Below, in pieces: positions 1 through 64,000 of a stretch of DNA of 64,000 bases. Made by a program: the position numbers and the translations under genes. Numbering within the stretch: position 1 is the first letter of the stretch; each line of letters starts with the position of its first letter. Below the pieces are notes generated by a model. The model saw only the letters and a program-made list of their open reading frames with translations. It was not told the origin of the DNA and searched no databases. This DNA is from Hwanghaeella grinnelliae (GTDB taxonomy: Bacteria; Pseudomonadota; Alphaproteobacteria; UBA8366; Aestuariispiraceae). The stretch covers positions 682,001-746,000 of the forward strand of contig NZ_SADE01000004.1 in the NCBI RefSeq assembly GCF_004005845.1, given 5' to 3'.

Positions 1-699
1 GAATTTCGGCACAAGGAAAAGCGATATGCCGCGTGTGCCTTCCGGCGCATCCGGCAAGCGCGCCAACACCAGATGGACGATATTGTCCGTCATGTCGTGC
101 TCGCCATAAGTGATGTAGATCTTCTGACCGCGAATGCGGTAGGCGTCCCCGTCACGTTCCGCCTTTGTCTTTACCTGGCTCAGATCCGATCCGGCCTGCG
201 GTTCCGTCAGGTTCATGGTCCCGGTCCATTCGCCCGAGATCATCTTTTCCAGATAGATGTCCTTCAACGCGTCGCTGCCATGGGCCGTGATCGCTTCCAC
301 CGCCCCCTGGTTCAGAAGCGGACACAGGGCCCAGGCCATATTGGCCGACTGGAACATCTCCTGCACCGCCGTCGTGATCGCCCAGGGCAGGCCTTGCCCG
401 CCGTAGTCCGGGGAAAAGGGCACAGAATTCCAGCCGCCGTCGACATAATGCCGATAGGCTTCCTTCCATCCGTCGGCCGTGCGTACGACGCCGTTCTCAA
501 CCTTTGCGCCCTGCTTGTCGCCGGAATAGTTCAGCGGCGCCAGCACGCCGCTGGCCAGCTTGTTCGCTTCCTCTAGGATCTGGGAGACGAGGTCCGATGT
601 TGCGTCCTCGCAACCGGGCAGCGACTGCAATTGGCCCAGCAGTCCCATTTCGTTGAACAGAAATTGCATGTCCCGGGTCGGAGCGGAATAGGGGATCAT
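1..699 (-). CDS. acyl-CoA dehydrogenase (N-terminal part, runs off the window)
   Basis: The frame reads from an ATG at 699 to base 1 without a stop, giving 233 residues of the N-terminal and middle domains of an acyl-CoA dehydrogenase. The flavin and substrate-binding stretch is clear: MNLTEPQAGSDLSQVKTKAE is the family's T-E-P-x-A-G-S-D signature, followed by the middle beta domain with GQKIYIT. The opening PYSAPTRDMQF resembles the DmdC-like (3-methylmercaptopropionyl-CoA dehydrogenase) branch, but substrate cannot be fixed from this part. The family catalyses alpha,beta-dehydrogenation of acyl-CoA thioesters with FAD in the cytoplasm. The C-terminal catalytic domain lies outside the window. 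Confidence 0.9.
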   Translation of the reverse strand, partial: MIPYSAPTRDMQFLFNEMGLLGQLQSLPGCEDATSDLVSQILEEANKLASGVLAPLNYSGDKQGAKVENGVVRTADGWKEAYRHYVDGGWNSVPFSPDYGGQGLPWAITTAVQEMFQSANMAWALCPLLNQGAVEAITAHGSDALKDIYLEKMISGEWTGTMNLTEPQAGSDLSQVKTKAERDGDAYRIRGQKIYITYGEHDMTDNIVHLVLARLPDAPEGTRGISLFLVPKF

Positions 700-735
700 G
701 AAAGGCGGCTCCCTGGCATTGTCGTTGGGCAAATG

Positions 736-756
736 GCCGGCGCGTTCGGCGCCGGC
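736..756 (-). terminator. hairpin after the FAD oxidase gene
   Basis: A perfect 8-bp stem (GCCGGCGC / GCGCCGGC) with a 5-base loop GTTCG sits 15 bases beyond the stop of the 771-2225 gene. No long T-run follows on the minus strand, so it may be a weak intrinsic terminator or an mRNA 3'-end stabiliser between this gene and the acyl-CoA dehydrogenase gene. Confidence 0.45.
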
Positions 757-770
757 AGGCTATTTTCGGC

Positions 771-2225
771 TCAGATGTCTAGCACCTTGCCGGGGTTCAT
801 CAAGCCTTGTGGATCCAGCATCGACTTCAACTGCCGCATCAGGTCCAACTCCAGCTTTGTCTTGTAGCGTTTCAGTTCCTCGCGCTTCAACTGGCCGATA
901 CCGTGTTCGGCGCTGATCGAACCGTTCAGGTCCGCGGTGATGCCGTGAACGATGTCATGGATCTCAGGCGCGGCGGCCATGTAGGCGTCCGCGTCCATAC
1001 CCGCCGGTTGGGTGACGTTGTAGTGGATGTTGCCGTCCCCGACATGACCGAAGGGGTAGGGGCGAATGCCCTCCATGAAATCGTGCAGGGCTTCGTTCGA
1101 CCGGTTGATGAATTCAGGCACTTTGCTGACCGGGACCGAAACGTCGTGTTTGATCGACGCGCCTTCGGCCGCCTGGGCTTCGACCACGGCTTCGCGAAGG
1201 AACCAGATATCGGCCCGTTGCTGTTCGGACTGCGCGATCACCGCATCGATGACGACACCGTCTTCGAACGCTTTTTCCAGCATGGTTTCCAGGGCGTCGT
1301 TCATCCGGTGCCCGGGTTCAAGGCCGGAAAACTCGAACAGGACGTTCCAGTCATAGCTGCCTTCCATGGCCCGTTTGGCGGAGTCCACATGCTGATAGGC
1401 AAAATCCAGCGTGATGCCGGCCAACAGTTCGAAACTGCTCAACGCGTCACCACTGGCCGCGCGGGCCCGGGCCAACAGGTCCAGACAGGCGTCCAGGTCG
1501 CGGATCGCGCATAAGGCGGTCGCCCGTTCCTTGGGCAGCGGGAACAGCTTCAACACTGCGGCGGTGACGATGCCCAGCGTTCCTTCCGATCCGATGAACC
1601 ACTGCTTCAGGTCATAACCGGTATTGTCCTTCCGCAACCGGCGCAGACCGTTCCAGATTTCCCCGTTCGGCAGAACGACTTCCAATCCCAAGACCAGGTC
1701 GCGGGTATTGCCGTATCGCAGCACGTTGATGCCGCCGGCATTGGACGCGATATTCCCGCCGATCATGCAGGATCCTTCGGCCCCGAGGCTCAGCGGGAAA
1801 AGACGGTCTTTTGCCTCCGCCGCGTCCTGCAGGTCCTTCAGCACGCAGCCCGCTTCCACCGTCATCGTATAGTCGACGGGGTCCACTTCCCGTACCGTGT
1901 TCATGCGGGCAAGTGAGAGCAGAATGGTGCCGCCGCTTTCGTCCGGGGTGGCGGACCCGACGCGGCTGGTATTGCCGCCCTGCGGGACGACGGGGACACC
2001 GGCCTCGTGGCAGACCTTCATGATCGCGGCGACCTGTTCGGTCGTTTCCGGCCGCGCCAGCAGGGCGCAGGCGCCGTGATAATAACCGCGCGTGTCCACC
2101 AGCAAGGGCGCCAGTGTATCCGCGTCCTGCGACCAACCTTTGGGTCCCAGAATGTCTTTCAGTTTGTTCAGTACCTCGTCAGCCACGCTCTTTTGGGCGC
2201 GGCCACCATTTCCATCGGGCGCCAT
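771..2225 (-). CDS. FAD-linked oxidase of the D-2-hydroxyacid dehydrogenase / GlcD family
   Basis: This 484-residue protein has the FAD_binding_4 domain (about residues 45-220), with the PP-loop region VVPQGGNTS and SNAGGINVLRYGNTRDLVLG, and the FAD-oxidase C-terminal domain (about 230-480). The C-terminal part carries GHVGDGNIHYNV and SAEHGIG, the histidine-rich metal/substrate motif of D-2-hydroxyglutarate, D-lactate and glycolate oxidases. The ATG at 2225 is preferred because GGAAGAAAC precedes it; an upstream in-frame TTG at 2237 would lie inside that ribosome site. The family oxidises a D-2-hydroxyacid to the 2-oxoacid and passes electrons to an acceptor. The exact substrate is not readable; D-2-hydroxyglutarate and D-lactate are the main candidates. 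Confidence 0.88.
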   Translation of the reverse strand: MAPDGNGGRAQKSVADEVLNKLKDILGPKGWSQDADTLAPLLVDTRGYYHGACALLARPETTEQVAAIMKVCHEAGVPVVPQGGNTSRVGSATPDESGGTILLSLARMNTVREVDPVDYTMTVEAGCVLKDLQDAAEAKDRLFPLSLGAEGSCMIGGNIASNAGGINVLRYGNTRDLVLGLEVVLPNGEIWNGLRRLRKDNTGYDLKQWFIGSEGTLGIVTAAVLKLFPLPKERATALCAIRDLDACLDLLARARAASGDALSSFELLAGITLDFAYQHVDSAKRAMEGSYDWNVLFEFSGLEPGHRMNDALETMLEKAFEDGVVIDAVIAQSEQQRADIWFLREAVVEAQAAEGASIKHDVSVPVSKVPEFINRSNEALHDFMEGIRPYPFGHVGDGNIHYNVTQPAGMDADAYMAAAPEIHDIVHGITADLNGSISAEHGIGQLKREELKRYKTKLELDLMRQLKSMLDPQGLMNPGKVLDI

Positions 2226-2362
2226 CGTTTCTTCCAAAGTTTCCGGGATGTTTATTTTGACTCTAATTTAGACTGCCGATCCCGATTTGGCGAGGTGGTG
2301 CCGCGTGAACACAGCTTCGCCGCAGCGCGACGAATTGGCCTATCGGCCCGCGCGTCGGTGTA

Positions 2363-3712
2363 TCAGTCGAAAATCTTAGCCCTCATGGCCGAGATATTGT
2401 AGATGGCCGTCGGACTCAGGTCCAAATTGCACCGGGAAGCAATTATCCATTTCGCAAGCGGTTTCAGCATCTTGTTGCCGCGGAAATGGGCGGCGCAGCC
2501 GGATATCTCATCCTCGAAACGGCGCGCATTCAGGCTGGAAAGCCAGCGCGTGAAGAGGTCGATGATCGCTTCGTACTCTTTCGGCTTGACGCTTGGATCC
2601 TCCGCCAGCGCCACCAGGCGGCGGGCCAGTTGGTGCGGACGGCGGGCCAGTTCCGCGACCAGCAGGGGCCGCATGTCGATCATGCCCTCCCGCGTTTTAG
2701 CCGCGCCCAGGCAGGTGTCGTGCATCTGTTTGTAACTGAGCCGTTGTTTTTCCGTGCCGAAGTGAAAGGCGCTCAGCACGGCGACGTCGAAATGAATGAT
2801 GTCATGCGTCTGGTTCAGGCGCTCGATCTGCCGCAGCACGTAGTTCGCGTTTTCCCCTTGAAGCACCGCATTGCCCAGTTCGTTAACACCCTGGAGGATC
2901 AATTTCCTGTCGAGTGTGTAGATCTGCGCCAGGTTTTCGAAGGTCAGGGTATAGGGCAGGAAATAGCCGGCGTCCCGGGCATGCAGTTGGGCGACCTTGA
3001 ACGCATCGCGGACAGCTTCCCATTCGGTCGGAATGTCTTCGGATTCGCTGTCTTCCGCCGCCTTGGCCTTGTCGTGATGTTCCTGCGCCCGGTCCAAGGC
3101 GGTTCTGACAAGGCCCCCGATCTGTCTGTCATACCGCGAAACCTTGCCGTCGACCTTGCCGGACAGGATCTCGCGGACTTGTTTGTAGACTGACGTCTCG
3201 CTGTGTTTGTTGCGCATGAAACTACGGAACAACACCCCCAACAGCCGACGGAAGCCCTCTTGGAAATCCGGCGAGAACAGGAACAGGGGCGGGATGCCGT
3301 CCTGGCGGACCTCACCGCCATGGCGCGGATGGCTCTTGTCCTCGGCGCACAAGAAGGTCAGGACGTCGCCCATTACCTCGGTCGCCCGGTCGACAACCGC
3401 TCTCTCTTCCATCAGATAGCGATAGTCGTCCTTGACCTCAGCCTCGTCTTCCTTGGGCTCGTACAACAGCGGAAGGACCTGTTCCGACAATGCGGTCGCC
3501 AGTTGAACGCGGCCGGGATGGCGGGATGCCTTCAAGGAATGCAGATGGTCGAGCAGCTTGGCGACGTCGCGCCTGGCCGCCCGCATATCATCGGTCACGC
3601 CTATGCTGGCGATCAAGGCGCTGACGACCTCGGCGACCGCGGCATCGACCTCGGACTGGCTGCTTTTTGTCCCCAATTGGGCGAATTGGGAAATGCTGTT
3701 TTCAAATGGCAC
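2363..3712 (-). CDS. unrecognised 449-residue soluble protein
   Basis: I do not recognise a family. The frame opens with GTG at 3712 and encodes 449 residues with no signal peptide or membrane segment. It looks mostly alpha-helical, with charged stretches such as DRAQEHHDKAKAAEDSESED (about residues 210-230) and a helical C-terminus rich in Arg and Leu. Codon use resembles that of its neighbours, so it seems a native gene. It stands alone: the gene downstream starts 137 bases away and the Mrp operon ends 127 bases upstream. No catalytic motif is visible. Start choice is uncertain because no strong Shine-Dalgarno sequence is close to the GTG. Confidence 0.75.
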   Translation of the reverse strand: MPFENSISQFAQLGTKSSQSEVDAAVAEVVSALIASIGVTDDMRAARRDVAKLLDHLHSLKASRHPGRVQLATALSEQVLPLLYEPKEDEAEVKDDYRYLMEERAVVDRATEVMGDVLTFLCAEDKSHPRHGGEVRQDGIPPLFLFSPDFQEGFRRLLGVLFRSFMRNKHSETSVYKQVREILSGKVDGKVSRYDRQIGGLVRTALDRAQEHHDKAKAAEDSESEDIPTEWEAVRDAFKVAQLHARDAGYFLPYTLTFENLAQIYTLDRKLILQGVNELGNAVLQGENANYVLRQIERLNQTHDIIHFDVAVLSAFHFGTEKQRLSYKQMHDTCLGAAKTREGMIDMRPLLVAELARRPHQLARRLVALAEDPSVKPKEYEAIIDLFTRWLSSLNARRFEDEISGCAAHFRGNKMLKPLAKWIIASRCNLDLSPTAIYNISAMRAKIFD

Positions 3713-3839
3713 TGTTTCGGGACTCCGAAGCCCTAAATTCTCTCACATGTAACTTGAGGACGAATAGAAGGGCATCCCATTAAAATTAGGTAAAATTGGG
3801 TGCAGATTTTCCGTTCTCGCCTTCCGGCGGCAACCTTAC

Positions 3840-4229
3840 TTATGGGTTGCGATTGGCCTCGGCCTCGGCGCGGGCTTCGTCGCTTTCATAGGTGGCCCAC
3901 GGGCGCCCCGTGCCGGTTTTCGGCAGATCGTCCATCGGCACGTTGCGATGAAGCTGCGTCTTGGCGATGAAATTCGCCGTTATCGGCGCGGTCAGAAACA
4001 GGAACAGCGTGATCAATAACTCGTGAAACGACAATCCGTCGCCAAGGACAATAAAATACAGCATCGAGGCGATCAGCACGCCGCCGACGCCCAGGGTCGT
4101 CGCCTTGGTGGGCGCATGCAGACGGGTCATGGGATCGGGTAGCTTGAGCAGCCCATAAGACCCTACAAAGCCAAAGATCCCGCTGATTACCAGGGAAGCC
4201 GTGATGAGAATTTCCGCGAGCAGTTCCAT
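3840..4229 (-). CDS. mrpG: Mrp-type cation/H+ antiporter subunit G
   Basis: The 129 residues match the size and layout of MnhG/MrpG/PhaG. There are three membrane segments (about residues 5-27, 38-62 and 65-88) and the family stretch YGLLKLPDPMTRLHAPTKATTLGVGG. A charged cytoplasmic tail follows (residues 95-129), somewhat longer than in small homologues. It is the last gene of the operon and starts 9 bases after mrpF. In the complex, subunit G is a small membrane protein required for assembly and Na+ or K+ extrusion in exchange for protons. Confidence 0.93.
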   Translation of the reverse strand: MELLAEILITASLVISGIFGFVGSYGLLKLPDPMTRLHAPTKATTLGVGGVLIASMLYFIVLGDGLSFHELLITLFLFLTAPITANFIAKTQLHRNVPMDDLPKTGTGRPWATYESDEARAEAEANRNP

Positions 4230-4238
4230 GGGATCTCT

Positions 4239-4508
4239 CTATTCGATAATGTCGCCGCGCAGCAGGAAGCGGGTATAGGCCACGGTGGAAATGAAACCGG
4301 TCATGGCGAGCAGCATTGATGCTTCGAAATAGACCGTCGTCCCCCGCAGGATGCCATACAGGCCCAGCAGGGCGATCGAATTCACGACCATTGTATCCAG
4401 CGCCAGGATCCGGTCGCCCACACCGGGTGCCTCGATGATGCGGTAAAGGTTCATCAACAGCGCCAGCCCGAAACAGGCGAAGGCGAAGATCAACGCATAA
4501 TGGATCAT
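4239..4508 (-). CDS. mrpF: Mrp-type cation/H+ antiporter subunit F
   Basis: This 89-residue protein has three transmembrane helices, and the sequence LYRIIEAPGVGDRILALDTM is typical of MnhF/MrpF. Its ATG overlaps the mrpE stop as ATGA, indicating translational coupling. In Mrp complexes this subunit is essential for assembly; it may also contribute to cholate or cation efflux in some species, which cannot be judged here. Confidence 0.93.
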   Translation of the reverse strand: MIHYALIFAFACFGLALLMNLYRIIEAPGVGDRILALDTMVVNSIALLGLYGILRGTTVYFEASMLLAMTGFISTVAYTRFLLRGDIIE

Positions 4509-5014
4509 TCGAAAATCTCCTTCAGGCGGCGTTCGTACCGTTCCTTGATTTCATCCCGCACGGCATTCGGGTCCGGCGCGTCGAGACAGTGAACGAGCAG
4601 GCTGCGGCCGCAGGCGGAGACATCGCTGGAAACGGTACCGGGCGTCATGGTGATTGTCCCGGCCAGCACGGTGATCGCTTCCGGCGTTCGGATATCCAGC
4701 GGGATCGCGACCCAGGCAGGTTTCATATCTCTGTTACGCTTGAACATCACGGTCATCGCGACGACCACATTGGCGACGACGATGTCCCAAAGCACGATCA
4801 GCGTATACTCGATGATCATCGGCAGGTTGGCGAGGCGCGGGCGGTTCGGCCAATAAGGGGCGGTGATGATCGGGATCGCAAGTCCCAGGATCAGCCCCAG
4901 AACCAGATTCCCCAGGCTGATTGAATTCATCATCATCTGCCATACCACGACCAGCAGCAGCGTCAGCCAGGGATGCGGCAGGATTTTGCGGAACATCGTC
5001 GCGCCCCTTTTCAT
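4505..5014 (-). CDS. mrpE: Mrp-type cation/H+ antiporter subunit E
   Basis: The protein (169 residues from this start) has N-terminal membrane helices (HPWLTLLLVVVWQMMMNS, then a second from about residue 38) and the MrpE/MnhE core with TMTPGTVSSDV. Two in-frame ATGs, at 5014 and 4996, each follow an A-rich AAGGGG ribosome site because the start region is tandemly duplicated. I chose 5014, which leaves the mrpD gene almost unoverlapped; 4996 (starting MFRKILPHP) is equally possible. An earlier in-frame ATG at 5056 would lie inside mrpD and is less likely. Confidence 0.9.
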   Translation of the reverse strand: MKRGATMFRKILPHPWLTLLLVVVWQMMMNSISLGNLVLGLILGLAIPIITAPYWPNRPRLANLPMIIEYTLIVLWDIVVANVVVAMTVMFKRNRDMKPAWVAIPLDIRTPEAITVLAGTITMTPGTVSSDVSACGRSLLVHCLDAPDPNAVRDEIKERYERRLKEIFE

Positions 5015-5031
5015 CGTGCGCCCCTTCTCAT
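4997..5031 (-). repeat. tandem duplication of the mrpE ribosome site and start codon
   Basis: On the minus strand two near-identical units follow each other, ATGAGAAGGGGCGCACG and then ATGAAAAGGGGCGCGACG. They are directly followed by a third ATG at 4996. The first ATG overlaps the mrpD stop as ATGA and opens only a tiny frame ending at the second unit. The effect is two ribosome-binding sites and alternative starts for mrpE. Confidence 0.75.
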
Positions 5032-6569
5032 CGTGCGCCAAGAACGCCGGAGACATAGATCTCCGAATTATAGAGCTGGTCGGCCGTTGCGCTCAGGAAG
5101 CCATTGACCGGCCCGGCGAAAACACTCAGCAGGACCGAAGCGGCCAACAGGGCGCCCGTTGCGACCAAAGGCAAACGCGGCATCGTGACCGCCGGCGTCG
5201 GCGCGGGATCATCCTCGCCAGCCGCCGCAGACGGCTCTTCCGGGTTTGTCGTTTTCCAGAAGACTTTGCTGCCCGCTTGTGCGAACCCCAATACGGCGAC
5301 CAGCGTCGTCGCCAGAATAACCGACCAGATCAGCCAAACATGCTCGCTGCCGCGCACCGCATCAAGGATCAACAACTTGCCGATGAAGCCGGATAGCGGC
5401 GGCATCCCGGCGCTGGCGATTGCCGCGCCGAAGAACAGGGCGGCGAGCAGCCCATGTTGCGCCATCGCAGGCGCGGGCACCAGGGCATCGCCGACCGCAC
5501 CGCGGCGCTCACGCACCAGGTCGACCACCAGAAACATCATCGCGCCCGCGATGGTCGAATGGATCATATAGTAGAGCGCTGCCTGCGTCGTTTCCGGCGT
5601 GAAGACCGAGATGGCGATCAATAGCGTTCCCATCGACCCGATGGCGGAAAACGCCGCCAGACGCCCCAGCTTGCTTGCGCCGAGCACGCCGATCATGCCG
5701 ACGCCCAAAGTGACCAACGCAGCGGCAAGGAACCATGGGCCCGTGAGTTCCCCTGTGACGGCGGCATCCGGGCCGAACACAAGCGTGTACATGCGCAGGA
5801 TCGCATAGGCACCGACCTTGGTCATGATCGCGAACAGGGCGGCGACCGGGGCAGGGGCCTCGGCATAGGTTTCGGGAAGCCAGAAATGCAGCGGCAACAG
5901 GGCTGCCTTGATGGCGAAGACAAGCAACAGCAGCATCGCACCGACCCGCAGAAGGGCGGTGTCGTTCGCCGGCAGTTCCGCCACGCGGACCGCGAGGTCG
6001 GCCATGTTGAGCGTTCCGGTCACCGCATAGAGCGTGCCCAGCGCGAACAGGAACAAGGTGGAACCGAGCAGGTTGTACAGCACGTATTGCAGACCGGCGC
6101 GGAACCGCCGCCCGCCGCCGCCATGGATCATCAATCCATAGGAGGCAATCAGAAGCACTTCGAAGAAAACGAACAGATTGAAGGCGTCGCCGGTGAGGAA
6201 CGCGCCGCAAATACCCATCAACTGGAACTGGAACAGGGCGTGGAAATGATGTCCGCGCGCATCCCAGTCGGATCCGATGGCATACAAAACAACGACCAAG
6301 GCCAGGACCGAGGTGATCAGCACCATCAACGCTGACAACCGGTCCAGCACCAGCACGATCCCGAAGGGTGCTGGCCAATTGCCCAATTCGTAGACACCGA
6401 TCCGGCCCGAGGCGGATTCCACAAACAGGCCGATGGCGATGGCGACCAGCGCAAAGCAGGCGCCGAGCGAGAAAATCCGCTGCAAGCCTTGGTGATGACG
6501 CATGGCGAGCACGATAACGGCTGCCATCAGGGCCGGTAGGACGACCGGCGCGATAATCCAATGGTTCAT
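5028..6569 (-). CDS. mrpD: Mrp-type cation/H+ antiporter subunit D
   Basis: This 513-residue polytopic protein belongs to the proton_antipo_M family, homologous to complex I subunits NuoL/M/N. About 14 membrane helices can be read, with the conserved charged pair region AFNLFVFFEVLLIASYGLMIHG near residue 130 and KAALLPLHFWLPETYAEAPAPVAALFA near residue 220, which carries the channel lysine. Its ATG overlaps the mrpC stop (ATGA). Together with MrpA it forms the ion-translocating core of the antiporter in the cytoplasmic membrane. Confidence 0.95.
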   Translation of the reverse strand: MNHWIIAPVVLPALMAAVIVLAMRHHQGLQRIFSLGACFALVAIAIGLFVESASGRIGVYELGNWPAPFGIVLVLDRLSALMVLITSVLALVVVLYAIGSDWDARGHHFHALFQFQLMGICGAFLTGDAFNLFVFFEVLLIASYGLMIHGGGGRRFRAGLQYVLYNLLGSTLFLFALGTLYAVTGTLNMADLAVRVAELPANDTALLRVGAMLLLLVFAIKAALLPLHFWLPETYAEAPAPVAALFAIMTKVGAYAILRMYTLVFGPDAAVTGELTGPWFLAAALVTLGVGMIGVLGASKLGRLAAFSAIGSMGTLLIAISVFTPETTQAALYYMIHSTIAGAMMFLVVDLVRERRGAVGDALVPAPAMAQHGLLAALFFGAAIASAGMPPLSGFIGKLLILDAVRGSEHVWLIWSVILATTLVAVLGFAQAGSKVFWKTTNPEEPSAAAGEDDPAPTPAVTMPRLPLVATGALLAASVLLSVFAGPVNGFLSATADQLYNSEIYVSGVLGAR

Positions 6570-6910
6570 GTGTCAGCCTCTTGGTCATCGAGACCGATAT
6601 CGACCGCGTCGGTCCGCGCCGACAGATAAGCGCCCAGCGCCAACAGCACGACCACCGCCGTCATCCCAAAGGAAATCACGATCGCGGTCAAAACCAGCGC
6701 CTGCGGCAGCGGATCGGTATAGGCGGTGACGCCTTCGCTCAGAACCGGCGGCATGTCGACCGCCAGCCTGCCTGTTGCGAACAGGAAGACATTGACCGCG
6801 TAGGACAGCATCGAGATCCCCAAAATCACCGGGAAACTTCGAAAGCGCAGCACAAGGTATAGGCCGACCGCCGTCAAAACACCGATGGCGCTGGCCACGA
6901 GGAATTCCAT
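6566..6910 (-). CDS. mrpC: Mrp-type cation/H+ antiporter subunit C
   Basis: The 114 residues correspond to MnhC/MrpC, a homologue of complex I subunit NuoK. Three membrane helices are seen, with the family stretch PVILGISMLSYAVNVFLFATGR and, in the third helix, DPLPQALVLTAIVISFGMTAVVVLLAL. The gene starts on the base directly after the mrpAB stop and overlaps mrpD by 4 bases, so the operon is tightly coupled. Confidence 0.95.
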   Translation of the reverse strand: MEFLVASAIGVLTAVGLYLVLRFRSFPVILGISMLSYAVNVFLFATGRLAVDMPPVLSEGVTAYTDPLPQALVLTAIVISFGMTAVVVLLALGAYLSARTDAVDIGLDDQEADT

Positions 6911-9808
6911 CTACGCCTCCTTTCCGGCAGCAACGGCCATCTTGTCTGTTGCATTGGCAACCGATCTCCGCGCCGGATCGATATCCATCGGCAGCTGGTT
7001 CACGGTCTCACCCGCGCGCCGCGCCATGCTGGACAGGCTGTCCAGCGCCAACATCACGGCCCCGATGACGCATAGGAAGACGCCGATATCGAAGGCCATC
7101 GCGGTTGCCAGTTCGAATTTTTCCAGCGGCGGGATCGTGACATAGCCGAAATCGCTGGTCAGGAACGGCCGACCCGCAAACCAGGCCCCCACGCCTGTGA
7201 AGCAGGCGGCCATGACGCCAAGGGCAATCGTCGTGTGATAGGGCACCCGCTGACGCGCAACCGCCCAGGCGAAGCCGCTGGCCATGTATTGCATCACCAG
7301 CGCGATGGCGACGACAAGGCCGGCGATGAAGCCGCCGCCCGGCTCGTTATGACCGCGCAGGAAAATGTAGACACCGGCCATCAAGGCGATCGGCATCATC
7401 ACGCGTGAGGCGATGACCATCATCAAGGGGTGGCGGTCGCCGGCCTTCTTCGAATCCAGCTCGCCGCTCGCCAGCCACCGTCCGCCCGCGCCGCCCAAAA
7501 CCGATTGGGACAAGGCGTAGATGACCAGGGCCGCGATCCCCAGCACGATGATCTCGCCAAATGTATCGTAGCCACGGAAGTCGACCAGGATGACGTTGAC
7601 CACGTTCGTGCCGCCGCCCCCGGAATACGAGTTCTCCAGATGGAAGGCCGATATCGACTCTTGTGCGAAATCACCCAGCAGAATGGCATAGGTCAGCCCC
7701 GCAACCGCCAGGCCGCCGGCGCCCGCGACGACCCCGTCCCGCAACCGGCGCCCGGGCGAACTTTCCTTTGGACTGACCTTGGGCAGGAAGTTCAGCGCCA
7801 GCAGCAGCAGGATGATCGTCACGACCTCGACCGAAATCTGTGTCAGGGCCAAGTCGGGGGCCGAGAAGTAGATGAAAGCGAGCGAGACGATCAAACCGAC
7901 CACGCCCATCAGGATCAGTACCAACAGCCGATTGCGATGGAAGACGAGCATGCCGAGCGAGCAAAGGACAAGCAGCGCCCAGGCAATCGCGGGAACCGCC
8001 GCGATTTCGAGCGGTTCGCGCACGGGCGGGCCGGCTTCTCCGCCCGTCCAGGCGAACAACCCGGCCGCAATCACCGCGACGGCGAAAATCGCAGCGAAGC
8101 GCGACAGGGACCCGTTGTGCAACATGTCCGTCAACCAGCGGCTGAACACCGTCGCCGTGCGCGCGATGGCATCGAAGATCTGCTTAGCCTCGGGTCGGGG
8201 GGCGGCATCCCAGCGGGGCGCCAGAACCGAATGGATCGACAAGACCAAGGCGCCGCCCGCGACCGCGATAGCCGACATGAACAGCGCCGGGGTCAAACCG
8301 TGCCATATCTTCAGCGAGAAGTAGGGTAGTTCACCGCCGACCACCGCGCCGGCGGTTGTCCGCACCAGGGGTTCGGCGACAGCGGGAAGGACTCCGATCA
8401 AGACGACCAGCAGGACCAGGAAGCCCGGCGCCGCCCACATGCCGAAATCGGGATCGTGCGGTTTTGACGGATAGTCCTGGCGGACGTCGCCCAGGAAGAC
8501 GTGGACGATATAGCGGAAGGAATAAGCGACCGAGAACAGTGCCCCCAATGTCGCCAGGGCAGGGACCAGCCAAGGCGATCCCGCCCAAACGGTATGGGCA
8601 GCTTCCTCAAGCATCATTTCCTTCGACAGGAACCCGTTCAGCAGCGGAATGCCCGCCATCGACAGTGCCGCAAGCATCGCGATCAGGAAGGTGATCGGCA
8701 TCAGGTGACGCAGCCCGCCCAAACGCTTGATGTCGCGGGTATGCGCCTCGTGATCGACAATACCGGCGGTCATGAACAAGGCGGCCTTGAAGGTCGCGTG
8801 GTTGATGATGTGGAACACCGCCGCCACCGCGGCAAGCGGCGTGCCGAAGCCCAGCAGCATGGTGATCAGGCCCAGGTGACTGACGGTGGAAAACGCCAGC
8901 AGCGCCTTCAGGTCATCCTTGAACAACGCGATCACCGCGCCCAGGACCATGGTGATTAGACCCGTCGTCGCGACGATGTAGAACCATTCCGGCGTGCCCG
9001 CCAGAACCGGCCACATCCGCGCCATCAGGAACAGACCCGCTTTCACCATTGTCGCGGAATGGAGATAGGCCGAAACCGGCGTGGGCGCCGCCATGGCGTG
9101 GGGCAGCCAGAAATGGAACGGGAACTGCGCTGATTTCGCGAAACAGCCGACCAGGATCAACAGCAGAGCCGGCAGGTAGAGCGGCGAGGCCTGGATCGCG
9201 TCCTTGTTCTCCAGAATGACGGTGAGGTCGTAGCTGCCGACGATATTGCCCAGGATCAGCATGCCAGCGATCATCGCCAGCCCGCCCATGCCGGTCACCG
9301 TCAGCGCCATCCGCGCGCCCTGGCGTCCTTCCGGAAGATGCTTCCAATATCCGATCAAAAGAAACGAGGATAACGAGGTCAATTCCCAGAAGATCAACAG
9401 CAGCAGGATGTTGTCCGACAGGACAATCCCGACCATCGCCCCCTGGAAAAGCAGGAGATAGGTGTAGAACTGGCCCATCGGATCCTGCCGCGACAGGTAG
9501 AATCGCGCATAGAGAATGATCAGAATGCCGATGCCCAATATCAGCCCGGCAAACAGTAGCCCCAAGCCGTCCAGGAAGAAATTTACGTTCAACCCAAGCG
9601 ACGGTAGCCAGGGCAAACTGAACTGCAGCACCTCACCATCGAGCACGGCGGGCGCGCAAATCGTCAGCATGATTATGGCCAGTATGGTCGGTACCGCCGC
9701 GGTCATGGCGCAAACGTTGCGGCCTGCCTGGATCATCAGGCCCGGAAACAACGCACCGACAAAAGGCATCATTGCGATCAGGGGCAGAAAAGTGCCGATC
9801 GACTCCAT
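6911..9808 (-). CDS. mrpAB: fused Mrp-type antiporter subunits A and B
   Basis: This 965-residue protein joins MrpA (NuoL-like, roughly residues 1-780) and MrpB (roughly 800-940) in one chain, as in the group 2 Pha/Mrp systems of alphaproteobacteria. The MrpA part shows QFPFHFWLPHAMAAPTPVSAYLHSATMVKAG, with the conserved lysine and histidines of the antiporter-like fold. The MrpB part shows GVYIFLRGHNEPGGGFIAGL. It heads the operon AB-C-D-E-F-G. Expected role: Na+ (or K+)/H+ exchange at the cytoplasmic membrane for alkali and salt tolerance. The 246-base upstream gap should hold the operon promoter, but I could not fix its position. Confidence 0.96.
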   Translation of the reverse strand: MESIGTFLPLIAMMPFVGALFPGLMIQAGRNVCAMTAAVPTILAIIMLTICAPAVLDGEVLQFSLPWLPSLGLNVNFFLDGLGLLFAGLILGIGILIILYARFYLSRQDPMGQFYTYLLLFQGAMVGIVLSDNILLLLIFWELTSLSSFLLIGYWKHLPEGRQGARMALTVTGMGGLAMIAGMLILGNIVGSYDLTVILENKDAIQASPLYLPALLLILVGCFAKSAQFPFHFWLPHAMAAPTPVSAYLHSATMVKAGLFLMARMWPVLAGTPEWFYIVATTGLITMVLGAVIALFKDDLKALLAFSTVSHLGLITMLLGFGTPLAAVAAVFHIINHATFKAALFMTAGIVDHEAHTRDIKRLGGLRHLMPITFLIAMLAALSMAGIPLLNGFLSKEMMLEEAAHTVWAGSPWLVPALATLGALFSVAYSFRYIVHVFLGDVRQDYPSKPHDPDFGMWAAPGFLVLLVVLIGVLPAVAEPLVRTTAGAVVGGELPYFSLKIWHGLTPALFMSAIAVAGGALVLSIHSVLAPRWDAAPRPEAKQIFDAIARTATVFSRWLTDMLHNGSLSRFAAIFAVAVIAAGLFAWTGGEAGPPVREPLEIAAVPAIAWALLVLCSLGMLVFHRNRLLVLILMGVVGLIVSLAFIYFSAPDLALTQISVEVVTIILLLLALNFLPKVSPKESSPGRRLRDGVVAGAGGLAVAGLTYAILLGDFAQESISAFHLENSYSGGGGTNVVNVILVDFRGYDTFGEIIVLGIAALVIYALSQSVLGGAGGRWLASGELDSKKAGDRHPLMMVIASRVMMPIALMAGVYIFLRGHNEPGGGFIAGLVVAIALVMQYMASGFAWAVARQRVPYHTTIALGVMAACFTGVGAWFAGRPFLTSDFGYVTIPPLEKFELATAMAFDIGVFLCVIGAVMLALDSLSSMARRAGETVNQLPMDIDPARRSVANATDKMAVAAGKEA

Positions 9809-10054
9809 TTAGCGAATGTCCCCCTGCTCTCCCACGCCCACCGACGGTCGGCGCACCGTTTCTTCGATAGTCCCTGAACGTCCGGCCTGACCATCCAGAA
9901 CGGCAATTTATCCCGATCCGACCCTATTCTCGCACCGATTCCCGAAGATGACACTGGAACGATATGGAGTCATTCGATCATTGGGGGATGTAGGGAATTC
10001 CTGAACGATAACAAGTGTTTTCGGGCCGGTCATGATAATTTTCAAGCGCGCTTG

Positions 10055-11029
10055 TCAGTCACGCGGGGCCGCGGCGCGACGAAGCCGGTCATTGATGGCG
10101 CGGCCAAGGCCCGTTTCGGGGATCGGGGCGACCGCGATGGCATCCGCGCCCGTTGCGTCCAAACGGTGCAGCATCGCGAACAGATTGGCCGCTGCTTCTC
10201 GCAGATCGCCAGTCGGGCTTAAATTTACATCCCCGCCGGCTTCCTCCGGGCCGAAGCCCAGGTAAACCTCGCCCGCCTGGGCTTTCTCGGCGTTCAGGCG
10301 AACCGAGGCACGCGGGGCATAGTGACTGCTGAGCAGGCCGGGACTGATCGGGGCTGGAGTATCCCCGCCCGGTTCCTCGGAAAAGGCATGGTCGGCGGCC
10401 TCGATGCTTTGTCCGACCGCTTCTTCCAACGCCTCAAGTGGAACGCCGCCCGGGCGAAGTTGGACCACATGCTCCCCGGTAACGTCGATGATCGTCGACT
10501 CGACACCAATCCGGCACGGGCCACCGTCGAGAATCAAGTCGACCGCGTCGCCAAGCGACTCCGCGACGTGCTCCGCCGTGGTGGGGGATATCCGCCCCGA
10601 CCGATTCGCGCTTGGCGCCGCGATCGGGCGTCCGGAAAGGCGCAAAAGATCTCTGGCGCCGCCGTGCGCCGGGACCCGGATGGCGACGGAAGGAAGGCCC
10701 GCGCTGACCAGAAGCGACAGTTTGGTGTTTGACCGGCGCGGCAGCACCATGGTCAAGGCACCGGGCCAAAAAGCATCGGCCAACGCATGAGCGCGTCGGC
10801 TATCCGCAGCGTATTTCCAAACTTCAGATGTGGAGGCAGTGTGGACGATTAGTGGATTGAAATTAGGGCGTTGTTTTGCCTCGAAAATGCGTGCGACAGC
10901 CGTGTCATTCGTGGCGTCCGCCCCCAACCCATAGACGGTTTCCGTCGGGAAAGCGACAAGACCGCCGGCCCGGATCAACCGGGCGGCTTCGTCCAAACCA
11001 GCACTGTCGAGCGGCAGAATAGTGGGCAT
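10055..11029 (-). CDS. tsaC: L-threonylcarbamoyladenylate synthase (long Sua5 form)
   Basis: The protein has 324 residues when begun at the ATG at 11029 (MPTILPLD); the frame stays open far upstream but that part has no family resemblance. The YrdC/TsaC core (about residues 10-195) shows GGLVAFPTETVYGLGADATN, AKQRPNFNPLIVH, RVPAH and APSANRSGRISPTTAEHV. The extra C-terminal Sua5 domain (about 225-324) makes this the long form. It makes threonylcarbamoyl-AMP from threonine, bicarbonate and ATP for the t6A37 modification of ANN-decoding tRNAs. The palindrome CAAGCGCGCTTG lies just beyond its stop (10043-10054). Confidence 0.93.
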   Translation of the reverse strand: MPTILPLDSAGLDEAARLIRAGGLVAFPTETVYGLGADATNDTAVARIFEAKQRPNFNPLIVHTASTSEVWKYAADSRRAHALADAFWPGALTMVLPRRSNTKLSLLVSAGLPSVAIRVPAHGGARDLLRLSGRPIAAPSANRSGRISPTTAEHVAESLGDAVDLILDGGPCRIGVESTIIDVTGEHVVQLRPGGVPLEALEEAVGQSIEAADHAFSEEPGGDTPAPISPGLLSSHYAPRASVRLNAEKAQAGEVYLGFGPEEAGGDVNLSPTGDLREAAANLFAMLHRLDATGADAIAVAPIPETGLGRAINDRLRRAAAPRD

Positions 11030-11197
11030 GCGGCGGTTTATGCGTGGCGCGCGCGCGAACTGCAAGTTCAACGCCTTCTTGAACGCTAATCTTCGCAGGT
11101 GCAACATGAGGCGGCAGGCGTTCCGGCTATGCCCCGATTCCGGGTCATCTTTTGCCAGCGTCGGCATTCCCAAATGGGGGACCCATAGGAGGGGTTG

Positions 11198-11830
11198 ATG
11201 GCAACAGTCTTTACCGTAGCACAGCAGAAAGGCGGGGCTGGCAAATCCACGCTCGCGGCCCATTTGGCGGTCGCCTGGTTGAAGCAGAAGAAAACCGTCG
11301 CCTTGGTCGATATCGACCCGCAGCACAGCCTGAGCCGCTGGTTCGAGGCGCGCGTGGCGACCCTTGGCGAAGCCGGGGCAGGGTTGAGCTTCACGGAAGT
11401 GACAGGTTGGCGGACCCAGAAGGCGGTAGAGGACCTTGGCCGCAGCCATGATATCGTCGTCATCGACAGCCCGCCCCATGCAGAGACGGAGGCGAAAATC
11501 GCCATACGCGCCGCCAACATCGTCGTGGTGCCCAGCCAGCCGAGCCCGATGGATGTTTGGGCGACCGTCCCCACGTTGGAAATGGCGTCGAAGGAGAAGT
11601 CCCCGGCCGTCATCGTTCTGAACCGGGTGCCGCCGCGCGCCAGTTTGACTGAACAGATGATTGCGCGGCTGGGCGATTATGACGTCGGCTTGGCGAAAGC
11701 GTCGATCGGCAATCGGGTTGCATTCGCCGACTCCATGGTGACCGGTTTAACCGCCCTTGAAACGAAACCGTCGAGCACGGCGGCGACGGAGATCCGTGCC
11801 TTGGCGAAAGAGCTTCTGGGCAAGGTTTGA
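11198..11830 (+). CDS. orphan ParA-family ATPase
   Basis: The 210-residue protein begins with a deviant Walker A motif (QQKGGAGKST, residues 8-17), followed by VDIDPQHSLSRWF and the Walker B-like VVIDSPP. This is the layout of short ParA/MinD-type positioning ATPases. The ATG at 11198 has AGGAGGGG directly upstream; a TTG one codon earlier is less likely. No parB, parS-like repeat or partner gene lies nearby: it diverges from tsaC and precedes a MaoC-type gene. Such orphans position cellular cargo or plasmid-like DNA, but the cargo cannot be deduced here. Confidence 0.85.
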   Translation: MATVFTVAQQKGGAGKSTLAAHLAVAWLKQKKTVALVDIDPQHSLSRWFEARVATLGEAGAGLSFTEVTGWRTQKAVEDLGRSHDIVVIDSPPHAETEAKIAIRAANIVVVPSQPSPMDVWATVPTLEMASKEKSPAVIVLNRVPPRASLTEQMIARLGDYDVGLAKASIGNRVAFADSMVTGLTALETKPSSTAATEIRALAKELLGKV

Positions 11831-11884
11831 TCCGGAAGTTTCTCGCTATGCAGTTTAAAAATTCAAATTAAGGCATTGTAAATA

Positions 11885-12334
11885 ATGCATACACGGTACT
11901 TCGAAGATTTTTCGGTAGGGGACAAATTCACCACGCGGGCGATCACCCTATCCGAAGGATTGATCCTGGAATTTGCGCTGATGTACGACCCCCAGCACAT
12001 GCATACGGACAAGGTGAAGGCCGAGGCCGGCCCTTTCGGCGGGCTTATCGCCAGTGGGTTCCAAACCCTCGCGCTCTCGTTCCGGCAGTTCTACGATCTG
12101 GGCCTTGTGGTTCAAAGCAACATCATAGGTCCGGGGATGGACGAGGTCCGCTGGACCGCGCCGGTCCATGCAGGAGATACGATCCATTCCGAATGGGAGG
12201 TGCTGGAAGCAAGGCCTTCGGAAAGCAAGCCGGACCGGGGAATCGTCCGGTGGCGTTGCCTTACCTTCAACCAGCGGCATGACAAGGTGATGAGCTATGA
12301 ATCGGTCACCATCGTGCGGCAGCGCCCTGAATGA
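11885..12334 (+). CDS. MaoC-family hot-dog dehydratase
   Basis: At 149 residues this is a single hot-dog-fold MaoC-like protein. It starts RYFEDFSVGDKFTTRAITLSEG and carries the hydratase-type motif YDPQHMHTD with a following FGGLIASGFQT, so the Asp/His catalytic region of (R)-specific enoyl-CoA hydratases is present. It probably hydrates or dehydrates a short acyl-CoA; the substrate is unknown. The 54-base gap after the ParA-like gene is A/T-rich, so it may have its own promoter, or be cotranscribed. No clear Shine-Dalgarno site sits close to the ATG. Confidence 0.85.
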   Translation: MHTRYFEDFSVGDKFTTRAITLSEGLILEFALMYDPQHMHTDKVKAEAGPFGGLIASGFQTLALSFRQFYDLGLVVQSNIIGPGMDEVRWTAPVHAGDTIHSEWEVLEARPSESKPDRGIVRWRCLTFNQRHDKVMSYESVTIVRQRPE

Positions 12335-12469
12335 CAGTCATCCGACCGCGTCCGCCAAGCCGCGTTCGCCTGACAGCAGTTGGTGCCGCCTTACGCCGCA
12401 TCGTTGCGTATAAGCCCTTACAGAACCAGTAAACGTGCTACACTTATTAGCGAAACCAGCGGGAGCCGC

Positions 12470-14314
12470 ATGTCCGTGGACTTGATGACCCTGCAAATGT
12501 CGGCCGTGTTCGCGCTCATTGTCGCGGCCTTGTTGCTTTACGCGACCGACAAGCTGCCGTTGGAACTGACGTCTTTCTCGGTCATCTGCGGGCTTCTTGT
12601 CCTATTCCACTTTTTTCCGGTCTATGATGAGGCCGGCAAGGCGGCTTTGTCGCCGATGGTGCTGCTGGCCGGGTTTGCCAGTCCGGCGCTGCTGACCGTT
12701 CTAGCGTTGTTGGTGCTGGGTGAAGGGTTGTCGCGAACTGGCGTGCTCGATCGGGTCGCGCTTCTGGTACACAAAGCGGCGCGCGGGCAGTTATCGGCCG
12801 CCCTGGCCATTGCACTTGTCGTTGTCGCCCTGGTCAGCGCGCTGTTGAACAATATCCCTGTCGTGGTGATTTTCGTGCCGATCATGCAGGCTTTGGCCGC
12901 CCAGACAGGTCGGCCTTCAAGCCGTTACATGATCCCCCTCAGCTACGCCGCCATCCTGGGCGGCATGACGACGCTGATCGGGTCCTCTACAAACCTGCTG
13001 GTGTCGAACGCGCTCGCAGATCTGGGGGAGGAGGAGTTCAGCTTCTTTTCCTTCACGGTGCCGGGATTGGTGGTGGCCGGTGTCGGCATGATCTACGTGC
13101 TTTTCATCTGTCCGCGGATTTTGCCGGACAATGCGGCGAATTCGGCGCAGGAAGGGGCCACGGGCAAGCAATTCAAGGCGGATATCAGCCTGGAGGCGGG
13201 TTCGCCCTATGTCGGCATGGAATCCGTCAGCGGCTTCTTTCCGGGGTTGAAGGATGTGACCCTGTTGGCCGTGCAGCGGGACGGCAAGCCGATTTATCCG
13301 CCATTCGACGATTTGCGTTTGAAAATCGGCGATACGCTCTCCGTCGCCGCCACGCGCGATCAGTTGAGGGCCACGGTCAAAGACGATGTTTCCGCCCTTT
13401 ATCCGCGGCTGTCCGGCCGGGCCGGCGAGGACGACTGGTTGCCGAATTTGGGCGACGGGACCCAATCGATGGCGGAAGTGATGGTGAAGCCGGATAGCTG
13501 GTTGATTGGCCGGAATCTGCGCCAAATCGGTTATCGTAACATGCGTCATGTCGTGGTGATCGGCTTGGAACGGCGGACGCGGATGCAGCGCCTAAAAATC
13601 GATGAGATCCCGTTGGAAGCGGGGGATATCCTGCTGGTCCAGGGCCGTCGAAGTGACATTCTGGCCCTGCGCGGCAACAAGGACGTCATCTTGATGGAAT
13701 GGTCGGCCGAAAACCTGATCCAGTCCCATCACGCGACACGTGCCTCGGCCATTTTTCTGGGCGTTGTCGGGATGGCGGCCACGGGCGTTTTGCCGACCGA
13801 AATCGCGGCCTTGTGCGGGGCGGCCCTGATGGTCTTTTCCGGCGCTTTGCCTTTGCAGGGGGCCATCCGGGCCCTGGACAGTAAGGTGGTGTTCCTGATC
13901 GCCGCGGCGCTGGCGCTCGGCGTATCCATGCAGGAAACGGGCGGGGCCGCCTTTCTGGCGCAAGGGATGCTCGCGGCTGTGGGCGACGCGGAACCAACCG
14001 TCGTGCTGGGGGTGTTCTTCCTGATGGTCGCGGTTCTGGCCAATGTGCTTTCGACGAAGGCGACAGCCGTCTTGTTCACGCCTATCGGGGTGGGGATCGC
14101 CCGGGAAATCGGTGTCCCGGTGGAAGCCTTCGCCGTAGCCGTCGTCTTCGCCGCGAATTGCAGCTTCGCCAGTCCAGTCGGGTATCAGACCAACCTGCTT
14201 GTGATGGCGCCGGGCGGGTATCGCTTCGTCGACTTCATCAAGGCCGGTGTTCCCTTGATGTTGATCTGCTGGCTCACCTTTTTCCTGTTTGCGCCTTGGT
14301 ACTATGGTCTTTAG
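12470..14314 (+). CDS. SLC13-family (DASS) permease with two TrkA-C domains
   Basis: The ATG at 12470 gives 614 residues; the frame continues upstream but without membrane-protein character. Two blocks of membrane helices (about residues 1-235 and 420-614) flank two RCK/TrkA-C domains (about 240-310 and 330-405). The SLC13 hallmarks LLNNIPVVVIFVPIM and GSSTNLLVSN in the first half, and VLSTKATAVLFTPI and SPVGYQTNLLVM in the second, are the SNT-like substrate and sodium-binding motifs. Proteins of this architecture transport dicarboxylates, sulfate or similar anions with cations. The substrate here is unknown. Confidence 0.9.
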   Translation: MSVDLMTLQMSAVFALIVAALLLYATDKLPLELTSFSVICGLLVLFHFFPVYDEAGKAALSPMVLLAGFASPALLTVLALLVLGEGLSRTGVLDRVALLVHKAARGQLSAALAIALVVVALVSALLNNIPVVVIFVPIMQALAAQTGRPSSRYMIPLSYAAILGGMTTLIGSSTNLLVSNALADLGEEEFSFFSFTVPGLVVAGVGMIYVLFICPRILPDNAANSAQEGATGKQFKADISLEAGSPYVGMESVSGFFPGLKDVTLLAVQRDGKPIYPPFDDLRLKIGDTLSVAATRDQLRATVKDDVSALYPRLSGRAGEDDWLPNLGDGTQSMAEVMVKPDSWLIGRNLRQIGYRNMRHVVVIGLERRTRMQRLKIDEIPLEAGDILLVQGRRSDILALRGNKDVILMEWSAENLIQSHHATRASAIFLGVVGMAATGVLPTEIAALCGAALMVFSGALPLQGAIRALDSKVVFLIAAALALGVSMQETGGAAFLAQGMLAAVGDAEPTVVLGVFFLMVAVLANVLSTKATAVLFTPIGVGIAREIGVPVEAFAVAVVFAANCSFASPVGYQTNLLVMAPGGYRFVDFIKAGVPLMLICWLTFFLFAPWYYGL

Positions 14315-14399
14315 GTAAGATGAACCGAAGGCGGGTAGGCGTGGGGATGCGCCAGCGGCCTCGGTCGCAAGGCATTCCGGGCGGGGACATTCCAATCGC

Positions 14400-15119
14400 A
14401 TGAGCATCGAATCCGTAAAACGTTGGTTCTGGATCAAACGCACCGTGAACAAGGTCCGGAAGCGGCCGAAACAGCCGCCGGAAAAGCTCGCGGCCGTGAT
14501 CAAGGACCATAAGATCGACCTTGTCCTGGATGTCGGCGCGAATGTCGGCCAGACCGGGGAGATGTTGCGGGAGATCGGCTATAAGGGCCGAATCGTCTCC
14601 TTCGAACCCTTGCCCAGCGCGCATGCTGAATTGACGGCGAAGGCGGCCACCGACGCCCTTTGGACGGTCGCGCCGCGCGTCGCGATCGGCGACAGTGTCG
14701 GCACCGCGACGATCTATGAAAGCGAGGCCAGCGACGTCAGCAGCCTGCTTCCCGCCAACGAGGACATGTACAAGGCCTTTCGCAAGACCAACGTCGTGGG
14801 AGAGGCCGAAACGCCGGTCGCAACCCTTGACAGCCTGTATGACGATTATGCCAAGCCCGGTGATAGAGTTTACCTGAAGATAGATACGCAAGGATTTGAA
14901 AAGAAAGTTCTTATTGGGGCTTCGGAAACCTTGAAAAAGGTCACTGGGCTGCAGGTGGAACTGTCTCTGCTACCGCTCTATGACGGGGAAACGACCTATC
15001 TTGAGCTGCTGCAGATGATCCACGCCTTGGACTTCCAGCCCTATATCCTGACGGAAACCACCTTTTCAGCGGACCTGCGCCGTCAATTGCAGATCGATGC
15101 CATCTTCTTCAGGGATTGA
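14400..15119 (+). CDS. FkbM-family methyltransferase
   Basis: The protein has 239 residues. The SAM-binding motif I is DLVLDVGANVGQTGEML (about residues 40-56), followed by IVSFEPLPSAHAEL, and the FkbM-type core ends with LKIDTQGFEKKVLIGA. Members O-methylate sugars or polyketides and are often tied to cell-surface polysaccharide modification. No glycan cluster is adjacent: its neighbours are an anion permease and an acetyltransferase, with which it overlaps by 23 bases. Target unknown. Confidence 0.9.
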   Translation: MSIESVKRWFWIKRTVNKVRKRPKQPPEKLAAVIKDHKIDLVLDVGANVGQTGEMLREIGYKGRIVSFEPLPSAHAELTAKAATDALWTVAPRVAIGDSVGTATIYESEASDVSSLLPANEDMYKAFRKTNVVGEAETPVATLDSLYDDYAKPGDRVYLKIDTQGFEKKVLIGASETLKKVTGLQVELSLLPLYDGETTYLELLQMIHALDFQPYILTETTFSADLRRQLQIDAIFFRD

Positions 15120-15579
15120 TGCCGCCATTCGACTGAGGGAAATGACGGCGGCCGATCTCGACCCGGTTCTGGCGGTCCGCCTTTCCACCCACGAAAACGC
15201 GATCACGCGGCAAGAGCTGGAAGAGGATTACGGCATTACGACCGAAGGCCTTGCCCGGGACATGAAAACCCATATCCGCGGTTGGCTGTGCGAGGTGGAC
15301 GGCAGGGTCGCCGGCTTTTCCATGGGCGATGCGTCCAATGGCGAGGTCCAGGTGGTGGCCGTGCATCCGGACTTCGAAGGGTGCGGGATCGGCCGGCGCG
15401 TCCTGGCGGCGGTGTGTGATTGGCTATTTGCGGAAGGGCATGCGCGGATATGGCTGGCGGCCAATCCCGATCTCGATATCCGCGCCACCGGGTTTTACGA
15501 AAAGCTCGGCTGGCGGCGGAATGGCGCGATGAAGGGGGAGGACGAGATCCTCGTTCTCGTAAAGCCATCGCCGCGCTAA
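15097..15579 (+). CDS. GNAT-family N-acetyltransferase
   Basis: This 160-residue GNAT protein shows acetyl-CoA-binding motif A as VQVVAVHPDFEGCGIGRRVL (about residues 85-104) and a C-terminal FYEKLGWRRNG, typical of motif B. Its ATG lies 23 bases inside the FkbM gene, so the two are probably translated together. It could acetylate a small amine, a peptide N-terminus or an amino sugar; the sequence does not tell which. Confidence 0.88.
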   Translation: MPSSSGIDAAIRLREMTAADLDPVLAVRLSTHENAITRQELEEDYGITTEGLARDMKTHIRGWLCEVDGRVAGFSMGDASNGEVQVVAVHPDFEGCGIGRRVLAAVCDWLFAEGHARIWLAANPDLDIRATGFYEKLGWRRNGAMKGEDEILVLVKPSPR

Positions 15580-15633
15580 CCGCGAGCCTCCCGCGGGGGG
15601 AAAGGCAGAATTGCAAAAATAGCGGTCACTTTT

Positions 15634-15654
15634 GGCGGATACGCGCCATCCGCC
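15634..15654 (+). terminator. hairpin between the acetyltransferase gene and the serC promoter
   Basis: GGCGGAT and ATCCGCC form a perfect 7-bp stem around ACGCGCC. It lies just upstream of the predicted serC promoter, so it probably ends the FkbM-acetyltransferase transcript. No T-run follows it. Confidence 0.4.
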
Positions 15655-15656
15655 GG

Positions 15657-15684
15657 TTGACGAGGCAAGTGCCAGCCTTATAGT
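15657..15684 (+). promoter_or_regulatory. sigma-70 promoter for serC-serA
   Basis: TTGACG at 15657-15662 and TATAGT at 15679-15684 are separated by 16 bases, close to the sigma-70 consensus. Transcription would begin near 15691, leaving a leader of about 110 bases before serC. Confidence 0.65.
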
Positions 15685-15690
15685 CCGGCG

Positions 15691-15803
15691 CGCGGTCCCG
15701 GCCCATTGGCCTTAGAATCAGCGGTTTTCGGCGCTGTTCCGGTCACGGTGGCCATCCCAATCTTGTCTTGAACCACCACGATTTTGATCACAAGGAAACA
15801 GCG
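15691..15803 (+). promoter_or_regulatory. serC 5' leader, candidate cis-regulatory RNA
   Basis: Between the predicted transcription start and the serC GTG lie about 113 bases with hairpin potential, for example CAGCG/CGCTG near 15719-15736 and GGCC/GGCC just before it. A conserved serC RNA motif upstream of serC-serA operons of alphaproteobacteria is known. I cannot confirm a match by eye, so this is only a candidate position. Confidence 0.3.
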
Positions 15804-16985
15804 GTGAGCAGCGCAACGAACAAGCCGGCGCAACGCCCGGTTCGACCCCACTTCTCCTCCGGCCCCTGCGCGAAACGGCCCGGCTGGACGCCGGATGTCC
15901 TGTCCGATGCATTGCTCGGCCGATCTCACCGCTCCGGTCCGGGGAAGGCGCGCTTGAAGGAAGTCATCGATCGGACGCGCGCCATGCTGGGAATTCCCGA
16001 AGACTATCGGATCGGCATCGTGCCGGCCTCCGACACCGGCGCCGTCGAAATGGCGCTTTGGTCGCTGCTCGGCGCGCGCGGTGTGGATATGCTGGCCTGG
16101 GAAAGCTTCGGCGCCGGTTGGATCACGGACGTCTCCAAACAGTTGAAGCTGGACGACGTCCGGATGCTGAAGGCCGACTACGGCGAATTGCCGGACCTGG
16201 CCCAGGTAGATCCCGCCCGGGATGTCGTTTTCACCTGGAACGGCACAACCAGCGGCGTGCGCGTCCCCGACGGTGACTGGATTTCCGACGACCGGGAAGG
16301 CCTGACCATCTGCGATGCGACTTCAGCCGCCTTCGCGATGCCGCTGCCCTGGGACAAGCTGGATGTGACGACCTGGTCCTGGCAGAAGGTCCTGGGGGGT
16401 GAGGGCGCGCACGGGATGATCGTGCTGTCGCCGCGGGCCGCCGAACGGCTGACCACCTATACGCCGCCCTGGCCGCTGCCGAAACTTTTCCGCCTGACCA
16501 AGGGCGGGGAGTTGATCGAGGGCGTGTTCAAGGGGGAGACGATCAATACCCCTTCGATGCTCTGTGTCGAGGATGCGCTCGACACGTTGAAATGGGCCGA
16601 ATCCATCGGCGGGGCGCGGTCTTTGATCGGCCGGTCCGAAGCGAACCTCGCCGCCATCGCCGCTTGGGTCGATCAAACCCCATGGGTGGACTTCCTCCCG
16701 CAGGACGTCGCGAACCGCTCCAGTACTTCTATTTGCCTTGTGCTGACGGAAGAGAGCGGGTTGAGCGAGGACGTCCGTGCCGGCGTGCCGAAGAAGATGT
16801 CCGTTCTGTTGGACGAAGAAGGTGTCGCTTACGACATCAACGGCTATCGCGATGCCCCTCCCGGTCTGCGGATCTGGGGTGGTGCGACGGTCGAAACCAG
16901 CGATATCGAAGCCTTGCTGCCATGGCTCGATTGGGCCTTTGAAACGGTCAAACAAGCTGAACTCCGCGATCATAATAAAGGTTAA
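15804..16985 (+). CDS. serC: phosphoserine aminotransferase
   Basis: SerC converts 3-phosphohydroxypyruvate and glutamate to phosphoserine and 2-oxoglutarate (serine pathway, also pyridoxal phosphate synthesis). The GTG at 15804 follows AAGGAAA and gives 393 residues; a TTG 36 bases upstream is in frame but lacks a ribosome site. The opening [13 protein letters not shown], the [14 protein letters not shown] region and the PLP-lysine segment [17 protein letters not shown] are seen. This is the alphaproteobacterial/Methanosarcina-type SerC subgroup. It forms an operon with serA, 5 bases downstream. Confidence 0.95.
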
Positions 16986-16990
16986 GTATC

Positions 16991-18568
16991 ATGCCCAAGG
17001 TTTTGATTTCGGATAAAATATCGAATCGCGCTGTTGAGATTTTTCAGGAGCGTGGGGTGGAGGTCGACTACAAGCCCGGCCTCTCGCCGGACGAATTGAA
17101 GGCGATCATCGGGGACTATGACGGCCTTGCCATCCGCTCCGCCACGAAAGTGACGCCTGAGGTCTTGGACCACGCCGGCAATCTGAAGGTCGTCGGTCGC
17201 GCCGGGATCGGCGTCGACAACGTGGATCAACATGCCGCTACCGCCAAAGGCGTCGTGGTCATGAACACGCCGTTCGGCAATTCGATCACCACGGCGGAAC
17301 ATGCCATATCGATGATGATGGCCTGCGCCCGTCAGATCCCCGCGGCGAATGCGTCGACCCACGCCGGAAAATGGGAAAAGTCTAAGTTCATGGGCGTGGA
17401 ACTCTACGGCAAGGTGCTGGGTCTGTTGGGGGCCGGGAATATCGGGTCCATCGTCGCCGACCGCGCGCAGGGTCTGAAGATGCGTGTCATCGCCTTCGAT
17501 CCCTTCATGTCGCCGGAACGGGCGGAGGAAATGGGCGTCGAGCGTGTGGATTTGGACACGCTGTTCGCGCGGGCCGATTTCATCACCATCCACACACCGC
17601 TGACCGATCAGACCAGGAACCTTCTGAACGCGTCGGCTTTCGACAAGATGAAGCAAGGCGTGCGGATCGTGAACTGCGCCCGTGGCGGCATCATCGACGA
17701 GGCGGCACTGCGCGATGCGCTGGATGCCGGCAAGGTCGCCGGCGCGGCGCTGGACGTCTTTGCCCAGGAACCGGCGAAGGAAAACGTCCTTTTCGGGCGT
17801 GATGATGTGGTGGCGACACCGCATCTCGGCGCCTCGACGGAAGAGGCGCAGGAGAATGTGGCGATCCAGGTGGCTGAGCAGATGGCTGATTTCCTGCTGA
17901 CCGGCGCGGTGACCAATGCGCTGAATATGCCGTCCGTCAGCGCGGAGGACGCCCCGCGCTTGAAGCCCTATATGAAACTGGCCGAACAGTTGGGCAGTTT
18001 CGCCGGCCAGGTGACCGAGACCGGCATCCGCCGGCTGGTCATCGAATTCGAAGGCCATGTCGCCAAGCTGAACACCAAGCCCCTGGTCCAGGCGGCGATC
18101 GCCGGGGTGCTGAAACCCTTCAGCGACGCGGTCAACATGGTCAGCGCGCCCGTGATCGCCCGTGAACGGGGGATCGAAATCAGCGAGGTGAAACACGACA
18201 GGCCGGGCGACTATCAGACCCTGATCAAGCTGACGGTCGAATCGGAACGCTTCACCCGCTCGGTCTCCGGAACGCTGTTCGGCGGCGACAAGCCGCGGAT
18301 CGTCGATATCAAGGGCATTCAGGTGGAGGCGCCGTTCTCCGACAACATGCTCTACATCACGAACCAGGATAAGCCCGGCTTGATCGGCCATTTGGGGACG
18401 TTGTTCAGCACCCATGGCGTTAATATCGCCAGTTTCCACCTTGGCCGCACGGAAGCGGGGGGCGATGCCATCGCGCTGGTCGAGCTCGACAGTGAGATGT
18501 CGGACGACGTCCTGGCGGAGATCAGCGCGCTGCCGCTGGTCACTCAAGCGAAGCGCGTGAATTTTTGA
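16991..18568 (+). CDS. serA: D-3-phosphoglycerate dehydrogenase
   Basis: At 525 residues this is the long type of PGDH, catalysing the first step of serine synthesis with NAD+. The NAD-binding domain has GLLGAGNIGSIVADRAQGL (about residues 140-158). The catalytic Arg, Glu and His lie in NCARGGIIDE, the following acidic stretch and ATPHLGASTEEAQ. The intermediate ASB domain spans about 320-450 and a C-terminal ACT domain about 452-525 (ITNQDKPGLIGHLGTL), giving probable serine feedback control. It lies 5 bases after serC. Confidence 0.96.
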   Translation: MPKVLISDKISNRAVEIFQERGVEVDYKPGLSPDELKAIIGDYDGLAIRSATKVTPEVLDHAGNLKVVGRAGIGVDNVDQHAATAKGVVVMNTPFGNSITTAEHAISMMMACARQIPAANASTHAGKWEKSKFMGVELYGKVLGLLGAGNIGSIVADRAQGLKMRVIAFDPFMSPERAEEMGVERVDLDTLFARADFITIHTPLTDQTRNLLNASAFDKMKQGVRIVNCARGGIIDEAALRDALDAGKVAGAALDVFAQEPAKENVLFGRDDVVATPHLGASTEEAQENVAIQVAEQMADFLLTGAVTNALNMPSVSAEDAPRLKPYMKLAEQLGSFAGQVTETGIRRLVIEFEGHVAKLNTKPLVQAAIAGVLKPFSDAVNMVSAPVIARERGIEISEVKHDRPGDYQTLIKLTVESERFTRSVSGTLFGGDKPRIVDIKGIQVEAPFSDNMLYITNQDKPGLIGHLGTLFSTHGVNIASFHLGRTEAGGDAIALVELDSEMSDDVLAEISALPLVTQAKRVNF

Positions 18569-18629
18569 TCGGTTCGTGATTTGGGGTGAAGCGCCCCCCG
18601 TGGCATACTCTCATGGTCGGTAAGGTTAT

Positions 18630-18647
18630 CCCGGATCGCGATCCGGG
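18630..18647. repeat. 18-bp perfect palindrome after serA
   Basis: CCCGGATCGCGATCCGGG reads the same on both strands and lies 62 bases beyond the serA stop. It may serve as an RNA 3'-end hairpin for serCA or be a copy of a short intergenic repeat. Confidence 0.5.
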
Positions 18648-18704
18648 GCCTGCCGCATAGATTGATCCCTCTGCCTTGGGCCATTCTGTTTTGGAGAGAT
18701 TGCC

Positions 18705-20114
18705 ATGACCTTGCGCGACAGCCGCGGTGAACCGGTTTCGACATCCGACCCCAGCTTGATCACGGCGCTGGAAGCCGCGCATGAGGAGTTGCTGCACTAT
18801 CGCGGCGATCCGGTGGGGATGATCGAGACCGTCCTTGAGGACCATCCGGATTTCGTGATGGGGCATGTCTTCAAGGCCGCTGTTCTCACCCAGGCGATGG
18901 AAACCCGGATCTACGATTGCATGCTGGACGCGGTGCGATCCGCCGAGGCGCTTTGGAGCGCCGCGAATGAGCGGGAGAGAGGGCATATTCGCGCTATACG
19001 TCAGTGGGTTGATGGCGACTTCTATAGTGCGGTGGAAGCTTGGGACGCGGTCCTAGTCGAACATCCGCGCGACCTTTTGGCGCTACAGCTGGCGCATCTT
19101 TCCGATGTTCTGCTGGGGGATACGGTCAACCAACGCGACCGGGTTGCCCGTGTGCTGCATGCTTGGGACGAATCCGTGCCGGGCTACAATTTCGTCCTTG
19201 GCTTCCATTCCTTCGGGCTGGAGGAATGCGGCGATTATGGCAGGGCGGAAGAAGCCGGGCGCCGCGCGGTCGCGATGGACCCCGCCGATTCATATTCCAT
19301 ACACGCCGTCGCCCATGTGCTGGAGATGATGGGACGGCAGGAAGGTGGCATCTGGTGGCTGACCAGCCGTGGCGAGGATTGGCATCACGGTAATTTCGCC
19401 AATCACCTGTGGTGGCACCTTTCGCTCTATCATGTCGATCTCTGCCAATACGACCGGGTGTTCGAGATTTTCGACAAGCATCTGCAAAGCGACGGCCTTT
19501 CCCATGACAAATACGAGGAACTGGACGCCGCGGCCCTTCTATGGCGGCTGAAGATGCTCGATATCGACGTTAACGGCCGGTGGACGCGGCTGGCGGATAA
19601 ATGGGCCCCGGCGGCGGAAGATACGCTTTATGCCTTCAATGACGTCCACGCCATGATGACCTTCGCGGCGGATGCCCGGGGCGATTTGATGGCCAAGGTG
19701 CTGGACGCGAATGAACGCTATGTTCACAGCCAGGGCGATTCGAATGTCGCCATGACCCGGGAAGTCGGTCTGCCGTTCTGCCGGGCCATCGCCGCCTTCG
19801 CGAAAGGCGATTATGACGAGGCCGTCGATCTGCTGCACCCGATCCGGTATCGGACCGCCAAACTGGGCGGAAGCCATGCGCAGCGCGATGTCATCCATCT
19901 GACCTTGATCGAAGCGGCTTTGCGCTGCGGGCGACACAAACTGGCCAGGGCGCTGATCTCGGAACGGACGGAATTGAAGCCGACCAGCCCGCAGAACTGG
20001 CTGTTGGCCGCCCGCGCCTTTGCGGGATGCCAGGATGACCACAGGGCCGCCGCCGCGAATGCCAAGGCGCAATCCCTGTTGCTGTCCGGCCGCGCGGCCC
20101 GCGAGGTCGCCTGA
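18705..20114 (+). CDS. TTC38-like tetratricopeptide protein
   Basis: This 469-residue soluble protein resembles the TTC38 (tetratricopeptide repeat 38) family. It has helix-pair repeats throughout, for example CGDYGRAEEAGRRAVAMDPA (about residues 178-197), then the signature region DSYSIHAVAHVLEMMGRQ and GNFANHLWWHLSLYHVDL. The retained His and Trp residues in the HAVAHVLEM and HLWWHLSLYH stretches are the family's most conserved part and suggest more than a scaffold. GGAGAG precedes the ATG. Function of the family is unknown; neighbours (serA, hisZ) give no clue. Confidence 0.8.
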   Translation: MTLRDSRGEPVSTSDPSLITALEAAHEELLHYRGDPVGMIETVLEDHPDFVMGHVFKAAVLTQAMETRIYDCMLDAVRSAEALWSAANERERGHIRAIRQWVDGDFYSAVEAWDAVLVEHPRDLLALQLAHLSDVLLGDTVNQRDRVARVLHAWDESVPGYNFVLGFHSFGLEECGDYGRAEEAGRRAVAMDPADSYSIHAVAHVLEMMGRQEGGIWWLTSRGEDWHHGNFANHLWWHLSLYHVDLCQYDRVFEIFDKHLQSDGLSHDKYEELDAAALLWRLKMLDIDVNGRWTRLADKWAPAAEDTLYAFNDVHAMMTFAADARGDLMAKVLDANERYVHSQGDSNVAMTREVGLPFCRAIAAFAKGDYDEAVDLLHPIRYRTAKLGGSHAQRDVIHLTLIEAALRCGRHKLARALISERTELKPTSPQNWLLAARAFAGCQDDHRAAAANAKAQSLLLSGRAAREVA

Positions 20115-20194
20115 CCGGACAACCCGGCTTTTCCTTCCGCAAACCCAGCCTGTTCATCGCTTGTTTGGGCGGGGCAAATCCTGTACCTACCTGT

Positions 20195-20228
20195 CGGCAA
20201 TGGACGGCGTTTCCGCCGACCGTTGCCG
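20195..20228 (+). terminator. long hairpin between the TTC38-like gene and hisZ
   Basis: CGGCAATGGACGGCG pairs with CGCCGACCGTTGCCG across a 4-base loop, with one A-A mismatch and one G-T pair. No T-run follows. It lies 81 bases after the TTC38-like stop and 65 bases before hisZ, so it could end the first transcript or affect hisZ expression. Confidence 0.45.
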
Positions 20229-20292
20229 CTTCGTGTCCGGGCTGGTCCATTTTGCCCGGTAACTGCCACGATTTCAGGAAGCGGCTATCCCG

Positions 20293-21429
20293 ATGAGCGA
20301 CCGCTCAGAACGATCTTTGTTGCCGAATGGTCTGCGCGACGGCTTGGCGCCGGAAGCCGCACATGAATCTGCCGTCCTGGAACGGTTGATGCGGCATTTC
20401 CATTCCTATGGCTACGATCGCATCGATCCGCCGCTGGTGGAGTTCGAGGAAAATCTATTGGACGGGGTCGGCACCGTGATGGGGCCGCATACCTTCCGCC
20501 TTATGGACCCGGTCAGCCAGCGCATGATGGGCGTCCGCGCCGATATCACGCCGCAGGTGGCGCGGATCGCTGCGACGCGTTTGCGCAAGCAGCCGCGCCC
20601 CTTGCGTCTCGCCTATGCCGGTTCGGTCCTGCGGGTGCGCGGCACGCAATTACGGCCGGAACGTCAGTTCCGCCAGGCTGGCTGCGAATTGATCGGCGTC
20701 GACAGTCCCGCCGCGGATGCCGAAGTCATCGAACTGGCCGCCGTTGCCTTGCGCGATGTGGGAATCGCACGGCTTTCGGTCGATATCTGCCTGCCAACGC
20801 TGGTGCCGACGATCTGCGATATGTTCGGCCTGGATCGCACCCAGGTCTTCGCGGCCCTGGATCAGAAGGACGCTTCGGCGGTTGCCGCGCTTGGCGGTGA
20901 GGCCGGCGCGCTGCTGATGGCGCTGCTGCGCGCCAGCGGCCCGGCCAAGACCGCTTTGGAGAAACTGGCAAAGATCGAGTTGCCGGAACCCTTGGCGATT
21001 GAACGAACCCGGCTTGAAGCGGTGGTGGCGCGCCTGCAGAAGGCGGTGCCGGACCTGGCGCTGACGGTCGACCCGGTCGAGCATAAGGGCTTTGAATATC
21101 AGCAGGGATTAAGCTTCACGCTCTTCGCCCGCGGCGTGCGTGGGGAGTTGGGGCGCGGTGGCCGGTATTCCCTGGCCGGGAAAGGCGATCCCGCGACCGG
21201 TTTCACGGTTTATCTGGATACGATCCTGCGCGCGGCGCCGCCGCCGGCGCCGGAACGCAAGGTTTTCCTGCCCACGAGCACGCCGGACGGCGAAGGCGCG
21301 CGGCTGCGACGGGAAGGTTGGGTGGCGGTCTCCGCCCTGTCGGAGGCGGGCGACGACGCGGCGGAAGCGCGGCGCGTCGGCTGCACGGACATTCTGCGGG
21401 ATGGCCGGATCGAGCCGCTGAAGAATTAG
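20293..21429 (+). CDS. hisZ: ATP phosphoribosyltransferase regulatory subunit
   Basis: HisZ is a catalytically inactive histidyl-tRNA-synthetase-like protein that activates the short form of HisG, the first enzyme of histidine synthesis. The 378 residues show the class II synthetase core: LPNGLRDGLAPEAAHE, then the motif 2 region LRLAYAGSVLRVRGTQLRPERQFRQAGCELIG. The C-terminal anticodon-binding domain of HisS is reduced, as expected. The gene lies 60 bases before purA, an arrangement common in alphaproteobacteria. hisG is not in the window. Confidence 0.93.
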   Translation: MSDRSERSLLPNGLRDGLAPEAAHESAVLERLMRHFHSYGYDRIDPPLVEFEENLLDGVGTVMGPHTFRLMDPVSQRMMGVRADITPQVARIAATRLRKQPRPLRLAYAGSVLRVRGTQLRPERQFRQAGCELIGVDSPAADAEVIELAAVALRDVGIARLSVDICLPTLVPTICDMFGLDRTQVFAALDQKDASAVAALGGEAGALLMALLRASGPAKTALEKLAKIELPEPLAIERTRLEAVVARLQKAVPDLALTVDPVEHKGFEYQQGLSFTLFARGVRGELGRGGRYSLAGKGDPATGFTVYLDTILRAAPPPAPERKVFLPTSTPDGEGARLRREGWVAVSALSEAGDDAAEARRVGCTDILRDGRIEPLKN

Positions 21430-21489
21430 AGTTTGGAAACTGATTTATGGACGATCCCGCGGGGATCGACAGCAATGGAGGGATGAGCC

Positions 21490-22782
21490 GTGTCTAATGT
21501 CGTGGTGATCGGCTCCCAATGGGGTGACGAAGGCAAGGGCAAGATCGTCGACTGGTTGTCGGCGCGGGCGGATGTGGTGTGCCGGTTCCAGGGCGGCCAC
21601 AACGCGGGGCATACGCTCGTCATCGACGGAGTAACCTACAAACTCAGCCTGCTGCCGTCTGGCGTGGTCCGGCAGGGCAAGACGTCGATCATCGGCAACG
21701 GCGTCGTCATCGATCCTTGGGCCCTGATGGAAGAGATCGAGCGCGTAACCGCCGCCGGTGTCGATATCGGGCCGCATAACCTGATGGTCGCGGAAAATGC
21801 CGTTCTGATCCTGCCGGTGCATCGCGCCGTCGATATGGCGCGTGAAGCCGCGCGCGGGGCCAAGAAAATCGGCACAACGGGCCGTGGAATCGGACCGGCC
21901 TATGAAGACAAAGTCGCCCGCCGCGCCATCCGCGTCTGTGATCTGATGGATCCGGCCTCGTTGGAAGACAGGGTCGACGAATTGCTGATCCACCATAACG
22001 CTCTGTTGACGGGGCTGGGCGAGGAAACCTTCGAACGCGCCGCCTTGATGAAAGAGCTTGAAGCGATTTCCGTGAAACTGGCGCCCTATGCCGGCGTCGT
22101 CTGGAAAGAGTTGGAAAAGATCCGGCACGAGAACAAGCGCGTGCTGTTCGAAGGGGCCCAGGGCGTGATGCTGGATGTCGATCACGGCACCTATCCCTTC
22201 GTAACGTCGTCGAACACCGTGCCCGGGCAGGCTGCATCCGGCACCGGGGTCGGCCCGCGGTCGGTCGGTTATGTGCTGGGGATCACCAAGGCTTACACCA
22301 CGCGCGTTGGTTCCGGCCCGTTCCCGTCCGAACTGACCGACGCGATCGGTGAAAAACTGGGTGAGCGCGGCCGTGAATTCGGTGTCGTTACCGGGCGGAA
22401 GCGCCGCTGCGGCTGGTTCGATGCGGCCCTGGTGCGGCAGTCGGTAAAGGTCGCCGGCATGGACGGTATCGCCTTCACCAAGCTGGACGTATTGGACGGC
22501 TTCGATGAGTTGAAGATCTGCACAGGGTATGAGATCGACGGGCGCACCTACGATTACCTGCCCGCGTCGACGGGCCTGCAGGCCCGCGCCAAGCCGATTT
22601 ACGAGACCATGGAAGGCTGGAGCGAAAGCACGTTCGGCGCCCGCAGTTGGGCGGATTTGCCGGCCACGGCGATCAAATACATCCGCCGGGTCGAAGAATT
22701 GATCGAAGCGCCTGTTGCCTTGCTGTCCACCAGTCCGGAACGCGAGGATACAATCCTGGTTCGCGACCCGTTCGAAGGATAA
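21490..22782 (+). CDS. purA: adenylosuccinate synthetase
   Basis: PurA joins IMP and aspartate with GTP to form adenylosuccinate in AMP synthesis. The 430 residues show [11 protein letters not shown] (residues 8-18), the GGHNAGHT motif, [13 protein letters not shown] and [13 protein letters not shown]. The start is GTG at 21490 with GGAGGG nearby. The gene follows hisZ and the two may be cotranscribed. Confidence 0.97.
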
Positions 22783-22810
22783 TCGGTTTATCCGGTCCAA
22801 CGGTGTTCAG

Positions 22811-22828
22811 GCAGTTGAATTCGACTGC
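22811..22828. repeat. near-perfect 18-bp palindrome after purA
   Basis: GCAGTTGAATTCGACTGC is palindromic apart from one base pair. It lies 29 bases after the purA stop and 120 bases before the pseudokinase gene. It could be an operator for the latter or part of a purA terminator; neither can be proved by eye. Confidence 0.35.
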
Positions 22829-22947
22829 ACCGGCCTGAATCGTGCTAGTAATTTCACCATATGGGCGGGGCAAAGCCGGTGGCTCAGGGCTGGCCATGCT
22901 CTGTTGTTGGTGTTTGCTTGGGTTGATTTGGATCGGATTGCCGTGAC

Positions 22948-24990
22948 ATGGCGCTAAAAATCTCTAGCGGGGGCGACGGGGCGGACGAATCCGCGCCGAA
23001 GCAAATCACGTCCGGATCCGTCTCCGTCAAGGATCGTTACGAGATCAAACTCGACGAACCGCTACCCGACTATGACACGGCGCCCGCCTTGGCCTATCGG
23101 GCGGTCAGCATACGCGACCCGTCCCGGCCGCTCCACGCCCTGGTCTGCGACCCAAAGCTTCCGCCACGATTGGATATGATCAGCGCCCTGCATCGCGTTG
23201 AAGGCGGCAGCATGGTGCAAGTCTCGGACTGGGATGTGGTCGATTGGCCCCCGGAAGGCCGGCGGTGTCCTGTCCTGATCCTGAACCGGCCCGGCGGAAA
23301 GAAAGTTTTGTCGGGATTGACGGATAAGCGGAAGCCGCTTTCCGAAGATTTCGTCACCAAGCACCTGATCCATCCCGCCGTCGAAATCCTGCGTGAAATG
23401 CACGGTGTCGGCGAAACGCACCGGGCGCTCAGGCCTGACAACATCTATTTCTCAAGCGAGGATGAGAAAGGCCTGGTCATTGGCGAGTGCTTCAGCGCGC
23501 CGCCCGCGATGACGCAGCCGCTTGTCGTTGAAACGCTGGATTCCTGTCTCAGCCTGCCCGGCGGGCGCGGGGAGGGGTTGCCCGGCAACGATCTCTATTC
23601 TCTCGGCGTTTGCATCCTCTCTCTGCTGATCGGCCAGTATCCCTGCAATCAGATGAATGACGAGGAAGTCATCCAGCAAAAAATGGCGGTCGGCTCCTAT
23701 TCTGCGATTGCGCAGAACCATCGTGTGTCCCTGACCATCATGGAAGTGCTTCGCGGCCTGTTGAACGATGAGGAAACAGACCGCTGGACCATCGAAGACC
23801 TGGCCCTGTGGCTCAATGGCCGACGGTTGTCACCAAAACTCCAGGCACTTCCGGCCAAGGCGACAAGGCCAATAACCGTGGGGGGACAGGGTTTCAACAC
23901 GGCCAGGGAACTTGCCGTCGGACTACACAAGAACTGGGACGAAGCCATTCCGCTTGTGCGCGAAGGCGAAATCGATGGGTGGCTGCGGCGAAGCCTGGGG
24001 GATGAATCCAGGACCGAGGCGATGGCAGCCGCAAAGAGCGCGGCCGGGAATGACGAACCGGACAGGTTGGTGGCGCGGGCGATCATTGCATTGGATCCCA
24101 ATGGGCCGATCCGACTGCGCGGTCTGTCCGCGACGGTCGGCGGGCTTGGGATGTTTTGTTCGGTCTATCGTGATGATGCCGAAGCACAGCGGCTTTTCTC
24201 ACATGTAATTCATATGGGGCTGGCCACCTTTTGGCTCGAACAGCAATTTCACCCGCGGGCTGAATCCGCCCATTCTGTCGCCCGGTTGGACAGAATGCGC
24301 GCCACGTTGATGCGGCCCACGCTGGGTTTCGGCATGGAACGCGTGATGTATGAACTGAATTCCGACATGCCCTGCCGTTCCCCTTTGTTTGAAAAGGACT
24401 ATGTGGCCACGCTTGACCATGTTCTTCCTGCGTTGGACCGGGCCGCTCGGGAGCGCGAAGGCGATATCAAGCGCCTGATCGACCGCGATATCGCAGCCTA
24501 TATCAGCGTGCATTTCCGCCGGTCCGTCGCCGGGGATCTGTCCGATCTTGAGGGAGAGGACCATGCAGCCGCAGCGATCGCGCAGGTTCGGATGCTGGCG
24601 GTGTTGCAGGACAGTGTGGCAAGCGGGAAGCCTTTGCCGGATTTGAGCCGCGCCGCCGTCAAGCTGCTGCAGCCCTCAATCGAGGAATTCCAGTCGCGAA
24701 CCACCCGGAAACGGATCACGCAGACGATGCTGAAAGTCGGTAAGGAAGGGCGCCTTCAAGGCCTGGTCAACGTTATCGCGAACCCGGCTGAGATCGATGC
24801 GGACAAGGCAGGGTATTTGAAGGCAACCAATGACTTTACGAAATCCGCGGTGGAAATGATCAACCTTCGCCGCAATATCAAGAATCAGGCGACGGTCGCG
24901 GCAACGGTCGGCGGTCAGTTTTCGTCAGGCATCGCCGGTATTCTGGCAGCCTTGGTGTGTCTGATTACGGCAGCGATACGCTTGGCCTAG
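22948..24990 (+). CDS. membrane-anchored protein pseudokinase
   Basis: The 680-residue protein has a degenerate protein-kinase fold in its first third. The catalytic-loop equivalent is HRALRPDNIYF (residues 158-168): Ala replaces the catalytic Asp of HRD, and Arg replaces Lys. The DFG position reads GEC (about 179-181), so metal binding should be lost. NDLYSLGVCILSLLIG (214-229) retains the D-x-Y-S-L-G structural motif. A long helical region of unknown type follows (about 290-640), then one C-terminal membrane helix (about 655-678), placing the bulk in the cytoplasm. A second membrane-protein gene follows 34 bases on. Probably a regulatory pseudokinase; no partner kinase is visible. Confidence 0.8.
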   Translation: MALKISSGGDGADESAPKQITSGSVSVKDRYEIKLDEPLPDYDTAPALAYRAVSIRDPSRPLHALVCDPKLPPRLDMISALHRVEGGSMVQVSDWDVVDWPPEGRRCPVLILNRPGGKKVLSGLTDKRKPLSEDFVTKHLIHPAVEILREMHGVGETHRALRPDNIYFSSEDEKGLVIGECFSAPPAMTQPLVVETLDSCLSLPGGRGEGLPGNDLYSLGVCILSLLIGQYPCNQMNDEEVIQQKMAVGSYSAIAQNHRVSLTIMEVLRGLLNDEETDRWTIEDLALWLNGRRLSPKLQALPAKATRPITVGGQGFNTARELAVGLHKNWDEAIPLVREGEIDGWLRRSLGDESRTEAMAAAKSAAGNDEPDRLVARAIIALDPNGPIRLRGLSATVGGLGMFCSVYRDDAEAQRLFSHVIHMGLATFWLEQQFHPRAESAHSVARLDRMRATLMRPTLGFGMERVMYELNSDMPCRSPLFEKDYVATLDHVLPALDRAAREREGDIKRLIDRDIAAYISVHFRRSVAGDLSDLEGEDHAAAAIAQVRMLAVLQDSVASGKPLPDLSRAAVKLLQPSIEEFQSRTTRKRITQTMLKVGKEGRLQGLVNVIANPAEIDADKAGYLKATNDFTKSAVEMINLRRNIKNQATVAATVGGQFSSGIAGILAALVCLITAAIRLA

Positions 24991-25024
24991 CGGTCTGGCG
25001 TTGATGTGAGATTTGGAGGACTGA

Positions 25025-25645
25025 GTGGCGCGCCAACCGGCTAAGAAAGGCGGAAAAACCCGGGAAATCCGGCTGACCTCGGCCAATCGGCGCCGGGCAA
25101 AAATACTGGGGTATTTCCTGGCGCCGTTGCTGGTTTTCGTCGGGTATCCGACCTTGATGGTCGCGTGCGGCGGGATGCTGCCGACATTTGTTGCGTTCAT
25201 CGTCGACAGTCGCAAGGAACGCTATGCGGCCCGGACGGTGGGTTACCTCAACAGTGCCGGCGTCTTCATCGTCTGTCTGGACATGTGGGGCGGGGACCAT
25301 ACGTGGCAGCACGCCCTGGATATTCTGGCACAGCCGATCAACTATTTGATCATGTTCGGTGCCGCTGCGGTTGGCTGGGCGTTGTATTTCGTTATTCCGC
25401 CGATCACGAATGCCTATCTTGCGATTCATAACGACCTGCGCATGAAGGCGTTGAATTCCGACCAGGAGAAGCTGGTGAAGGAGTGGGGGACGGGCGTCCG
25501 CCGGAACGCGCCCTCCTTGGACACCAAGGAGAAGGAAGAACCGCAAGAAGACGAAGAAGATGGCGCGGACCCGACTAGGCGCACGTCCTCCTCATCGGAA
25601 AACGTGCCCAGCATGTCGGAAATCGGGAAATCAGCCGCGTCCTAG
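25025..25645 (+). CDS. small polytopic membrane protein paired with the pseudokinase
   Basis: I do not recognise a family. The GTG at 25025 follows GGAGGA and gives 206 residues. There is a basic N-terminus (ARQPAKKGGKTREIRLTSANRRR) and about four hydrophobic stretches (residues 28-46, 48-62, 73-90 and 106-127). A long acidic and Ser-rich cytoplasmic tail follows (about 145-206, with KEKEEPQEDEEDG and SSSSENVPS). Its position and spacing after the pseudokinase gene suggest one operon and a joint membrane role. The tail could be a target for phosphorylation or binding, which is inference. Confidence 0.75.
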   Translation: MARQPAKKGGKTREIRLTSANRRRAKILGYFLAPLLVFVGYPTLMVACGGMLPTFVAFIVDSRKERYAARTVGYLNSAGVFIVCLDMWGGDHTWQHALDILAQPINYLIMFGAAAVGWALYFVIPPITNAYLAIHNDLRMKALNSDQEKLVKEWGTGVRRNAPSLDTKEKEEPQEDEEDGADPTRRTSSSSENVPSMSEIGKSAAS

Positions 25646-25703
25646 GTTCTCAAAACAGAGAACCCGTCTTGGACGAGACCCTGTTATTGGACAGGACGCG
25701 GCT
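25633..25703. terminator. multi-branched convergent spacer, likely bidirectional terminator
   Basis: An 11-bp perfect inverted repeat (AGCCGCGTCCT at 25633-25643, AGGACGCGGCT at 25693-25703) encloses three small hairpins. These are GGTTCTC/GAGAACC (25645-25664), GTCT/AGAC (25666-25679) and CCTGT/ACAGG (25680-25695, sharing bases with the outer arm). It fills the space between the membrane-protein stop and rpoH, which converge. It works on both strands, so it is probably a bidirectional terminator. It lacks the invariant bases of a tRNA. Confidence 0.55.
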
Positions 25704-25716
25704 AGAATGTCGGTGA

Positions 25717-26610
25717 TCAGGCCGCCGGCAGCGTTAGTTTCTTTTCGATTGCTGCGTTCCGCATAGCCTTCTGCAATTTTTCGAAGGCGCGGACCTCGAT
25801 CTGCCGGACGCGTTCACGGCTGACACCGAATTCGTTGCTCAAATCCTCAAGCGTCTTGGGATCTTCTGTCAGTCGGCGTTCCGTCAGGATCTTTTGTTCC
25901 CGGTCGTTCAACGTCTTCATTGCGTCGGCCAGCATTTCGCGGCGGATCGTCAATTCTTCCGAGTCGGCCAGAATTTCTTCCTGGTTGTCCGAGTCGTCTT
26001 CAAGCCAATCCTGCCACTCGCCATCGCCGTCGACACGCAGCGGCGCGTTCAAGGAATTGTCCCCGCCCGCAAGACGACGGTTCATCTGGATGACGTCCTG
26101 TTCGGGAACATCCAACTCCGTCGCGATATGCGTGACATGTTCGGGCGCCAGATCGCCTTCCTCGAAGGCCTGAAGCTTTGCCTTCATCTTGCGCAGATTG
26201 AAGAACAGCTTCTTTTGAGCCGCGGTCGTTCCCATTTTCACGAGCGACCAGGAATGCAGAATGTATTCCTGGATCGACGCGCGGATCCACCACATGGCAT
26301 AGGTCGCCAGACGGAAACCGCGATCAGGATCGAAGCGTTTTACCGCCTGCATCATGCCCACATTGCCTTCCGAGATAAGCTCGGCGACGGGCAGGCCATA
26401 GCCGCGATACCCCATGGCGATCTTGGCCACGAGGCGCAAATGGCTGGTTACCAGCTGATGCGCGGCTTCGCGGTCATTATGTTCGCGCCAGCTTTTGGCC
26501 AGCATGAATTCCTGATCCGGCTCCAGCATCGGGAATTTCCGGATCTCGTCGAGATAGCGCTGCAGGTTCCCTTCGGAACTGATGACAGGCATTTTTGCGA
26601 TGTTGCTCAT
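25717..26610 (-). CDS. rpoH: RNA polymerase sigma-32 factor
   Basis: At 297 residues this is a sigma-70-family factor of the RpoH subgroup. It shows region 2 (NVGMMQAVKRFDPDRGFRLATYAMWWIRASIQEYIL), the diagnostic RpoH box QKKLFFNLRKMK (about residues 130-141) and region 4 (LEDLSNEFGVSRERVRQIEVRAFEKLQKAM). It directs transcription of heat-shock and protein-quality genes. It has no close operon partner: convergent with the membrane-protein gene, and 325 bases downstream of rluD. Alphaproteobacteria often carry two rpoH copies, so this may be one of a pair. Confidence 0.96.
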   Translation of the reverse strand: MSNIAKMPVISSEGNLQRYLDEIRKFPMLEPDQEFMLAKSWREHNDREAAHQLVTSHLRLVAKIAMGYRGYGLPVAELISEGNVGMMQAVKRFDPDRGFRLATYAMWWIRASIQEYILHSWSLVKMGTTAAQKKLFFNLRKMKAKLQAFEEGDLAPEHVTHIATELDVPEQDVIQMNRRLAGGDNSLNAPLRVDGDGEWQDWLEDDSDNQEEILADSEELTIRREMLADAMKTLNDREQKILTERRLTEDPKTLEDLSNEFGVSRERVRQIEVRAFEKLQKAMRNAAIEKKLTLPAA

Positions 26611-26935
26611 GACCGGACCTTTCCCTCTTCTACAACCAACTTCGTCGATCTGTGTCTGGGACTATGGCCCAAACGAGTTCCAGTCGACGACGCCTCATTT
26701 ACACTCCTACCCAGAAAATGCGGCGCAATTAAGGCGAAACTAGCACAAAATAATCGCCTCTGTTTGGATATGGTGACGCACTAGATATTGATCAATAACT
26801 AAAGCCGACACTTTATCTATTGAGGGATACGCGACCCTGCCAATCACGGATTATGGCATTCTCACACTTTTCAGTGATTTGGGCTGGTCAGTCCGACCGG
26901 CGATTCCGGTCGGTGAATTTGGGCGACGACCGCTG
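26611..26935. other. rpoH upstream region
   Basis: No gene is seen. The part nearest rpoH is A/T-richer than its surroundings, as expected for a promoter, and holds a perfect 12-bp palindrome TATTGATCAATA (26786-26797) about 176 bases before the rpoH start. I could not assign a convincing -35/-10 pair or a sigma-32 promoter. A hairpin at 26893-26913 separates this region from rluD. Confidence 0.5.
26893..26913 (-). terminator. hairpin after rluD
   Basis: CCGACCGG and CCGGTCGG form an 8-bp stem with a 5-base loop, 22 bases beyond the rluD stop. No T-run is present on the minus strand, so it is a weak or factor-assisted terminator. Confidence 0.45.
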
Positions 26936-27931
26936 CTAGCGGCGTATTTGGCGGTCGAAGACGGAAATCAGCGTGTTTAGGTCGTCCGGAAGTGGACTTT
27001 CGAAATCCATTTCTTCACCGGTTACCGGGTGCTGGAATCCCAACCAACCGGCATGCAAGGCTTGCCGTGGGAAGGATTGCGCGGATTCCAGGGCGGCCGG
27101 GGAAAAGGCTTTCCGACGTTCCGTCGTCCATCGTGTATAGATGGGGTCACCCACCAGCGGATGGCCAATATGCGCCAAATGAACCCGGATTTGGTGGGTA
27201 CGGCCTGTTTCCAGCCTGCAATGCACAAGGGCTGCGGCGGGCCCCCACCGCTTCTGCACCTCATAATGCGTGATGGCGCTCTTGCCGCGTCCTTCGGCGA
27301 CCACAGCCATTCTTTTCCGGTCCGAGGACGAGCGTCCGATCGACGTTCGGACCTCCCCTTTGGGGGGATAGGGCGCGCCGATCACGATGGCCGCGTATTG
27401 GCGGCGTATGGTATGCGCCGCGAAGGCCTCTACCAGCGCCACATGGGTTGTCTGATCCTTCGCGACCACGATCAGCCCACTGGTATCCTTGTCGATCCGG
27501 TGGACGATACCCGGCCGTTTTACACCCCCGATTCCGGCAAAATCGCCGCCGCAATGGGCCAGCAATCCGTTGACCAACGTCCCGGTCGGATTCCCCGCGC
27601 CGGGATGGACCACAAGGCCCGCCTGTTTGTCTATCACCAGCAGGTGCGGATCTTCGAAGACGATCGTCAGGGGAATGTCTTCGGGCTGAGGTTCCGGGTC
27701 GTCTGGGGGGGGGACGTCGACCTCTATCACGCTCCCGGCTGATGCCTTGGCGGAGGGGCTTAGGGCTTCCGCTTCATCGATCCGAACCCGTCCTTCCTGG
27801 ATTAGAGCCTTCAGACGGCTTCGGGATAGATCGGGCAAGGCGTCAGCCAGGATCCGGTCCAACCGGCCGCCCGCTTGTGCCTCTTCCACGATAACTGTAT
27901 GCGTCTCGGAGATGGGCTCGCCCGCGGTCAT
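26936..27931 (-). CDS. rluD: ribosomal large subunit pseudouridine synthase, RluD family
   Basis: The 331 residues comprise an S4 RNA-binding domain (about 22-80, GRLDRILADALPDLSRSRLKA) and an RluA-type catalytic domain. The catalytic motif is HRIDKDTSGL (144-153), with Asp147 as the nucleophile. Later motifs include VHCRLETGRTHQIRVHLAHIGHPLVGD. RluD isomerises uridines in helix 69 of 23S rRNA; a tRNA-specific relative cannot be fully ruled out by eye. A small anchored protein gene diverges from it 48 bases away. Confidence 0.92.
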   Translation of the reverse strand: MTAGEPISETHTVIVEEAQAGGRLDRILADALPDLSRSRLKALIQEGRVRIDEAEALSPSAKASAGSVIEVDVPPPDDPEPQPEDIPLTIVFEDPHLLVIDKQAGLVVHPGAGNPTGTLVNGLLAHCGGDFAGIGGVKRPGIVHRIDKDTSGLIVVAKDQTTHVALVEAFAAHTIRRQYAAIVIGAPYPPKGEVRTSIGRSSSDRKRMAVVAEGRGKSAITHYEVQKRWGPAAALVHCRLETGRTHQIRVHLAHIGHPLVGDPIYTRWTTERRKAFSPAALESAQSFPRQALHAGWLGFQHPVTGEEMDFESPLPDDLNTLISVFDRQIRR

Positions 27932-27979
27932 GCGGGTTGTCCATCAACTGTGCGAACCACCGGTCCGGAAAGGCGGCGT

Positions 27980-28309
27980 ATGAAAATCGTCAAGGCGTTG
28001 GTCATCCTCATGGGCGTTTTGATTGTCCTCGGCATGGGCCTTCTGGTCTATGGCTTCGTCATGCGCGTTGGCAAGGCCCCAACGACCGATCCGGCCCAGG
28101 ATTCAGCACCTCTTGTGCCATTGGGGGGATCGGTAACCGGATTTGGCGATGTTGCAGTGAGCTTGGACGATGGGGAAATCCTCCTCGATATGCAGACCGA
28201 GGCCTCGCGTCTGCTGCTGCGGACCAAAACAGCGGACGGGACGGATATCATCCGGGTTTTCGATCTGTCGACCGGCAAGGCCTTGGGCCGTTTCGTCGTT
28301 GGCAAATAA
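27980..28309 (+). CDS. small membrane-anchored protein next to rluD
   Basis: The ATG at 27980 gives 109 residues. One N-terminal helix (about residues 5-28, VKALVILMGVLIVLGMGLLVYGFV) anchors a periplasmic domain with a repeated beta pattern (VAVSLDDGEILLDMQTE, LLLRTKTADGTDIIRVFDLSTGKALGRFVV). Its place beside rluD and its layout suggest the DUF6476-type proteins of alphaproteobacteria, an identification I cannot check. Function unknown. Confidence 0.75.
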   Translation: MKIVKALVILMGVLIVLGMGLLVYGFVMRVGKAPTTDPAQDSAPLVPLGGSVTGFGDVAVSLDDGEILLDMQTEASRLLLRTKTADGTDIIRVFDLSTGKALGRFVVGK

Positions 28310-28339
28310 CCCGCTTCTGTAAAGTACTGTGCGCGGGCC

Positions 28340-28813
28340 TTATGGAAAGGTCAGGCAGCCGAAAAGCATATCGACCGTTTCACCGTCACTTGCCAATGGG
28401 CACATCAATCGTTGGACCCATTTGTATTCCCGGTTCAAGACCGGCAAGTGGTAGCGATGAATGGTAGGCCTTTGCCGGCCGGCGGCGATCGCATAGCCGG
28501 CTTCCAGTTCTTCGAAATGGTTGGGAAACGCCGCACGCGGTGTCATTCCGGTTATTTCCCGGTCGTATTCCTTGGTCAACTGGGTGCCGGATAATCGATA
28601 GACGAAGCCGGGTCGCCCGTCGGTCCATTCCACGCTGACCTTGAAGATATAAGGCAGTACGTCGGGCGGGATATCCAACGGATCGATGTGTTTCGGTGAG
28701 GGCAGGGCGCCAGCGCGGGGCAGATTTGCCCAATAGTCCAGAATCCAAACATCCCGCCGGTCCTCGACCGTCGCCAAATCGATCTCAACGAACGAATTGC
28801 CGGCGTGTTCCAA
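28340..28813 (-). CDS. PAS_5-family sensory domain protein
   Basis: This 157-residue protein has the single-domain PAS_5 layout common in alphaproteobacteria: SPKHIDPLDIPPDVLPYIFKV, then FVYRLSGTQLTKEYDREITGM and a C-terminal HRYHLPVLNREYKWVQRLMCPL. No output domain is attached, so it may sense a signal for a partner protein. It appears to start with TTG at 28813, with AGGGG about 10 bases upstream. A downstream start would remove part of the domain. Confidence 0.75.
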   Translation of the reverse strand: MEHAGNSFVEIDLATVEDRRDVWILDYWANLPRAGALPSPKHIDPLDIPPDVLPYIFKVSVEWTDGRPGFVYRLSGTQLTKEYDREITGMTPRAAFPNHFEELEAGYAIAAGRQRPTIHRYHLPVLNREYKWVQRLMCPLASDGETVDMLFGCLTFP

Positions 28814-29103
28814 GTCTTTTGCCCCTATGCCGGGACATATCCCGGCTAAATAACACGAAAGAGTAGGTTAGGTGTTTTACTGTAAGGTTGGCAATAGATT
28901 AGAGTCAAACGCGAATCAAGTCAGCGAAACTACTGAATATACTAATCTTTTACTATAGTATAAATAACACTGTTCTTATGTTTTAGGGCTAAACTCCTGT
29001 AACACTTTTGTCGGTATTTTTATCTATTCCTGCGTGTAACAAAAACGCGGCCCCTGAGGGCCGCGGTAAGATTGAAGGAAGATGACTGGAAAAGACGAAG
29101 CGG
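28814..29103. other. A/T-rich intergenic stretch between the PAS gene and folE
   Basis: About 290 bases without a gene. The middle (roughly 28860-29030) is clearly richer in A and T than the rest of the window. It contains the palindromes TACTATAGTA (28951-28960) and the hairpin GCCGGG/CCCGGC (28829-28846). The latter lies just upstream of the PAS gene and may be part of its leader. The folE terminator closes the right end. Confidence 0.5.
29046..29065 (-). terminator. rho-independent terminator of folE
   Basis: CGCGGCCC and GGGCCGCG form an 8-bp G/C stem with loop CTGA, followed on the minus strand by TTTTTGTT. It lies 38 bases past the folE stop. Confidence 0.85.
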
Positions 29104-29736
29104 TTATTCGCGCCCGATCAAGCGCAGAAACTCGCTCCGAGTACGGGGGTCCTGCTTGAAGGTTCCGAGCAACGTGCTCGTCACCATGGAGACGCCCTGC
29201 TTGTTGACCCCACGGGTCGTCATGCATTCATGGGTCGCCTCGATCACCACACCAACGCCCTTCGGCGCCAGGACGTCGTTGATTGCATTCGCGATCTGGG
29301 CGGTCATCTTTTCCTGAATTTGCAGCCGTTTCGCGTAGACTTCCAGGATCCGCGCGAGTTTCGAGATGCCGACGACACGTTTGTTCGGCAGATAGGCGAT
29401 ATGCGCATGTCCGATGATCGGGCGGATATGATGTTCGCAATGACTGTTGAAGGGAATGTCCCTGAGGATGACCATTTCGTCATACCCGTCGGTCTCTTCA
29501 AAAGTGCGGCTGAGGATTTCCACCGGGTCTTCGAAATAACCGGCGAAGAATTCATCCCAGGACCGGACAACGCGGTCCGGCGTTTCCAGCAATCCTTCCC
29601 GGTCCGGGTCGTCACCGGCAAAGGCGAGCAATGTGCGGACGGCAGCCATCGCGTCTTCGCGGGAAGGGCGGCGGGCCAAAGCGTCTTCGCGGTCCTTGTC
29701 GATTTGTTGCACGAGGTTCAACCGTGATGCTGTCAT
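29104..29736 (-). CDS. folE: GTP cyclohydrolase I
   Basis: FolE converts GTP to 7,8-dihydroneopterin triphosphate, the first step of folate and queuosine synthesis. The 210 residues carry the zinc ligands Cys100 and His103 (SHCEHHIRP) and Cys171 (THECMTTRG), plus [29 protein letters not shown]. The gene stands alone, ends in a strong terminator and diverges from the PhnF-like regulator. Confidence 0.96.
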
Positions 29737-29984
29737 TGTTTCGCCCTTACTGTATCAGCCGTGATGCGCCTTCACCACGCGCTTGCTAGGAAATATTCCA
29801 AATTCTCTGTCGATCAAGACTTCGACGGAGGTTCCGTTCAAGGCCCGGGGGTGTCGCACATACGCTCTGTGATTACGAGGAAAACCCGCAGTCGGATCTT
29901 GCGGACCTCGCCGCCCCGACAGATGCCTTGTTTGTTTCTCGCAGTATTCAAAGAGATGAAACAATCCCCTGATAGTTTATCCGC

Positions 29985-30743
29985 ATGCTTGAAAGGTCCG
30001 AGTCCTTATCCTCGCCGAACCGGCCGCCCCGGCGTAAACAGCGCGTTCCGCTTTGGCGGCGGATAGCGCTCGATATCAAAGCGGCGATTGCCGCAGGTGA
30101 GTGGCGCGCAGGCGACAAACTGCCCCCGGAAGGCGACCTGTCCACCCGTTTCAAGGTAAACCGTCACACGATCCGGCGTGCGGTCGGCGCCTTGGCGGAG
30201 GAAGGCTTGCTTCTGGTAGAACAGGGCCGGGGTACGTTCGTCGTTGAAGAAACGATCAATTATCAGATCGGCGCGCGAACGCGCTTCGGAGAAAATCTAA
30301 GGGATCACGACCGCAAAGTGGATGTCGAAATCCTTGCGGCGGAGGAAGTCTCCGTTGGACGGGATATCGCGAACCCGCTGGAGGTTCCGGCCGGCTCTCT
30401 CTGTGTCCGCCTTCAGGTACTGCGACGGACCGACGGGCAACCGTTTTGCATCGCCGATCATTGGTTCCCCGGCGAGCGGTTCAGGCCGATGGCCGCCCTG
30501 TTCGCAGAGACGAAGTCGATCACCCGAAGTTTCGAAGCCTTGGGCATCGCGGACTACAGGCGGCGGGAAACCCAGGTCGCCGCCCGCTTGCCCAAGACCT
30601 GGGAAGCCGCGAAGCTGGAGATTCCCCGCACGCGGCCCCTGATCGTCACCAGTTCGATAAACGCGGATCCGTCCGGCACGGTCATCGAATATGGCGTGAC
30701 CCGGTTTGCCGGGGACCGTACGGCGATCGTCTTCGAAAGCTGA
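29985..30743 (+). CDS. phnF: PhnF-type GntR/UTRA transcriptional regulator
   Basis: The 252 residues combine an N-terminal GntR winged helix (about 20-85, LWRRIALDIKAAIAAGEW, then KLPPEGDLSTRFKVNRHTIRRAVGALAEEGL) with a C-terminal UTRA ligand domain (about 100-245). Its style is that of PhnF, the regulator found with phosphonate and C-P lyase genes. No C-P lyase gene is nearby. Instead it converges on the phosphodiesterase/Ugp-like operon, ending 13 bases from it. It probably controls that operon in response to a phosphorus compound, which is inference. The 248-base upstream region holds no obvious Pho box. Confidence 0.85.
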   Translation: MLERSESLSSPNRPPRRKQRVPLWRRIALDIKAAIAAGEWRAGDKLPPEGDLSTRFKVNRHTIRRAVGALAEEGLLLVEQGRGTFVVEETINYQIGARTRFGENLRDHDRKVDVEILAAEEVSVGRDIANPLEVPAGSLCVRLQVLRRTDGQPFCIADHWFPGERFRPMAALFAETKSITRSFEALGIADYRRRETQVAARLPKTWEAAKLEIPRTRPLIVTSSINADPSGTVIEYGVTRFAGDRTAIVFES

Positions 30744-30755
30744 CCGTGCAGTCCT

Positions 30756-31586
30756 TTATTCTGCGGCTGTTGAGGGGTTCCAATCCTCATAGTTCACCGG
30801 TCCCATGACATATTTCTCGCTGGCATCCAGATAGTCGTGGAAGTGGATGACAATGGAATCCGTCTCAATCATAGCAATGGCGTAGGCCGGCGGTTCCGAA
30901 CTGCCTGGGATCGTGTCCCGGTTTGAAAAATCGAGCCAAACTTGGTGGTTCGTCGAGCGGATGGTGGACATTGGAATGTCGAGCCAGCTTCCCGCGACTG
31001 GCCGGTGGATATGGCCGAAGAAGATATGGCGAATTTTATGGGCGTGCGGTTCGACGACATCGCGAAAAGCATCTGCCTGGACAAGGCCGATACGGTCCAT
31101 CGGTTCCAGGTGAAGCCTGCAGGGTGGGTGGTGCATGAACAGGAACAGCGGTAGATCGCCGGATGTCTCCAGCTGCCGTTCCAGCCAGGCAAGCCTGTTG
31201 TCGCAATACCAACCGGCATGGGTGCCTTCCAGATTGGTGTCGAGCAACAGGAAGCGTCCCGCCGGCAGGTCCAGCACCTCTTGAACGAACCCGTTCTCGT
31301 CCAGGACCGTTTCCGGGAACACCGATTTCATAACCCCGCGGTCATCGTGGTTCCCAAGGATCATTTTTACCGGAATGGACAACTTGGCGAGGCTGTCCTT
31401 GAGGTTTTCGAAGGCTTCCCGGTGACCCCAATGGGTCAGGTCGCCCGTGATGACCGCAAGGTCGGCATCCGCATGGTGCCGGTTTATATCGGCGATCGCC
31501 GCATCCAGACGTGCTTTCGGGTCCAAACCCAAAAGCATTTCACCAGGCTTCACGAAATGGGTATCGGTGATGTGGATCAGTTTCAT
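30756..31586 (-). CDS. GpdQ-like glycerophosphodiesterase (metallophosphoesterase)
   Basis: The 276 residues match the GpdQ/CpdA class of metallophosphoesterases in length and in the dinuclear metal site: D8 and H10 (HITDTH), D49 (GDLTHWG), N79 and H80 (GNHDD), the HHP histidines near 152-153, and H192/H194 (GHIHRP). In GpdQ these residues bind the two metals. Such enzymes hydrolyse phosphodiesters such as glycerophosphoethanolamine; cyclic-AMP phosphodiesterase is the main alternative. No signal peptide is present, so it acts in the cytoplasm on imported substrate. It is the last gene of the Ugp-like operon. Confidence 0.85.
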   Translation of the reverse strand: MKLIHITDTHFVKPGEMLLGLDPKARLDAAIADINRHHADADLAVITGDLTHWGHREAFENLKDSLAKLSIPVKMILGNHDDRGVMKSVFPETVLDENGFVQEVLDLPAGRFLLLDTNLEGTHAGWYCDNRLAWLERQLETSGDLPLFLFMHHPPCRLHLEPMDRIGLVQADAFRDVVEPHAHKIRHIFFGHIHRPVAGSWLDIPMSTIRSTNHQVWLDFSNRDTIPGSSEPPAYAIAMIETDSIVIHFHDYLDASEKYVMGPVNYEDWNPSTAAE

Positions 31587-31647
31587 GGTTTTTCTCTGTG
31601 GGGCGTTTCTTGATGGACTGGCCTTTGAACGAACGGAAGGATCGACA

Positions 31648-31672
31648 GGGGGCCACCGACCGGGCGGCCCCC
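31648..31672 (-). terminator. hairpin between the binding-protein gene and the phosphodiesterase gene
   Basis: GGGGGCC and GGCCCCC form a 7-bp stem around an 11-base loop, just after the binding-protein stop. It probably stabilises or partially ends the binding-protein transcript, leaving less message for the phosphodiesterase. Confidence 0.55.
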
Positions 31673-31691
31673 TACGATACCGTCGGCTACG

Positions 31692-32963
31692 TTAGGACCC
31701 GGACTTGGGAAGCAGTTTCTGGGTGTCTTCCACCATGTCCTTCAAGACCGCGTCGGGCTCTTCCACACGCTCGCGGCTGGCGATGGACTGCATGCTGTCC
31801 TCGATCACCTTGGTGATTTTCAAGCCGTTCTCACCCGGAAACGCATACCAGTCGCGCAGCAGCGGCAATTGCTTGACCGCCGTGAACTTGTTGGGGTTCT
31901 GGGCATAGAAGTCTTTCAGGATGACCTCGTTCGCGGCCTTGTTCGGCGGCATGTATCCGGTCGTCTGCGCGACATAGGCGGCACCCTGGCCGGACGTCGC
32001 GAATTTCAGGAACTTCCAGGACGCTGCGGCGGTTTCCGGGTCCTTGGCCAATACCAGACCGGCATTGCCGCCTGCCGGCAGACCGCCGCCTTCCGCGACA
32101 TCGGGGAAGGGGCCGGTTTTCAGTGTGTAGAGGCCGGTGCTGTCATCGGCGATCTTCTGTAGGGCGGAGGTGGACCAGAAGAACATGCCAACCTTTCCGG
32201 CTGAAAAATTGGCCATCGCCTCCTTCCACTCGTTGTTCGGCATGTCGCATTCCTTCACCAGCTTGGCGAAGGTCCGCATCGACCATTTACCGGCGTCGTT
32301 CCCGAAGTTCACCTTGGTCTCGGTCGGGTCCAGCATGGTGTTGTCACGCGACCAGTTCAGCGATTGCCAGAACCAGTTGCCGGTGATGTTCCAGCCCCAG
32401 AACATTGTGTCCACGGTCTGTCCCGACGCTTTGATCGCCTTGCAGACTTCGATGACTTCGTCCCAGCTTGTCGGCAAGGGCTTGTCCCAGCCGGCCTTCT
32501 TCAGGACGTCCATGTTGTAATAACCAACCGGCAGGGAGACCGAGAAGGGCAGGCCGTGGACTTTGCCGTTGAAGGTCGACAGGTCGAGCATCGCCTGATG
32601 ATAGCCGTCCTTCTCGAAATCGGTTTCTTTCGCGATGAATTGGTCCAACGGCTGCGCGATGCCTTTTTCAACCAGAATGCGCTGACGGTTCAGACCCTGG
32701 AAGGTGACGTCGGGAAGACGGTTGGTGATCGCTTCCTTGAGCACGGTCTGCGATGCGTCCTCATAGCTTTCGTAAGGGGCCCGCAGTTTCACCTTGATAT
32801 CCGGGTTCGCCTTTTCAAAATCGGCGACGATCTTCTCATAGGTGGTTTTGAACAAATGCGAGTAGGGATACTGTACCTCGATCGTGGTTTCGGCGGCGGC
32901 GAAGTTCGCCCCTGCCAGCATTAGGGTGGCCGCGGCTACGGCCGTCTTGAGTAAGCGTCGCAT
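31692..32963 (-). CDS. UgpB-like periplasmic substrate-binding protein
   Basis: The ATG at 32963 with GGAGGG upstream gives 423 residues. A Sec signal peptide (MRRLLKTAVAAATLMLAGANFAAA, cleaved about residue 24) leads into a family 1 extracellular solute-binding fold: VQYPYSHLFKTTYEKIVADF, then VTFQGLNRQRILVEKG and GLPFSVSLPVGYYN. This looks like the sn-glycerol-3-phosphate/glycerophosphodiester-binding UgpB group rather than a sugar binder, but ligand specificity is inferred from the neighbouring phosphodiesterase and regulator. Confidence 0.85.
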   Translation of the reverse strand: MRRLLKTAVAAATLMLAGANFAAAETTIEVQYPYSHLFKTTYEKIVADFEKANPDIKVKLRAPYESYEDASQTVLKEAITNRLPDVTFQGLNRQRILVEKGIAQPLDQFIAKETDFEKDGYHQAMLDLSTFNGKVHGLPFSVSLPVGYYNMDVLKKAGWDKPLPTSWDEVIEVCKAIKASGQTVDTMFWGWNITGNWFWQSLNWSRDNTMLDPTETKVNFGNDAGKWSMRTFAKLVKECDMPNNEWKEAMANFSAGKVGMFFWSTSALQKIADDSTGLYTLKTGPFPDVAEGGGLPAGGNAGLVLAKDPETAAASWKFLKFATSGQGAAYVAQTTGYMPPNKAANEVILKDFYAQNPNKFTAVKQLPLLRDWYAFPGENGLKITKVIEDSMQSIASRERVEEPDAVLKDMVEDTQKLLPKSGS

Positions 32964-33010
32964 GGTACCCTCCATAGTTAGACGCGTGTGCAGGTGTGTC
33001 TCCGACCGCT

Positions 33011-33075
33011 GCAACGTTGGCCCGTTGCAACGGGTGAAGGCGCGGCCGGGACCGCGGTCGTCCCCGAGATCGGGG
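33011..33075 (-). terminator. hairpin-rich spacer between permease and binding-protein genes
   Basis: GCAACG/CGTTGC (33011-33028) and CCCCGA/TCGGGG (33062-33075) are perfect small hairpins in the 119-base gap after the permease stop. They may protect or modulate the messages either side. A promoter for the binding-protein gene inside the gap was not identified. Confidence 0.4.
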
Positions 33076-33082
33076 CGGCCGT

Positions 33083-33919
33083 CTATTTCATCCCGGTAAG
33101 TGTGATCCCTTCGATGAAGCGCCGTTGCGCGAACAGAAAGGCGATCACCAGGGGAGCGATCACCATGGTCGCGGCGGCCATCAAGGGGCCGAAAACGTAG
33201 CCGACTTCAGCGGTACGGAAGGTCGCGATGCCGAGCGGCGGGGTATAGAGTTCCTCGCTGCTGAGCACGATCAGCGGCCAGAAATAGTCGTTCCAATGGG
33301 CGATGACGGAAAATATTCCGAAGGCGACCAGCGCCGGTACGGCAGTCGGCGCCATGACCCGCCAGACGATGGCGAATTCCGACATACCGTCCATTCGGGC
33401 CGCGTCGATCAGATCGTCCGGCACCGTCATGAAGAACTGGCGCATCAGGAAGATGCCGAAGACGGAGATGATGAACGGCAGGATCAAACTGGCATAGGTG
33501 TCCAGGATCCCCATCTTGAACAGCAGGATATAGACCGGAATGGCGACCGCGTGCGGCGGGATCAAAAGGCACATCAGCACCAGGGCGAATACCGTGCTGC
33601 GCCCACGCCACCGCAGTTTGGCAAGGGCATAGGCGCAGGGCAGCGCGATCAACACCTGCATCGCGAAGATACAGACTGTCACAATCACGCCGTTCAACAT
33701 GTACTGCAGCAGCGGCGTGGCGTTGAGGGCTTGTGAATAGTTTTCGACCGCGGCCCATTCGCGGGGAATGAGGTTCAACCCGCCCTGCGCGATATCCTGC
33801 GAGGATTTCAGCGAGGTGGAGATCATTTGCACGAAGGGGGCGAGGATGAAGACCGCGCCGAGCGCCAGGACGGCGTGTTTGGCGATGCTTCCCAATTTTG
33901 TGCTCGTTCCGTAGCGCAT
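33083..33919 (-). CDS. UgpE-like ABC permease
   Basis: The 278-residue membrane protein has six helices and the MalG/UgpE-type EAA loop (PDDLIDAARMDGMSEFAIVWRVMAPTAVPALVAFGIF, about residues 180-215), which contacts the ATPase. It is one of two permeases of the Ugp-like importer and starts 30 bases after the other permease. It would form the channel of the transporter in the cytoplasmic membrane. Confidence 0.92.
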   Translation of the reverse strand: MRYGTSTKLGSIAKHAVLALGAVFILAPFVQMISTSLKSSQDIAQGGLNLIPREWAAVENYSQALNATPLLQYMLNGVIVTVCIFAMQVLIALPCAYALAKLRWRGRSTVFALVLMCLLIPPHAVAIPVYILLFKMGILDTYASLILPFIISVFGIFLMRQFFMTVPDDLIDAARMDGMSEFAIVWRVMAPTAVPALVAFGIFSVIAHWNDYFWPLIVLSSEELYTPPLGIATFRTAEVGYVFGPLMAAATMVIAPLVIAFLFAQRRFIEGITLTGMK

Positions 33920-33949
33920 GTCGTGGACCCTTATGGTGTCTACAGGGCG

Positions 33950-34888
33950 TCAGTAGTGGACGTTCTTTTCCATGACCCGGGATTTCACCCAGGTGATGGC
34001 GAAGATGAAGACCAGGAAGACGACGGTAAGACCGGCCGCATAGGCCGAGCGGAAGAAGTCGAACCCTTCCTGATAAAGCTGATAGATCAGCACCATGCTG
34101 GCGTTGTTCGGCCCGCCCTTGGTCAGCACATGGACGGGATCGAAAACCTGGAAGGAGCGGATTGCGGTGATCACGACAACGAACAACGTCACCGGCGACA
34201 GCAGCGGCCAGGTGACTGTCCAGAACCGCGACCAGGAGGAGGAGCCGCCATCCAGTTCCAGCGCCTCGTACAGGTCGCGCGGGATTGAAGTCAGGCCGGC
34301 CATGAACAGCACCATGTTGAAGCCCAGCGCCTGCCAGATCCCGATGACCATCAGCATCGGCAAGGCGGTGCTGGTTTCCTGCAGCCAGTTTTTCGCGGGC
34401 AGGCCAAGCAGTGTAAGGAGTTGGCTGATCATCCCGAAGCGCGCGTTCAGCATGAACTCCCAGACGATGGCCATGGCCATCAGGGTCGCCATAACGGGTA
34501 GGAAATAGACCGCCCGCCAGAAGGCCCTGCCGAAGGTCAGGCTTTCGATCAGCATGGCCGTGCCCAATCCCAGGAAGACCGAGGCCGGGACGACGATTCC
34601 CACATAGAGGAGGGTGTTCCCGATCGCCTTCACGAAGACATCGTCTTCCAGCATCTCGGCATAGTTGGCCAAGCCGACCCATTCAAAGCTGGCATTGCCC
34701 AGCGAATAATCGGTGAACGACATCATCAACACGACGAGCACGGGGCCGATCAGCAACAGCCCCATCAGGAACAGCGCGGGTGCCGACAAGGCGTAAGCGG
34801 TTGCATGGGCGGCGAGGCTGCGGCGCTTGCGATGGACAGACACGGCGGGCATTGCGCTCCCAAAGGTCATGGTATCACTGCTAGGCAT
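33950..34888 (-). CDS. UgpA-like ABC permease
   Basis: The ATG at 34888 follows GGAGAAG and overlaps the ATPase stop by 8 bases, giving 312 residues; a much longer frame upstream runs through the ATPase gene and is rejected. Six to seven helices and the EAA loop (SIPRDLYEALELDGGSSWSRFW region, near residue 210) mark the MalF/UgpA type. It pairs with the UgpE-like permease. Confidence 0.9.
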   Translation of the reverse strand: MPSSDTMTFGSAMPAVSVHRKRRSLAAHATAYALSAPALFLMGLLLIGPVLVVLMMSFTDYSLGNASFEWVGLANYAEMLEDDVFVKAIGNTLLYVGIVVPASVFLGLGTAMLIESLTFGRAFWRAVYFLPVMATLMAMAIVWEFMLNARFGMISQLLTLLGLPAKNWLQETSTALPMLMVIGIWQALGFNMVLFMAGLTSIPRDLYEALELDGGSSSWSRFWTVTWPLLSPVTLFVVVITAIRSFQVFDPVHVLTKGGPNNASMVLIYQLYQEGFDFFRSAYAAGLTVVFLVFIFAITWVKSRVMEKNVHY

Positions 34889-36044
34889 GAATCTTCTCCG
34901 GAGCCGGCACGGCAAAGCGGGAAGGCTGGCGCAGACCCGTTGTTCCATCGAAAACCAGCACGTCGCCCGGCGAGAAGACGAGGCCCACCTGGTCCCCGAC
35001 CCTGGCAGTTCGCAGATTTTCCGCGGGGCAGCGGGCGACAATCGGGTCGGCTTCGTCCCGCATGCGCAAATGCACCAGCATGTCGGGTCCGAGGTTCTCC
35101 AGATGCCGGATCTCGGCGGTCAGGCGGCCGGGGGCGGGGCCGGCGATTTCCAGCTTTTCCGGGCGAACGCCCAGTTTGACCTCGGCGCCGGCTGGACAGT
35201 CCGGCTGGATGCCGATTTCAACGCCGTTGCACCCGACAGTGCCCTGGTTCGTGACGATACCGGACAAAATGTTGATCTTCGGGCTGCCGATGAACTCGGC
35301 GACGCGGATATCGGCCGGGTCGTCATAGACCTCCGCCGGTGGGGCGACCTGGATAAGGTCGCCTTCCATCATCACCGCGATGCGGCTGGACATGGTCATC
35401 GCTTCGGCCTGGTCATGGGTGACGTAGATGAAGGTCGTGCCCAGGCTGCGGTGTAGATCGGCGATTTCGGTCCGCATATGAACACGCAGTTTCGCGTCCA
35501 GGTTCGACAAGGGTTCATCCATCAGAAAAACATTGGGGTCACGCACCATGGCGCGGCCCACGGCGACGCGCTGGCGTTGACCGCCGGACAATTGCTTGGG
35601 CTTGCGGTCCAAAAGGTGCGCGATGTCCAATTGCTCCGCGACCCGGCGCACTTGGCGGTCGATCTCGACTTTTTTGCCCGCCGCCTTCGGGCTCAGGCGA
35701 CCGACCAGCGGCAGGCGTTCGGTCATGGACAGGTTCCGCATGCGCAACGGCACGGCGATGTTCTGGCCGACCGTCAGGTGCGGATAGAGCGCATAGGACT
35801 GGAAAACCATGGCCAGATTCCGGGCGCTGGGGCGGCGGTCGTCGACGGCCTTGCCGCCGATGCTGATCGAACCGGCATCTTGCGCTTCCAGCCCCGCGAT
35901 GATCCTAAGCAGCGTGGACTTCCCACAACCCGACGGCCCGACGAGCGTCATGAATTCTCCGTCCTCGATGGCGAGGTCGATCGATTTCAGAACATCGGTG
36001 GACCCGAACGATTTTTGAATGGCATGGATGCCGACGGCGGCCAT
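34881..36044 (-). CDS. UgpC-like ABC ATP-binding protein
   Basis: The 387 residues hold Walker A (GPSGCGKST, residues 37-45), the signature [15 protein letters not shown], Walker B (VFLMDEPLSNLD) and a C-terminal TOBE domain (about 290-370), as in UgpC and MalK. The ATG at 36044 follows GGAGGG. It is the first gene of the operon, which runs ATPase, two permeases, binding protein, phosphodiesterase. A tandem Pho-box-like site lies about 145 bases upstream. Confidence 0.95.
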   Translation of the reverse strand: MAAVGIHAIQKSFGSTDVLKSIDLAIEDGEFMTLVGPSGCGKSTLLRIIAGLEAQDAGSISIGGKAVDDRRPSARNLAMVFQSYALYPHLTVGQNIAVPLRMRNLSMTERLPLVGRLSPKAAGKKVEIDRQVRRVAEQLDIAHLLDRKPKQLSGGQRQRVAVGRAMVRDPNVFLMDEPLSNLDAKLRVHMRTEIADLHRSLGTTFIYVTHDQAEAMTMSSRIAVMMEGDLIQVAPPAEVYDDPADIRVAEFIGSPKINILSGIVTNQGTVGCNGVEIGIQPDCPAGAEVKLGVRPEKLEIAGPAPGRLTAEIRHLENLGPDMLVHLRMRDEADPIVARCPAENLRTARVGDQVGLVFSPGDVLVFDGTTGLRQPSRFAVPAPEKIHA

Positions 36045-36408
36045 ATATCCCTCCGTTGCGATCGGCGGCGTCGCGCCGACACGGTTCCTTCAACAAAAGC
36101 CAGAATGCGGTTTCTTCCCTGACGGTTTTCCCGGTCAGTTTTCTGGTGCAGCGGTCTTTGGCGCTTGCGAAGCAGCATTGCGCGGGATGTTGACTGTTTT
36201 GATGCAGTCGATTGACAGAACTGTGACGCCGCGGACCTTTGCGACAAACGTCCGCCAACGGTAATTGCTGAAATTTGCGCGATAACTTTTCTGCTAAAAC
36301 ATTGCGCATGGACGGTCTTGGCGGTACTGAATCACCATATCGGGCGGTTCTAATAGCCGGGTTAGCCGGGTCTGCCGCCGACGCGAAATCCTCGAACAGG
36401 GACAAGGC
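36045..36408. other. divergent regulatory region between the Ugp-like and nucleoside operons
   Basis: A 364-base gap without a gene. It holds the tandem Pho-box-like element for the minus-strand operon. The promoter of the plus-strand nucleoside operon should lie between about 36240 and 36400, but I could not pick out convincing -35 and -10 sites. Confidence 0.55.
36174..36229 (-). promoter_or_regulatory. tandem Pho-box-like element and -10 site upstream of the Ugp-like operon
   Basis: Read on the minus strand, four 7-bp half-sites follow at an exact 11-bp spacing: GCGTCAC, CTGTCAA, CTGCATC and CAGTCAA (forward starts 36223, 36212, 36201 and 36190), separated by AGTT, TCGA and AAAA. This is the layout of a PhoB box (consensus CTGTCAT repeated every 11 bp). 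AATGCT at 36174-36179 lies 10 bases after the last half-site, where the -10 of Pho promoters sits. Half-site matches vary, so this is strong in spacing and partial in sequence. Confidence 0.65.
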
Positions 36409-37407
36409 ATGAAAAATCTTGGCAGGATCGCCGCCGTTCTCACGGTGGCTCTAGGAACCACGGCGGCACAGGCGCAGGACTATACGCCTGCGGTCGTCTT
36501 CGACATGGGCGGCAAATTCGACAAATCCTTCAACGAAGGGGTCTTCAACGGCGTCGAACAATTCAAGACCGAAACCGGAATCAACTACCGGGAATTCGAA
36601 GTCACAAACGAGACCCAACGCGAACAGGCCATCCGCCGCATGGCGCAGCGCGGCGCGAATCCGGTTCTGGGTGTCGGCTTCGCCCAGGCCGATGCGATCG
36701 GTAAGGTCGCGGCGGAATTTCCGGACACGCGCTTCTCCCTGATCGACGGGGTGGTCGATGCGCCGAACGTTCAGTCCATTGTCTTCAAGGAGCATGAAGG
36801 CTCCTTCCTGGTGGGCATGTTGGCGGTCATGGCGTCCGAAACCGGCAAAGTTGGTTTCGTCGGCGGCATGGATATTCCGCTGATCCGTCGTTTCGCCTGC
36901 GGCTACGAACAGGGCGCGAAATATGTCAGCAAGGATGCCGAAGTCATTCAAAACATGACCGGCACGACCCCGGCCGCCTGGAACAATCCGGGCCGCGGGG
37001 CGGAATTGGCCAAGTCCCAGTTCGACCGGGGGGCGGATGTGGTCTATGCCGCGGCCGGCGCGACCGGCATCGGTGTGCTGCAGGCCGCCGCCGATAACGG
37101 CAAATACGCGATCGGTGTCGACAGCAACCAGAACCACCTGCATCCGGGCACGATGTTGACCTCGATGATCAAACGGGTCGACGTCGCCGCCTACAATACC
37201 TTCATGAGCGGAAAGGATGGCTCCTGGAAGCCGGGCTTCAATGTCCTCGGCCTGGCCGAAGGCGGGGTTGGCTGGGCGCTCGACGAGCACAATGCCGACC
37301 TGATTTCCGAAGATATGAAAGCCGTGGTCGAAAAGGCACGGGAAGACATCATCGCCGGCAAGATCGTCGTTCACGATTATATGGCTGACGACAGCTGCAC
37401 CTATTAA
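36409..37407 (+). CDS. BMP-family (nucleoside) substrate-binding protein
   Basis: The 332 residues start with a signal peptide (MKNLGRIAAVLTVALGTTAAQA, cut near residue 22; no lipobox). The BMP/PnrA fold follows, with VVFDMGGKFDKSFNEGVFNG, FIGG-like VGFVGGMDIPLIRRFACGYEQGAKYV and VVYAAAGATGIGVLQAA. BMP proteins bind nucleosides or purines, and the salvage genes downstream fit that role. It is the first gene of the operon. Confidence 0.93.
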   Translation: MKNLGRIAAVLTVALGTTAAQAQDYTPAVVFDMGGKFDKSFNEGVFNGVEQFKTETGINYREFEVTNETQREQAIRRMAQRGANPVLGVGFAQADAIGKVAAEFPDTRFSLIDGVVDAPNVQSIVFKEHEGSFLVGMLAVMASETGKVGFVGGMDIPLIRRFACGYEQGAKYVSKDAEVIQNMTGTTPAAWNNPGRGAELAKSQFDRGADVVYAAAGATGIGVLQAAADNGKYAIGVDSNQNHLHPGTMLTSMIKRVDVAAYNTFMSGKDGSWKPGFNVLGLAEGGVGWALDEHNADLISEDMKAVVEKAREDIIAGKIVVHDYMADDSCTY

Positions 37408-37428
37408 GCATTCACCAATGAGCTTGGT

Positions 37429-37455
37429 GGCGCGCCCGGAAAGAACTGGCGCGCC
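37429..37455 (+). terminator. hairpin between the binding-protein gene and the ATPase gene
   Basis: GGCGCGCC occurs twice (37429-37436 and 37448-37455), forming an 8-bp stem around CGGAAAGAACT. It lies 22 bases past the binding-protein stop and probably raises binding-protein mRNA over the downstream messages. Confidence 0.55.
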
Positions 37456-37484
37456 GCCGGCCATTCGGGGGGAAGTCGATCGCC

Positions 37485-39047
37485 ATGGTTGAGACGGCCA
37501 TCGAGCTTCGGTCGATCAGCAAGTCCTTCGGGCCGGTTCAGGCGAACCGGGAGGTTTCGCTGACCGTTGCCAAGGGATCGATTCACGGGATCATCGGTGA
37601 AAACGGTGCCGGCAAGTCGACCCTGATGAGTATCCTCTATGGCTTCTACGAAGCCGATAGCGGCGAGATACTGGTGCGCGGCGCACCGGTTGAAATCCGA
37701 AACTCCCACGACGCCATAGAAGCCGGCATCGGCATGGTGCATCAGCATTTCATGCTGATCGATCCTTTCACCGTCCTCGAAAACGTCATGCTCGGCGCGG
37801 AATCGGGACCGCTTCTGTCCGAGAGTACGCGGGCGGCGCGCACGGAGCTTGAGCGCCTGGAACGGGAATACGGGTTATACGTGCCATTGGATGAAACCGT
37901 TGGCGATCTGCCTGTCGGTCAACAACAGCGCGTGGAAATCCTGAAGGCACTGTATCGCGGGGCCGAGATCCTAATCCTGGACGAGCCCACAGGCGTGCTG
38001 ACGCCGCAGGAAACCGATCAGCTTTTCGAAATACTGAAAGCCCTGAAGGCACAGGGCGTCACAGTCATTCTGATCACCCACAAATTGCGCGAGATCATGG
38101 CCATCACCGATCAGGTCTCGATCATGCGGGGCGGCGAGATGGTCGCCCACCGGGACACCGCCGCCACGAACCGCGAAGAACTGGCCGAATTGATGGTCGG
38201 GCGAAAAGTGCGCTTGGACCTCGACAAGACGCCGGTGGCGCCGAAGGATGCTGTGCTTTCCGCGGACCATCTAAGCTATTCGGACGCGAAAGGCATCCAG
38301 CGTTTGGCCGACATCAACTTCACCGTTCATGCGGGAGAGATTGTCGGCATCGCGGGCGTGTCCGGGAATGGGCAAAGTGAACTGCTGGAGGTTCTGGCGG
38401 GTATTCTGCCGCCCAGCGCGGGCAGTGTTTCTCTGGGACCGATCACGGCGACGCCGGAAAACCCCGGTGACCCTGAACAGCGCCGGTTGAACGGCATTGC
38501 CCATGTGCCGGAAGATCGCCACCGTCTAGGTCTGATCGGCAAGTTCAGCGCCGAAGAAACAGCGATCCTGGGGTATCACAACAATCCTGGTTATCTGTCG
38601 GGACCGTTGATCGATCGTGCGGCGGTGCGGGCCGATTGCGAAAAGATGATGCGGGACTATGACGTCCGCCCGCCGGACCCGATGCTGCAATCCTCGAAAT
38701 TTTCCGGCGGGAACCAACAGAAATTGATTCTGGCGCGGGAGATGGAAAAGAACCCCGATATCCTGCTGGTCGGTCAGCCGACGCGCGGGGTCGATATCGG
38801 CGCCATCGAATTCATCCACCAGCAGATCGTCGCCATGCGGGATGCGGGCTCGGCGGTGCTGCTGGTCTCTGTCGAACTGGACGAGGTGATGTCCTTGAGT
38901 GACCGGATCATCGTGATGTGCGGCGGCAGGATCATCGGTGAGGTGCCGGCGGAAGAGGCGGATGCGCGAATGCTGGGCCTGATGATGACGGGCATCCCAA
39001 GGGACCAAGCGCGCAATGCCGATGCCGGTGCGCAGGTCGACGCATGA
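37485..39047 (+). CDS. nucleoside ABC importer ATPase (two nucleotide-binding domains)
   Basis: The 520 residues form two ABC domains, as in NupA/RbsA-type ATPases. Domain 1 has GENGAGKST (about residues 39-47), VGQQQRVEILKAL and ILDEPTGVLTPQ. Domain 2 has a degenerate Walker A (SGNGQSELL) but a good signature FSGGNQQKLILARE. It energises import by the two downstream permeases and overlaps the first one by 4 bases (ATGA). Confidence 0.94.
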   Translation: MVETAIELRSISKSFGPVQANREVSLTVAKGSIHGIIGENGAGKSTLMSILYGFYEADSGEILVRGAPVEIRNSHDAIEAGIGMVHQHFMLIDPFTVLENVMLGAESGPLLSESTRAARTELERLEREYGLYVPLDETVGDLPVGQQQRVEILKALYRGAEILILDEPTGVLTPQETDQLFEILKALKAQGVTVILITHKLREIMAITDQVSIMRGGEMVAHRDTAATNREELAELMVGRKVRLDLDKTPVAPKDAVLSADHLSYSDAKGIQRLADINFTVHAGEIVGIAGVSGNGQSELLEVLAGILPPSAGSVSLGPITATPENPGDPEQRRLNGIAHVPEDRHRLGLIGKFSAEETAILGYHNNPGYLSGPLIDRAAVRADCEKMMRDYDVRPPDPMLQSSKFSGGNQQKLILAREMEKNPDILLVGQPTRGVDIGAIEFIHQQIVAMRDAGSAVLLVSVELDEVMSLSDRIIVMCGGRIIGEVPAEEADARMLGLMMTGIPRDQARNADAGAQVDA

Positions 39048-40168
39048 GCAACGCGCCCCGCATAACTTTGCCGGCCTGGATCGATATCGGCGTCATACCG
39101 GTGGTGAATATCCTGATGGCGCTTGTCGCCGCCGGCGCGGTCATCCTGATCATCGGTGAAGACCCAATACAGGCGGTCCAGGTGATGATCCAAGGCGCGG
39201 TCGGGTATGACGAAGGCATCGGCTATACGCTCTATTATACGACCAACTTCATCTTTACCGGGCTAGCGGTTTCGATGGCCTTCCATGCCGGCCTGTTCAA
39301 TATCGGCGGGGAAGGGCAGGCCTATTTCGGCGGGCTTGGGATCGGTCTGGCGGTCCTAGCGCTGGATGGAGGCGCGCCGGGTTTCCTGATCGTACCCATA
39401 GCAATAGCGGCCGGGGCGCTGTTCGGGGCGGGATGGGCCTTTATTCCCGCCTATCTGCAGGCCTATCGTGGCAGTCATATCGTCATCACCACGATTATGT
39501 TCAACTTCATTGCCGCCGCCTTGATGGTCTATCTGCTGGCGGGCGTGATGCGGGAAAGCGGCAACATGTCACCGGAAACCCGCGAATTCGCGTCCGTGTC
39601 CTTTTTGCCCTTCATGCATGAGGTTTTCGCCTGGTTCGGCGTGACGATCACCCGGACGCCCTTGAACCTATCGATCCTATGGGCGCTGCTATGCTGCGTC
39701 TTCGTTTATGTCTTCATCTGGCGGACGCGCTGGGGCTATGCCTTGCGCACGGTGGGACAAAGCGAAAGGGCCGCCGTCTATGCCGGCATCTCGCCGCCCC
39801 GCATTGTGCTGATGGCGATGTGCCTATCCGGTGCCCTGGCGGGCTTCGTCGGGGTGAACGAGTTGCTGGGCGTTCAGCACCGCCTGCTGCTGAATTTCTC
39901 GGCGGGCTACGGCTTTACCGGCATTGCCGTCGCCTTGATGGGCAGGAACCATCCGGTGGGCATCGTCTTGGCCAGTCTGTTGTTCGGCCTGCTCTATCAG
40001 GGCGGCGCAGAGCTGGCTTTCGAAATGCCGACCATCACCAAGGAAATGGTCGTGGCGTTGCAGGGGCTGGTCATCCTGTTTTCCGGGGCGCTCGCCTATA
40101 TGTCCCGGCCCTGGGTGGAACGGCTCTATTTGATGGCGCGCGGCGGTGCTGAGCGGAGGGCCGCGTAA
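39044..40168 (+). CDS. nucleoside ABC importer permease 1
   Basis: This 374-residue protein has 8-10 membrane helices of the BPD_transp_2 type, with the family stretch FNIGGEGQAYFGGLGIG near residue 85 and GFTGIAVALMGRNHPVGIVLASLLFG near residue 290. It is NupP/RbsC-like and larger than its partner. The ATG overlaps the ATPase stop, and its own stop overlaps the next start. Confidence 0.93.
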   Translation: MSNAPRITLPAWIDIGVIPVVNILMALVAAGAVILIIGEDPIQAVQVMIQGAVGYDEGIGYTLYYTTNFIFTGLAVSMAFHAGLFNIGGEGQAYFGGLGIGLAVLALDGGAPGFLIVPIAIAAGALFGAGWAFIPAYLQAYRGSHIVITTIMFNFIAAALMVYLLAGVMRESGNMSPETREFASVSFLPFMHEVFAWFGVTITRTPLNLSILWALLCCVFVYVFIWRTRWGYALRTVGQSERAAVYAGISPPRIVLMAMCLSGALAGFVGVNELLGVQHRLLLNFSAGYGFTGIAVALMGRNHPVGIVLASLLFGLLYQGGAELAFEMPTITKEMVVALQGLVILFSGALAYMSRPWVERLYLMARGGAERRAA

Positions 40169-41142
40169 TGGACGATACCTTCCTGCTGGTGGTGCGCACC
40201 TTGGACGCGACGTTGCGCGTGGCGACGCCGCTGATTTTCTGCGCCATGGCCGGGCTGTATTCCGAACGGTCGGGTATCGTCGATATCGGGCTGGAAGGAA
40301 AAATGCTGGCCGGCGCCTTCGCCGCCGCGACGGTCGCCGCGCTGACCGGATCGGCTTGGTTGGCGCTGGGCGCCGCCGTGCTGATCTCTATGTCGCTGGC
40401 GCTGCTGCACGGTTTCGCGTGCATCACCCATCGCGGGGATCATGTGGTCAGCGGGGTGGCGATCAATATCCTGGTTGCAGGCCTGACCATCGTTCTAGGC
40501 AATGCCTGGTTCCGACAGGGCGGGCAGACTCCGTCGCTGCCGGCCGATGCGCGTTTCATGTCCATGGACTTCCCGGGCGCGGAGGCGATGTCGGAAATCC
40601 CGCTGATCGGACAAATTTATGCGGAACTGATCAGCGGCCATAACCTTCTGGTCTATGCGGGGCTGGCGGCGGTGCCGCTGACGGCTTGGGTCGTCTACAA
40701 GACGCGTTTCGGTCTGCGCTTGCGGGCGGTTGGCGAAAACCCGGCGGCTGTGGATACGGCAGGGATCTCGGTCGTCTGGCTGCGCTATCGCGCGGTGATG
40801 ATCTGCGGTGTCCTGACCGGGCTGGCAGGGACGTATCTGGCGATTGCCCAAAACGCCGGTTTCTCGCGCGATATGACGGCGGGCCAAGGATATATCGCGC
40901 TCGCGGCCCTGATCTTCGGCAAATGGCGACCGTGGCTGGCCTTCGGTGCCTGTTTGATCTTCGGTCTTCTCGATGCCGTCTCCATCCGGATGCAGGGCGT
41001 CGAACTGCCGGGGATCGGGGAGGTGCCGGTTCAGGCGATTCAGGCATTGCCCTATGTCCTGACCGTGGTTCTGCTGGCAGGCTTCATCGGCAAGGCCGTC
41101 GCGCCGAAAGCCATCGGCCAACCTTATGTGAAAGAGAGATAG
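40168..41142 (+). CDS. nucleoside ABC importer permease 2
   Basis: The 324-residue second permease has 8 or so helices and the marker IVDIGLEGKMLAGAFAAA near residue 34, again BPD_transp_2. It forms a heterodimer with permease 1. The stop is followed after one base by the start of cdd, so transport and salvage are in one transcript. Confidence 0.93.
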   Translation: MDDTFLLVVRTLDATLRVATPLIFCAMAGLYSERSGIVDIGLEGKMLAGAFAAATVAALTGSAWLALGAAVLISMSLALLHGFACITHRGDHVVSGVAINILVAGLTIVLGNAWFRQGGQTPSLPADARFMSMDFPGAEAMSEIPLIGQIYAELISGHNLLVYAGLAAVPLTAWVVYKTRFGLRLRAVGENPAAVDTAGISVVWLRYRAVMICGVLTGLAGTYLAIAQNAGFSRDMTAGQGYIALAALIFGKWRPWLAFGACLIFGLLDAVSIRMQGVELPGIGEVPVQAIQALPYVLTVVLLAGFIGKAVAPKAIGQPYVKER

Positions 41143-41143
41143 G

Positions 41144-41560
41144 ATGGCGGAGAAATCCAAGGACTTGCCCGATACCGAACTTCTCGCCGCCGCGATTGCC
41201 GCGCGGGCGAATGCCTATGTGCCGTATTCCGGCTATCATGTTGGCGCTGCGCTGAGGGGCAAAAACGGTAAGATCTATACCGGCGTGAATGTGGAGAACG
41301 CCGCCTATCCGGAAGGTACCTGTGCCGAGGCGGCCGCCATCGCCGCCATGGTGCTGGATGGGGAAAGGGAGATTGCCGAAGTCGCCGTCGCCGGCCCGGA
41401 AGGGGCGATCATCACGCCTTGCGGCGGGTGCCGGCAAAAGCTGCGTGAATTCAGCCGCGCTACGGTCGCGGTTCATTCATGCGACCCGACCGGCTGCAAG
41501 CAGACCGTGACGATCGGCGATCTGCTGCCACATGCTTTTTCGCCGGAGCATCTGTCGTGA
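41144..41560 (+). CDS. cdd: cytidine deaminase
   Basis: This 138-residue homotetrameric-type cytidine deaminase has the zinc and catalytic motifs: NVENAAYPEGTCAEAAAI, in which Cys and Glu of CAE act, and PCGGCRQKLREF with the remaining two Cys ligands. It turns (deoxy)cytidine to (deoxy)uridine inside the cell, feeding the phosphorylases downstream. GTGA overlap joins it to the next gene. Confidence 0.95.
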   Translation: MAEKSKDLPDTELLAAAIAARANAYVPYSGYHVGAALRGKNGKIYTGVNVENAAYPEGTCAEAAAIAAMVLDGEREIAEVAVAGPEGAIITPCGGCRQKLREFSRATVAVHSCDPTGCKQTVTIGDLLPHAFSPEHLS

Positions 41561-42381
41561 TCCTGGATCGTGCGAAAAAAGCGGCGGACGCAATTCGGCA
41601 AGGCGCGGGGCTGACACCGAAGGTGGGTGTCATCCTGGGGTCGGGCTTGGGACCTTTCGCCGACGATGTGACCGATCCCGTTTCGGTTTCCTATGCGGAT
41701 ATTCCAGGTTTCCCGGAATTGACCGTCGCGGGTCATACGGGCCGTTTAGTGATGGGGTCGGTGTCCGGCGTATCGGTGGCGGTATTGCAGGGCCGGAAGC
41801 ATTATTACGAGGCAGGCGATGCGCGGGCCATGAACCTGCCGGTCGCGACATTGCGGGAACTGGGATGCGATACCCTGCTGACCAGCAATGCGTCCGGCGG
41901 AATTTTGGATGGTGTGGAGCCGGGCGATCTTGCCGTCATCGCGGATCATATCAACTGGGTCGGGGCCAGTCCGCTGACCGGGGAAGAGGGGATCGACGAT
42001 CCTTTCATCGATATGGTCGATGCCTATGACCCCGACCTGCGCAAAATGCTGGCGAAGGCCGGAGCCAAATGCGGATTGGCGCTGCGGGAGGCGGTCTATA
42101 CATTCCTAGCCGGGCCGCAATTCGAGACCCCGGCGGAAATCCGCGTCGTGCAGCGCATGGGTGGGGATTTGGTCGGCATGTCGACGGTTCCGGAAGTGAT
42201 CCTGGCCCGTTATCTGGGCATGCGTGTGGCGGCCCTGTCGGTCGTGACGAACCGGGCGGCGGGATTGGGCGATACGGCATTGAGCCATGCGCAGACGCAG
42301 GCCAATGCGAAACAAGCCGAAAAGGCAATGCGTGCGCTGGTCGCCGAGTTTTTGGCGATCCTGCGGGAGGAAACGGTTTGA
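41557..42381 (+). CDS. punA: purine nucleoside phosphorylase
   Basis: The GTG at 41557 overlaps the cdd stop (GTGA) and gives 274 residues, the size of the trimeric PNP-I type. Motifs are GVILGSGLGPFAD (phosphate site), GRKHYYEAGD and FETPAEIRVVQRMGGDLVGMSTVPE. VTNRAAG has the Asn used for 6-oxopurines. It splits purine (deoxy)nucleosides to base and (deoxy)ribose-1-phosphate, which deoB and deoC then process. Specificity for inosine, guanosine or xanthosine is not decidable here. Confidence 0.92.
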   Translation: MILDRAKKAADAIRQGAGLTPKVGVILGSGLGPFADDVTDPVSVSYADIPGFPELTVAGHTGRLVMGSVSGVSVAVLQGRKHYYEAGDARAMNLPVATLRELGCDTLLTSNASGGILDGVEPGDLAVIADHINWVGASPLTGEEGIDDPFIDMVDAYDPDLRKMLAKAGAKCGLALREAVYTFLAGPQFETPAEIRVVQRMGGDLVGMSTVPEVILARYLGMRVAALSVVTNRAAGLGDTALSHAQTQANAKQAEKAMRALVAEFLAILREETV

Positions 42382-43151
42382 GTGATGCCCTTATGCAGAC
42401 GGCGGCGCGTGCGCTCGCGCTGTTGGACCTGACCAGCTTGAATGACGGGGACGACGCGGCGGCCATCGACGCGCTGTGCGCCCGTGCCTTGACGCCGCAT
42501 GGTCCGGTTGCGGCGGTGTGCGTCTGGCCCCGCTTTGTCGCCCGGGCCGTTGCTGCCCTGAAGGAAACCGGGATACGCGTGGCCGCGGTTGCGAACTTCC
42601 CCGACGGCGGTGCCGATATCGAAGCGGCGGTCGCGGATACCGCGGCGATCCTGGAGGCGGGCGGAGACGAGGTCGATGTGGTCTTTCCCTATCGCAGCCT
42701 GATGGCGGGCGATGAAGCTATCGGCGCGGAACTTGTCGAGGGTTGCAAGCTCGTCTGTGGCGAAAAGGCACGCCTGAAAGTCATCATTGAAAGCGGTGTG
42801 TTGAAAGCCCCTGAACTGATCCGTCAGGCGTCGGAAATCGCGTTGAATGCCGGTGCCGATTTCATCAAGACCTCGACCGGAAAAGTCCCGGTAAACGCGA
42901 CGCCTGAAGCGGCGGAAATCATGCTGACGGTTCTGAAGGAACACGGCCAAGGCGGGTTCAAGGCGGCCGGCGGCATTCGCGATACGGCGGCGGCTGGGGC
43001 GTATCTGGCCATCGCCGACCGCATCATGGGTCCGGGTTGGGCGGGGCCGGAAACCTTCCGCTTCGGCGCCAGCGGCGTTATGAACGATTTATTGGCCGTT
43101 CTGGACGGCACGGGCAATGCGGGCGGCGCGGTCGCTTCAGGGGGGTACTGA
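42378..43151 (+). CDS. deoC: deoxyribose-phosphate aldolase
   Basis: The best start is TTG at 42378, which overlaps the punA stop as TTGA and follows GGAGGAAA; an ATG at 42393 would have a weaker site. The product is 257 residues of a TIM-barrel aldolase with the Schiff-base lysine in GADFIKTSTGK and a second Lys in AGGDEVDVVFPYRS/GEKARLKVIIESG. It cleaves deoxyribose-5-phosphate to acetaldehyde and glyceraldehyde-3-phosphate. Confidence 0.93.
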   Translation: MSDALMQTAARALALLDLTSLNDGDDAAAIDALCARALTPHGPVAAVCVWPRFVARAVAALKETGIRVAAVANFPDGGADIEAAVADTAAILEAGGDEVDVVFPYRSLMAGDEAIGAELVEGCKLVCGEKARLKVIIESGVLKAPELIRQASEIALNAGADFIKTSTGKVPVNATPEAAEIMLTVLKEHGQGGFKAAGGIRDTAAAGAYLAIADRIMGPGWAGPETFRFGASGVMNDLLAVLDGTGNAGGAVASGGY

Positions 43152-43154
43152 CCC

Positions 43155-44468
43155 GTGCTGGCACAGGAAATCATTCGAAAGAAGCGCGACAACCGTCCCC
43201 TCTCGGGGGAGGAGATCGATTTCATGGTCAAGGGACTGACCGATGGATCTATTTCCGAGGGTCAGATCGCGGCTTTCGCCATGTCGGTGTTCTTCAACGG
43301 CATGTCGATGGACGAATGCGTGGCGCTGACCCGCGGCATGGTCAATTCCGGTGAGGTCATCGACTGGAAGGATCTGGATCTGGGCGGTCCGGTCCTCGAC
43401 AAACATTCCACCGGCGGCGTCGGCGACAAGGTCAGCTTGATGCTGGCGCCGATCGTCGCGGCTTGTGGTGGGTTCGTGCCGATGATTTCCGGCCGGGGGC
43501 TCGGCCATACAGGCGGCACGCTGGACAAGCTTGAATCCATTCCAGGGTATCGGACCGCGCCGGACATCACCCAATTTCGCGACGTGGTGAAGACCGCCGG
43601 TTGCGCGATCATCGGGCAGACGGCGGAACTCGCCCCGGCGGACAAGCGGTTCTACGGCATCCGCGATGTGACCGGGACAGTCGAATCCGTGCCGCTGATC
43701 ACCGCCTCCATCCTGTCCAAGAAATTGGCCGGCGGTCTCGATGCCTTGGTGATGGACGTTAAAACCGGGACAGGGGCCTTCGCGCAGGACTATTTCATGG
43801 CCCGTGAGCTGGCCCAAAGTATCGTCATGGTCGCCAATGGGGCGGGGATGCCGACCACCGCCCTGATCACGGATATGAACCAGGTACTGGGCCGGAATGT
43901 CGGCAATGCGGTCGAAGTCGCCGAAGCGGTCGATTATCTGACCAATGCAACCCGCGACGCGCGGTTGCATCAAGTGGTGATGGCGCTTGCGGGCGACATG
44001 CTGCATTTGGGCCGGTTGGCGGCCAGTCCCGAAGAGGGCCGCGAAAAGGCGGTCCGCGCGCTCGAAAACGGGGATGCCGCCGAGCGTTTCTCACGCATGG
44101 TCGTGGCGCTGGGCGGACCGTCCGACTTCGTGGAGCGGAAGGACGATTATCTGAAACCCGCCCCGGTGCGGAAGCCATGCTATCCTAGCCGTGCCGGCCG
44201 CGTCGCCGGGGTCGATGCACGGGCTGTGGGCGTTTCCGTCATCGAACTGGGCGGGGGCCGGGCCCTGGCCAGCGACGATGTGGACCACCGGGTCGGCTTG
44301 AAGCAGGTGGCCTCGATCGGCGATGAGGTCGGCCCGGACAATCCGATTGCCGTGATTCATGCCCGCGACGAAGCCGCGGCGGACGCGGCGGCGGCGGTCG
44401 TGACCAAGGCGATCAAGATCGGCGAGCCCGGCGAACCGGGGCCTGTGGTGTTCGAACGGGTCGATTGA
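43155..44468 (+). CDS. deoA: thymidine/pyrimidine nucleoside phosphorylase
   Basis: The 437 residues match DeoA, with the phosphate motif [36 protein letters not shown] and [17 protein letters not shown]. It splits thymidine and deoxyuridine to base and deoxyribose-1-phosphate. The start is GTG at 43155, three bases after deoC. The C-terminal domain (about 345-437) is complete. Confidence 0.95.
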
Positions 44469-44508
44469 TCCGAAGACGGTTCCAAGAACGGAAATTGGCG
44501 CAAAGATA

Positions 44509-45723
44509 ATGGCGCGAGCAATCATACTGGTGATGGATTCATTCGGGATCGGCGCGGCGCCGGATGCCGAGGCGTTTGGCGATTCTGGGGCGGATACCCT
44601 GGGCCATATCGCGGCCAACCGTGAACAAGCCGGAAACCCGCTATCGTTGCCCCTGCTGACCCAATTAGGGTTGGGTGAAGCCGCGCGGCTGGCGACCGGG
44701 ACGGTCCCGGCGGGGCTTGATGCTGTCGGGCCGGTGACAGGCGCCTATGGCGCCGCGGCGGAAACGAGCCATGGCAAAGACACGCCCAGCGGTCATTGGG
44801 AAATCGCCGGCCTGCCGGTCGATTTCGATTGGGGGTTCTTCCCGCGAACCGAACCGTGTTTCCCGGCGGAAGACATCGTGGAATTGATGCGGCGGGCCGA
44901 ACTGCCTGGCATTTTGGGCAACAAGCACGCTTCGGGCACAGAGATCATCAAGGAGTTGGGTGAGGAACATCTACGGACGGGCAAGCCGATCTGCTATACC
45001 TCCGCCGATTCCGTTTTTCAGATTGCCGCGCATGAAGAGCATTTCGGGTTGGAACGGCTCTACCGGGTCTGCGAAATCGCGAAAGAGATCTTCGATCGCC
45101 TGAATATCGGGCGGGTCATCGCACGGCCCTTCATCGGCGAGGATGCGGAAAGCTTCAAGCGCACGGGCAACCGGCGCGACTACACCACATTGCCCCATGC
45201 GCCGACCTTGTTGGATATGGTCGAAGCCGCTGGCGGCCAGGTTTTCTCCGTCGGCAAAATCGCCGATATTTTCGCCCATCAAGGCATCACGAAAAAGCTG
45301 AAGGCCGACGGAAACGGCGCGCTGTTCGACGCGACATTGCAGGCGATGGACATGGCTGGGGACGGCGACTTGATCTTCAGCAACTTCGTCGATTTCGACA
45401 TGCATTACGGCCATCGCCGCGATGTGGAAGGTTATGCTGCGGCATTGGAAGAATTCGATGCCTCCTTGCCGCGATTGATCGAACGCCTGCGCCCGGACGA
45501 TCTGGTCCTGATCACCGCGGACCATGGCTGCGACCCGACATTCAAAGGCACGGACCATACGCGCGAATTCGTGCCGGTCCTGTTCTTCGGGCCCAAGGTG
45601 ACGGCCGCTAGCCTGGGCCGCCGTGCCAGTTTTGCAGATATGGGGCAGACCATTGCCCGGCATCTCGGCATCGGTCCCTTGAATGCCGGTGGCGACTGCT
45701 TCGCGCGTGCCCGGGCAGCGTGA
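44509..45723 (+). CDS. deoB: phosphopentomutase
   Basis: The 404-residue DeoB belongs to the alkaline-phosphatase superfamily. It has metal motifs [44 protein letters not shown] and [10 protein letters not shown], plus [15 protein letters not shown] with the active Thr. It moves phosphate between positions 1 and 5 of (deoxy)ribose, linking the phosphorylases to deoC. It follows deoA after 40 bases. Confidence 0.95.
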
Positions 45724-45730
45724 GACTGCA

Positions 45731-46588
45731 ATGTCTGTCGACCGCTTCACAATGACGGAAGAAGGCGTCACCCAGGCCATGCGGGCGGCCTATGACCGGG
45801 ACGGCTTCCTGGTTGTGGAGGGGTTTGCATCGCCTGAGGAATGCGGCGCCTTGTCCGCCCGTATAGACAGTCTGATCGACGCTTGGGAGGCGCCTGAAAA
45901 CCCGACAGTCTTTGGCGCGCATGCCGCGGACCGCTACTTTCTCGACTCCGGCGATCAGATCCGATTCTTTTTCGAGGCCGATGCTGTCGACGAAGCCGGG
46001 CGGCCGAACCGACCCGTTCCGACCGCCCTGAACAAGATCGGCCATGCGCTGCATGATCTGGACCCGGTTTTCGACGGTTTCTTCCGCTCGGACCGTTTCC
46101 GGACGCTGTCCCAAGGACTGGACCTGCACGATCCCCGGCTGCTGCAATCCATGGTGATCTTCAAACAACCCGGTATCGGCGCGCCGGTCGGCATGCACCA
46201 GGACGCGACCTTCCTGCGCACGGACCCGCCCAGCGTGACCGGTTTCTGGATCGCGCTGGAAGATGCCAGCTTGGACAATGGCTGTCTGCTCGCCGTGCCG
46301 GGCGGACATCGGGGGCCGCTGCGGAAACGGTTCGGGCGCGGGGAAGGGGATGTTCTGGAGACACGGATCTTGGCGGAGGATGGCGGCTTTGGCGGGAAAC
46401 CGGTGCCGCTTGAAGTGCCTGCCGGAACCTTGATCGTTCTGCACGGCTTTCTGCCGCATGCCAGCGGACCGAACAGATCACCGCGATCGCGTCGGGCTGT
46501 GACCCTGCATACGATTGACGGTGCGTTGCCTTACCCGGAAGACAACTGGCTTCAGCGCCGGGCCGGCATGAAGTTGCGTGGTTTTTAA
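45731..46588 (+). CDS. PhyH-family Fe(II)/2-oxoglutarate dioxygenase
   Basis: The ATG at 45731, 7 bases after deoB, gives 285 residues. The double-stranded beta-helix core has the iron ligands HQD (H156, D158 in GMHQDATF) and H243 (LPHASGPN), and Arg 253-255 for 2-oxoglutarate. FWIALEDASLDNGCLLAVPGGHRGP is the usual family stretch. Such enzymes hydroxylate small organic molecules. Its place at the end of a nucleoside operon suggests a nucleoside-, base- or sugar-derived substrate, but the sequence does not show it. Confidence 0.88.
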   Translation: MSVDRFTMTEEGVTQAMRAAYDRDGFLVVEGFASPEECGALSARIDSLIDAWEAPENPTVFGAHAADRYFLDSGDQIRFFFEADAVDEAGRPNRPVPTALNKIGHALHDLDPVFDGFFRSDRFRTLSQGLDLHDPRLLQSMVIFKQPGIGAPVGMHQDATFLRTDPPSVTGFWIALEDASLDNGCLLAVPGGHRGPLRKRFGRGEGDVLETRILAEDGGFGGKPVPLEVPAGTLIVLHGFLPHASGPNRSPRSRRAVTLHTIDGALPYPEDNWLQRRAGMKLRGF

Positions 46589-46602
46589 CAAGGACTTCTC
46601 TG

Positions 46603-47316
46603 ATGATCACGGAAATCGGTTTCGACGCCGACGACACTCTTTGGCACTGCGAAAACCACTTTTTCGAAACCCAGGCGCGACTTGAGGCGATCCTGGAACA
46701 TCATGCCCCGCGGGAGGAAGTGGAGGCCAAGCTGCATGACACCGAATTGGCCAATGTCCGCCTGTTCGGTTACGGCATCAAAGGGTTCACCCTTTCGATG
46801 ATAGAGACGGCGGTACAGATTTCGCGCGGCAAAATCACCGGGGACGAGGTGCATGAGATCTTGATGATGGGAAAGGCCATGCTCGATGCGCCCGTGGAGT
46901 TGATGCCGAATGTCCGGACCGTTCTCGCCTCCTTGCAAGACAAGTACAGGCTGAGCCTGATCACGAAGGGCGATGTGCTCGACCAGACCAACAAGATCGA
47001 CAAATCCGGGCTGGGTGACTTCTTCGACCGGATCGAGGTCGTGCAGCAAAAGGAAGTCGACAATTACCGGGATGTTTTGACCCGTCACGGCATCGATGCG
47101 GAACACTTCCTGATGATTGGCAATTCAATACCGTCCGACGTGCTGCCGGTGCTGGAATTGGGGGGCTGGGGTGTACATGTTCCGTATCGGCATACGGCCG
47201 TCTTCGAACGGCATGTGGACGACCCGCCGCATGAGCGCTTCCGCCGTCTGGAAAGCCTGTCGGAATTACCCGCGTTGCTCACAAAAATCGAGCAGGAAGG
47301 GGCGGCGGATCGCTAA
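46603..47316 (+). CDS. HAD-family hydrolase
   Basis: The 237 residues carry the four HAD motifs: D8xD10xT12 (FDADDTLWH), T121 (LITKGD), K150 (QQKEVDN) and NSIPSD (about 174-179). A helical cap domain lies between motifs I and II, as in YjjG-like nucleotidases and phosphoglycolate-type phosphatases. The gene starts 14 bases after the PhyH gene, so a nucleotide or sugar-phosphate phosphatase for the salvage pathway is plausible. Its stop overlaps that of the converging BrkB-family gene by 3 bases. Confidence 0.87.
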   Translation: MITEIGFDADDTLWHCENHFFETQARLEAILEHHAPREEVEAKLHDTELANVRLFGYGIKGFTLSMIETAVQISRGKITGDEVHEILMMGKAMLDAPVELMPNVRTVLASLQDKYRLSLITKGDVLDQTNKIDKSGLGDFFDRIEVVQQKEVDNYRDVLTRHGIDAEHFLMIGNSIPSDVLPVLELGGWGVHVPYRHTAVFERHVDDPPHERFRRLESLSELPALLTKIEQEGAADR

Positions 47317-48806
47317 GACCCGCCGGCCGTCAAAGCGCCGATACCAAGCAGCGCCAAGATGCGCGCCCTGCGGCTGGATTGGTCCTGTTCGACCTCTTCC
47401 TCGGTCGGGCTGAAATTGGATTCGTCGGTATCGTTGGCGATGTCCTCGCCCGGTTCCGCCGCCCGCAACAACTCCGCCAGGGTCATGCCCATGCGGTCCT
47501 GCATCGCCTCGGTCATGCCGGTGCGGACCTTCGCGAAACGGTGCGTCCATGCCTTGCGCAATTGCCGTGGCGGGATGCCCGCTTCCAGGCCAAGCCCCAG
47601 ATGATTGAACAGGTCGTACAGTGTGACCTCGGTCAAATCGCGAACCAACAGCCATTCGCCCTTGTAGCCGCGCGCTATATAGCGGTTCTTTTCAAGTCGT
47701 TCGGCGACATCGGCCAGCGCGTCGGGTCCGATCCCCGCCGCCCGCAGAAGACGGTATTGCCGCAGACCGCCGCCATTGACCTGTTCCTGTTTAAGCGCGC
47801 TGAGGACTGCCAGCGCATAGACCAGACGGTCGAGCGGGGCTAGACCGGTCTTGCGCACGCGCCGCGTTCCACCGCGCCATTCGGGCAGGGCCGCGGTCAT
47901 TTCCGCCGAGGCCAGCAAGACCATCCAACTCAAATACATCCACAGCAGGAAAATTGGGATCGTCGCCAAGGCGCCATAGATTGTTTGATAGGTCGGGAAA
48001 TGCGCCACGTAGAGACCGAAACCGCGTTTCAGCAACTCGAACAGGAAGGAGGCGACAAGCCCGCCGATGGCCGCGTCGGTGCGCCGGACCGGGGTGTTCG
48101 GCAGAATCACGAACAGCGCCGTGAATCCGAAAGCCTGAAGGATAAAGGGCAGGGCGAAGGTCAGCCGTGTCAGCGGGCCGGTAAAGGCCTCGACGCCGGA
48201 TTCCTGGGCATAGGCGAACAGCACGCTGCTGATAGACATGCTGGCCCCGAACAGGACGGGTGCGATGGTGATGACGGCCCAGTTCACCAGCATGCGGGAC
48301 ACGATGTTGCGGCGCCGTCGGGCGCGCCAGATATAGTCCATCGTATTGCTGATGGACACCAACAGCATGACCGAGGTGAAAACCAGGAACAGGATGCCGA
48401 CGGCGGTCAACTCACCGGTCTGTTTGGTGAATTCGGAAAGGTGGCCCTGGATGCTCGACCCCACCTGGGGCACGAAGTTTTCGAAGACGAATGACTGAAC
48501 CTTGTCTTTCAGGCGGCTATAGGCCGGAAAGGCGGCGAAAATCGCGAAACTGACGGCCAGCAGCGGCACCGTCGCCAGAAGCGAGGTGAAGGTCAGCGAA
48601 GCCGCCCTTTGCTGGCAATGGTCCTGATGAAACCGGCTGAAAACGTAATAGAGGAAGCGGAAAAACGTCATGATCGGCTGCCCGAGCGAAGCCGCATTTC
48701 CCGCTTGCTTGTTGGATGGTTGATTGGGCGGTTTCTTAGCCGTCTTCTGGGCCGATTGTTGACCCGTCTTGGCGCCGTTTCCCGGATTCGATCGCGAATC
48801 GTTCAC
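47313..48806 (-). CDS. YihY/BrkB-family inner-membrane protein
   Basis: This 497-residue protein has about six membrane helices in its middle part (about 50-315) and the YihY core (QQRAASLTFTSLLATVPLLAVSFA, then YGALATIPIFLLWMYLSWMVLLASAEM). It has an extended cytoplasmic C-terminus of about 180 residues with a winged-helix-like stretch (LLRAAGIGPDALADVAERLEKNRYIARGY). The frame opens with GTG at 48806; the first 45 residues are low-complexity and could be untranslated if an ATG at residue 46 (MTFFRFLYY) is used. Function of the family is unsettled. Confidence 0.85.
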   Translation of the reverse strand: MNDSRSNPGNGAKTGQQSAQKTAKKPPNQPSNKQAGNAASLGQPIMTFFRFLYYVFSRFHQDHCQQRAASLTFTSLLATVPLLAVSFAIFAAFPAYSRLKDKVQSFVFENFVPQVGSSIQGHLSEFTKQTGELTAVGILFLVFTSVMLLVSISNTMDYIWRARRRRNIVSRMLVNWAVITIAPVLFGASMSISSVLFAYAQESGVEAFTGPLTRLTFALPFILQAFGFTALFVILPNTPVRRTDAAIGGLVASFLFELLKRGFGLYVAHFPTYQTIYGALATIPIFLLWMYLSWMVLLASAEMTAALPEWRGGTRRVRKTGLAPLDRLVYALAVLSALKQEQVNGGGLRQYRLLRAAGIGPDALADVAERLEKNRYIARGYKGEWLLVRDLTEVTLYDLFNHLGLGLEAGIPPRQLRKAWTHRFAKVRTGMTEAMQDRMGMTLAELLRAAEPGEDIANDTDESNFSPTEEEVEQDQSSRRARILALLGIGALTAGGS

Positions 48807-48979
48807 TGTAGCTTTGTCCCCTCTTTAAGGGGTTAGAATACCGCGATCCGCCCTAATTCCCAATAATTTAGGGGAATGCGGGTATTCGCGGGTGCATTTG
48901 TGACCCCGACCGGGGCAAAAGCGGGGCGCGGGATTGGCGCATCCTGATACATGGTATAAACCAATCGCCAAGGTGCTTT

Positions 48980-48993
48980 GACCGGTTCCGGTC
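48980..48993. promoter_or_regulatory. palindrome in the fabI upstream region
   Basis: GACCGG and CCGGTC are separated by TT, 52 bases before fabI. It could be an operator. TATAAA near 48956, with TTGGCG 15 bases upstream, is a possible but weak promoter. The 238-base gap is divergent between fabI and the BrkB-family gene. Confidence 0.35.
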
Positions 48994-49044
48994 TTCCAAC
49001 GCGCCGATAAAATAGTCGACAGTTGTGGGTGAGAGGGTACGGGG

Positions 49045-49887
49045 ATGAGCGAAAACGCGCCTCTGATGCAGGGTAAAAAAGGTCTGGTAATGGGCGTCGC
49101 GAACGATCGTTCCATCGCCTGGGGCATTGCCAAGGCCGCCGCGGATCACGGCGCGACACTGGGCTTCACCTATCAGGGTGACGCGCTGGAAAAACGCGTC
49201 AGGCCGCTCGCCGAATCGGTGAACGCCCCGCTGGTCCTGTCCTGCGACGTCACCAATGCGGATAGCATGGACGCGGTCTTCGCCGAGGTCGAAAAGACCT
49301 GGGGCAAGTTGGACTTCCTGGTCCACGCCATTGCCTTTTCCGATAAGGATGAGTTGAAGGGCCAGTATCTGGACACCAGCCGCGACAATTTCCTGCGGAC
49401 CATGGATATTTCCTGCTATTCGCTGACCGCGCTGACGCAACGTGCCGCGCCGCTGATGAACGATGGCGGGTCGATCGTGACGCTGACCTATTACGGTGCC
49501 GAACGCGTCATGCCGCACTACAATGTCATGGGGGTCGCCAAGGCGGCGCTTGAGGCCAGCGTTCGGTACTTGGCCGTCGATCTCGGCAACCGGGGCATCC
49601 GCGTCAACGCAATTTCCGCCGGGCCGATCAAGACCCTGGCCGCCAGCGGCATCGGCGATTTCCGCTATATCCTGAAATGGAACGAATTGAACTCGCCGCT
49701 GAAGCGCAACGTCACCATCGACGAGGTCGGCGGCGCAGGCCTGTATCTGTTGAGCGACCTGGGTTCCGGCGTCACCGGTGAAGTCCATCACGTGGATTGC
49801 GGCTATCACACGGTCGGCATGGTCGCGGTCGATGCGGCCGACGAGGTCTCGGAACTATTGGCCAGCCTGAACGGCAACAAGGGCTAG
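49045..49887 (+). CDS. fabI: enoyl-[acyl-carrier-protein] reductase (NADH)
   Basis: FabI makes the last reduction of each fatty-acid elongation round. The 280 residues show an SDR fold with GVANDRSIAWGIAKA at the cofactor site and the FabI catalytic pair Tyr159 and Lys166 (Y-x6-K in YNVMGVAK), with Tyr149 ahead of it. SAGPIKTLAASGI follows. It starts at 49045 and has a palindromic element after it. Confidence 0.96.
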   Translation: MSENAPLMQGKKGLVMGVANDRSIAWGIAKAAADHGATLGFTYQGDALEKRVRPLAESVNAPLVLSCDVTNADSMDAVFAEVEKTWGKLDFLVHAIAFSDKDELKGQYLDTSRDNFLRTMDISCYSLTALTQRAAPLMNDGGSIVTLTYYGAERVMPHYNVMGVAKAALEASVRYLAVDLGNRGIRVNAISAGPIKTLAASGIGDFRYILKWNELNSPLKRNVTIDEVGGAGLYLLSDLGSGVTGEVHHVDCGYHTVGMVAVDAADEVSELLASLNGNKG

Positions 49888-49923
49888 GGTTTTCCGACCT
49901 TAGTCGGATGCGGCACCAGCCCG

Positions 49924-49978
49924 CTCCCCCTCCCAGCCGCCCATAGCGTACGATCCCGTGGGCGGCTGAGAGGGGGAG
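49924..49978. repeat. long inverted repeat between fabI and aroC
   Basis: CTCCCCCT (49924-49931) pairs with AGGGGGAG (49971-49978), and AGCCGCCCA (49935-49943) pairs with TGGGCGGCT (49959-49967), leaving a 15-base loop. The two stem halves are separated by CCC and GAG. It could be a terminator of fabI or a copy of a palindromic intergenic repeat family, since C/T-rich arms are typical of these. Confidence 0.6.
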
Positions 49979-50013
49979 AGGGCCGGAACCGCCCTAATAA
50001 GAAGGACTTTTCC

Positions 50014-51102
50014 ATGTCTGGGAACGGGTTCGGACACTTGTTCCGCTTCACGACCTGGGGCGAAAGCCACGGGCCCGCCATCGGCTGCGTGGTCGACGGC
50101 GTCCCCCCGATGATTCCGATCAGCGAGGCGGATATCCAGATCTGGCTCGACCGCCGCAAGCCCGGCCAGTCGAAATACGTCACCCAGCGCAAGGAACCGG
50201 ACGAGGTGGAAATCCTGTCCGGCGTCTTCGACGGGGTGACGACCGGCACGCCGATCAGCCTGATGATCCGGAACCAGGATCAGCGCTCCAAGGATTATGG
50301 CGAGATCAAGGACAAGTTCCGTCCCGGCCACGCGGACTATACCTATTGGAAAAAATACGGCATCCGCGACTATCGCGGCGGCGGGCGGTCCTCGGCGCGG
50401 GAAACCGCCAGCCGGGTCGCCGCCGGCGCGGTCGCGCGAAAGGTTTTGTCCCATCTGCTGGGCAACGCGGCCAGCGTGCGCGGCGCCCTGGTTCAGGTCG
50501 GCCCCTATAAGGTCAGCCGGGACAATTGGGATTGGTCGGAAACCGAACGGAATCCTTTCTGGTGCCCTGACGCGAAGACGGCCGAACAATGGGCCGAGTA
50601 TCTGGACGGCATCCGCAAGGCCGGCTCCTCCATCGGCGCGGTGGTCGAGGTCGTGGCCGACGGCATCCCCGCCGGCCTCGGCGCGCCGATCTACGACAAG
50701 GTCGATGCGGACCTCGCCAAGGCGATGATGAGCATCAATGCGGTCAAGGCGGTGGAAATCGGCGCGGGCTTCGAAGCCGCCCTGCTGTCGGGTGAGGAAA
50801 ATGCCGACGAAATGCGGACCGGCGCCGATGGCGAACCGGAATTCCTCAGCAATAAGGCCGGCGGCGTGCTGGGTGGGATCACGTCGGGCCAGCCGGTGGT
50901 CTGCCGTTTCGCGGTGAAACCGACCAGCTCGATCCTCACCCCGCGCCAGACGGTCGACAAGGACATGACCGAAACCGAAATCCTCACCAAGGGCCGTCAC
51001 GACCCCTGCGTCGGCATCCGCGCCGTCCCCGTCGGCGAAGCCATGATGGCCATCGTGCTCGCCGATCACCTGCTACGGCATCGCGGGCAGGTCGGCGTTT
51101 AG
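50014..51102 (+). CDS. aroC: chorismate synthase
   Basis: AroC makes chorismate from EPSP, with reduced FMN as cofactor, the last shikimate step. The 362 residues show [41 protein letters not shown] and a C-terminal [20 protein letters not shown] good AGAAGGAC precedes the ATG. It is followed by a small hairpin (GTCGAT/ATCGAC at 51106-51120) overlapping the stop of the converging mscS-like gene. Confidence 0.96.
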
Positions 51103-51111
51103 GTCGTCGAT

Positions 51112-52458
51112 CTAATCGACACTTCGGTCCGGTTCGCCTTCTTCGCGCGCCACGGACATCGTCGATCCCTTCTTGATCGTGACTTCCCGCTGCGGGAAGG
51201 GGATGGTGATGCCGTGTTCGTGGAAGCGGTCCCAAAGGGCGAGGTAGATGTCGCTCTTCACATTGACGATCCCGGCTTGCGGGTCGTTGATCCAGATCCG
51301 CAATTCGAAATCGACCGAACTGTCGCCGAATCCCATCAACCGGCAGACCGGTTTCGGATCCCTCATCACGCGTTCGACCGAGAGCGCCGCGTCGATCGCC
51401 AATTCCATCGCCTTGCGCGGGTCGGAGTCGTAGGAAATGCCGAATTGCAACGGCAGGCGCAGCAGCTTGTTGGAATAGGACCAGTTGATCACCTGATGGG
51501 TGATCAGATCTTCGTTCGGGATCAGCAATTCCCGCCCGTCGCGCGTGGTCAGCGCGACATAGCGCGCGCTGAGCTTGTCGACCCAGCCGAAGGTGTCGCT
51601 GATTTCGATGACGTCGCCCGGCTTGATCGACCGGTCCATCAGCAGGATGAAACCCGAAATCAGGTTCGAGATGACCTTCTGCAGCCCGAAACCGACACCC
51701 ACGCCGATGGCGCCGGTGAAAACGGCGAAGGCGGTTAAATCGACGCCCATATAGTTGAGGGTCAGTAGGAAGACAGAGGCGATCAGCGCGACCTTGATCG
51801 CTTTTTCCGACAGTACTTTTATCGACGGTGTCAGTGTTTGGGACCGGTTCAGGCCGTAGGCAACGAACCGACCCGCGACGCCGGCCAGCCACAGCAGCAC
51901 GACGAACAGCAACATTGCCTCGATTACGCTCATGACCGTGATGCGACGGCTGCCGAGCGGTATGGCAAGGCCTTCCAGGAAGGTTTCCAGCGGGGCGAGC
52001 AGACCTAGGATGTTCAGGGTCGCGACGCCCCAGGCGACAATACTGACGACCCGGGCGATCTCACGGTTTTCGAGGACCGACGTCGCCAAGCGGATGACCA
52101 GCCAGGCGGATAGCAGGCTGAGGACGATGGTCAGGATGTGGTGCGGGTAGCCGGTGCTTGCCGCGATGGCGATGCACAGCTGCATCAACAGCCAATAGGT
52201 CGCCGGAAAGGCCAACGCGGGCAGATGCGTCACCGCCAGATGCAGCCGGCGTTCCCAACGCACCGTTTTGCCGGCGAGCCTTCCAAGCAAGCGGTTGACC
52301 GGGCGCGATATGGGCCAGGACATTATCGCCGCCGCCACAATGGCGCCCAGCTGGGCCAGACTGGTCCAGGTCAGAACCTCCACCAGGAACCAATGTTCCA
52401 GGCGAACCTGAAGGTTTTCCACCCAAATCGGATCAAGCCAAGGCAGGAACTGTTCCAA
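51112..52458 (-). CDS. MscS-family mechanosensitive channel
   Basis: The start is TTG at 52458, with AGGAGG seven bases ahead, giving 448 residues. Several N-terminal helices precede the MscS pore and beta domain: GAIGVGVGFGLQKVISNLISGFILLMDRSIKPGDVIEI, then TRDGRELLIPNEDLITH. A soluble C-terminal domain follows (about 350-440). It releases solutes on osmotic downshift. Extra N-terminal helices make it a larger member than E. coli MscS (286 residues). Confidence 0.93.
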   Translation of the reverse strand: MEQFLPWLDPIWVENLQVRLEHWFLVEVLTWTSLAQLGAIVAAAIMSWPISRPVNRLLGRLAGKTVRWERRLHLAVTHLPALAFPATYWLLMQLCIAIAASTGYPHHILTIVLSLLSAWLVIRLATSVLENREIARVVSIVAWGVATLNILGLLAPLETFLEGLAIPLGSRRITVMSVIEAMLLFVVLLWLAGVAGRFVAYGLNRSQTLTPSIKVLSEKAIKVALIASVFLLTLNYMGVDLTAFAVFTGAIGVGVGFGLQKVISNLISGFILLMDRSIKPGDVIEISDTFGWVDKLSARYVALTTRDGRELLIPNEDLITHQVINWSYSNKLLRLPLQFGISYDSDPRKAMELAIDAALSVERVMRDPKPVCRLMGFGDSSVDFELRIWINDPQAGIVNVKSDIYLALWDRFHEHGITIPFPQREVTIKKGSTMSVAREEGEPDRSVD

Positions 52459-52556
52459 GCCGGTGCCTCCTGACGTTGCGGCGGTCGGGCTTTTCCCGCG
52501 CCAGGGTCACAGCCTGCACCACGGACCATGCCGGCTGCAAATTTCTCGTCATTGTG

Positions 52557-54062
52557 TCAGCCGGTCTTCGGCGCCAAACCTGTATAGGCCGGATCTATCT
52601 CATGCGCCGAACAGGCGGGCGAGGCGTATTCGGCGGGTTCATCTTCCATCGCGATCAACAGCTTCTTCAGCGCGCCGCGGTCGGCCTTTCCGGTGCGGCC
52701 GGTGGGCAGGGTGTCGCCGATCAGGTAGCCGTCCGGGCGTTTCGGGCCGGGCAGAAGGGTGCGGGCGAATGCCTTGACCTCGTCCTGGTCCAGCGCCGTG
52801 CCGGGCTTGGGAACCAGCATGACCTGAAGGGACTCGCCCAGCAATTCGTGCGGCAGGCCGGTGGCCAGGGCGGCGGCGACGCCGGGATGGGTCATCAGCA
52901 CGCGTTCCACTTCCAGCGGGGAAATCTTGTTGCCGGCGCGGTTGATCAATTCCTTGGCGCGGCCGATCAGTTCCACCGATCCATCGGGGTGGATGGTCGC
53001 CAGGTCGCCGGTTTTGAAAAAACCGTCATCTGTAAAGGCGGCGGCGGTCAGGTCCGGTGCATCGAGATAGCCCAGCATCCGGCAGGGCGTGTCGATCAGT
53101 AATTCGCCGCTGGCGGGATCGGTTTTCACCGTTATCCCGTCGCCGGGATGTCCGACCGTGTGGGCCCGCGCCACGAAATCCGCCGGCGGCAGGATCAAGT
53201 CGCAGGATCCGGTCTCGCTCAACCCGAACATGTCCCAGAAACGCGAGTCGGGCCACAGGGCGGATATCCGCTCCGCCAAGGGGGGCGGGGTGACTTCGCC
53301 GCCCAGCATCACGGTTCCGTCGAACCGTGCGCCCGTATCCTCCAGCACCGGCATCAGCATCCGCAGCATCGTGGGCACCATGCCGATATGCGTAGCCTTC
53401 GCCTCTTCCAGCGTCTGTAGAAACCCTTCCGGCGTGAAACGGTCCACCAAGTGAACCGTACCGCCCTGCGCCAGCGTCAGGAAGGTTACCCATTGCCCGA
53501 AGATGAAGGTCAGGTTCAGCGGCATCACGGCCGTGTCACCCGGTTTGACCGCAAGCAGCGCCTGCAATTGGTCAAGCTTCCGGCAATAGGGCGCATGGCC
53601 CAGCACAACGCCCTTGGGCTGGCCCGTGGTGCCGGAGGTGAAGCAAATCACGGCGGCATCTTTCAGCAGCGGGCGTTCCGGCGGCTCTTGGTCCAAGGCC
53701 GCGATGGCCCCGGCCTGAAACGGCGCGGGGGCGGGTAGGTCGGGCCGCATGGTCACCGCGAAACGGCTGCCGGCCCGTTCGGCGATATCCAGCGTGTCGG
53801 CTTCCAGCGAGGATCGATGGATCGGCACGACGACACCGCCCGCCTTCCAGATGCCTAAGAACCCGGCAATGTCCTCGGGCCGATTTGAGACCGCCAACAG
53901 GACCGGTTCGTTTCTTTGCAACCGATGTCCACGCAGGTCTTCGGCAACCTCGTCCGCCAAGCTGTCCAGGGCGGCGAAGGAGAGGCTCTCTTCCCCAGCC
54001 CTCAAGGCGGTTGCGTCTGGCGACGCGGCGCAGGCGCGCTCCAACAGGTCACGCAGGGTCAT
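52557..54062 (-). CDS. AMP-forming acyl-CoA synthetase
   Basis: The 501 residues are a class I adenylate-forming enzyme. The phosphate loop is VICFTSGTTGQPKGV, motif A5-like sequence is DMFGLSETGSCDL, and the C-terminal catalytic lysine lies in PTGRTGKADR. It activates an acid with ATP and CoA. It diverges from the NitT/TauT-type operon, so it may activate the same compound or a product of it. Substrate class (fatty, aryl or other acid) is not decided by the sequence read here. Confidence 0.88.
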   Translation of the reverse strand: MTLRDLLERACAASPDATALRAGEESLSFAALDSLADEVAEDLRGHRLQRNEPVLLAVSNRPEDIAGFLGIWKAGGVVVPIHRSSLEADTLDIAERAGSRFAVTMRPDLPAPAPFQAGAIAALDQEPPERPLLKDAAVICFTSGTTGQPKGVVLGHAPYCRKLDQLQALLAVKPGDTAVMPLNLTFIFGQWVTFLTLAQGGTVHLVDRFTPEGFLQTLEEAKATHIGMVPTMLRMLMPVLEDTGARFDGTVMLGGEVTPPPLAERISALWPDSRFWDMFGLSETGSCDLILPPADFVARAHTVGHPGDGITVKTDPASGELLIDTPCRMLGYLDAPDLTAAAFTDDGFFKTGDLATIHPDGSVELIGRAKELINRAGNKISPLEVERVLMTHPGVAAALATGLPHELLGESLQVMLVPKPGTALDQDEVKAFARTLLPGPKRPDGYLIGDTLPTGRTGKADRGALKKLLIAMEDEPAEYASPACSAHEIDPAYTGLAPKTG

Positions 54063-54149
54063 TTCATCCCGTCCTGATCATCTGCCCTCACGATAGAGCA
54101 GGTCTCGATCTGGACAAGTCCGCATATGCCATGATCCGGGAACAGGTGT

Positions 54150-54178
54150 TTGACGGCGACATCGACCGCTCCTAGAAA
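54150..54178 (+). promoter_or_regulatory. sigma-70-like promoter for the NitT/TauT operon
   Basis: TTGACG at 54150-54155 and TAGAAA at 54173-54178 are separated by 17 bases. The binding-protein start is 92 bases further on. The -10 is an imperfect match. Confidence 0.5.
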
Positions 54179-54269
54179 CATTGAAGCTATTCGTGCCGGC
54201 CGGTTCCCGGAGCTAGAAACAGACAATTTTGACCACACTGAACGAACCGACAGGAAGTGGGAGGAAACC

Positions 54270-55289
54270 ATGATCAAACTCAACCGCCGTAAGGCCATTG
54301 CTCTGATGGGCGGGGCCGCCGCCGCCAGTTCCCTGGCCGCCCCCGCCATCGCGTCCAACCGCAAGATCAAGGTCGGGGCACTGCGCTTCACCAGTCATTC
54401 CGGCAGTTTCGTCGCGGTGGAACGCGGCTATTTCGCCGATGCGGGCCTGGATGTTGAACTTCAGTTCTTCCAGGCGGCCCAGCCGATGGCGGTCGCCATC
54501 GCGTCCGGCGATGTGGACTATGCCGTGACGGCAATTTCCGGCGGCCTGATCTCGCTTGCGCAGAAAGGGGCCATCAAGGTCATCGGCGGCGCGTTGACGG
54601 AAGAAAAAGGCATCGACGGTCAGCAGATCCTGGTTTCCGACGCGGCCTTCAAGGCAGGCATCACCACCCCGGCGAAGTTGGACGGCAAAAGTTACGGCAT
54701 CACCCAAACGGGGTCTTCTTTCCACTATGTGGGATCGCAGATCGCCGCGCAGGAAGGCATTTCGCTGACCTACAAGCCGCTGCAGAAGGTGGGCGCCGTC
54801 ATCGGGGCGTTGAAGTCCGGACAGATCGATGCTTGGAACATCGTGCCGCATATCGCAAAGCCGCTGTCGAAATCCGGCGCGGTCCACATCATCGGGGCGG
54901 TTTCGGACTATCTGCCGAACTATCAGACGACGACGGTCTTCACCTCGGCCAAGAACGCGGCGGATGAACGGGAGATGACGGAAAGCTTCCTGGCCGGTTT
55001 CTCGAAAGGCGTCGACGATTACACCGCCGCCATGATCGACAAGACCGGTGGCGAGGACGGTGTCAATCAGATGGTCGATCTTATCCACAAATACGTCTAC
55101 ACCGACCGCCCGCGCGAAAAGGCCGCGCCGTCGATCATCAACGGCACCATGCGCCTCAACAAGAACGCGGCGCTGAATCTGGCTTCCGTCGAACATCAGC
55201 TGAATTGGTTCAAGTCCGAGGGTTTGGTCGACAGCTCAATCGGCATCGACGATTTAGTTGATACGTCCTACGTCGAAATCATTTCCTGA
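54270..55289 (+). CDS. NitT/TauT-type periplasmic substrate-binding protein
   Basis: The ATG at 54270, with GAGGAAAC upstream, gives 339 residues. The leader contains NRRKAIALMGGAAAASSLAAPAIA, a twin-arginine-like or Sec signal, with probable cleavage near residue 29. The mature fold is of the NMT1/SsuA type: KVGALRFTSHSGSFVAVERGYFADAGLDVELQFFQAAQPM, then KSYGITQTGSSFHYVGSQIA. Members of this group bind sulfonates, nitrate, riboflavin precursors or aromatic acids. Which applies here is unknown. Confidence 0.9.
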   Translation: MIKLNRRKAIALMGGAAAASSLAAPAIASNRKIKVGALRFTSHSGSFVAVERGYFADAGLDVELQFFQAAQPMAVAIASGDVDYAVTAISGGLISLAQKGAIKVIGGALTEEKGIDGQQILVSDAAFKAGITTPAKLDGKSYGITQTGSSFHYVGSQIAAQEGISLTYKPLQKVGAVIGALKSGQIDAWNIVPHIAKPLSKSGAVHIIGAVSDYLPNYQTTTVFTSAKNAADEREMTESFLAGFSKGVDDYTAAMIDKTGGEDGVNQMVDLIHKYVYTDRPREKAAPSIINGTMRLNKNAALNLASVEHQLNWFKSEGLVDSSIGIDDLVDTSYVEIIS

Positions 55290-55302
55290 TATTGGGAAAG
55301 AA

Positions 55303-55332
55303 CGGGGCGGCACCTGCATTTCAGCCGCCCCG
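55303..55332 (+). terminator. hairpin between the binding-protein and ATPase genes
   Basis: CGGGGCGGC (55303-55311) pairs perfectly with GCCGCCCCG (55324-55332) over a 12-base loop, directly after the binding-protein stop and followed by a T-rich stretch. It probably gives partial termination, leaving less ATPase and permease message. Confidence 0.65.
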
Positions 55333-55353
55333 CTCTATTCTTCAGCGAGCATC

Positions 55354-56121
55354 ATGCAAATCAAATTGGACAGTATCAGCCATTCCTATGGCGATTTTGA
55401 GGTGATGCGCGACATCACCCTTGAAATTCCGAATGGCAAGATCGTGTGCATCGTGGGCCCGTCCGGGTGTGGGAAGTCGACGCTGTTGCGCTTCATCGGC
55501 GGTTTGGAACAACCCTCCCAGGGGCAGGTCCTGCAAGTCGGGGAACCGCCGGAAGGGTGCCTCAACCCGCTCACCTACATTTTTCAGGATTTCGCCTTGC
55601 TGCCCTGGCGCACGGTCGACGGCAATGTCTCCCTGGTGCTTGAGGATCACGGCATCAAGGGCAAGGCGGCGAAGGCGATCATCGACGATGTTCTGGCGCG
55701 GACCAACCTGACCGATTTCGCAAAGGCGCTGCCGAAACAGTTGTCCGGCGGCATGAAGCAGCGCGTCGCCATTGCGCGCGCAATGGCCGTGAACCCGGCG
55801 GTTCTGTTGATGGACGAACCGCTCTCCGCGCTCGACAGCCAGACGCGGGAACTGCTGATGGACGACCTTGTCGGGCTTTGGGAACGCACGCCGTTCACGG
55901 CGGTCTATGTGACCCACAACCTGCATGAAGCCGTGCGTCTTGGGCATTCCATCGTTGTGCTGTCGCGCCGCCCCGGACAAATCCGCGACATCGTCGAAAT
56001 TGATAAACCCTTGTCCGACCGGCAATTCGGCGATGCCGACCTGGATCTGCACCAGAAACACCTGTGGAACCTGATGCGCGAAGAGGCGCGCGCGGCGGAT
56101 GCGGAGTTGATCAATGCCTGA
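55354..56121 (+). CDS. NitT/TauT-type ABC ATPase
   Basis: The ATG at 55354 gives 255 residues; the frame continues upstream into the hairpin region but without family sequence. Walker A is GPSGCGKST, the signature LSGGMKQRVAIARAMA, and Walker B LLMDEPLSALD. It resembles SsuB/TauB. The permease ATG overlaps it by 8 bases. Confidence 0.94.
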   Translation: MQIKLDSISHSYGDFEVMRDITLEIPNGKIVCIVGPSGCGKSTLLRFIGGLEQPSQGQVLQVGEPPEGCLNPLTYIFQDFALLPWRTVDGNVSLVLEDHGIKGKAAKAIIDDVLARTNLTDFAKALPKQLSGGMKQRVAIARAMAVNPAVLLMDEPLSALDSQTRELLMDDLVGLWERTPFTAVYVTHNLHEAVRLGHSIVVLSRRPGQIRDIVEIDKPLSDRQFGDADLDLHQKHLWNLMREEARAADAELINA

Positions 56122-56965
56122 CGGGAATGACGCATCCGGCCCCTGGCCGGACAAGCCGCAGGACAAGAAACCGGACGCTCAGGCGAAACCGGTCCGCATG
56201 CGCGGCGGTGGTTTTGCGCCGATGCCGCGCCGATGGGTCGGTTTCGCGGTCTTCGCGGTCCTGATCGGGCTGGCGGAATGGGGGACGCGGGCAGGGTGGA
56301 TCTCTCCGCTGACCCTGCCAAAACCGTCGGACGTGTTGGCGACCTTCGGTGAACTCTACGACTCGGGCCTGCTCTTCAAACATCTGGCGCCGTCTTTGTC
56401 GCGCCTTGCGGTGGGCGCCGTGCTGGGCGTCAGCGCCGGGATCGGCATCGGTATTCTGATTGGGTTGTTTTCCTATATCCGCGCCGGCCTTGTCCCGCTC
56501 GTCGCGGCGATCTTCCCGATACCGAAGATTGCCCTGCTGCCGCTTTTCGTGATTTGGTTCGGGATCGACGAGGCTTCGAAATACGCACTGATCGCCTTCG
56601 GCACGTTCACGCCGACCGTGGTGGCGACCTATGGCGCGGTGGATAATGTGGATCGAACCCTGATCCGGATGGGGCAGAGCTTCGACCTTTCCTGGTTCTC
56701 CATCGTCCGCAAAATCGTATTGCCAGGCGCGATGCCAGGCATCCTGTCCGGCCTGCGCGTCAGCCTCGCCATTGCCATCATCCTGTTGGTCGCGGCGGAA
56801 ATGCTCGGCGCGGAATACGGCATCGGCGCCTATATCCTGCAGGCGGGCTCTCTCTATGACTTGGAACGCCTGTTCGCGGGCGTGGTTATACTCTCGCTCC
56901 TCGGCGTCATCGTCAGCACGGCGATCAGCGCGATCGAGCGGCATTTGCTGGGGTGGCGCACATGA
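56114..56965 (+). CDS. NitT/TauT-type ABC permease
   Basis: The 283-residue permease starts with a 45-residue polar leader and then shows six helices with the EAA-type loop near residue 205 (DRTLIRMGQSFDLSWFSIVRKIVLPGAMPGILSGLRVS). It resembles SsuC/TauC. Its stop overlaps the FAD-oxidoreductase start (ATGA). Confidence 0.93.
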   Translation: MPDGNDASGPWPDKPQDKKPDAQAKPVRMRGGGFAPMPRRWVGFAVFAVLIGLAEWGTRAGWISPLTLPKPSDVLATFGELYDSGLLFKHLAPSLSRLAVGAVLGVSAGIGIGILIGLFSYIRAGLVPLVAAIFPIPKIALLPLFVIWFGIDEASKYALIAFGTFTPTVVATYGAVDNVDRTLIRMGQSFDLSWFSIVRKIVLPGAMPGILSGLRVSLAIAIILLVAAEMLGAEYGIGAYILQAGSLYDLERLFAGVVILSLLGVIVSTAISAIERHLLGWRT

Positions 56966-58230
56966 CCGGACAATATGACAGCAGCTATGACGTCATTGTC
57001 GCCGGGGGCGGTTCCGCCGGTGTCGCGGCGGCGGTCGCCAGCGCGCGGACGGGGGCCAGGACGCTGCTGATCGAACGGTATGGTTGCCTGGGCGGGGCCG
57101 CCACCATGCGCAATGTGGTGACCTATTGCGGTCTCTACACATTGGGCGATCCGCCGCGCCGGGCGGTGCGCGGGATTGCCGACGAGGTAACCCATGCCCT
57201 GAAGAAACGGGGGGCGATCACCGATCCGATCCGGCACCGCGGCGTCTATGTGGTCTTCGAACCGGAAGCCGTGAAGCTCACACTCGACGAACTGGCCGGG
57301 GAGGCCGGCGTGGATGTCATGCTGGGCGCTTTTGTTACTGCGGCCGACAGAGAGGACGGGGCGATCACATCGGTGACCGTCGCGGGGCATGACGGGTATT
57401 CCAAATTCAAGGCGGAAGCCTTTGTCGATTGTACCGGGGACGGAGACTTGGCGGCTTTCGGCGGGGCGTCGACGCGCTACGGCAATGGCGCGGATGTGAA
57501 TCTGGGCACGTTGGGCACGCGGTTCGGCGGTATTCCGCGCGACCTTCAGGTCACGGCGCTGGATGTCGCCAAGGCGGTCGCGGATAAAGGTTTCGCCCCT
57601 GGTGAGGTGACCAAGGACCGCAGTGTCGTCGCGCGCCTGCCGGTTTCAGGGGATATGGTGATCTATGTGGTCTCGGCCGATTACGATCCGCGCGATGCCC
57701 GGTCCATGTCGGCGGCGGAGGCTTATGGGCGGCGGCAAGCCTGGGCCTATCTTGAAGCCGTGCGGACCATTCCCGGATGCGAAGGAGCCTATCTGGTTGC
57801 GACCGGCCCGGAATTCGGAACCCGCGAGTCCCGACACTTGAACTGCCGTGGCCAACTCACCTGGGCGGATGTTCAGGCCGGGCGCGGCTTCGACGATACA
57901 ATCGCATTGGGCGCCTGGGGCGCGGAATGGCATGATCGGGGCAACTATGCGAGCAGCTTCGATTTCGCACCTGACAAGTCGACCTATGAAATCCCGCTCA
58001 GCTGTCTGCATAGCGTGGACACGGCGAACCTTTTCTGCGCCGGCCGCCTTGCCGATGGCGATCGTTTGGGCGGGGCCGCGATCCGGGTGATGGGAACGGC
58101 GATGGCGACGGGGCAGGCGGCCGGGATCGCCGCTGCATTGACGGCGGATGGATCATTCGACCCGGCGGAAGTGCGGTCCAGGTTGCGCAAAGAGGGGGCG
58201 GTGCTGGATGGCAAGGACGCGGTCGCCTGA
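56962..58230 (+). CDS. FAD-dependent oxidoreductase (FAD_oxidored family)
   Basis: The ATG at 56962 overlaps the permease stop, giving 422 residues. The N-terminal FAD-binding Rossmann motif is VIVAGGGSAGVAAAVASARTG, and RYGCLGGAATMRNVV is the GxGGAAT stretch typical of PF12831. A C-terminal second FAD contact (LFCAGRLADGDRLGGAAIRVMGTAMATGQAAG) is present. The family oxidises varied substrates. Cotranslation with the transporter says that the imported molecule is its likely substrate; which one is unknown. Confidence 0.9.
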   Translation: MTGQYDSSYDVIVAGGGSAGVAAAVASARTGARTLLIERYGCLGGAATMRNVVTYCGLYTLGDPPRRAVRGIADEVTHALKKRGAITDPIRHRGVYVVFEPEAVKLTLDELAGEAGVDVMLGAFVTAADREDGAITSVTVAGHDGYSKFKAEAFVDCTGDGDLAAFGGASTRYGNGADVNLGTLGTRFGGIPRDLQVTALDVAKAVADKGFAPGEVTKDRSVVARLPVSGDMVIYVVSADYDPRDARSMSAAEAYGRRQAWAYLEAVRTIPGCEGAYLVATGPEFGTRESRHLNCRGQLTWADVQAGRGFDDTIALGAWGAEWHDRGNYASSFDFAPDKSTYEIPLSCLHSVDTANLFCAGRLADGDRLGGAAIRVMGTAMATGQAAGIAAALTADGSFDPAEVRSRLRKEGAVLDGKDAVA

Positions 58231-58251
58231 ACTGTAACTATCGCCGGTATG

Positions 58252-58325
58252 CCGTCACTGGTGAATTGACGGTGGCAGGGTAAACCCGCCATGGAGCCCG
58301 CCAGCCAGGACGGCTAAGCTGGTGG
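58252..58325 (+). promoter_or_regulatory. run of three hairpins before the enoyl-CoA hydratase gene
   Basis: In order: CCGTCA/TGACGG (58252-58272), TGGC-GGG/CCC-GCCA around TAAA (58273-58291), and CCGCCAGC/GCTGGTGG (58298-58325, one G-U pair). They fill most of the 131-base gap between the FAD-oxidoreductase and the enoyl-CoA hydratase genes. This could be a terminator cluster, or a structured leader. I do not recognise any known riboswitch. Confidence 0.4.
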
Positions 58326-58361
58326 CGTAATCGTCAACACCCGCATCGCGAGGTCCCAGCC

Positions 58362-59180
58362 GTGAGCTATCAGACCATTTTGTTCGAACGCGAAGGCCCG
58401 GTGGCCGTCGTCACATTGAACCGTCCCGAACGCGCCAATGCGATGAACCGCACCATGCTGGAGGAATTGCTGGACGTCTGCGATACGGTCGAAGGGATGA
58501 GCGATATTCGTGCCCTCGTCCTGACCGGCGCGGGGGCGGCGTTCTGTTCCGGATTCGACCTGAAAGACCAGGCGGCCAATCGGCCGGATGGGGTCGAGCA
58601 ATGGCGCGACGCCCTGCAAATAGACTATGACGCGGTGATGCGTTTCTGGCACCTCCCGATCCCGACCGTGGCCGCCGTGCGTGGCCCGGCGCTCGCCGGC
58701 GGGTTTGAATTGTCCATGGCATGTGACATGACGGTCGCCGCCGAAGGGTCGGTCTTCGGGGAACCGGAACTGCGGTTTGGGGCCGGAATCGTGGTGATGC
58801 TGCTGCCCTGGCTTGCCGGCCCGAAGGCAGCGAAGGAGATCATCCTGCTCGGCCGGGACGATATATCCGTCGAAAGCGCCTTCGACCTGGGCCTCGTTAA
58901 TCGCATCGTGGCGCCCGGAGACGATCTGTCGGAAGCGATGGATATTGCTAAGCGCTTGGCCGTGATCGATCCCATGCTGGTCAAGCAGACCAAGCGGGCC
59001 ATCAATGCCTCCTTCACAATCATGGGGATGGATCAGGCGCTTCAGAACGCGCTGGACATCGACGTTCAGATCGAAGGGCAGGGATCGCCCGACAAGACGG
59101 AATTCCTCCGCCTGTTGCGCGAGGATGGGATGAAGGCAGCCCTTGCCTGGCGCGACGCACGGTTCGGCGACAACGGCTAA
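58362..59180 (+). CDS. enoyl-CoA hydratase/isomerase family protein
   Basis: The GTG at 58362 gives 272 residues of the crotonase fold. The oxyanion-hole segments are GAAFCSGFDLKDQ (about 60-74) and RGPALAGGFELSMACDM (about 107-124). GEPELRFGAGIV has a Glu at the second catalytic position, which favours hydratase activity, but the first Glu position is occupied by Phe-Glu-Leu so substrate is unsure. It follows the NitT operon on the same strand; whether it is cotranscribed is uncertain. It overlaps the converging LysR gene's stop by 3 bases. Confidence 0.9.
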   Translation: MSYQTILFEREGPVAVVTLNRPERANAMNRTMLEELLDVCDTVEGMSDIRALVLTGAGAAFCSGFDLKDQAANRPDGVEQWRDALQIDYDAVMRFWHLPIPTVAAVRGPALAGGFELSMACDMTVAAEGSVFGEPELRFGAGIVVMLLPWLAGPKAAKEIILLGRDDISVESAFDLGLVNRIVAPGDDLSEAMDIAKRLAVIDPMLVKQTKRAINASFTIMGMDQALQNALDIDVQIEGQGSPDKTEFLRLLREDGMKAALAWRDARFGDNG

Positions 59181-60043
59181 AGGGGCATCCCCCTGCTCAG
59201 TACCCGGCGCGTCATCGTGGCGACCCAGTCCACGAACAGCTGGGTCGGATAGGAAGACACGGAAGCCTTATGCCGCAATAGCCAAACGTCCCGCACGAGA
59301 ATCCGGTCTTCTACCTTTCTGACCGTTGCGTCGCCAAGGCATAGGGCATCGGGCAGAACCGCAAAACCGGCGCCGGCGGCGACCATCGCCTTGGTAGAGA
59401 CGGGATCGTTGCAGCGGGCGGCGATATCCGCCCCGGGATGTCGGTCGGCCAGCCAGGCGGCTTCCGGGACATGGGCGAATTTTTCGGGATAGGCGATCCA
59501 TCGCGACTGATCCGCGCCATCGGCGGCCCCAAAAACGCTATAGGGCATTTCGCCCAGTTTGCGGGTCAGGACATTGTCCTCGTCCGATGTGGTCGCCCCT
59601 AGACGGATCGCGACGTCGGCTTCCCAGTCGCCGATGGCGACATTCGCCCGGTCCACGGAAATATCGACTTGAATGCCGGGATAGTCCTTCAGGAAAACCG
59701 GAAGATTTGGACCAAGGACGGTGTGAGAGAATGTTGGCGGGACGCTGACGCGGACCGTGCCTGCCGGTTCCTCGGTCATGGCGCGGGCTGCGTGTTCCAA
59801 GCCCTTGGCGGCTTCTTCCATCGTTTGGGCATAGGCCAAAAGGCGTCGGCCGGCCGGGGTTAGGGCGAGGGTTCCGCGCGATCTTATGAAAACGGTGACG
59901 CCCAAATCCCGCTCCATCAATGAAATCCGCCGGCTGACTGTCGTCGGGTCCATGCGCAGCATCTCGCCCAGCACGGCGAGGGAGGAAGCCTCTTCAGCGG
60001 CCAGAAGGATCGGGACATCCGCCCATTTCAGTCTGTCGGTCAT
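59177..60043 (-). CDS. LysR-family transcriptional regulator
   Basis: The ATG at 60043 gives 288 residues; a longer frame starting at 60088 has no family sequence before it. The N-terminal winged helix (about residues 8-65) shows LAVLGEMLRMDPTTVSRRISLMERDLGVTVF, and the ligand domain follows (about 85-280). It diverges from the LysE-type exporter and probably controls it. A palindrome lies just upstream of its start. Confidence 0.92.
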   Translation of the reverse strand: MTDRLKWADVPILLAAEEASSLAVLGEMLRMDPTTVSRRISLMERDLGVTVFIRSRGTLALTPAGRRLLAYAQTMEEAAKGLEHAARAMTEEPAGTVRVSVPPTFSHTVLGPNLPVFLKDYPGIQVDISVDRANVAIGDWEADVAIRLGATTSDEDNVLTRKLGEMPYSVFGAADGADQSRWIAYPEKFAHVPEAAWLADRHPGADIAARCNDPVSTKAMVAAGAGFAVLPDALCLGDATVRKVEDRILVRDVWLLRHKASVSSYPTQLFVDWVATMTRRVLSRGMPL

Positions 60044-60051
60044 ATCGTTAC

Positions 60052-60065
60052 CTGCATTTTTGCAG
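60052..60065. promoter_or_regulatory. candidate LysR operator
   Basis: CTGCA, TTTT, TGCAG form a perfect dyad 8 bases before the LysR start, in the 113-base divergent gap. LysR proteins bind T-N11-A dyads of this style and often autoregulate; the spacing here is similar but not exact. Confidence 0.45.
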
Positions 60066-60156
60066 CGAAAGACAGCATAACACGGCATTGCTATTCGCTT
60101 CGCCGGTTTTTAGGAGAATGGGAACCGCGTATCAATCACAAGGCTTTGGGCACGTC

Positions 60157-60786
60157 ATGGGAATCGATATCGACCTGCTGTTTTCACTGGCGGTTTTCGC
60201 TCTGGTCACCTCGATCACACCGGGGCCGAACAATTTGATGGTTATGGCTTCCGGCGCCGCCTTTGGGGTTCGACGGACAGTGCCGCATGTTGCGGGTATC
60301 GCGATTGGGTTCGCCACGATGATTGGGGGCGCGGTCTTCGGCCTCGGCGCCTTGCTGGAAGCGTTTCCCTGGGCGCTGGATGTGGTGCGCTATGTGGGCG
60401 CTGCCTGGATGTTCTGGCTCGCCTGGCAGTTTCTCTCGCCGCTCTTCTCCCCGCCGCCTGCGTCGGAAGAAGAAGGAACCGTCGATGCGAAGGCGCGGCC
60501 CTTTAGACTTTATGAGGCCGCCTTGTTTCAATGGATCAATCCGAAAGCCTGGGCGATGGCAGTCGCGACCGCCGGCGCCTATGCAGGGATCACCGACGAT
60601 ACGATTCCGAGGACGCTTGCCATGTGTGCGGTGTTCACCCTGGTCGGGCCAGCCAGTAATTTCGTCTGGGTCATCGGCGGCCAGACCATCCGCCGGCTTT
60701 TATCGCCGGCGAATGGCGGGCGTATGTTCAGCGGTTTGATGGGCGTGCTCGTCGCCGTCAGTGCGGGTCTGATCCTGTTCGCCTAA
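60157..60786 (+). CDS. LysE/RhtB-family amino-acid exporter
   Basis: The ATG at 60157 gives 209 residues and about six membrane helices. TSITPGPNNLMVMASGAAFG and VRRTVPHVAGIAIGFATMI are the family motif, and FQWINPKAWAMAVATAGAY follows. Members export amino acids or related compounds. An upstream in-frame ATG at 60121 also exists but adds a non-hydrophobic leader. Confidence 0.92.
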   Translation: MGIDIDLLFSLAVFALVTSITPGPNNLMVMASGAAFGVRRTVPHVAGIAIGFATMIGGAVFGLGALLEAFPWALDVVRYVGAAWMFWLAWQFLSPLFSPPPASEEEGTVDAKARPFRLYEAALFQWINPKAWAMAVATAGAYAGITDDTIPRTLAMCAVFTLVGPASNFVWVIGGQTIRRLLSPANGGRMFSGLMGVLVAVSAGLILFA

Positions 60787-60798
60787 GGTGCGGGACGT

Positions 60799-62199
60799 CT
60801 AGCTGAAAGCGGGACGGCCGATCGGGGGCAGGTCATGTTCAAGCGCGGCGCCAATGCGCAGCACCATGGCTTCGTCATGGCCACGGCCGACGACCTGCAT
60901 GCTGGTCGGCAATCCCTGCGGGTCGAGCGAAATCGGCAAGGTCATGCCGCACATTTCCAGGAAGTTGAACGGACGGGAGAAGTAACCCGGCGTGGTCGTC
61001 TGGTCGGCGTCTTCGACCGGGCAGGCGACGTCCGGGGTGCCCGGCGTCAGCAGGGCGTCGAAGCCTTTCATCGCATGCGCGAACCGCGCTTTCATATCCT
61101 TGCGCTTTTCAAGACTGCGGACATATTCCCAAGCTGGCAGTGACTTGCCGCCCATCATGCGCGCCCGGACATCTTCGTCCATCGGGGCGGCCGGGTCGTC
61201 GTAATAGGCGCCGTGGTTCTGATAGCCCTCGACGGCGATGATCATCCCGTTCATGGCCGCCAGATCGCCATAGCCGAAGGGGGCGTCGAAGACCTTGATC
61301 TCCGCGCCCAAGGCTTTCAGGCGTTCAGCCGCCATGTCATAGGCTTCCAGCATGTCAGACGTGCAGACGGCGCGCTCAGCGGCATTCATCACGCCCAGCG
61401 TCAGGCCCTTTACGCCCTTGTCCAATTGACCGTACAGCCCGTCCGATTTCGCCGCGTCCTGTTCCATGGCCCAGCCTTCGCGGCCCAGCATGACTTCGTA
61501 CAAAATGACGGCGTCGCGCACGGTCTGGACGATCGGGCCTGGCGTGTCGAGGGTCTGCGACAGGGGCATGATGCCGTCCAGCGGCAGTTGTTCGGCGGTG
61601 ACCTTCAACCCGACAAGGCCGCAAAAGGCCGCCGGGACACGCACCGACCCACCGGTGTCGCTGCCGATGGCGCCTGCGGCGAGGCGGCTGGCGACCGCCG
61701 CCGCGGACCCGGATGACGACCCGCCCGGCACCCGGTGTGTATCCATGTCCCAGGGGTTGTAGGGTGTACCCATCAACTGATTGGTGCCCCAACCGCCGAA
61801 GGCGCATTCGACTGTTTTGGTCTTGCCGAGAACAATGCCGCCCGCACCGAGCAGACGTTTGACCATCGTGCCGGTTCCGGGGGAAACGCGGTCAGCCATC
61901 GCCTTCGACCCAAAGGTCGTGACCGTGCCTTCCACATCGAAGATGTCCTTCAGACCGAAGGGAATGCCGTGGAACGGACCGATCACACTGCCGGCTGCAA
62001 AGGCCTTGTCGGCCGCTTCAGCGGCCTGCATGGCCTTTTCCGCCCAGATCGCTTGATAGGCGCCGACAGCAGGGTCGTGTTTCGCGATACGGTCCAGGTA
62101 GCGGCGTGTCGCCTCACTGGGGCGAAGCGACCCGGCCCGATAGGCCATGGCAATACCGGCGATCGTGTCCAGTGGTGATAGTGGTTTAACCTGTGGCAT
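60799..62199 (-). CDS. amidase-signature family hydrolase
   Basis: The 466 residues carry the Ser-cis-Ser-Lys triad: K84 (FGLKDIF), S161 (PGGSSSGSAAAVAS) and S185 (GSDTGGSVRVPAAFCG). GatA-type, indole-acetamide and other amide hydrolases share this core, and no GatB or GatC is next to it. It lies 32 bases downstream of the fused dipeptide-type ATPase gene, so it probably acts on an amide brought in by that transporter. Confidence 0.93.
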   Translation of the reverse strand: MPQVKPLSPLDTIAGIAMAYRAGSLRPSEATRRYLDRIAKHDPAVGAYQAIWAEKAMQAAEAADKAFAAGSVIGPFHGIPFGLKDIFDVEGTVTTFGSKAMADRVSPGTGTMVKRLLGAGGIVLGKTKTVECAFGGWGTNQLMGTPYNPWDMDTHRVPGGSSSGSAAAVASRLAAGAIGSDTGGSVRVPAAFCGLVGLKVTAEQLPLDGIMPLSQTLDTPGPIVQTVRDAVILYEVMLGREGWAMEQDAAKSDGLYGQLDKGVKGLTLGVMNAAERAVCTSDMLEAYDMAAERLKALGAEIKVFDAPFGYGDLAAMNGMIIAVEGYQNHGAYYDDPAAPMDEDVRARMMGGKSLPAWEYVRSLEKRKDMKARFAHAMKGFDALLTPGTPDVACPVEDADQTTTPGYFSRPFNFLEMCGMTLPISLDPQGLPTSMQVVGRGHDEAMVLRIGAALEHDLPPIGRPAFS

Positions 62200-62231
62200 T
62201 CGATCCCCCCGGTGTTTCTTTTTAGGTTATG

Positions 62232-63872
62232 TCAGGCGACATCCTCCGTCTGCCAATCCTTACCCGGAATGGCGGCCAGAAGCGCCTTTGTGTAGTCGTG
62301 CTGCGGATCGCCGAACAGTTCCGCGGTCGGCCCGATTTCAACCACCTTGCCGTATTGCATCACCGCGACCCGGTCGCAGACCTGGGCGGCGACGCGCAGG
62401 TCGTGGGTAATGAAGACCATGGAAAGGTTCATCTGTTTGCGGATCTTGTCCAGCAGTTCCAGGATCTGCGCCTGGATTGACACATCCAAGGCCGAAACTG
62501 GTTCATCCGCGATCAGGATATCCGGTTCCAGCGCAAGCGCCCGGGCGATGCCGATACGCTGGCGCTGTCCACCGGAAAATTCGTGCGGGAAACGGTCGAA
62601 GGCGCTTTCCTCAAGCCCGACGATGGATATCAGTTCCTTCGCGCGCTTGTTTGCTTCTTCCTTGTCCACACCTTGCAGGATTGGCCCTTGGGCGATGATT
62701 TGCCCGACGCGTATGCGGGGGTTCAGCGAGGCGAAGGGGTCCTGAAAGACCATCTGCAACCGTCGCCGATGCGGACGCATATGCTTGCGGTCCAGTTTCG
62801 AAATTTCCTGGTCGCCGACATAGATTTCGCCGTCGTCGATATCCATCAGCCGGATCAGGCAACGCGCCATGGTGGACTTTCCGGACCCGCTTTCGCCCAC
62901 AATGCCGAGTGTTTCCCCGCGATGGACTTCGATGCTGACATCGTTGACCGCATGAACCACGCGGTCCTTTTTGCCGAAAAGGCTGAAACCGCCGGTGCTG
63001 CCGAAGGTCTTGCGGACGCCATGCGCCGACAGGACGCTTTCCTTGGATTGCTCGCGCGCCGCGCGCGGCTTCAGTTTTGGAATGGCGGCGATCAACCCCT
63101 TGGTATACGGGTGTTGCGGGGCATTCAGGACCTCATGGACCGTACCCATTTCGACGAGTTTGCCGTATTGCATCACGGCCACGCGGTCGGCGATATCCGC
63201 CACCACGCCGAAATCATGGGTGATGAAGAGAACGCCGGTGTGATGCTGTTGCTGCAATTCCTTGATCAGCTTCAGGATCTGCGCCTGGGTGGTGACGTCC
63301 AAAGCCGTCGTCGGTTCGTCCGCGATCAGGATCTTTGGCTCCAAGGCCAAGGCCATGGCGATCATCGCCCGCTGACGCTGGCCGCCTGACAATTCATGCG
63401 GATAGGCGCGCATGATGCCTGCCGGGTCCGGCAGGTTCACATCAGTCAGCAATTGCAGTGCCCGCGCCGCGCGTTCCTTGGCAGGCATGCTGACATGAAA
63501 ACGGAAGATTTCGTCGATCTGATCACCGATCCGCATGACCGGGTTCAGGGCCGTCATCGGTTCCTGAAAAATCATCGAGATCTCGTTGCCCCGAATGTCG
63601 CGCAGCCGTTCCGGCGTGACCTTCGTGGTGTCTTCACCCAGGAAATTGATCGCCCCATCGCCGACCCGCACCTTCGGGCCGGGCAGCAATCCCATCACGG
63701 CACGCGCGGTCAGGGATTTGCCTGACCCGCTTTCGCCCACGATGCAAAGCGTTTCGCCGGGGCTGAGGTCGATCGAGATATCCTCCACCGCATAGCGGCG
63801 ATCCGCACCGTCCGGCAACAGGATCGAGAGGTTCTGGATATCGAGTAGTTTCTGGCTCGTGGTATCGCTCAT
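62232..63872 (-). CDS. fused dipeptide/oligopeptide ABC ATPase (DppD-DppF type)
   Basis: The 546 residues contain two complete ABC domains. The first (1-250) has [14 protein letters not shown] and the signature [16 protein letters not shown]; the second (285-545) has [14 protein letters not shown] and [16 protein letters not shown]. Fusion of D and F is common in alphaproteobacteria. Its ATG overlaps the permease stop (ATGA). The importer would carry peptides or related compounds. Confidence 0.95.
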
Positions 63873-64000
63873 TGGCGTTCCCTCAGGCGCGGGTTCAAGG
63901 CGTCATTCAGGCCTTCGCCGACAAGGTTGATGGCAAGGACAGTGACCAGGATCGCAATACCCGGGAAGGTACAGACCCACCAGGCAGACCGCAGCATCGT
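63869..64000 (-). CDS. DppC-type ABC permease (C-terminal end, runs off the window)
   Basis: The minus-strand frame reads 43 residues to a stop at 63869-63871. The tail [32 protein letters not shown] is typical of the last helix and end of DppC/OppC permeases. The rest of the gene, and its DppB partner, lie outside the window. Confidence 0.9.

Follow-up and report, generated by a model that had tools for sequence, protein, structure and literature searches.

A pair of adjacent genes in Hwanghaeella grinnelliae encodes a kinase-fold protein that is, judged by its sequence, a pseudokinase (ORF1) and a small membrane protein (ORF2). The comparisons below support the view that the two form a unit, which we consider fairly likely to be a two-protein inner-membrane scaffold built on the pseudokinase and working without phosphotransfer. 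Both genes lie in the window, i.e., the whole stretch of 64,000 nucleotides of contig NZ_SADE01000004.1 that was analyzed, with the following features.

22948..24990, plus strand: ORF1, predicted tail-anchored pseudokinase (open reading frame of 680 amino acids, ATG start)
23008..23823, plus strand: pseudokinase domain, ORF1 residues 21-292 (structural alignment and profile match)
23143..23145, plus strand: V66 at the beta3 (VAIK) lysine position (V, I, or L in 87/95 rows, K in 1/95)
23419..23442, plus strand: catalytic loop H158-R-A-L-R-P-D-N165, with A160 at the HRD Asp position (95-row alignment)
23485..23493, plus strand: E180-C181-F182, opposite DFG (alignments to MAPKAPK2 and an intact kinase)
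23875..24867, plus strand: helical repeat domain, ORF1 residues about 310-640 (secondary structure of the AF2 model)
24886..24984, plus strand: C-terminal membrane helix, ORF1 residues 647-679 (model helix; hydropathy peak at 662-680)
25025..25645, plus strand: ORF2, four-helix membrane protein (206 amino acids, GTG start, GGAGG ahead of the GTG)
25645..25664, no strand: 7-bp perfect inverted repeat with a loop of 6 (read from the sequence), separating ORF2 from the sigma-factor gene that converges on it

The AF2 model of ORF1 (mean pLDDT, 93.7; pTM, 0.88) contains a bilobal kinase fold, its domain aligning to WNK3 (5o21_A) in VIA-align with a Z score of 23.7 and an rmsd of 2.7 over 252 aligned residues; comparison of the whole model weighs mainly residues 21-292. 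Pkinase was the sole Pfam family matched at E ≤ 1 (5.7e-7, slightly under the Pfam cut-off), and the family profile matched solved kinases at 7.5e-17 across residues 56-290. Considering this profile match and the relatives present in 132/386 genomes of the class, the kinase likeness is not due to chance. The N-terminus, MALK[IV]S, is kept among near relatives in the alignment, and the model has only a short helix (residues 75-81) at the place of alphaC. Beyond the kinase domain, the 290-640 region, for which the initial annotation had suggested structure prediction, was modeled as the helical repeat domain, whose units open with a short beta-hairpin; no PDB sequence matched residues 297-680 at E ≤ 1 in phmmer. 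Hydropathy and the model both gave a single hydrophobic helix in ORF1.

Residues were counted over 95 rows of the ORF1 family, with the register taken from a profile alignment to MAPKAPK2 and, for DFG, also from an alignment with the intact kinase L183. The HRD Asp was found in none of the rows, and its position is occupied by A, N, S, R, G, M, and others; thus, no single substitute for it has been selected. Together with the single beta3 lysine, the DFG Asp in 26 of the 95 rows and the absence of any row holding all three residues of the active Ser/Thr kinase triad, this makes ORF1 a pseudokinase, as far as sequence can tell, across the family as sampled. That was also the initial reading, and no homologue in the family rows combined intact HRD and DFG motifs. 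The motifs D215-L-Y-S-L-G220, H158-R159-A160, and G179-E180-C181 can all be read in ORF1. HRA indeed stands in place of HRD, but the proposed replacement of DFG by GEC was off by one, E180-C181-F182 being the aligned residues. As E180 aligns to the DFG Asp, the acid there is usually kept: residue 180 is E in 54 rows, D in 26, P in 8, Q in 6, and A in 1.

Besides an acid at 180 (80/95), the family rows keep Asn165 (91/95), Arg162 (79/95), R74 (90/95), and H158 (90/95); the family retains part of the metal site despite having lost the catalytic base. A pure scaffold would not need Asn165, Arg162, or the acid, which counts against the scaffold reading. The same residues and R74 favor a protein that is not dead but changed, with unusual nucleotide or metal binding or another transfer reaction (cf. 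SelO, SidJ, and the proposed DLHK) and with the partner as substrate or switch. ORF1 has its repeat domain and its catalytic-loop Arg in common with DLHK-like relatives, and for DLHK proteins, ATP binding in the absence of the beta3 lysine has been proposed (O'Boyle et al. 2025, PMC12599244). However, the HRD Asp is gone from 95/95 rows and the beta3 lysine from 94/95, no glycine-rich loop is conserved across them, residue 160 varies, and the acid at 180 is absent from 15/95, so that we regard a changed activity as unlikely.

Bacterial pseudokinases are largely unexplored experimentally, and seven families have been outlined in the review of O'Boyle et al. (PMC12599244). ORF1 resembles DLHK as described there in the replaced beta3 lysine and in the Arg of the catalytic loop (H-R-x-x-R-P); going by the shared H-R-x-x-R, R162 would correspond to R231 of the review. 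DLHK proteins are characterized in that account as keeping the HRD Asp, being often helicase/DNA2-linked, and having no membrane regions, whereas ORF1 lacks the HRD Asp and has a C-terminal anchor and a membrane partner. The DLHK-like proteins identified in this analysis have, behind the kinase domain, the first part of the ORF1 helical repeat domain, and we assign L184-L186 to DLHK by the HRDLRP and GFG motifs given in the review's table. The start of the repeat domain (profile positions up to 395-454) is common to DLHK-like helicase fusions, whose further domains are DUF4011, SF1 helicase, and MTES_1575 nuclease, and to one intact kinase. L183 (879 amino acids, genome G431), which aligned to profile position 454 (E, 1.3e-33), has a kinase domain and the same repeats, but its HRDIKPGN and ADFG motifs are intact; no ORF2 relative was found among the frames of its 17 kb.

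In GLW pseudokinases, as the review describes them, GLW replaces HRD (PMC12599244), whereas the ORF1 family mostly keeps His158. CP1 pseudokinases are described as COG3899-linked and lacking a transmembrane region, unlike ORF1, which has a membrane helix and matched no further Pfam family at E ≤ 1. The pseudokinase domain of MviN/ActPs3 is, by its description, likewise membrane linked and has lost its catalytic motifs, but it forms part of a larger transmembrane protein that acts in peptidoglycan synthesis, while ORF1 is anchored once and its partner is a separate protein. Distinctness of the pair from these tested families (DLHK, GLW, MviN/ActPs3, and CP1) is the best reading of the comparisons. 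EssB/YukC of type VII secretion, compared by description only, is a monotopic pseudokinase of the membrane for which a scaffold role has been described; a general survey of the recurrent neighbors of the pair brought no recognizable secretion gene to notice. Lanthionine synthetase LanL was rejected as an identity for ORF1 (NF038150, 33.8 bits versus a cut-off of 650). A literature search turned up nothing recognized as a description of the pair, in agreement with its having been called plausibly undescribed.

ORF2 begins 34 bases after ORF1. Its model (pLDDT, 86.2; pTM, 0.67) has helices at residues 19-39, 41-50 plus 52-60 (one kinked segment), 67-88, and 104-154, that is, four membrane segments with a long last helix, and the acidic, Ser-rich tail is little conserved in a 29-row alignment. 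The kinase fold, the membrane helix, the 34-base gap, and the four-helix partner with this tail had all been noted in the initial annotation and were borne out. The ORF2 protein of the window matched nothing in Pfam at E ≤ 1, and the 29 rows gave scattered weak matches (best, 0.0027); against the PDB, the ORF2 profile reached only 0.062, and Foldseek returned no match at E ≤ 0.001. A weak match to MotA (E, 0.14) was taken as chance, and the best fold match, a designed small helical protein (Z, 7.4), means little for helix bundles. Apparent ORF2 fusions in a few genomes (frames of 951, 955, and 871 amino acids) were upstream extensions overlapping ORF1 out of frame.

The homologue search that had been suggested found ORF1 and ORF2 in an identical set of 132 of 386 alphaproteobacterial genomes. 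ORF2 lies downstream of ORF1 on the same strand, at no more than 1,142 bases (within 1.2 kb), in 136 of the 150 listed ORF1 genes, with a median distance between matched ends of 104.5, and it follows directly in 71 of 77 extracted ORF1 loci; the expectation that the genes behave as a pair was thus confirmed. Tandem copies of the pair occur at L141 and L166, and on an Azospirillum replicon the ORF2 profile hits the gene beside ORF1 (2.5e-48), the ORF1 there being annotated as "serine/threonine protein kinase" though it lacks the HRD Asp. Azospirillum carriers of ORF1 include Azospirillum lipoferum 4B, Azospirillum sp. B510, and A. ramasamyi. Exceptions are G313, whose only listed ORF1 and ORF2 are on separate contigs with no ORF2 adjoining ORF1 (L157), G162 and G128, with second ORF1 copies lacking an adjacent ORF2 (L144 and L167), and G054 and G173, with three ORF2 copies apiece and no ORF1. 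After removal of RpoH and RluD distances, ORF1 and ORF2 distances correlated with an r of 0.39, reached by 1 of 1,000 permutations, in a test that is weak given its 23 loci and an odd RluD control (r of −0.03 with RpoH).

The commonest arrangement is purA > pair < rpoH; of the 66 loci with enough flanking sequence, 48 have purA on the upstream side or rpoH on the downstream side. This count was made with tblastn; the simple ORF caller often took a purA antisense frame. Recurrent neighbors are purA, hisZ-like, rpoH, rluD-like, and serA genes and the gene before serA, and no further recurrent functional partner stood out among them. Pfam identified purA, a sigma-70 factor, a histidyl-tRNA-synthetase-like protein, a pseudouridine synthase, and a serA-type dehydrogenase, and the finer names rpoH, hisZ, and rluD are those we presume. 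Since purA and rpoH are common neighbors in many lineages, the location is old, which still does not give a functional link. The wide conservation of the purA-rpoH region itself could mean that ORF1 and ORF2 are two unrelated neighbors held by it. Yet the pair stays intact where purA and rpoH are both distant (e.g., L098, L101, L102, and L113), in the tandem copies, and on the Azospirillum replicon, and both genes occur in the same 132 genomes; this explanation is already largely refuted and barely credible. Among 30 genomes lacking a strong ORF1 match, 4 have purA and rpoH directly adjoining, which would be expected for a unit gained or lost together. Within the window, the inverted repeat after ORF2 was absent from the terminator-like sites of the prediction, no sigma-70-like promoter was found in 22600-26900, and nothing matched Rfam at gathering scores.

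The kinase-repeat module common to DUF4011/SF1 helicase/MTES_1575 proteins, and weak PADLOC matches to PD-T4-6 and Mad6, would suit a defence or conflict system. Such a role is highly improbable: the housekeeping site is stable, the Mad6 score falls far from its threshold (NF047741 for MAD6, the MADS defence kinase, 34.7 bits versus 460), and the family is also found in small genomes of 1.2-2 Mb and is mostly single copy, given 150 listed loci over 132 genomes. Mainly vertical inheritance of the pair in Alphaproteobacteria is part of the best explanation.

Allosteric regulation of kinases is a common pseudokinase role in eukaryotes, and ORF1 might in the same way regulate an active Ser/Thr kinase encoded elsewhere. 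Among the 21 ORF1 genomes searched for kinases (that of H. grinnelliae and 20 picked for small size), 5 hold one more kinase-like protein, a remote one that scores no higher than 45.2 bits. In the other 16, however, no Pkinase match appeared beyond ORF1 or ABC1/UbiB proteins, and such a target is thus not required in these hosts. The H. grinnelliae genome (97.85% complete) gave no Pkinase match besides ORF1 at E ≤ 1e-4 and no PP2C match, making a part in a Ser/Thr phosphorylation cascade unlikely there. The signalling role proposed in the initial annotation stays a conjecture. Overall, we consider allosteric regulation very improbable.

In the scaffold that we favor, both genes would encode one inner-membrane complex. 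ORF1 would be a cytoplasmic pseudokinase with helical repeats, tail-anchored by its last helix and not turning over ATP, while the last helix of ORF2 would extend into the cytoplasm and ORF2 would probably bind the anchor and repeat domain of ORF1. By analogy with what is described for EssB/YukC, the complex may be a platform gathering one or more clients at the membrane. The joint occurrence of the genes in about a third of the genomes examined in the class points to a membrane scaffold that is old and unstudied, and not to an enzyme. A more speculative and distinctly unlikely idea is an ancient alphaproteobacterial membrane switch, in which the kinase fold would use the retained Asn165, Arg162/Arg74, and acid at 180 to sense a nucleotide, a metal, or a metabolite and would relay its state through the repeats to ORF2; in some hosts including this one, ORF1 is the only Pkinase-domain protein found by search. 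The pair would add to the bacterial pseudokinases a family widespread in one class and accompanied by a nearly constant membrane partner, and, as the H. grinnelliae genome gave no other Pkinase match, this organism would allow the function of a pseudokinase to be examined free of a background of active Hanks-type kinases.

The two genes considered here, ORF1 (encoding a predicted membrane-anchored pseudokinase) and ORF2 (encoding a small membrane protein), lie 34 bases apart on the same strand of the window and are flanked by purA and a sigma-70-family gene, in agreement with the initial annotation:

21490-22782, + strand, purA, upstream of the pair
22948-24990, + strand, ORF1, 680 aa
25025-25645, + strand, ORF2, 206 aa
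25717-26610, - strand, sigma-70-family gene, convergent with the pair

The last gene, supported by Pfam as a sigma-70 factor, is presumably rpoH, as it had been named before. Between the convergent ORF2 and rpoH, an inverted repeat was observed (25645-25664) whose 7-bp arms pair perfectly around a loop of 6 bases, where a T run was absent as read from the sequence. Among named records, the closest ORF1 relatives were from Hwanghaeella (68% identity), a Mesoflavibacter-labelled MAG (50%), Pacificispira (45%), and Curvivirga (41%), with Hwanghaeella and Pacificispira being placed in Aestuariispiraceae, Rhodospirillales.

ORF1 matched the Pfam Pkinase model at 5.7e-7, under the Pfam cut-off, and a profile of 95 aligned ORF1-family sequences (residues 56-290) matched solved kinases at 7.5e-17. 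Moreover, residues 21-291 of the AlphaFold2 model (mean pLDDT 93.7, pTM 0.88) resembled WNK3 (Z 23.7, rmsd 2.7, 252 residues aligned), bearing out the earlier proposal that the kinase fold is kept. The motif register was obtained from the profile alignment with MAPKAPK2 and an alignment with one intact kinase and DLHK-like proteins, revealing V66 at the beta3 lysine position, A160 at the HRD aspartate, and E180 at the DFG aspartate. The reading of HRA in place of HRD was therefore right, while that of GEC in place of DFG was one residue early because these alignments put E180 opposite the aspartate. ORF1 is thus predicted to be a kinase fold without kinase residues.

The 95 sequences include the window ORF1 and represent four genomes twice (L010/L171, L009/L170, L017/L168, and L018/L169). 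Lysine occurred at the beta3 position in one and aspartate at the HRD position in none (residue 160: A 44, N 14, S 12, R 8, G 8, M 4, E 2, and others 3), whereas the DFG aspartate position was mostly acidic (D in 26, E in 54) and N165 was kept in 91. Therefore, the family has lost the catalytic base and the ATP lysine while mostly keeping the loop asparagine and the DFG acid, and catalytic-residue loss is a family-wide trait. In addition, R74, just N-terminal of a short helix (75-81) at the alphaC place, was arginine in 90/95 sequences and co-occurred with E/D at position 180 in 77; a salt bridge between the two may form.

Residues ∼310-640 of ORF1 are helical in the model, with short beta-hairpins (309-316 and 388-395) opening repeat units. 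Scoring two candidates per genome with the ORF1 profile in a phylum sample of 397 genomes yielded strong matches (E<1e-70) in 20 genomes, all in the host's class, and 2.8e-32 as the best match outside it. Several of the strongest outside-family matches also reached the first repeat. For instance, an 879-aa kinase (L183, 6488-9127; profile 65-454, E 1.3e-33) shares the repeats with ORF1 but has intact HRD and DFG; the next best match listed in its class sample (48 genomes), at 1.6e-19, covered the kinase part only, as did L189 and L190, two kinases of similar rank among the strongest outside-family matches. Five DLHK-like proteins (L184-L188 from G657, G545, G755, G742, and G571; four of 2094-2366 aa and one 1170-aa frame; E 3.2e-23 to 3.7e-17) matched up to profile position 395, carrying the same repeat after the kinase domain. 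The two that were scanned, L184 and L186, have DUF4011, SF1 helicase, and MTES_1575 nuclease domains at their C-terminal end; the anti-phage ProA model scored 492-522 bits on them, below its cut-off of 1500. L184-L186 carry HRDLRP and GFG, the motifs that the table of PMC12599244 gives for DLHK from P. aeruginosa, while L187 has HRDINP and SFG. A tree of the shared kinase-repeat region separated ORF1 sequences (28 of the 95) from seven outsiders with a support of 0.972. Considering this split and the shared repeat, the ORF1 family appears to have branched from a kinase-plus-repeat module as a degenerate form with a membrane anchor.

The ORF2 model (pLDDT 86.2, pTM 0.67) contains helices at 19-39, 41-50, 52-60, 67-88, 94-102, and 104-154, and positive charges ahead of the first helix and within loop 61-66 suggest that both ends lie inside. 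M51, P53, A57, D61, N76, P104, G117, W118, W154, and G155 were invariant in a 29-sequence alignment; with 90 sequences, no column was invariant, and P53, N76, G79, G117, W154, and G155 were kept in ≥90%. Neither a family nor a convincing structure match was found by Pfam, structure search, or PDB profile search.

ORF1 and ORF2 form a unit. At the order level, they were detected in 32/43 and 30/43 genomes, respectively. In an evenly sampled set of 386 class genomes, ORF1 (E 2.6e-75 or better) and ORF2 occurred, among the matches listed, in the same 132 genomes, covering ∼64 families by hand count, and ORF2 lay downstream on the same strand of 136/150 listed ORF1 genes (gap between matched ends ≤1142, median 104.5 bases), as expected from the pairing proposed initially. 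Eleven more genomes with weak ORF1 matches (5e-4 to 2.8e-10), taken for ordinary kinases, were left out. Of 80 stretches fetched, 77 held ORF1, followed on the same strand by ORF2 in 71. ORF2 was diverged and detected by a wider profile in L140, still followed an ORF1 split over two frames in L164, and was not found beside ORF1 in L144, L157, and L167; L161 lies at a contig end. Whole-pair tandem duplicates, each keeping the gene order, were observed in L141 (6723-11892) and L166 (6777-12047). A strict bond is, however, contradicted by G313, whose sole listed ORF1 (L157) and ORF2 are on separate contigs, by second ORF1 copies standing alone in G162 (L144) and G128 (L167), and by three ORF2 copies without ORF1 in each of G054 (L173, 9879-10475; L174, 9978-10499; L175, 9559-9996) and G173. 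ORF1 and ORF2 distances correlated across 23 loci (r 0.41; 0.39 after removing RpoH and RluD distances, reached by 1/1000 permutations), which is weak support for coevolution because RluD distances behave oddly (r -0.03 against RpoH).

More than 2 kb of upstream and 3 kb of downstream sequence was available for 66 of the 77 ORF1 loci. In 42 of these, same-strand purA lay upstream; convergent rpoH lay downstream in 37, both genes were there in 31, and either one in 48. In 30 genomes lacking a strong ORF1 match, the best rpoH locus (∼1.5 kb per side) showed purA in 5 and not in 25; purA faced rpoH at 35, 61, 83, and 242 bases (matched ends) in four and lay ∼1 kb away in the fifth. Thus, at the purA-rpoH site of those four genomes, the pair behaves as a block that is either there or missing.

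In the genome that contains the window (completeness 97.85%), ORF1 was the sole match of the Pkinase model at E≤1e-4, and no match to PP2C was obtained at E≤1e-3. Across 21 ORF1 genomes (this one and 20 picked for small size), Pkinase matches were limited to ORF1 or ABC1/UbiB proteins in 16, which makes participation in a Ser/Thr phosphorylation cascade unlikely for most of these hosts. A kinase-like protein of ∼490 aa with weak Pkinase scores (39-44 bits) was present in G083 (L245), G194 (L246), and G280 (L242), three genomes from a single family; the kinase-like proteins in G061 and G178 also matched APH, the latter also RIO1. In Azospirillum ramasamyi, the ORF1 member is annotated as "serine/threonine protein kinase" beside a "hypothetical protein" that matches the ORF2 profile at 2.5e-48; judged by sequence, the kinase name is misleading, since HGAIRPTN and GDC replace the catalytic-loop and DFG motifs. 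Four of the seven pseudokinase families outlined in PMC12599244 were compared, and GLW, DLHK, ActPs3 (by MviN), and CP1, as outlined there, do not fit ORF1 by the features tested. We propose that the pair constitutes a putative inner-membrane complex, predicted to work without phosphotransfer in a way that resembles EssB/YukC, though it is not assigned to that group, in which the kept asparagine and acid of ORF1 would leave room for nucleotide or metal binding.
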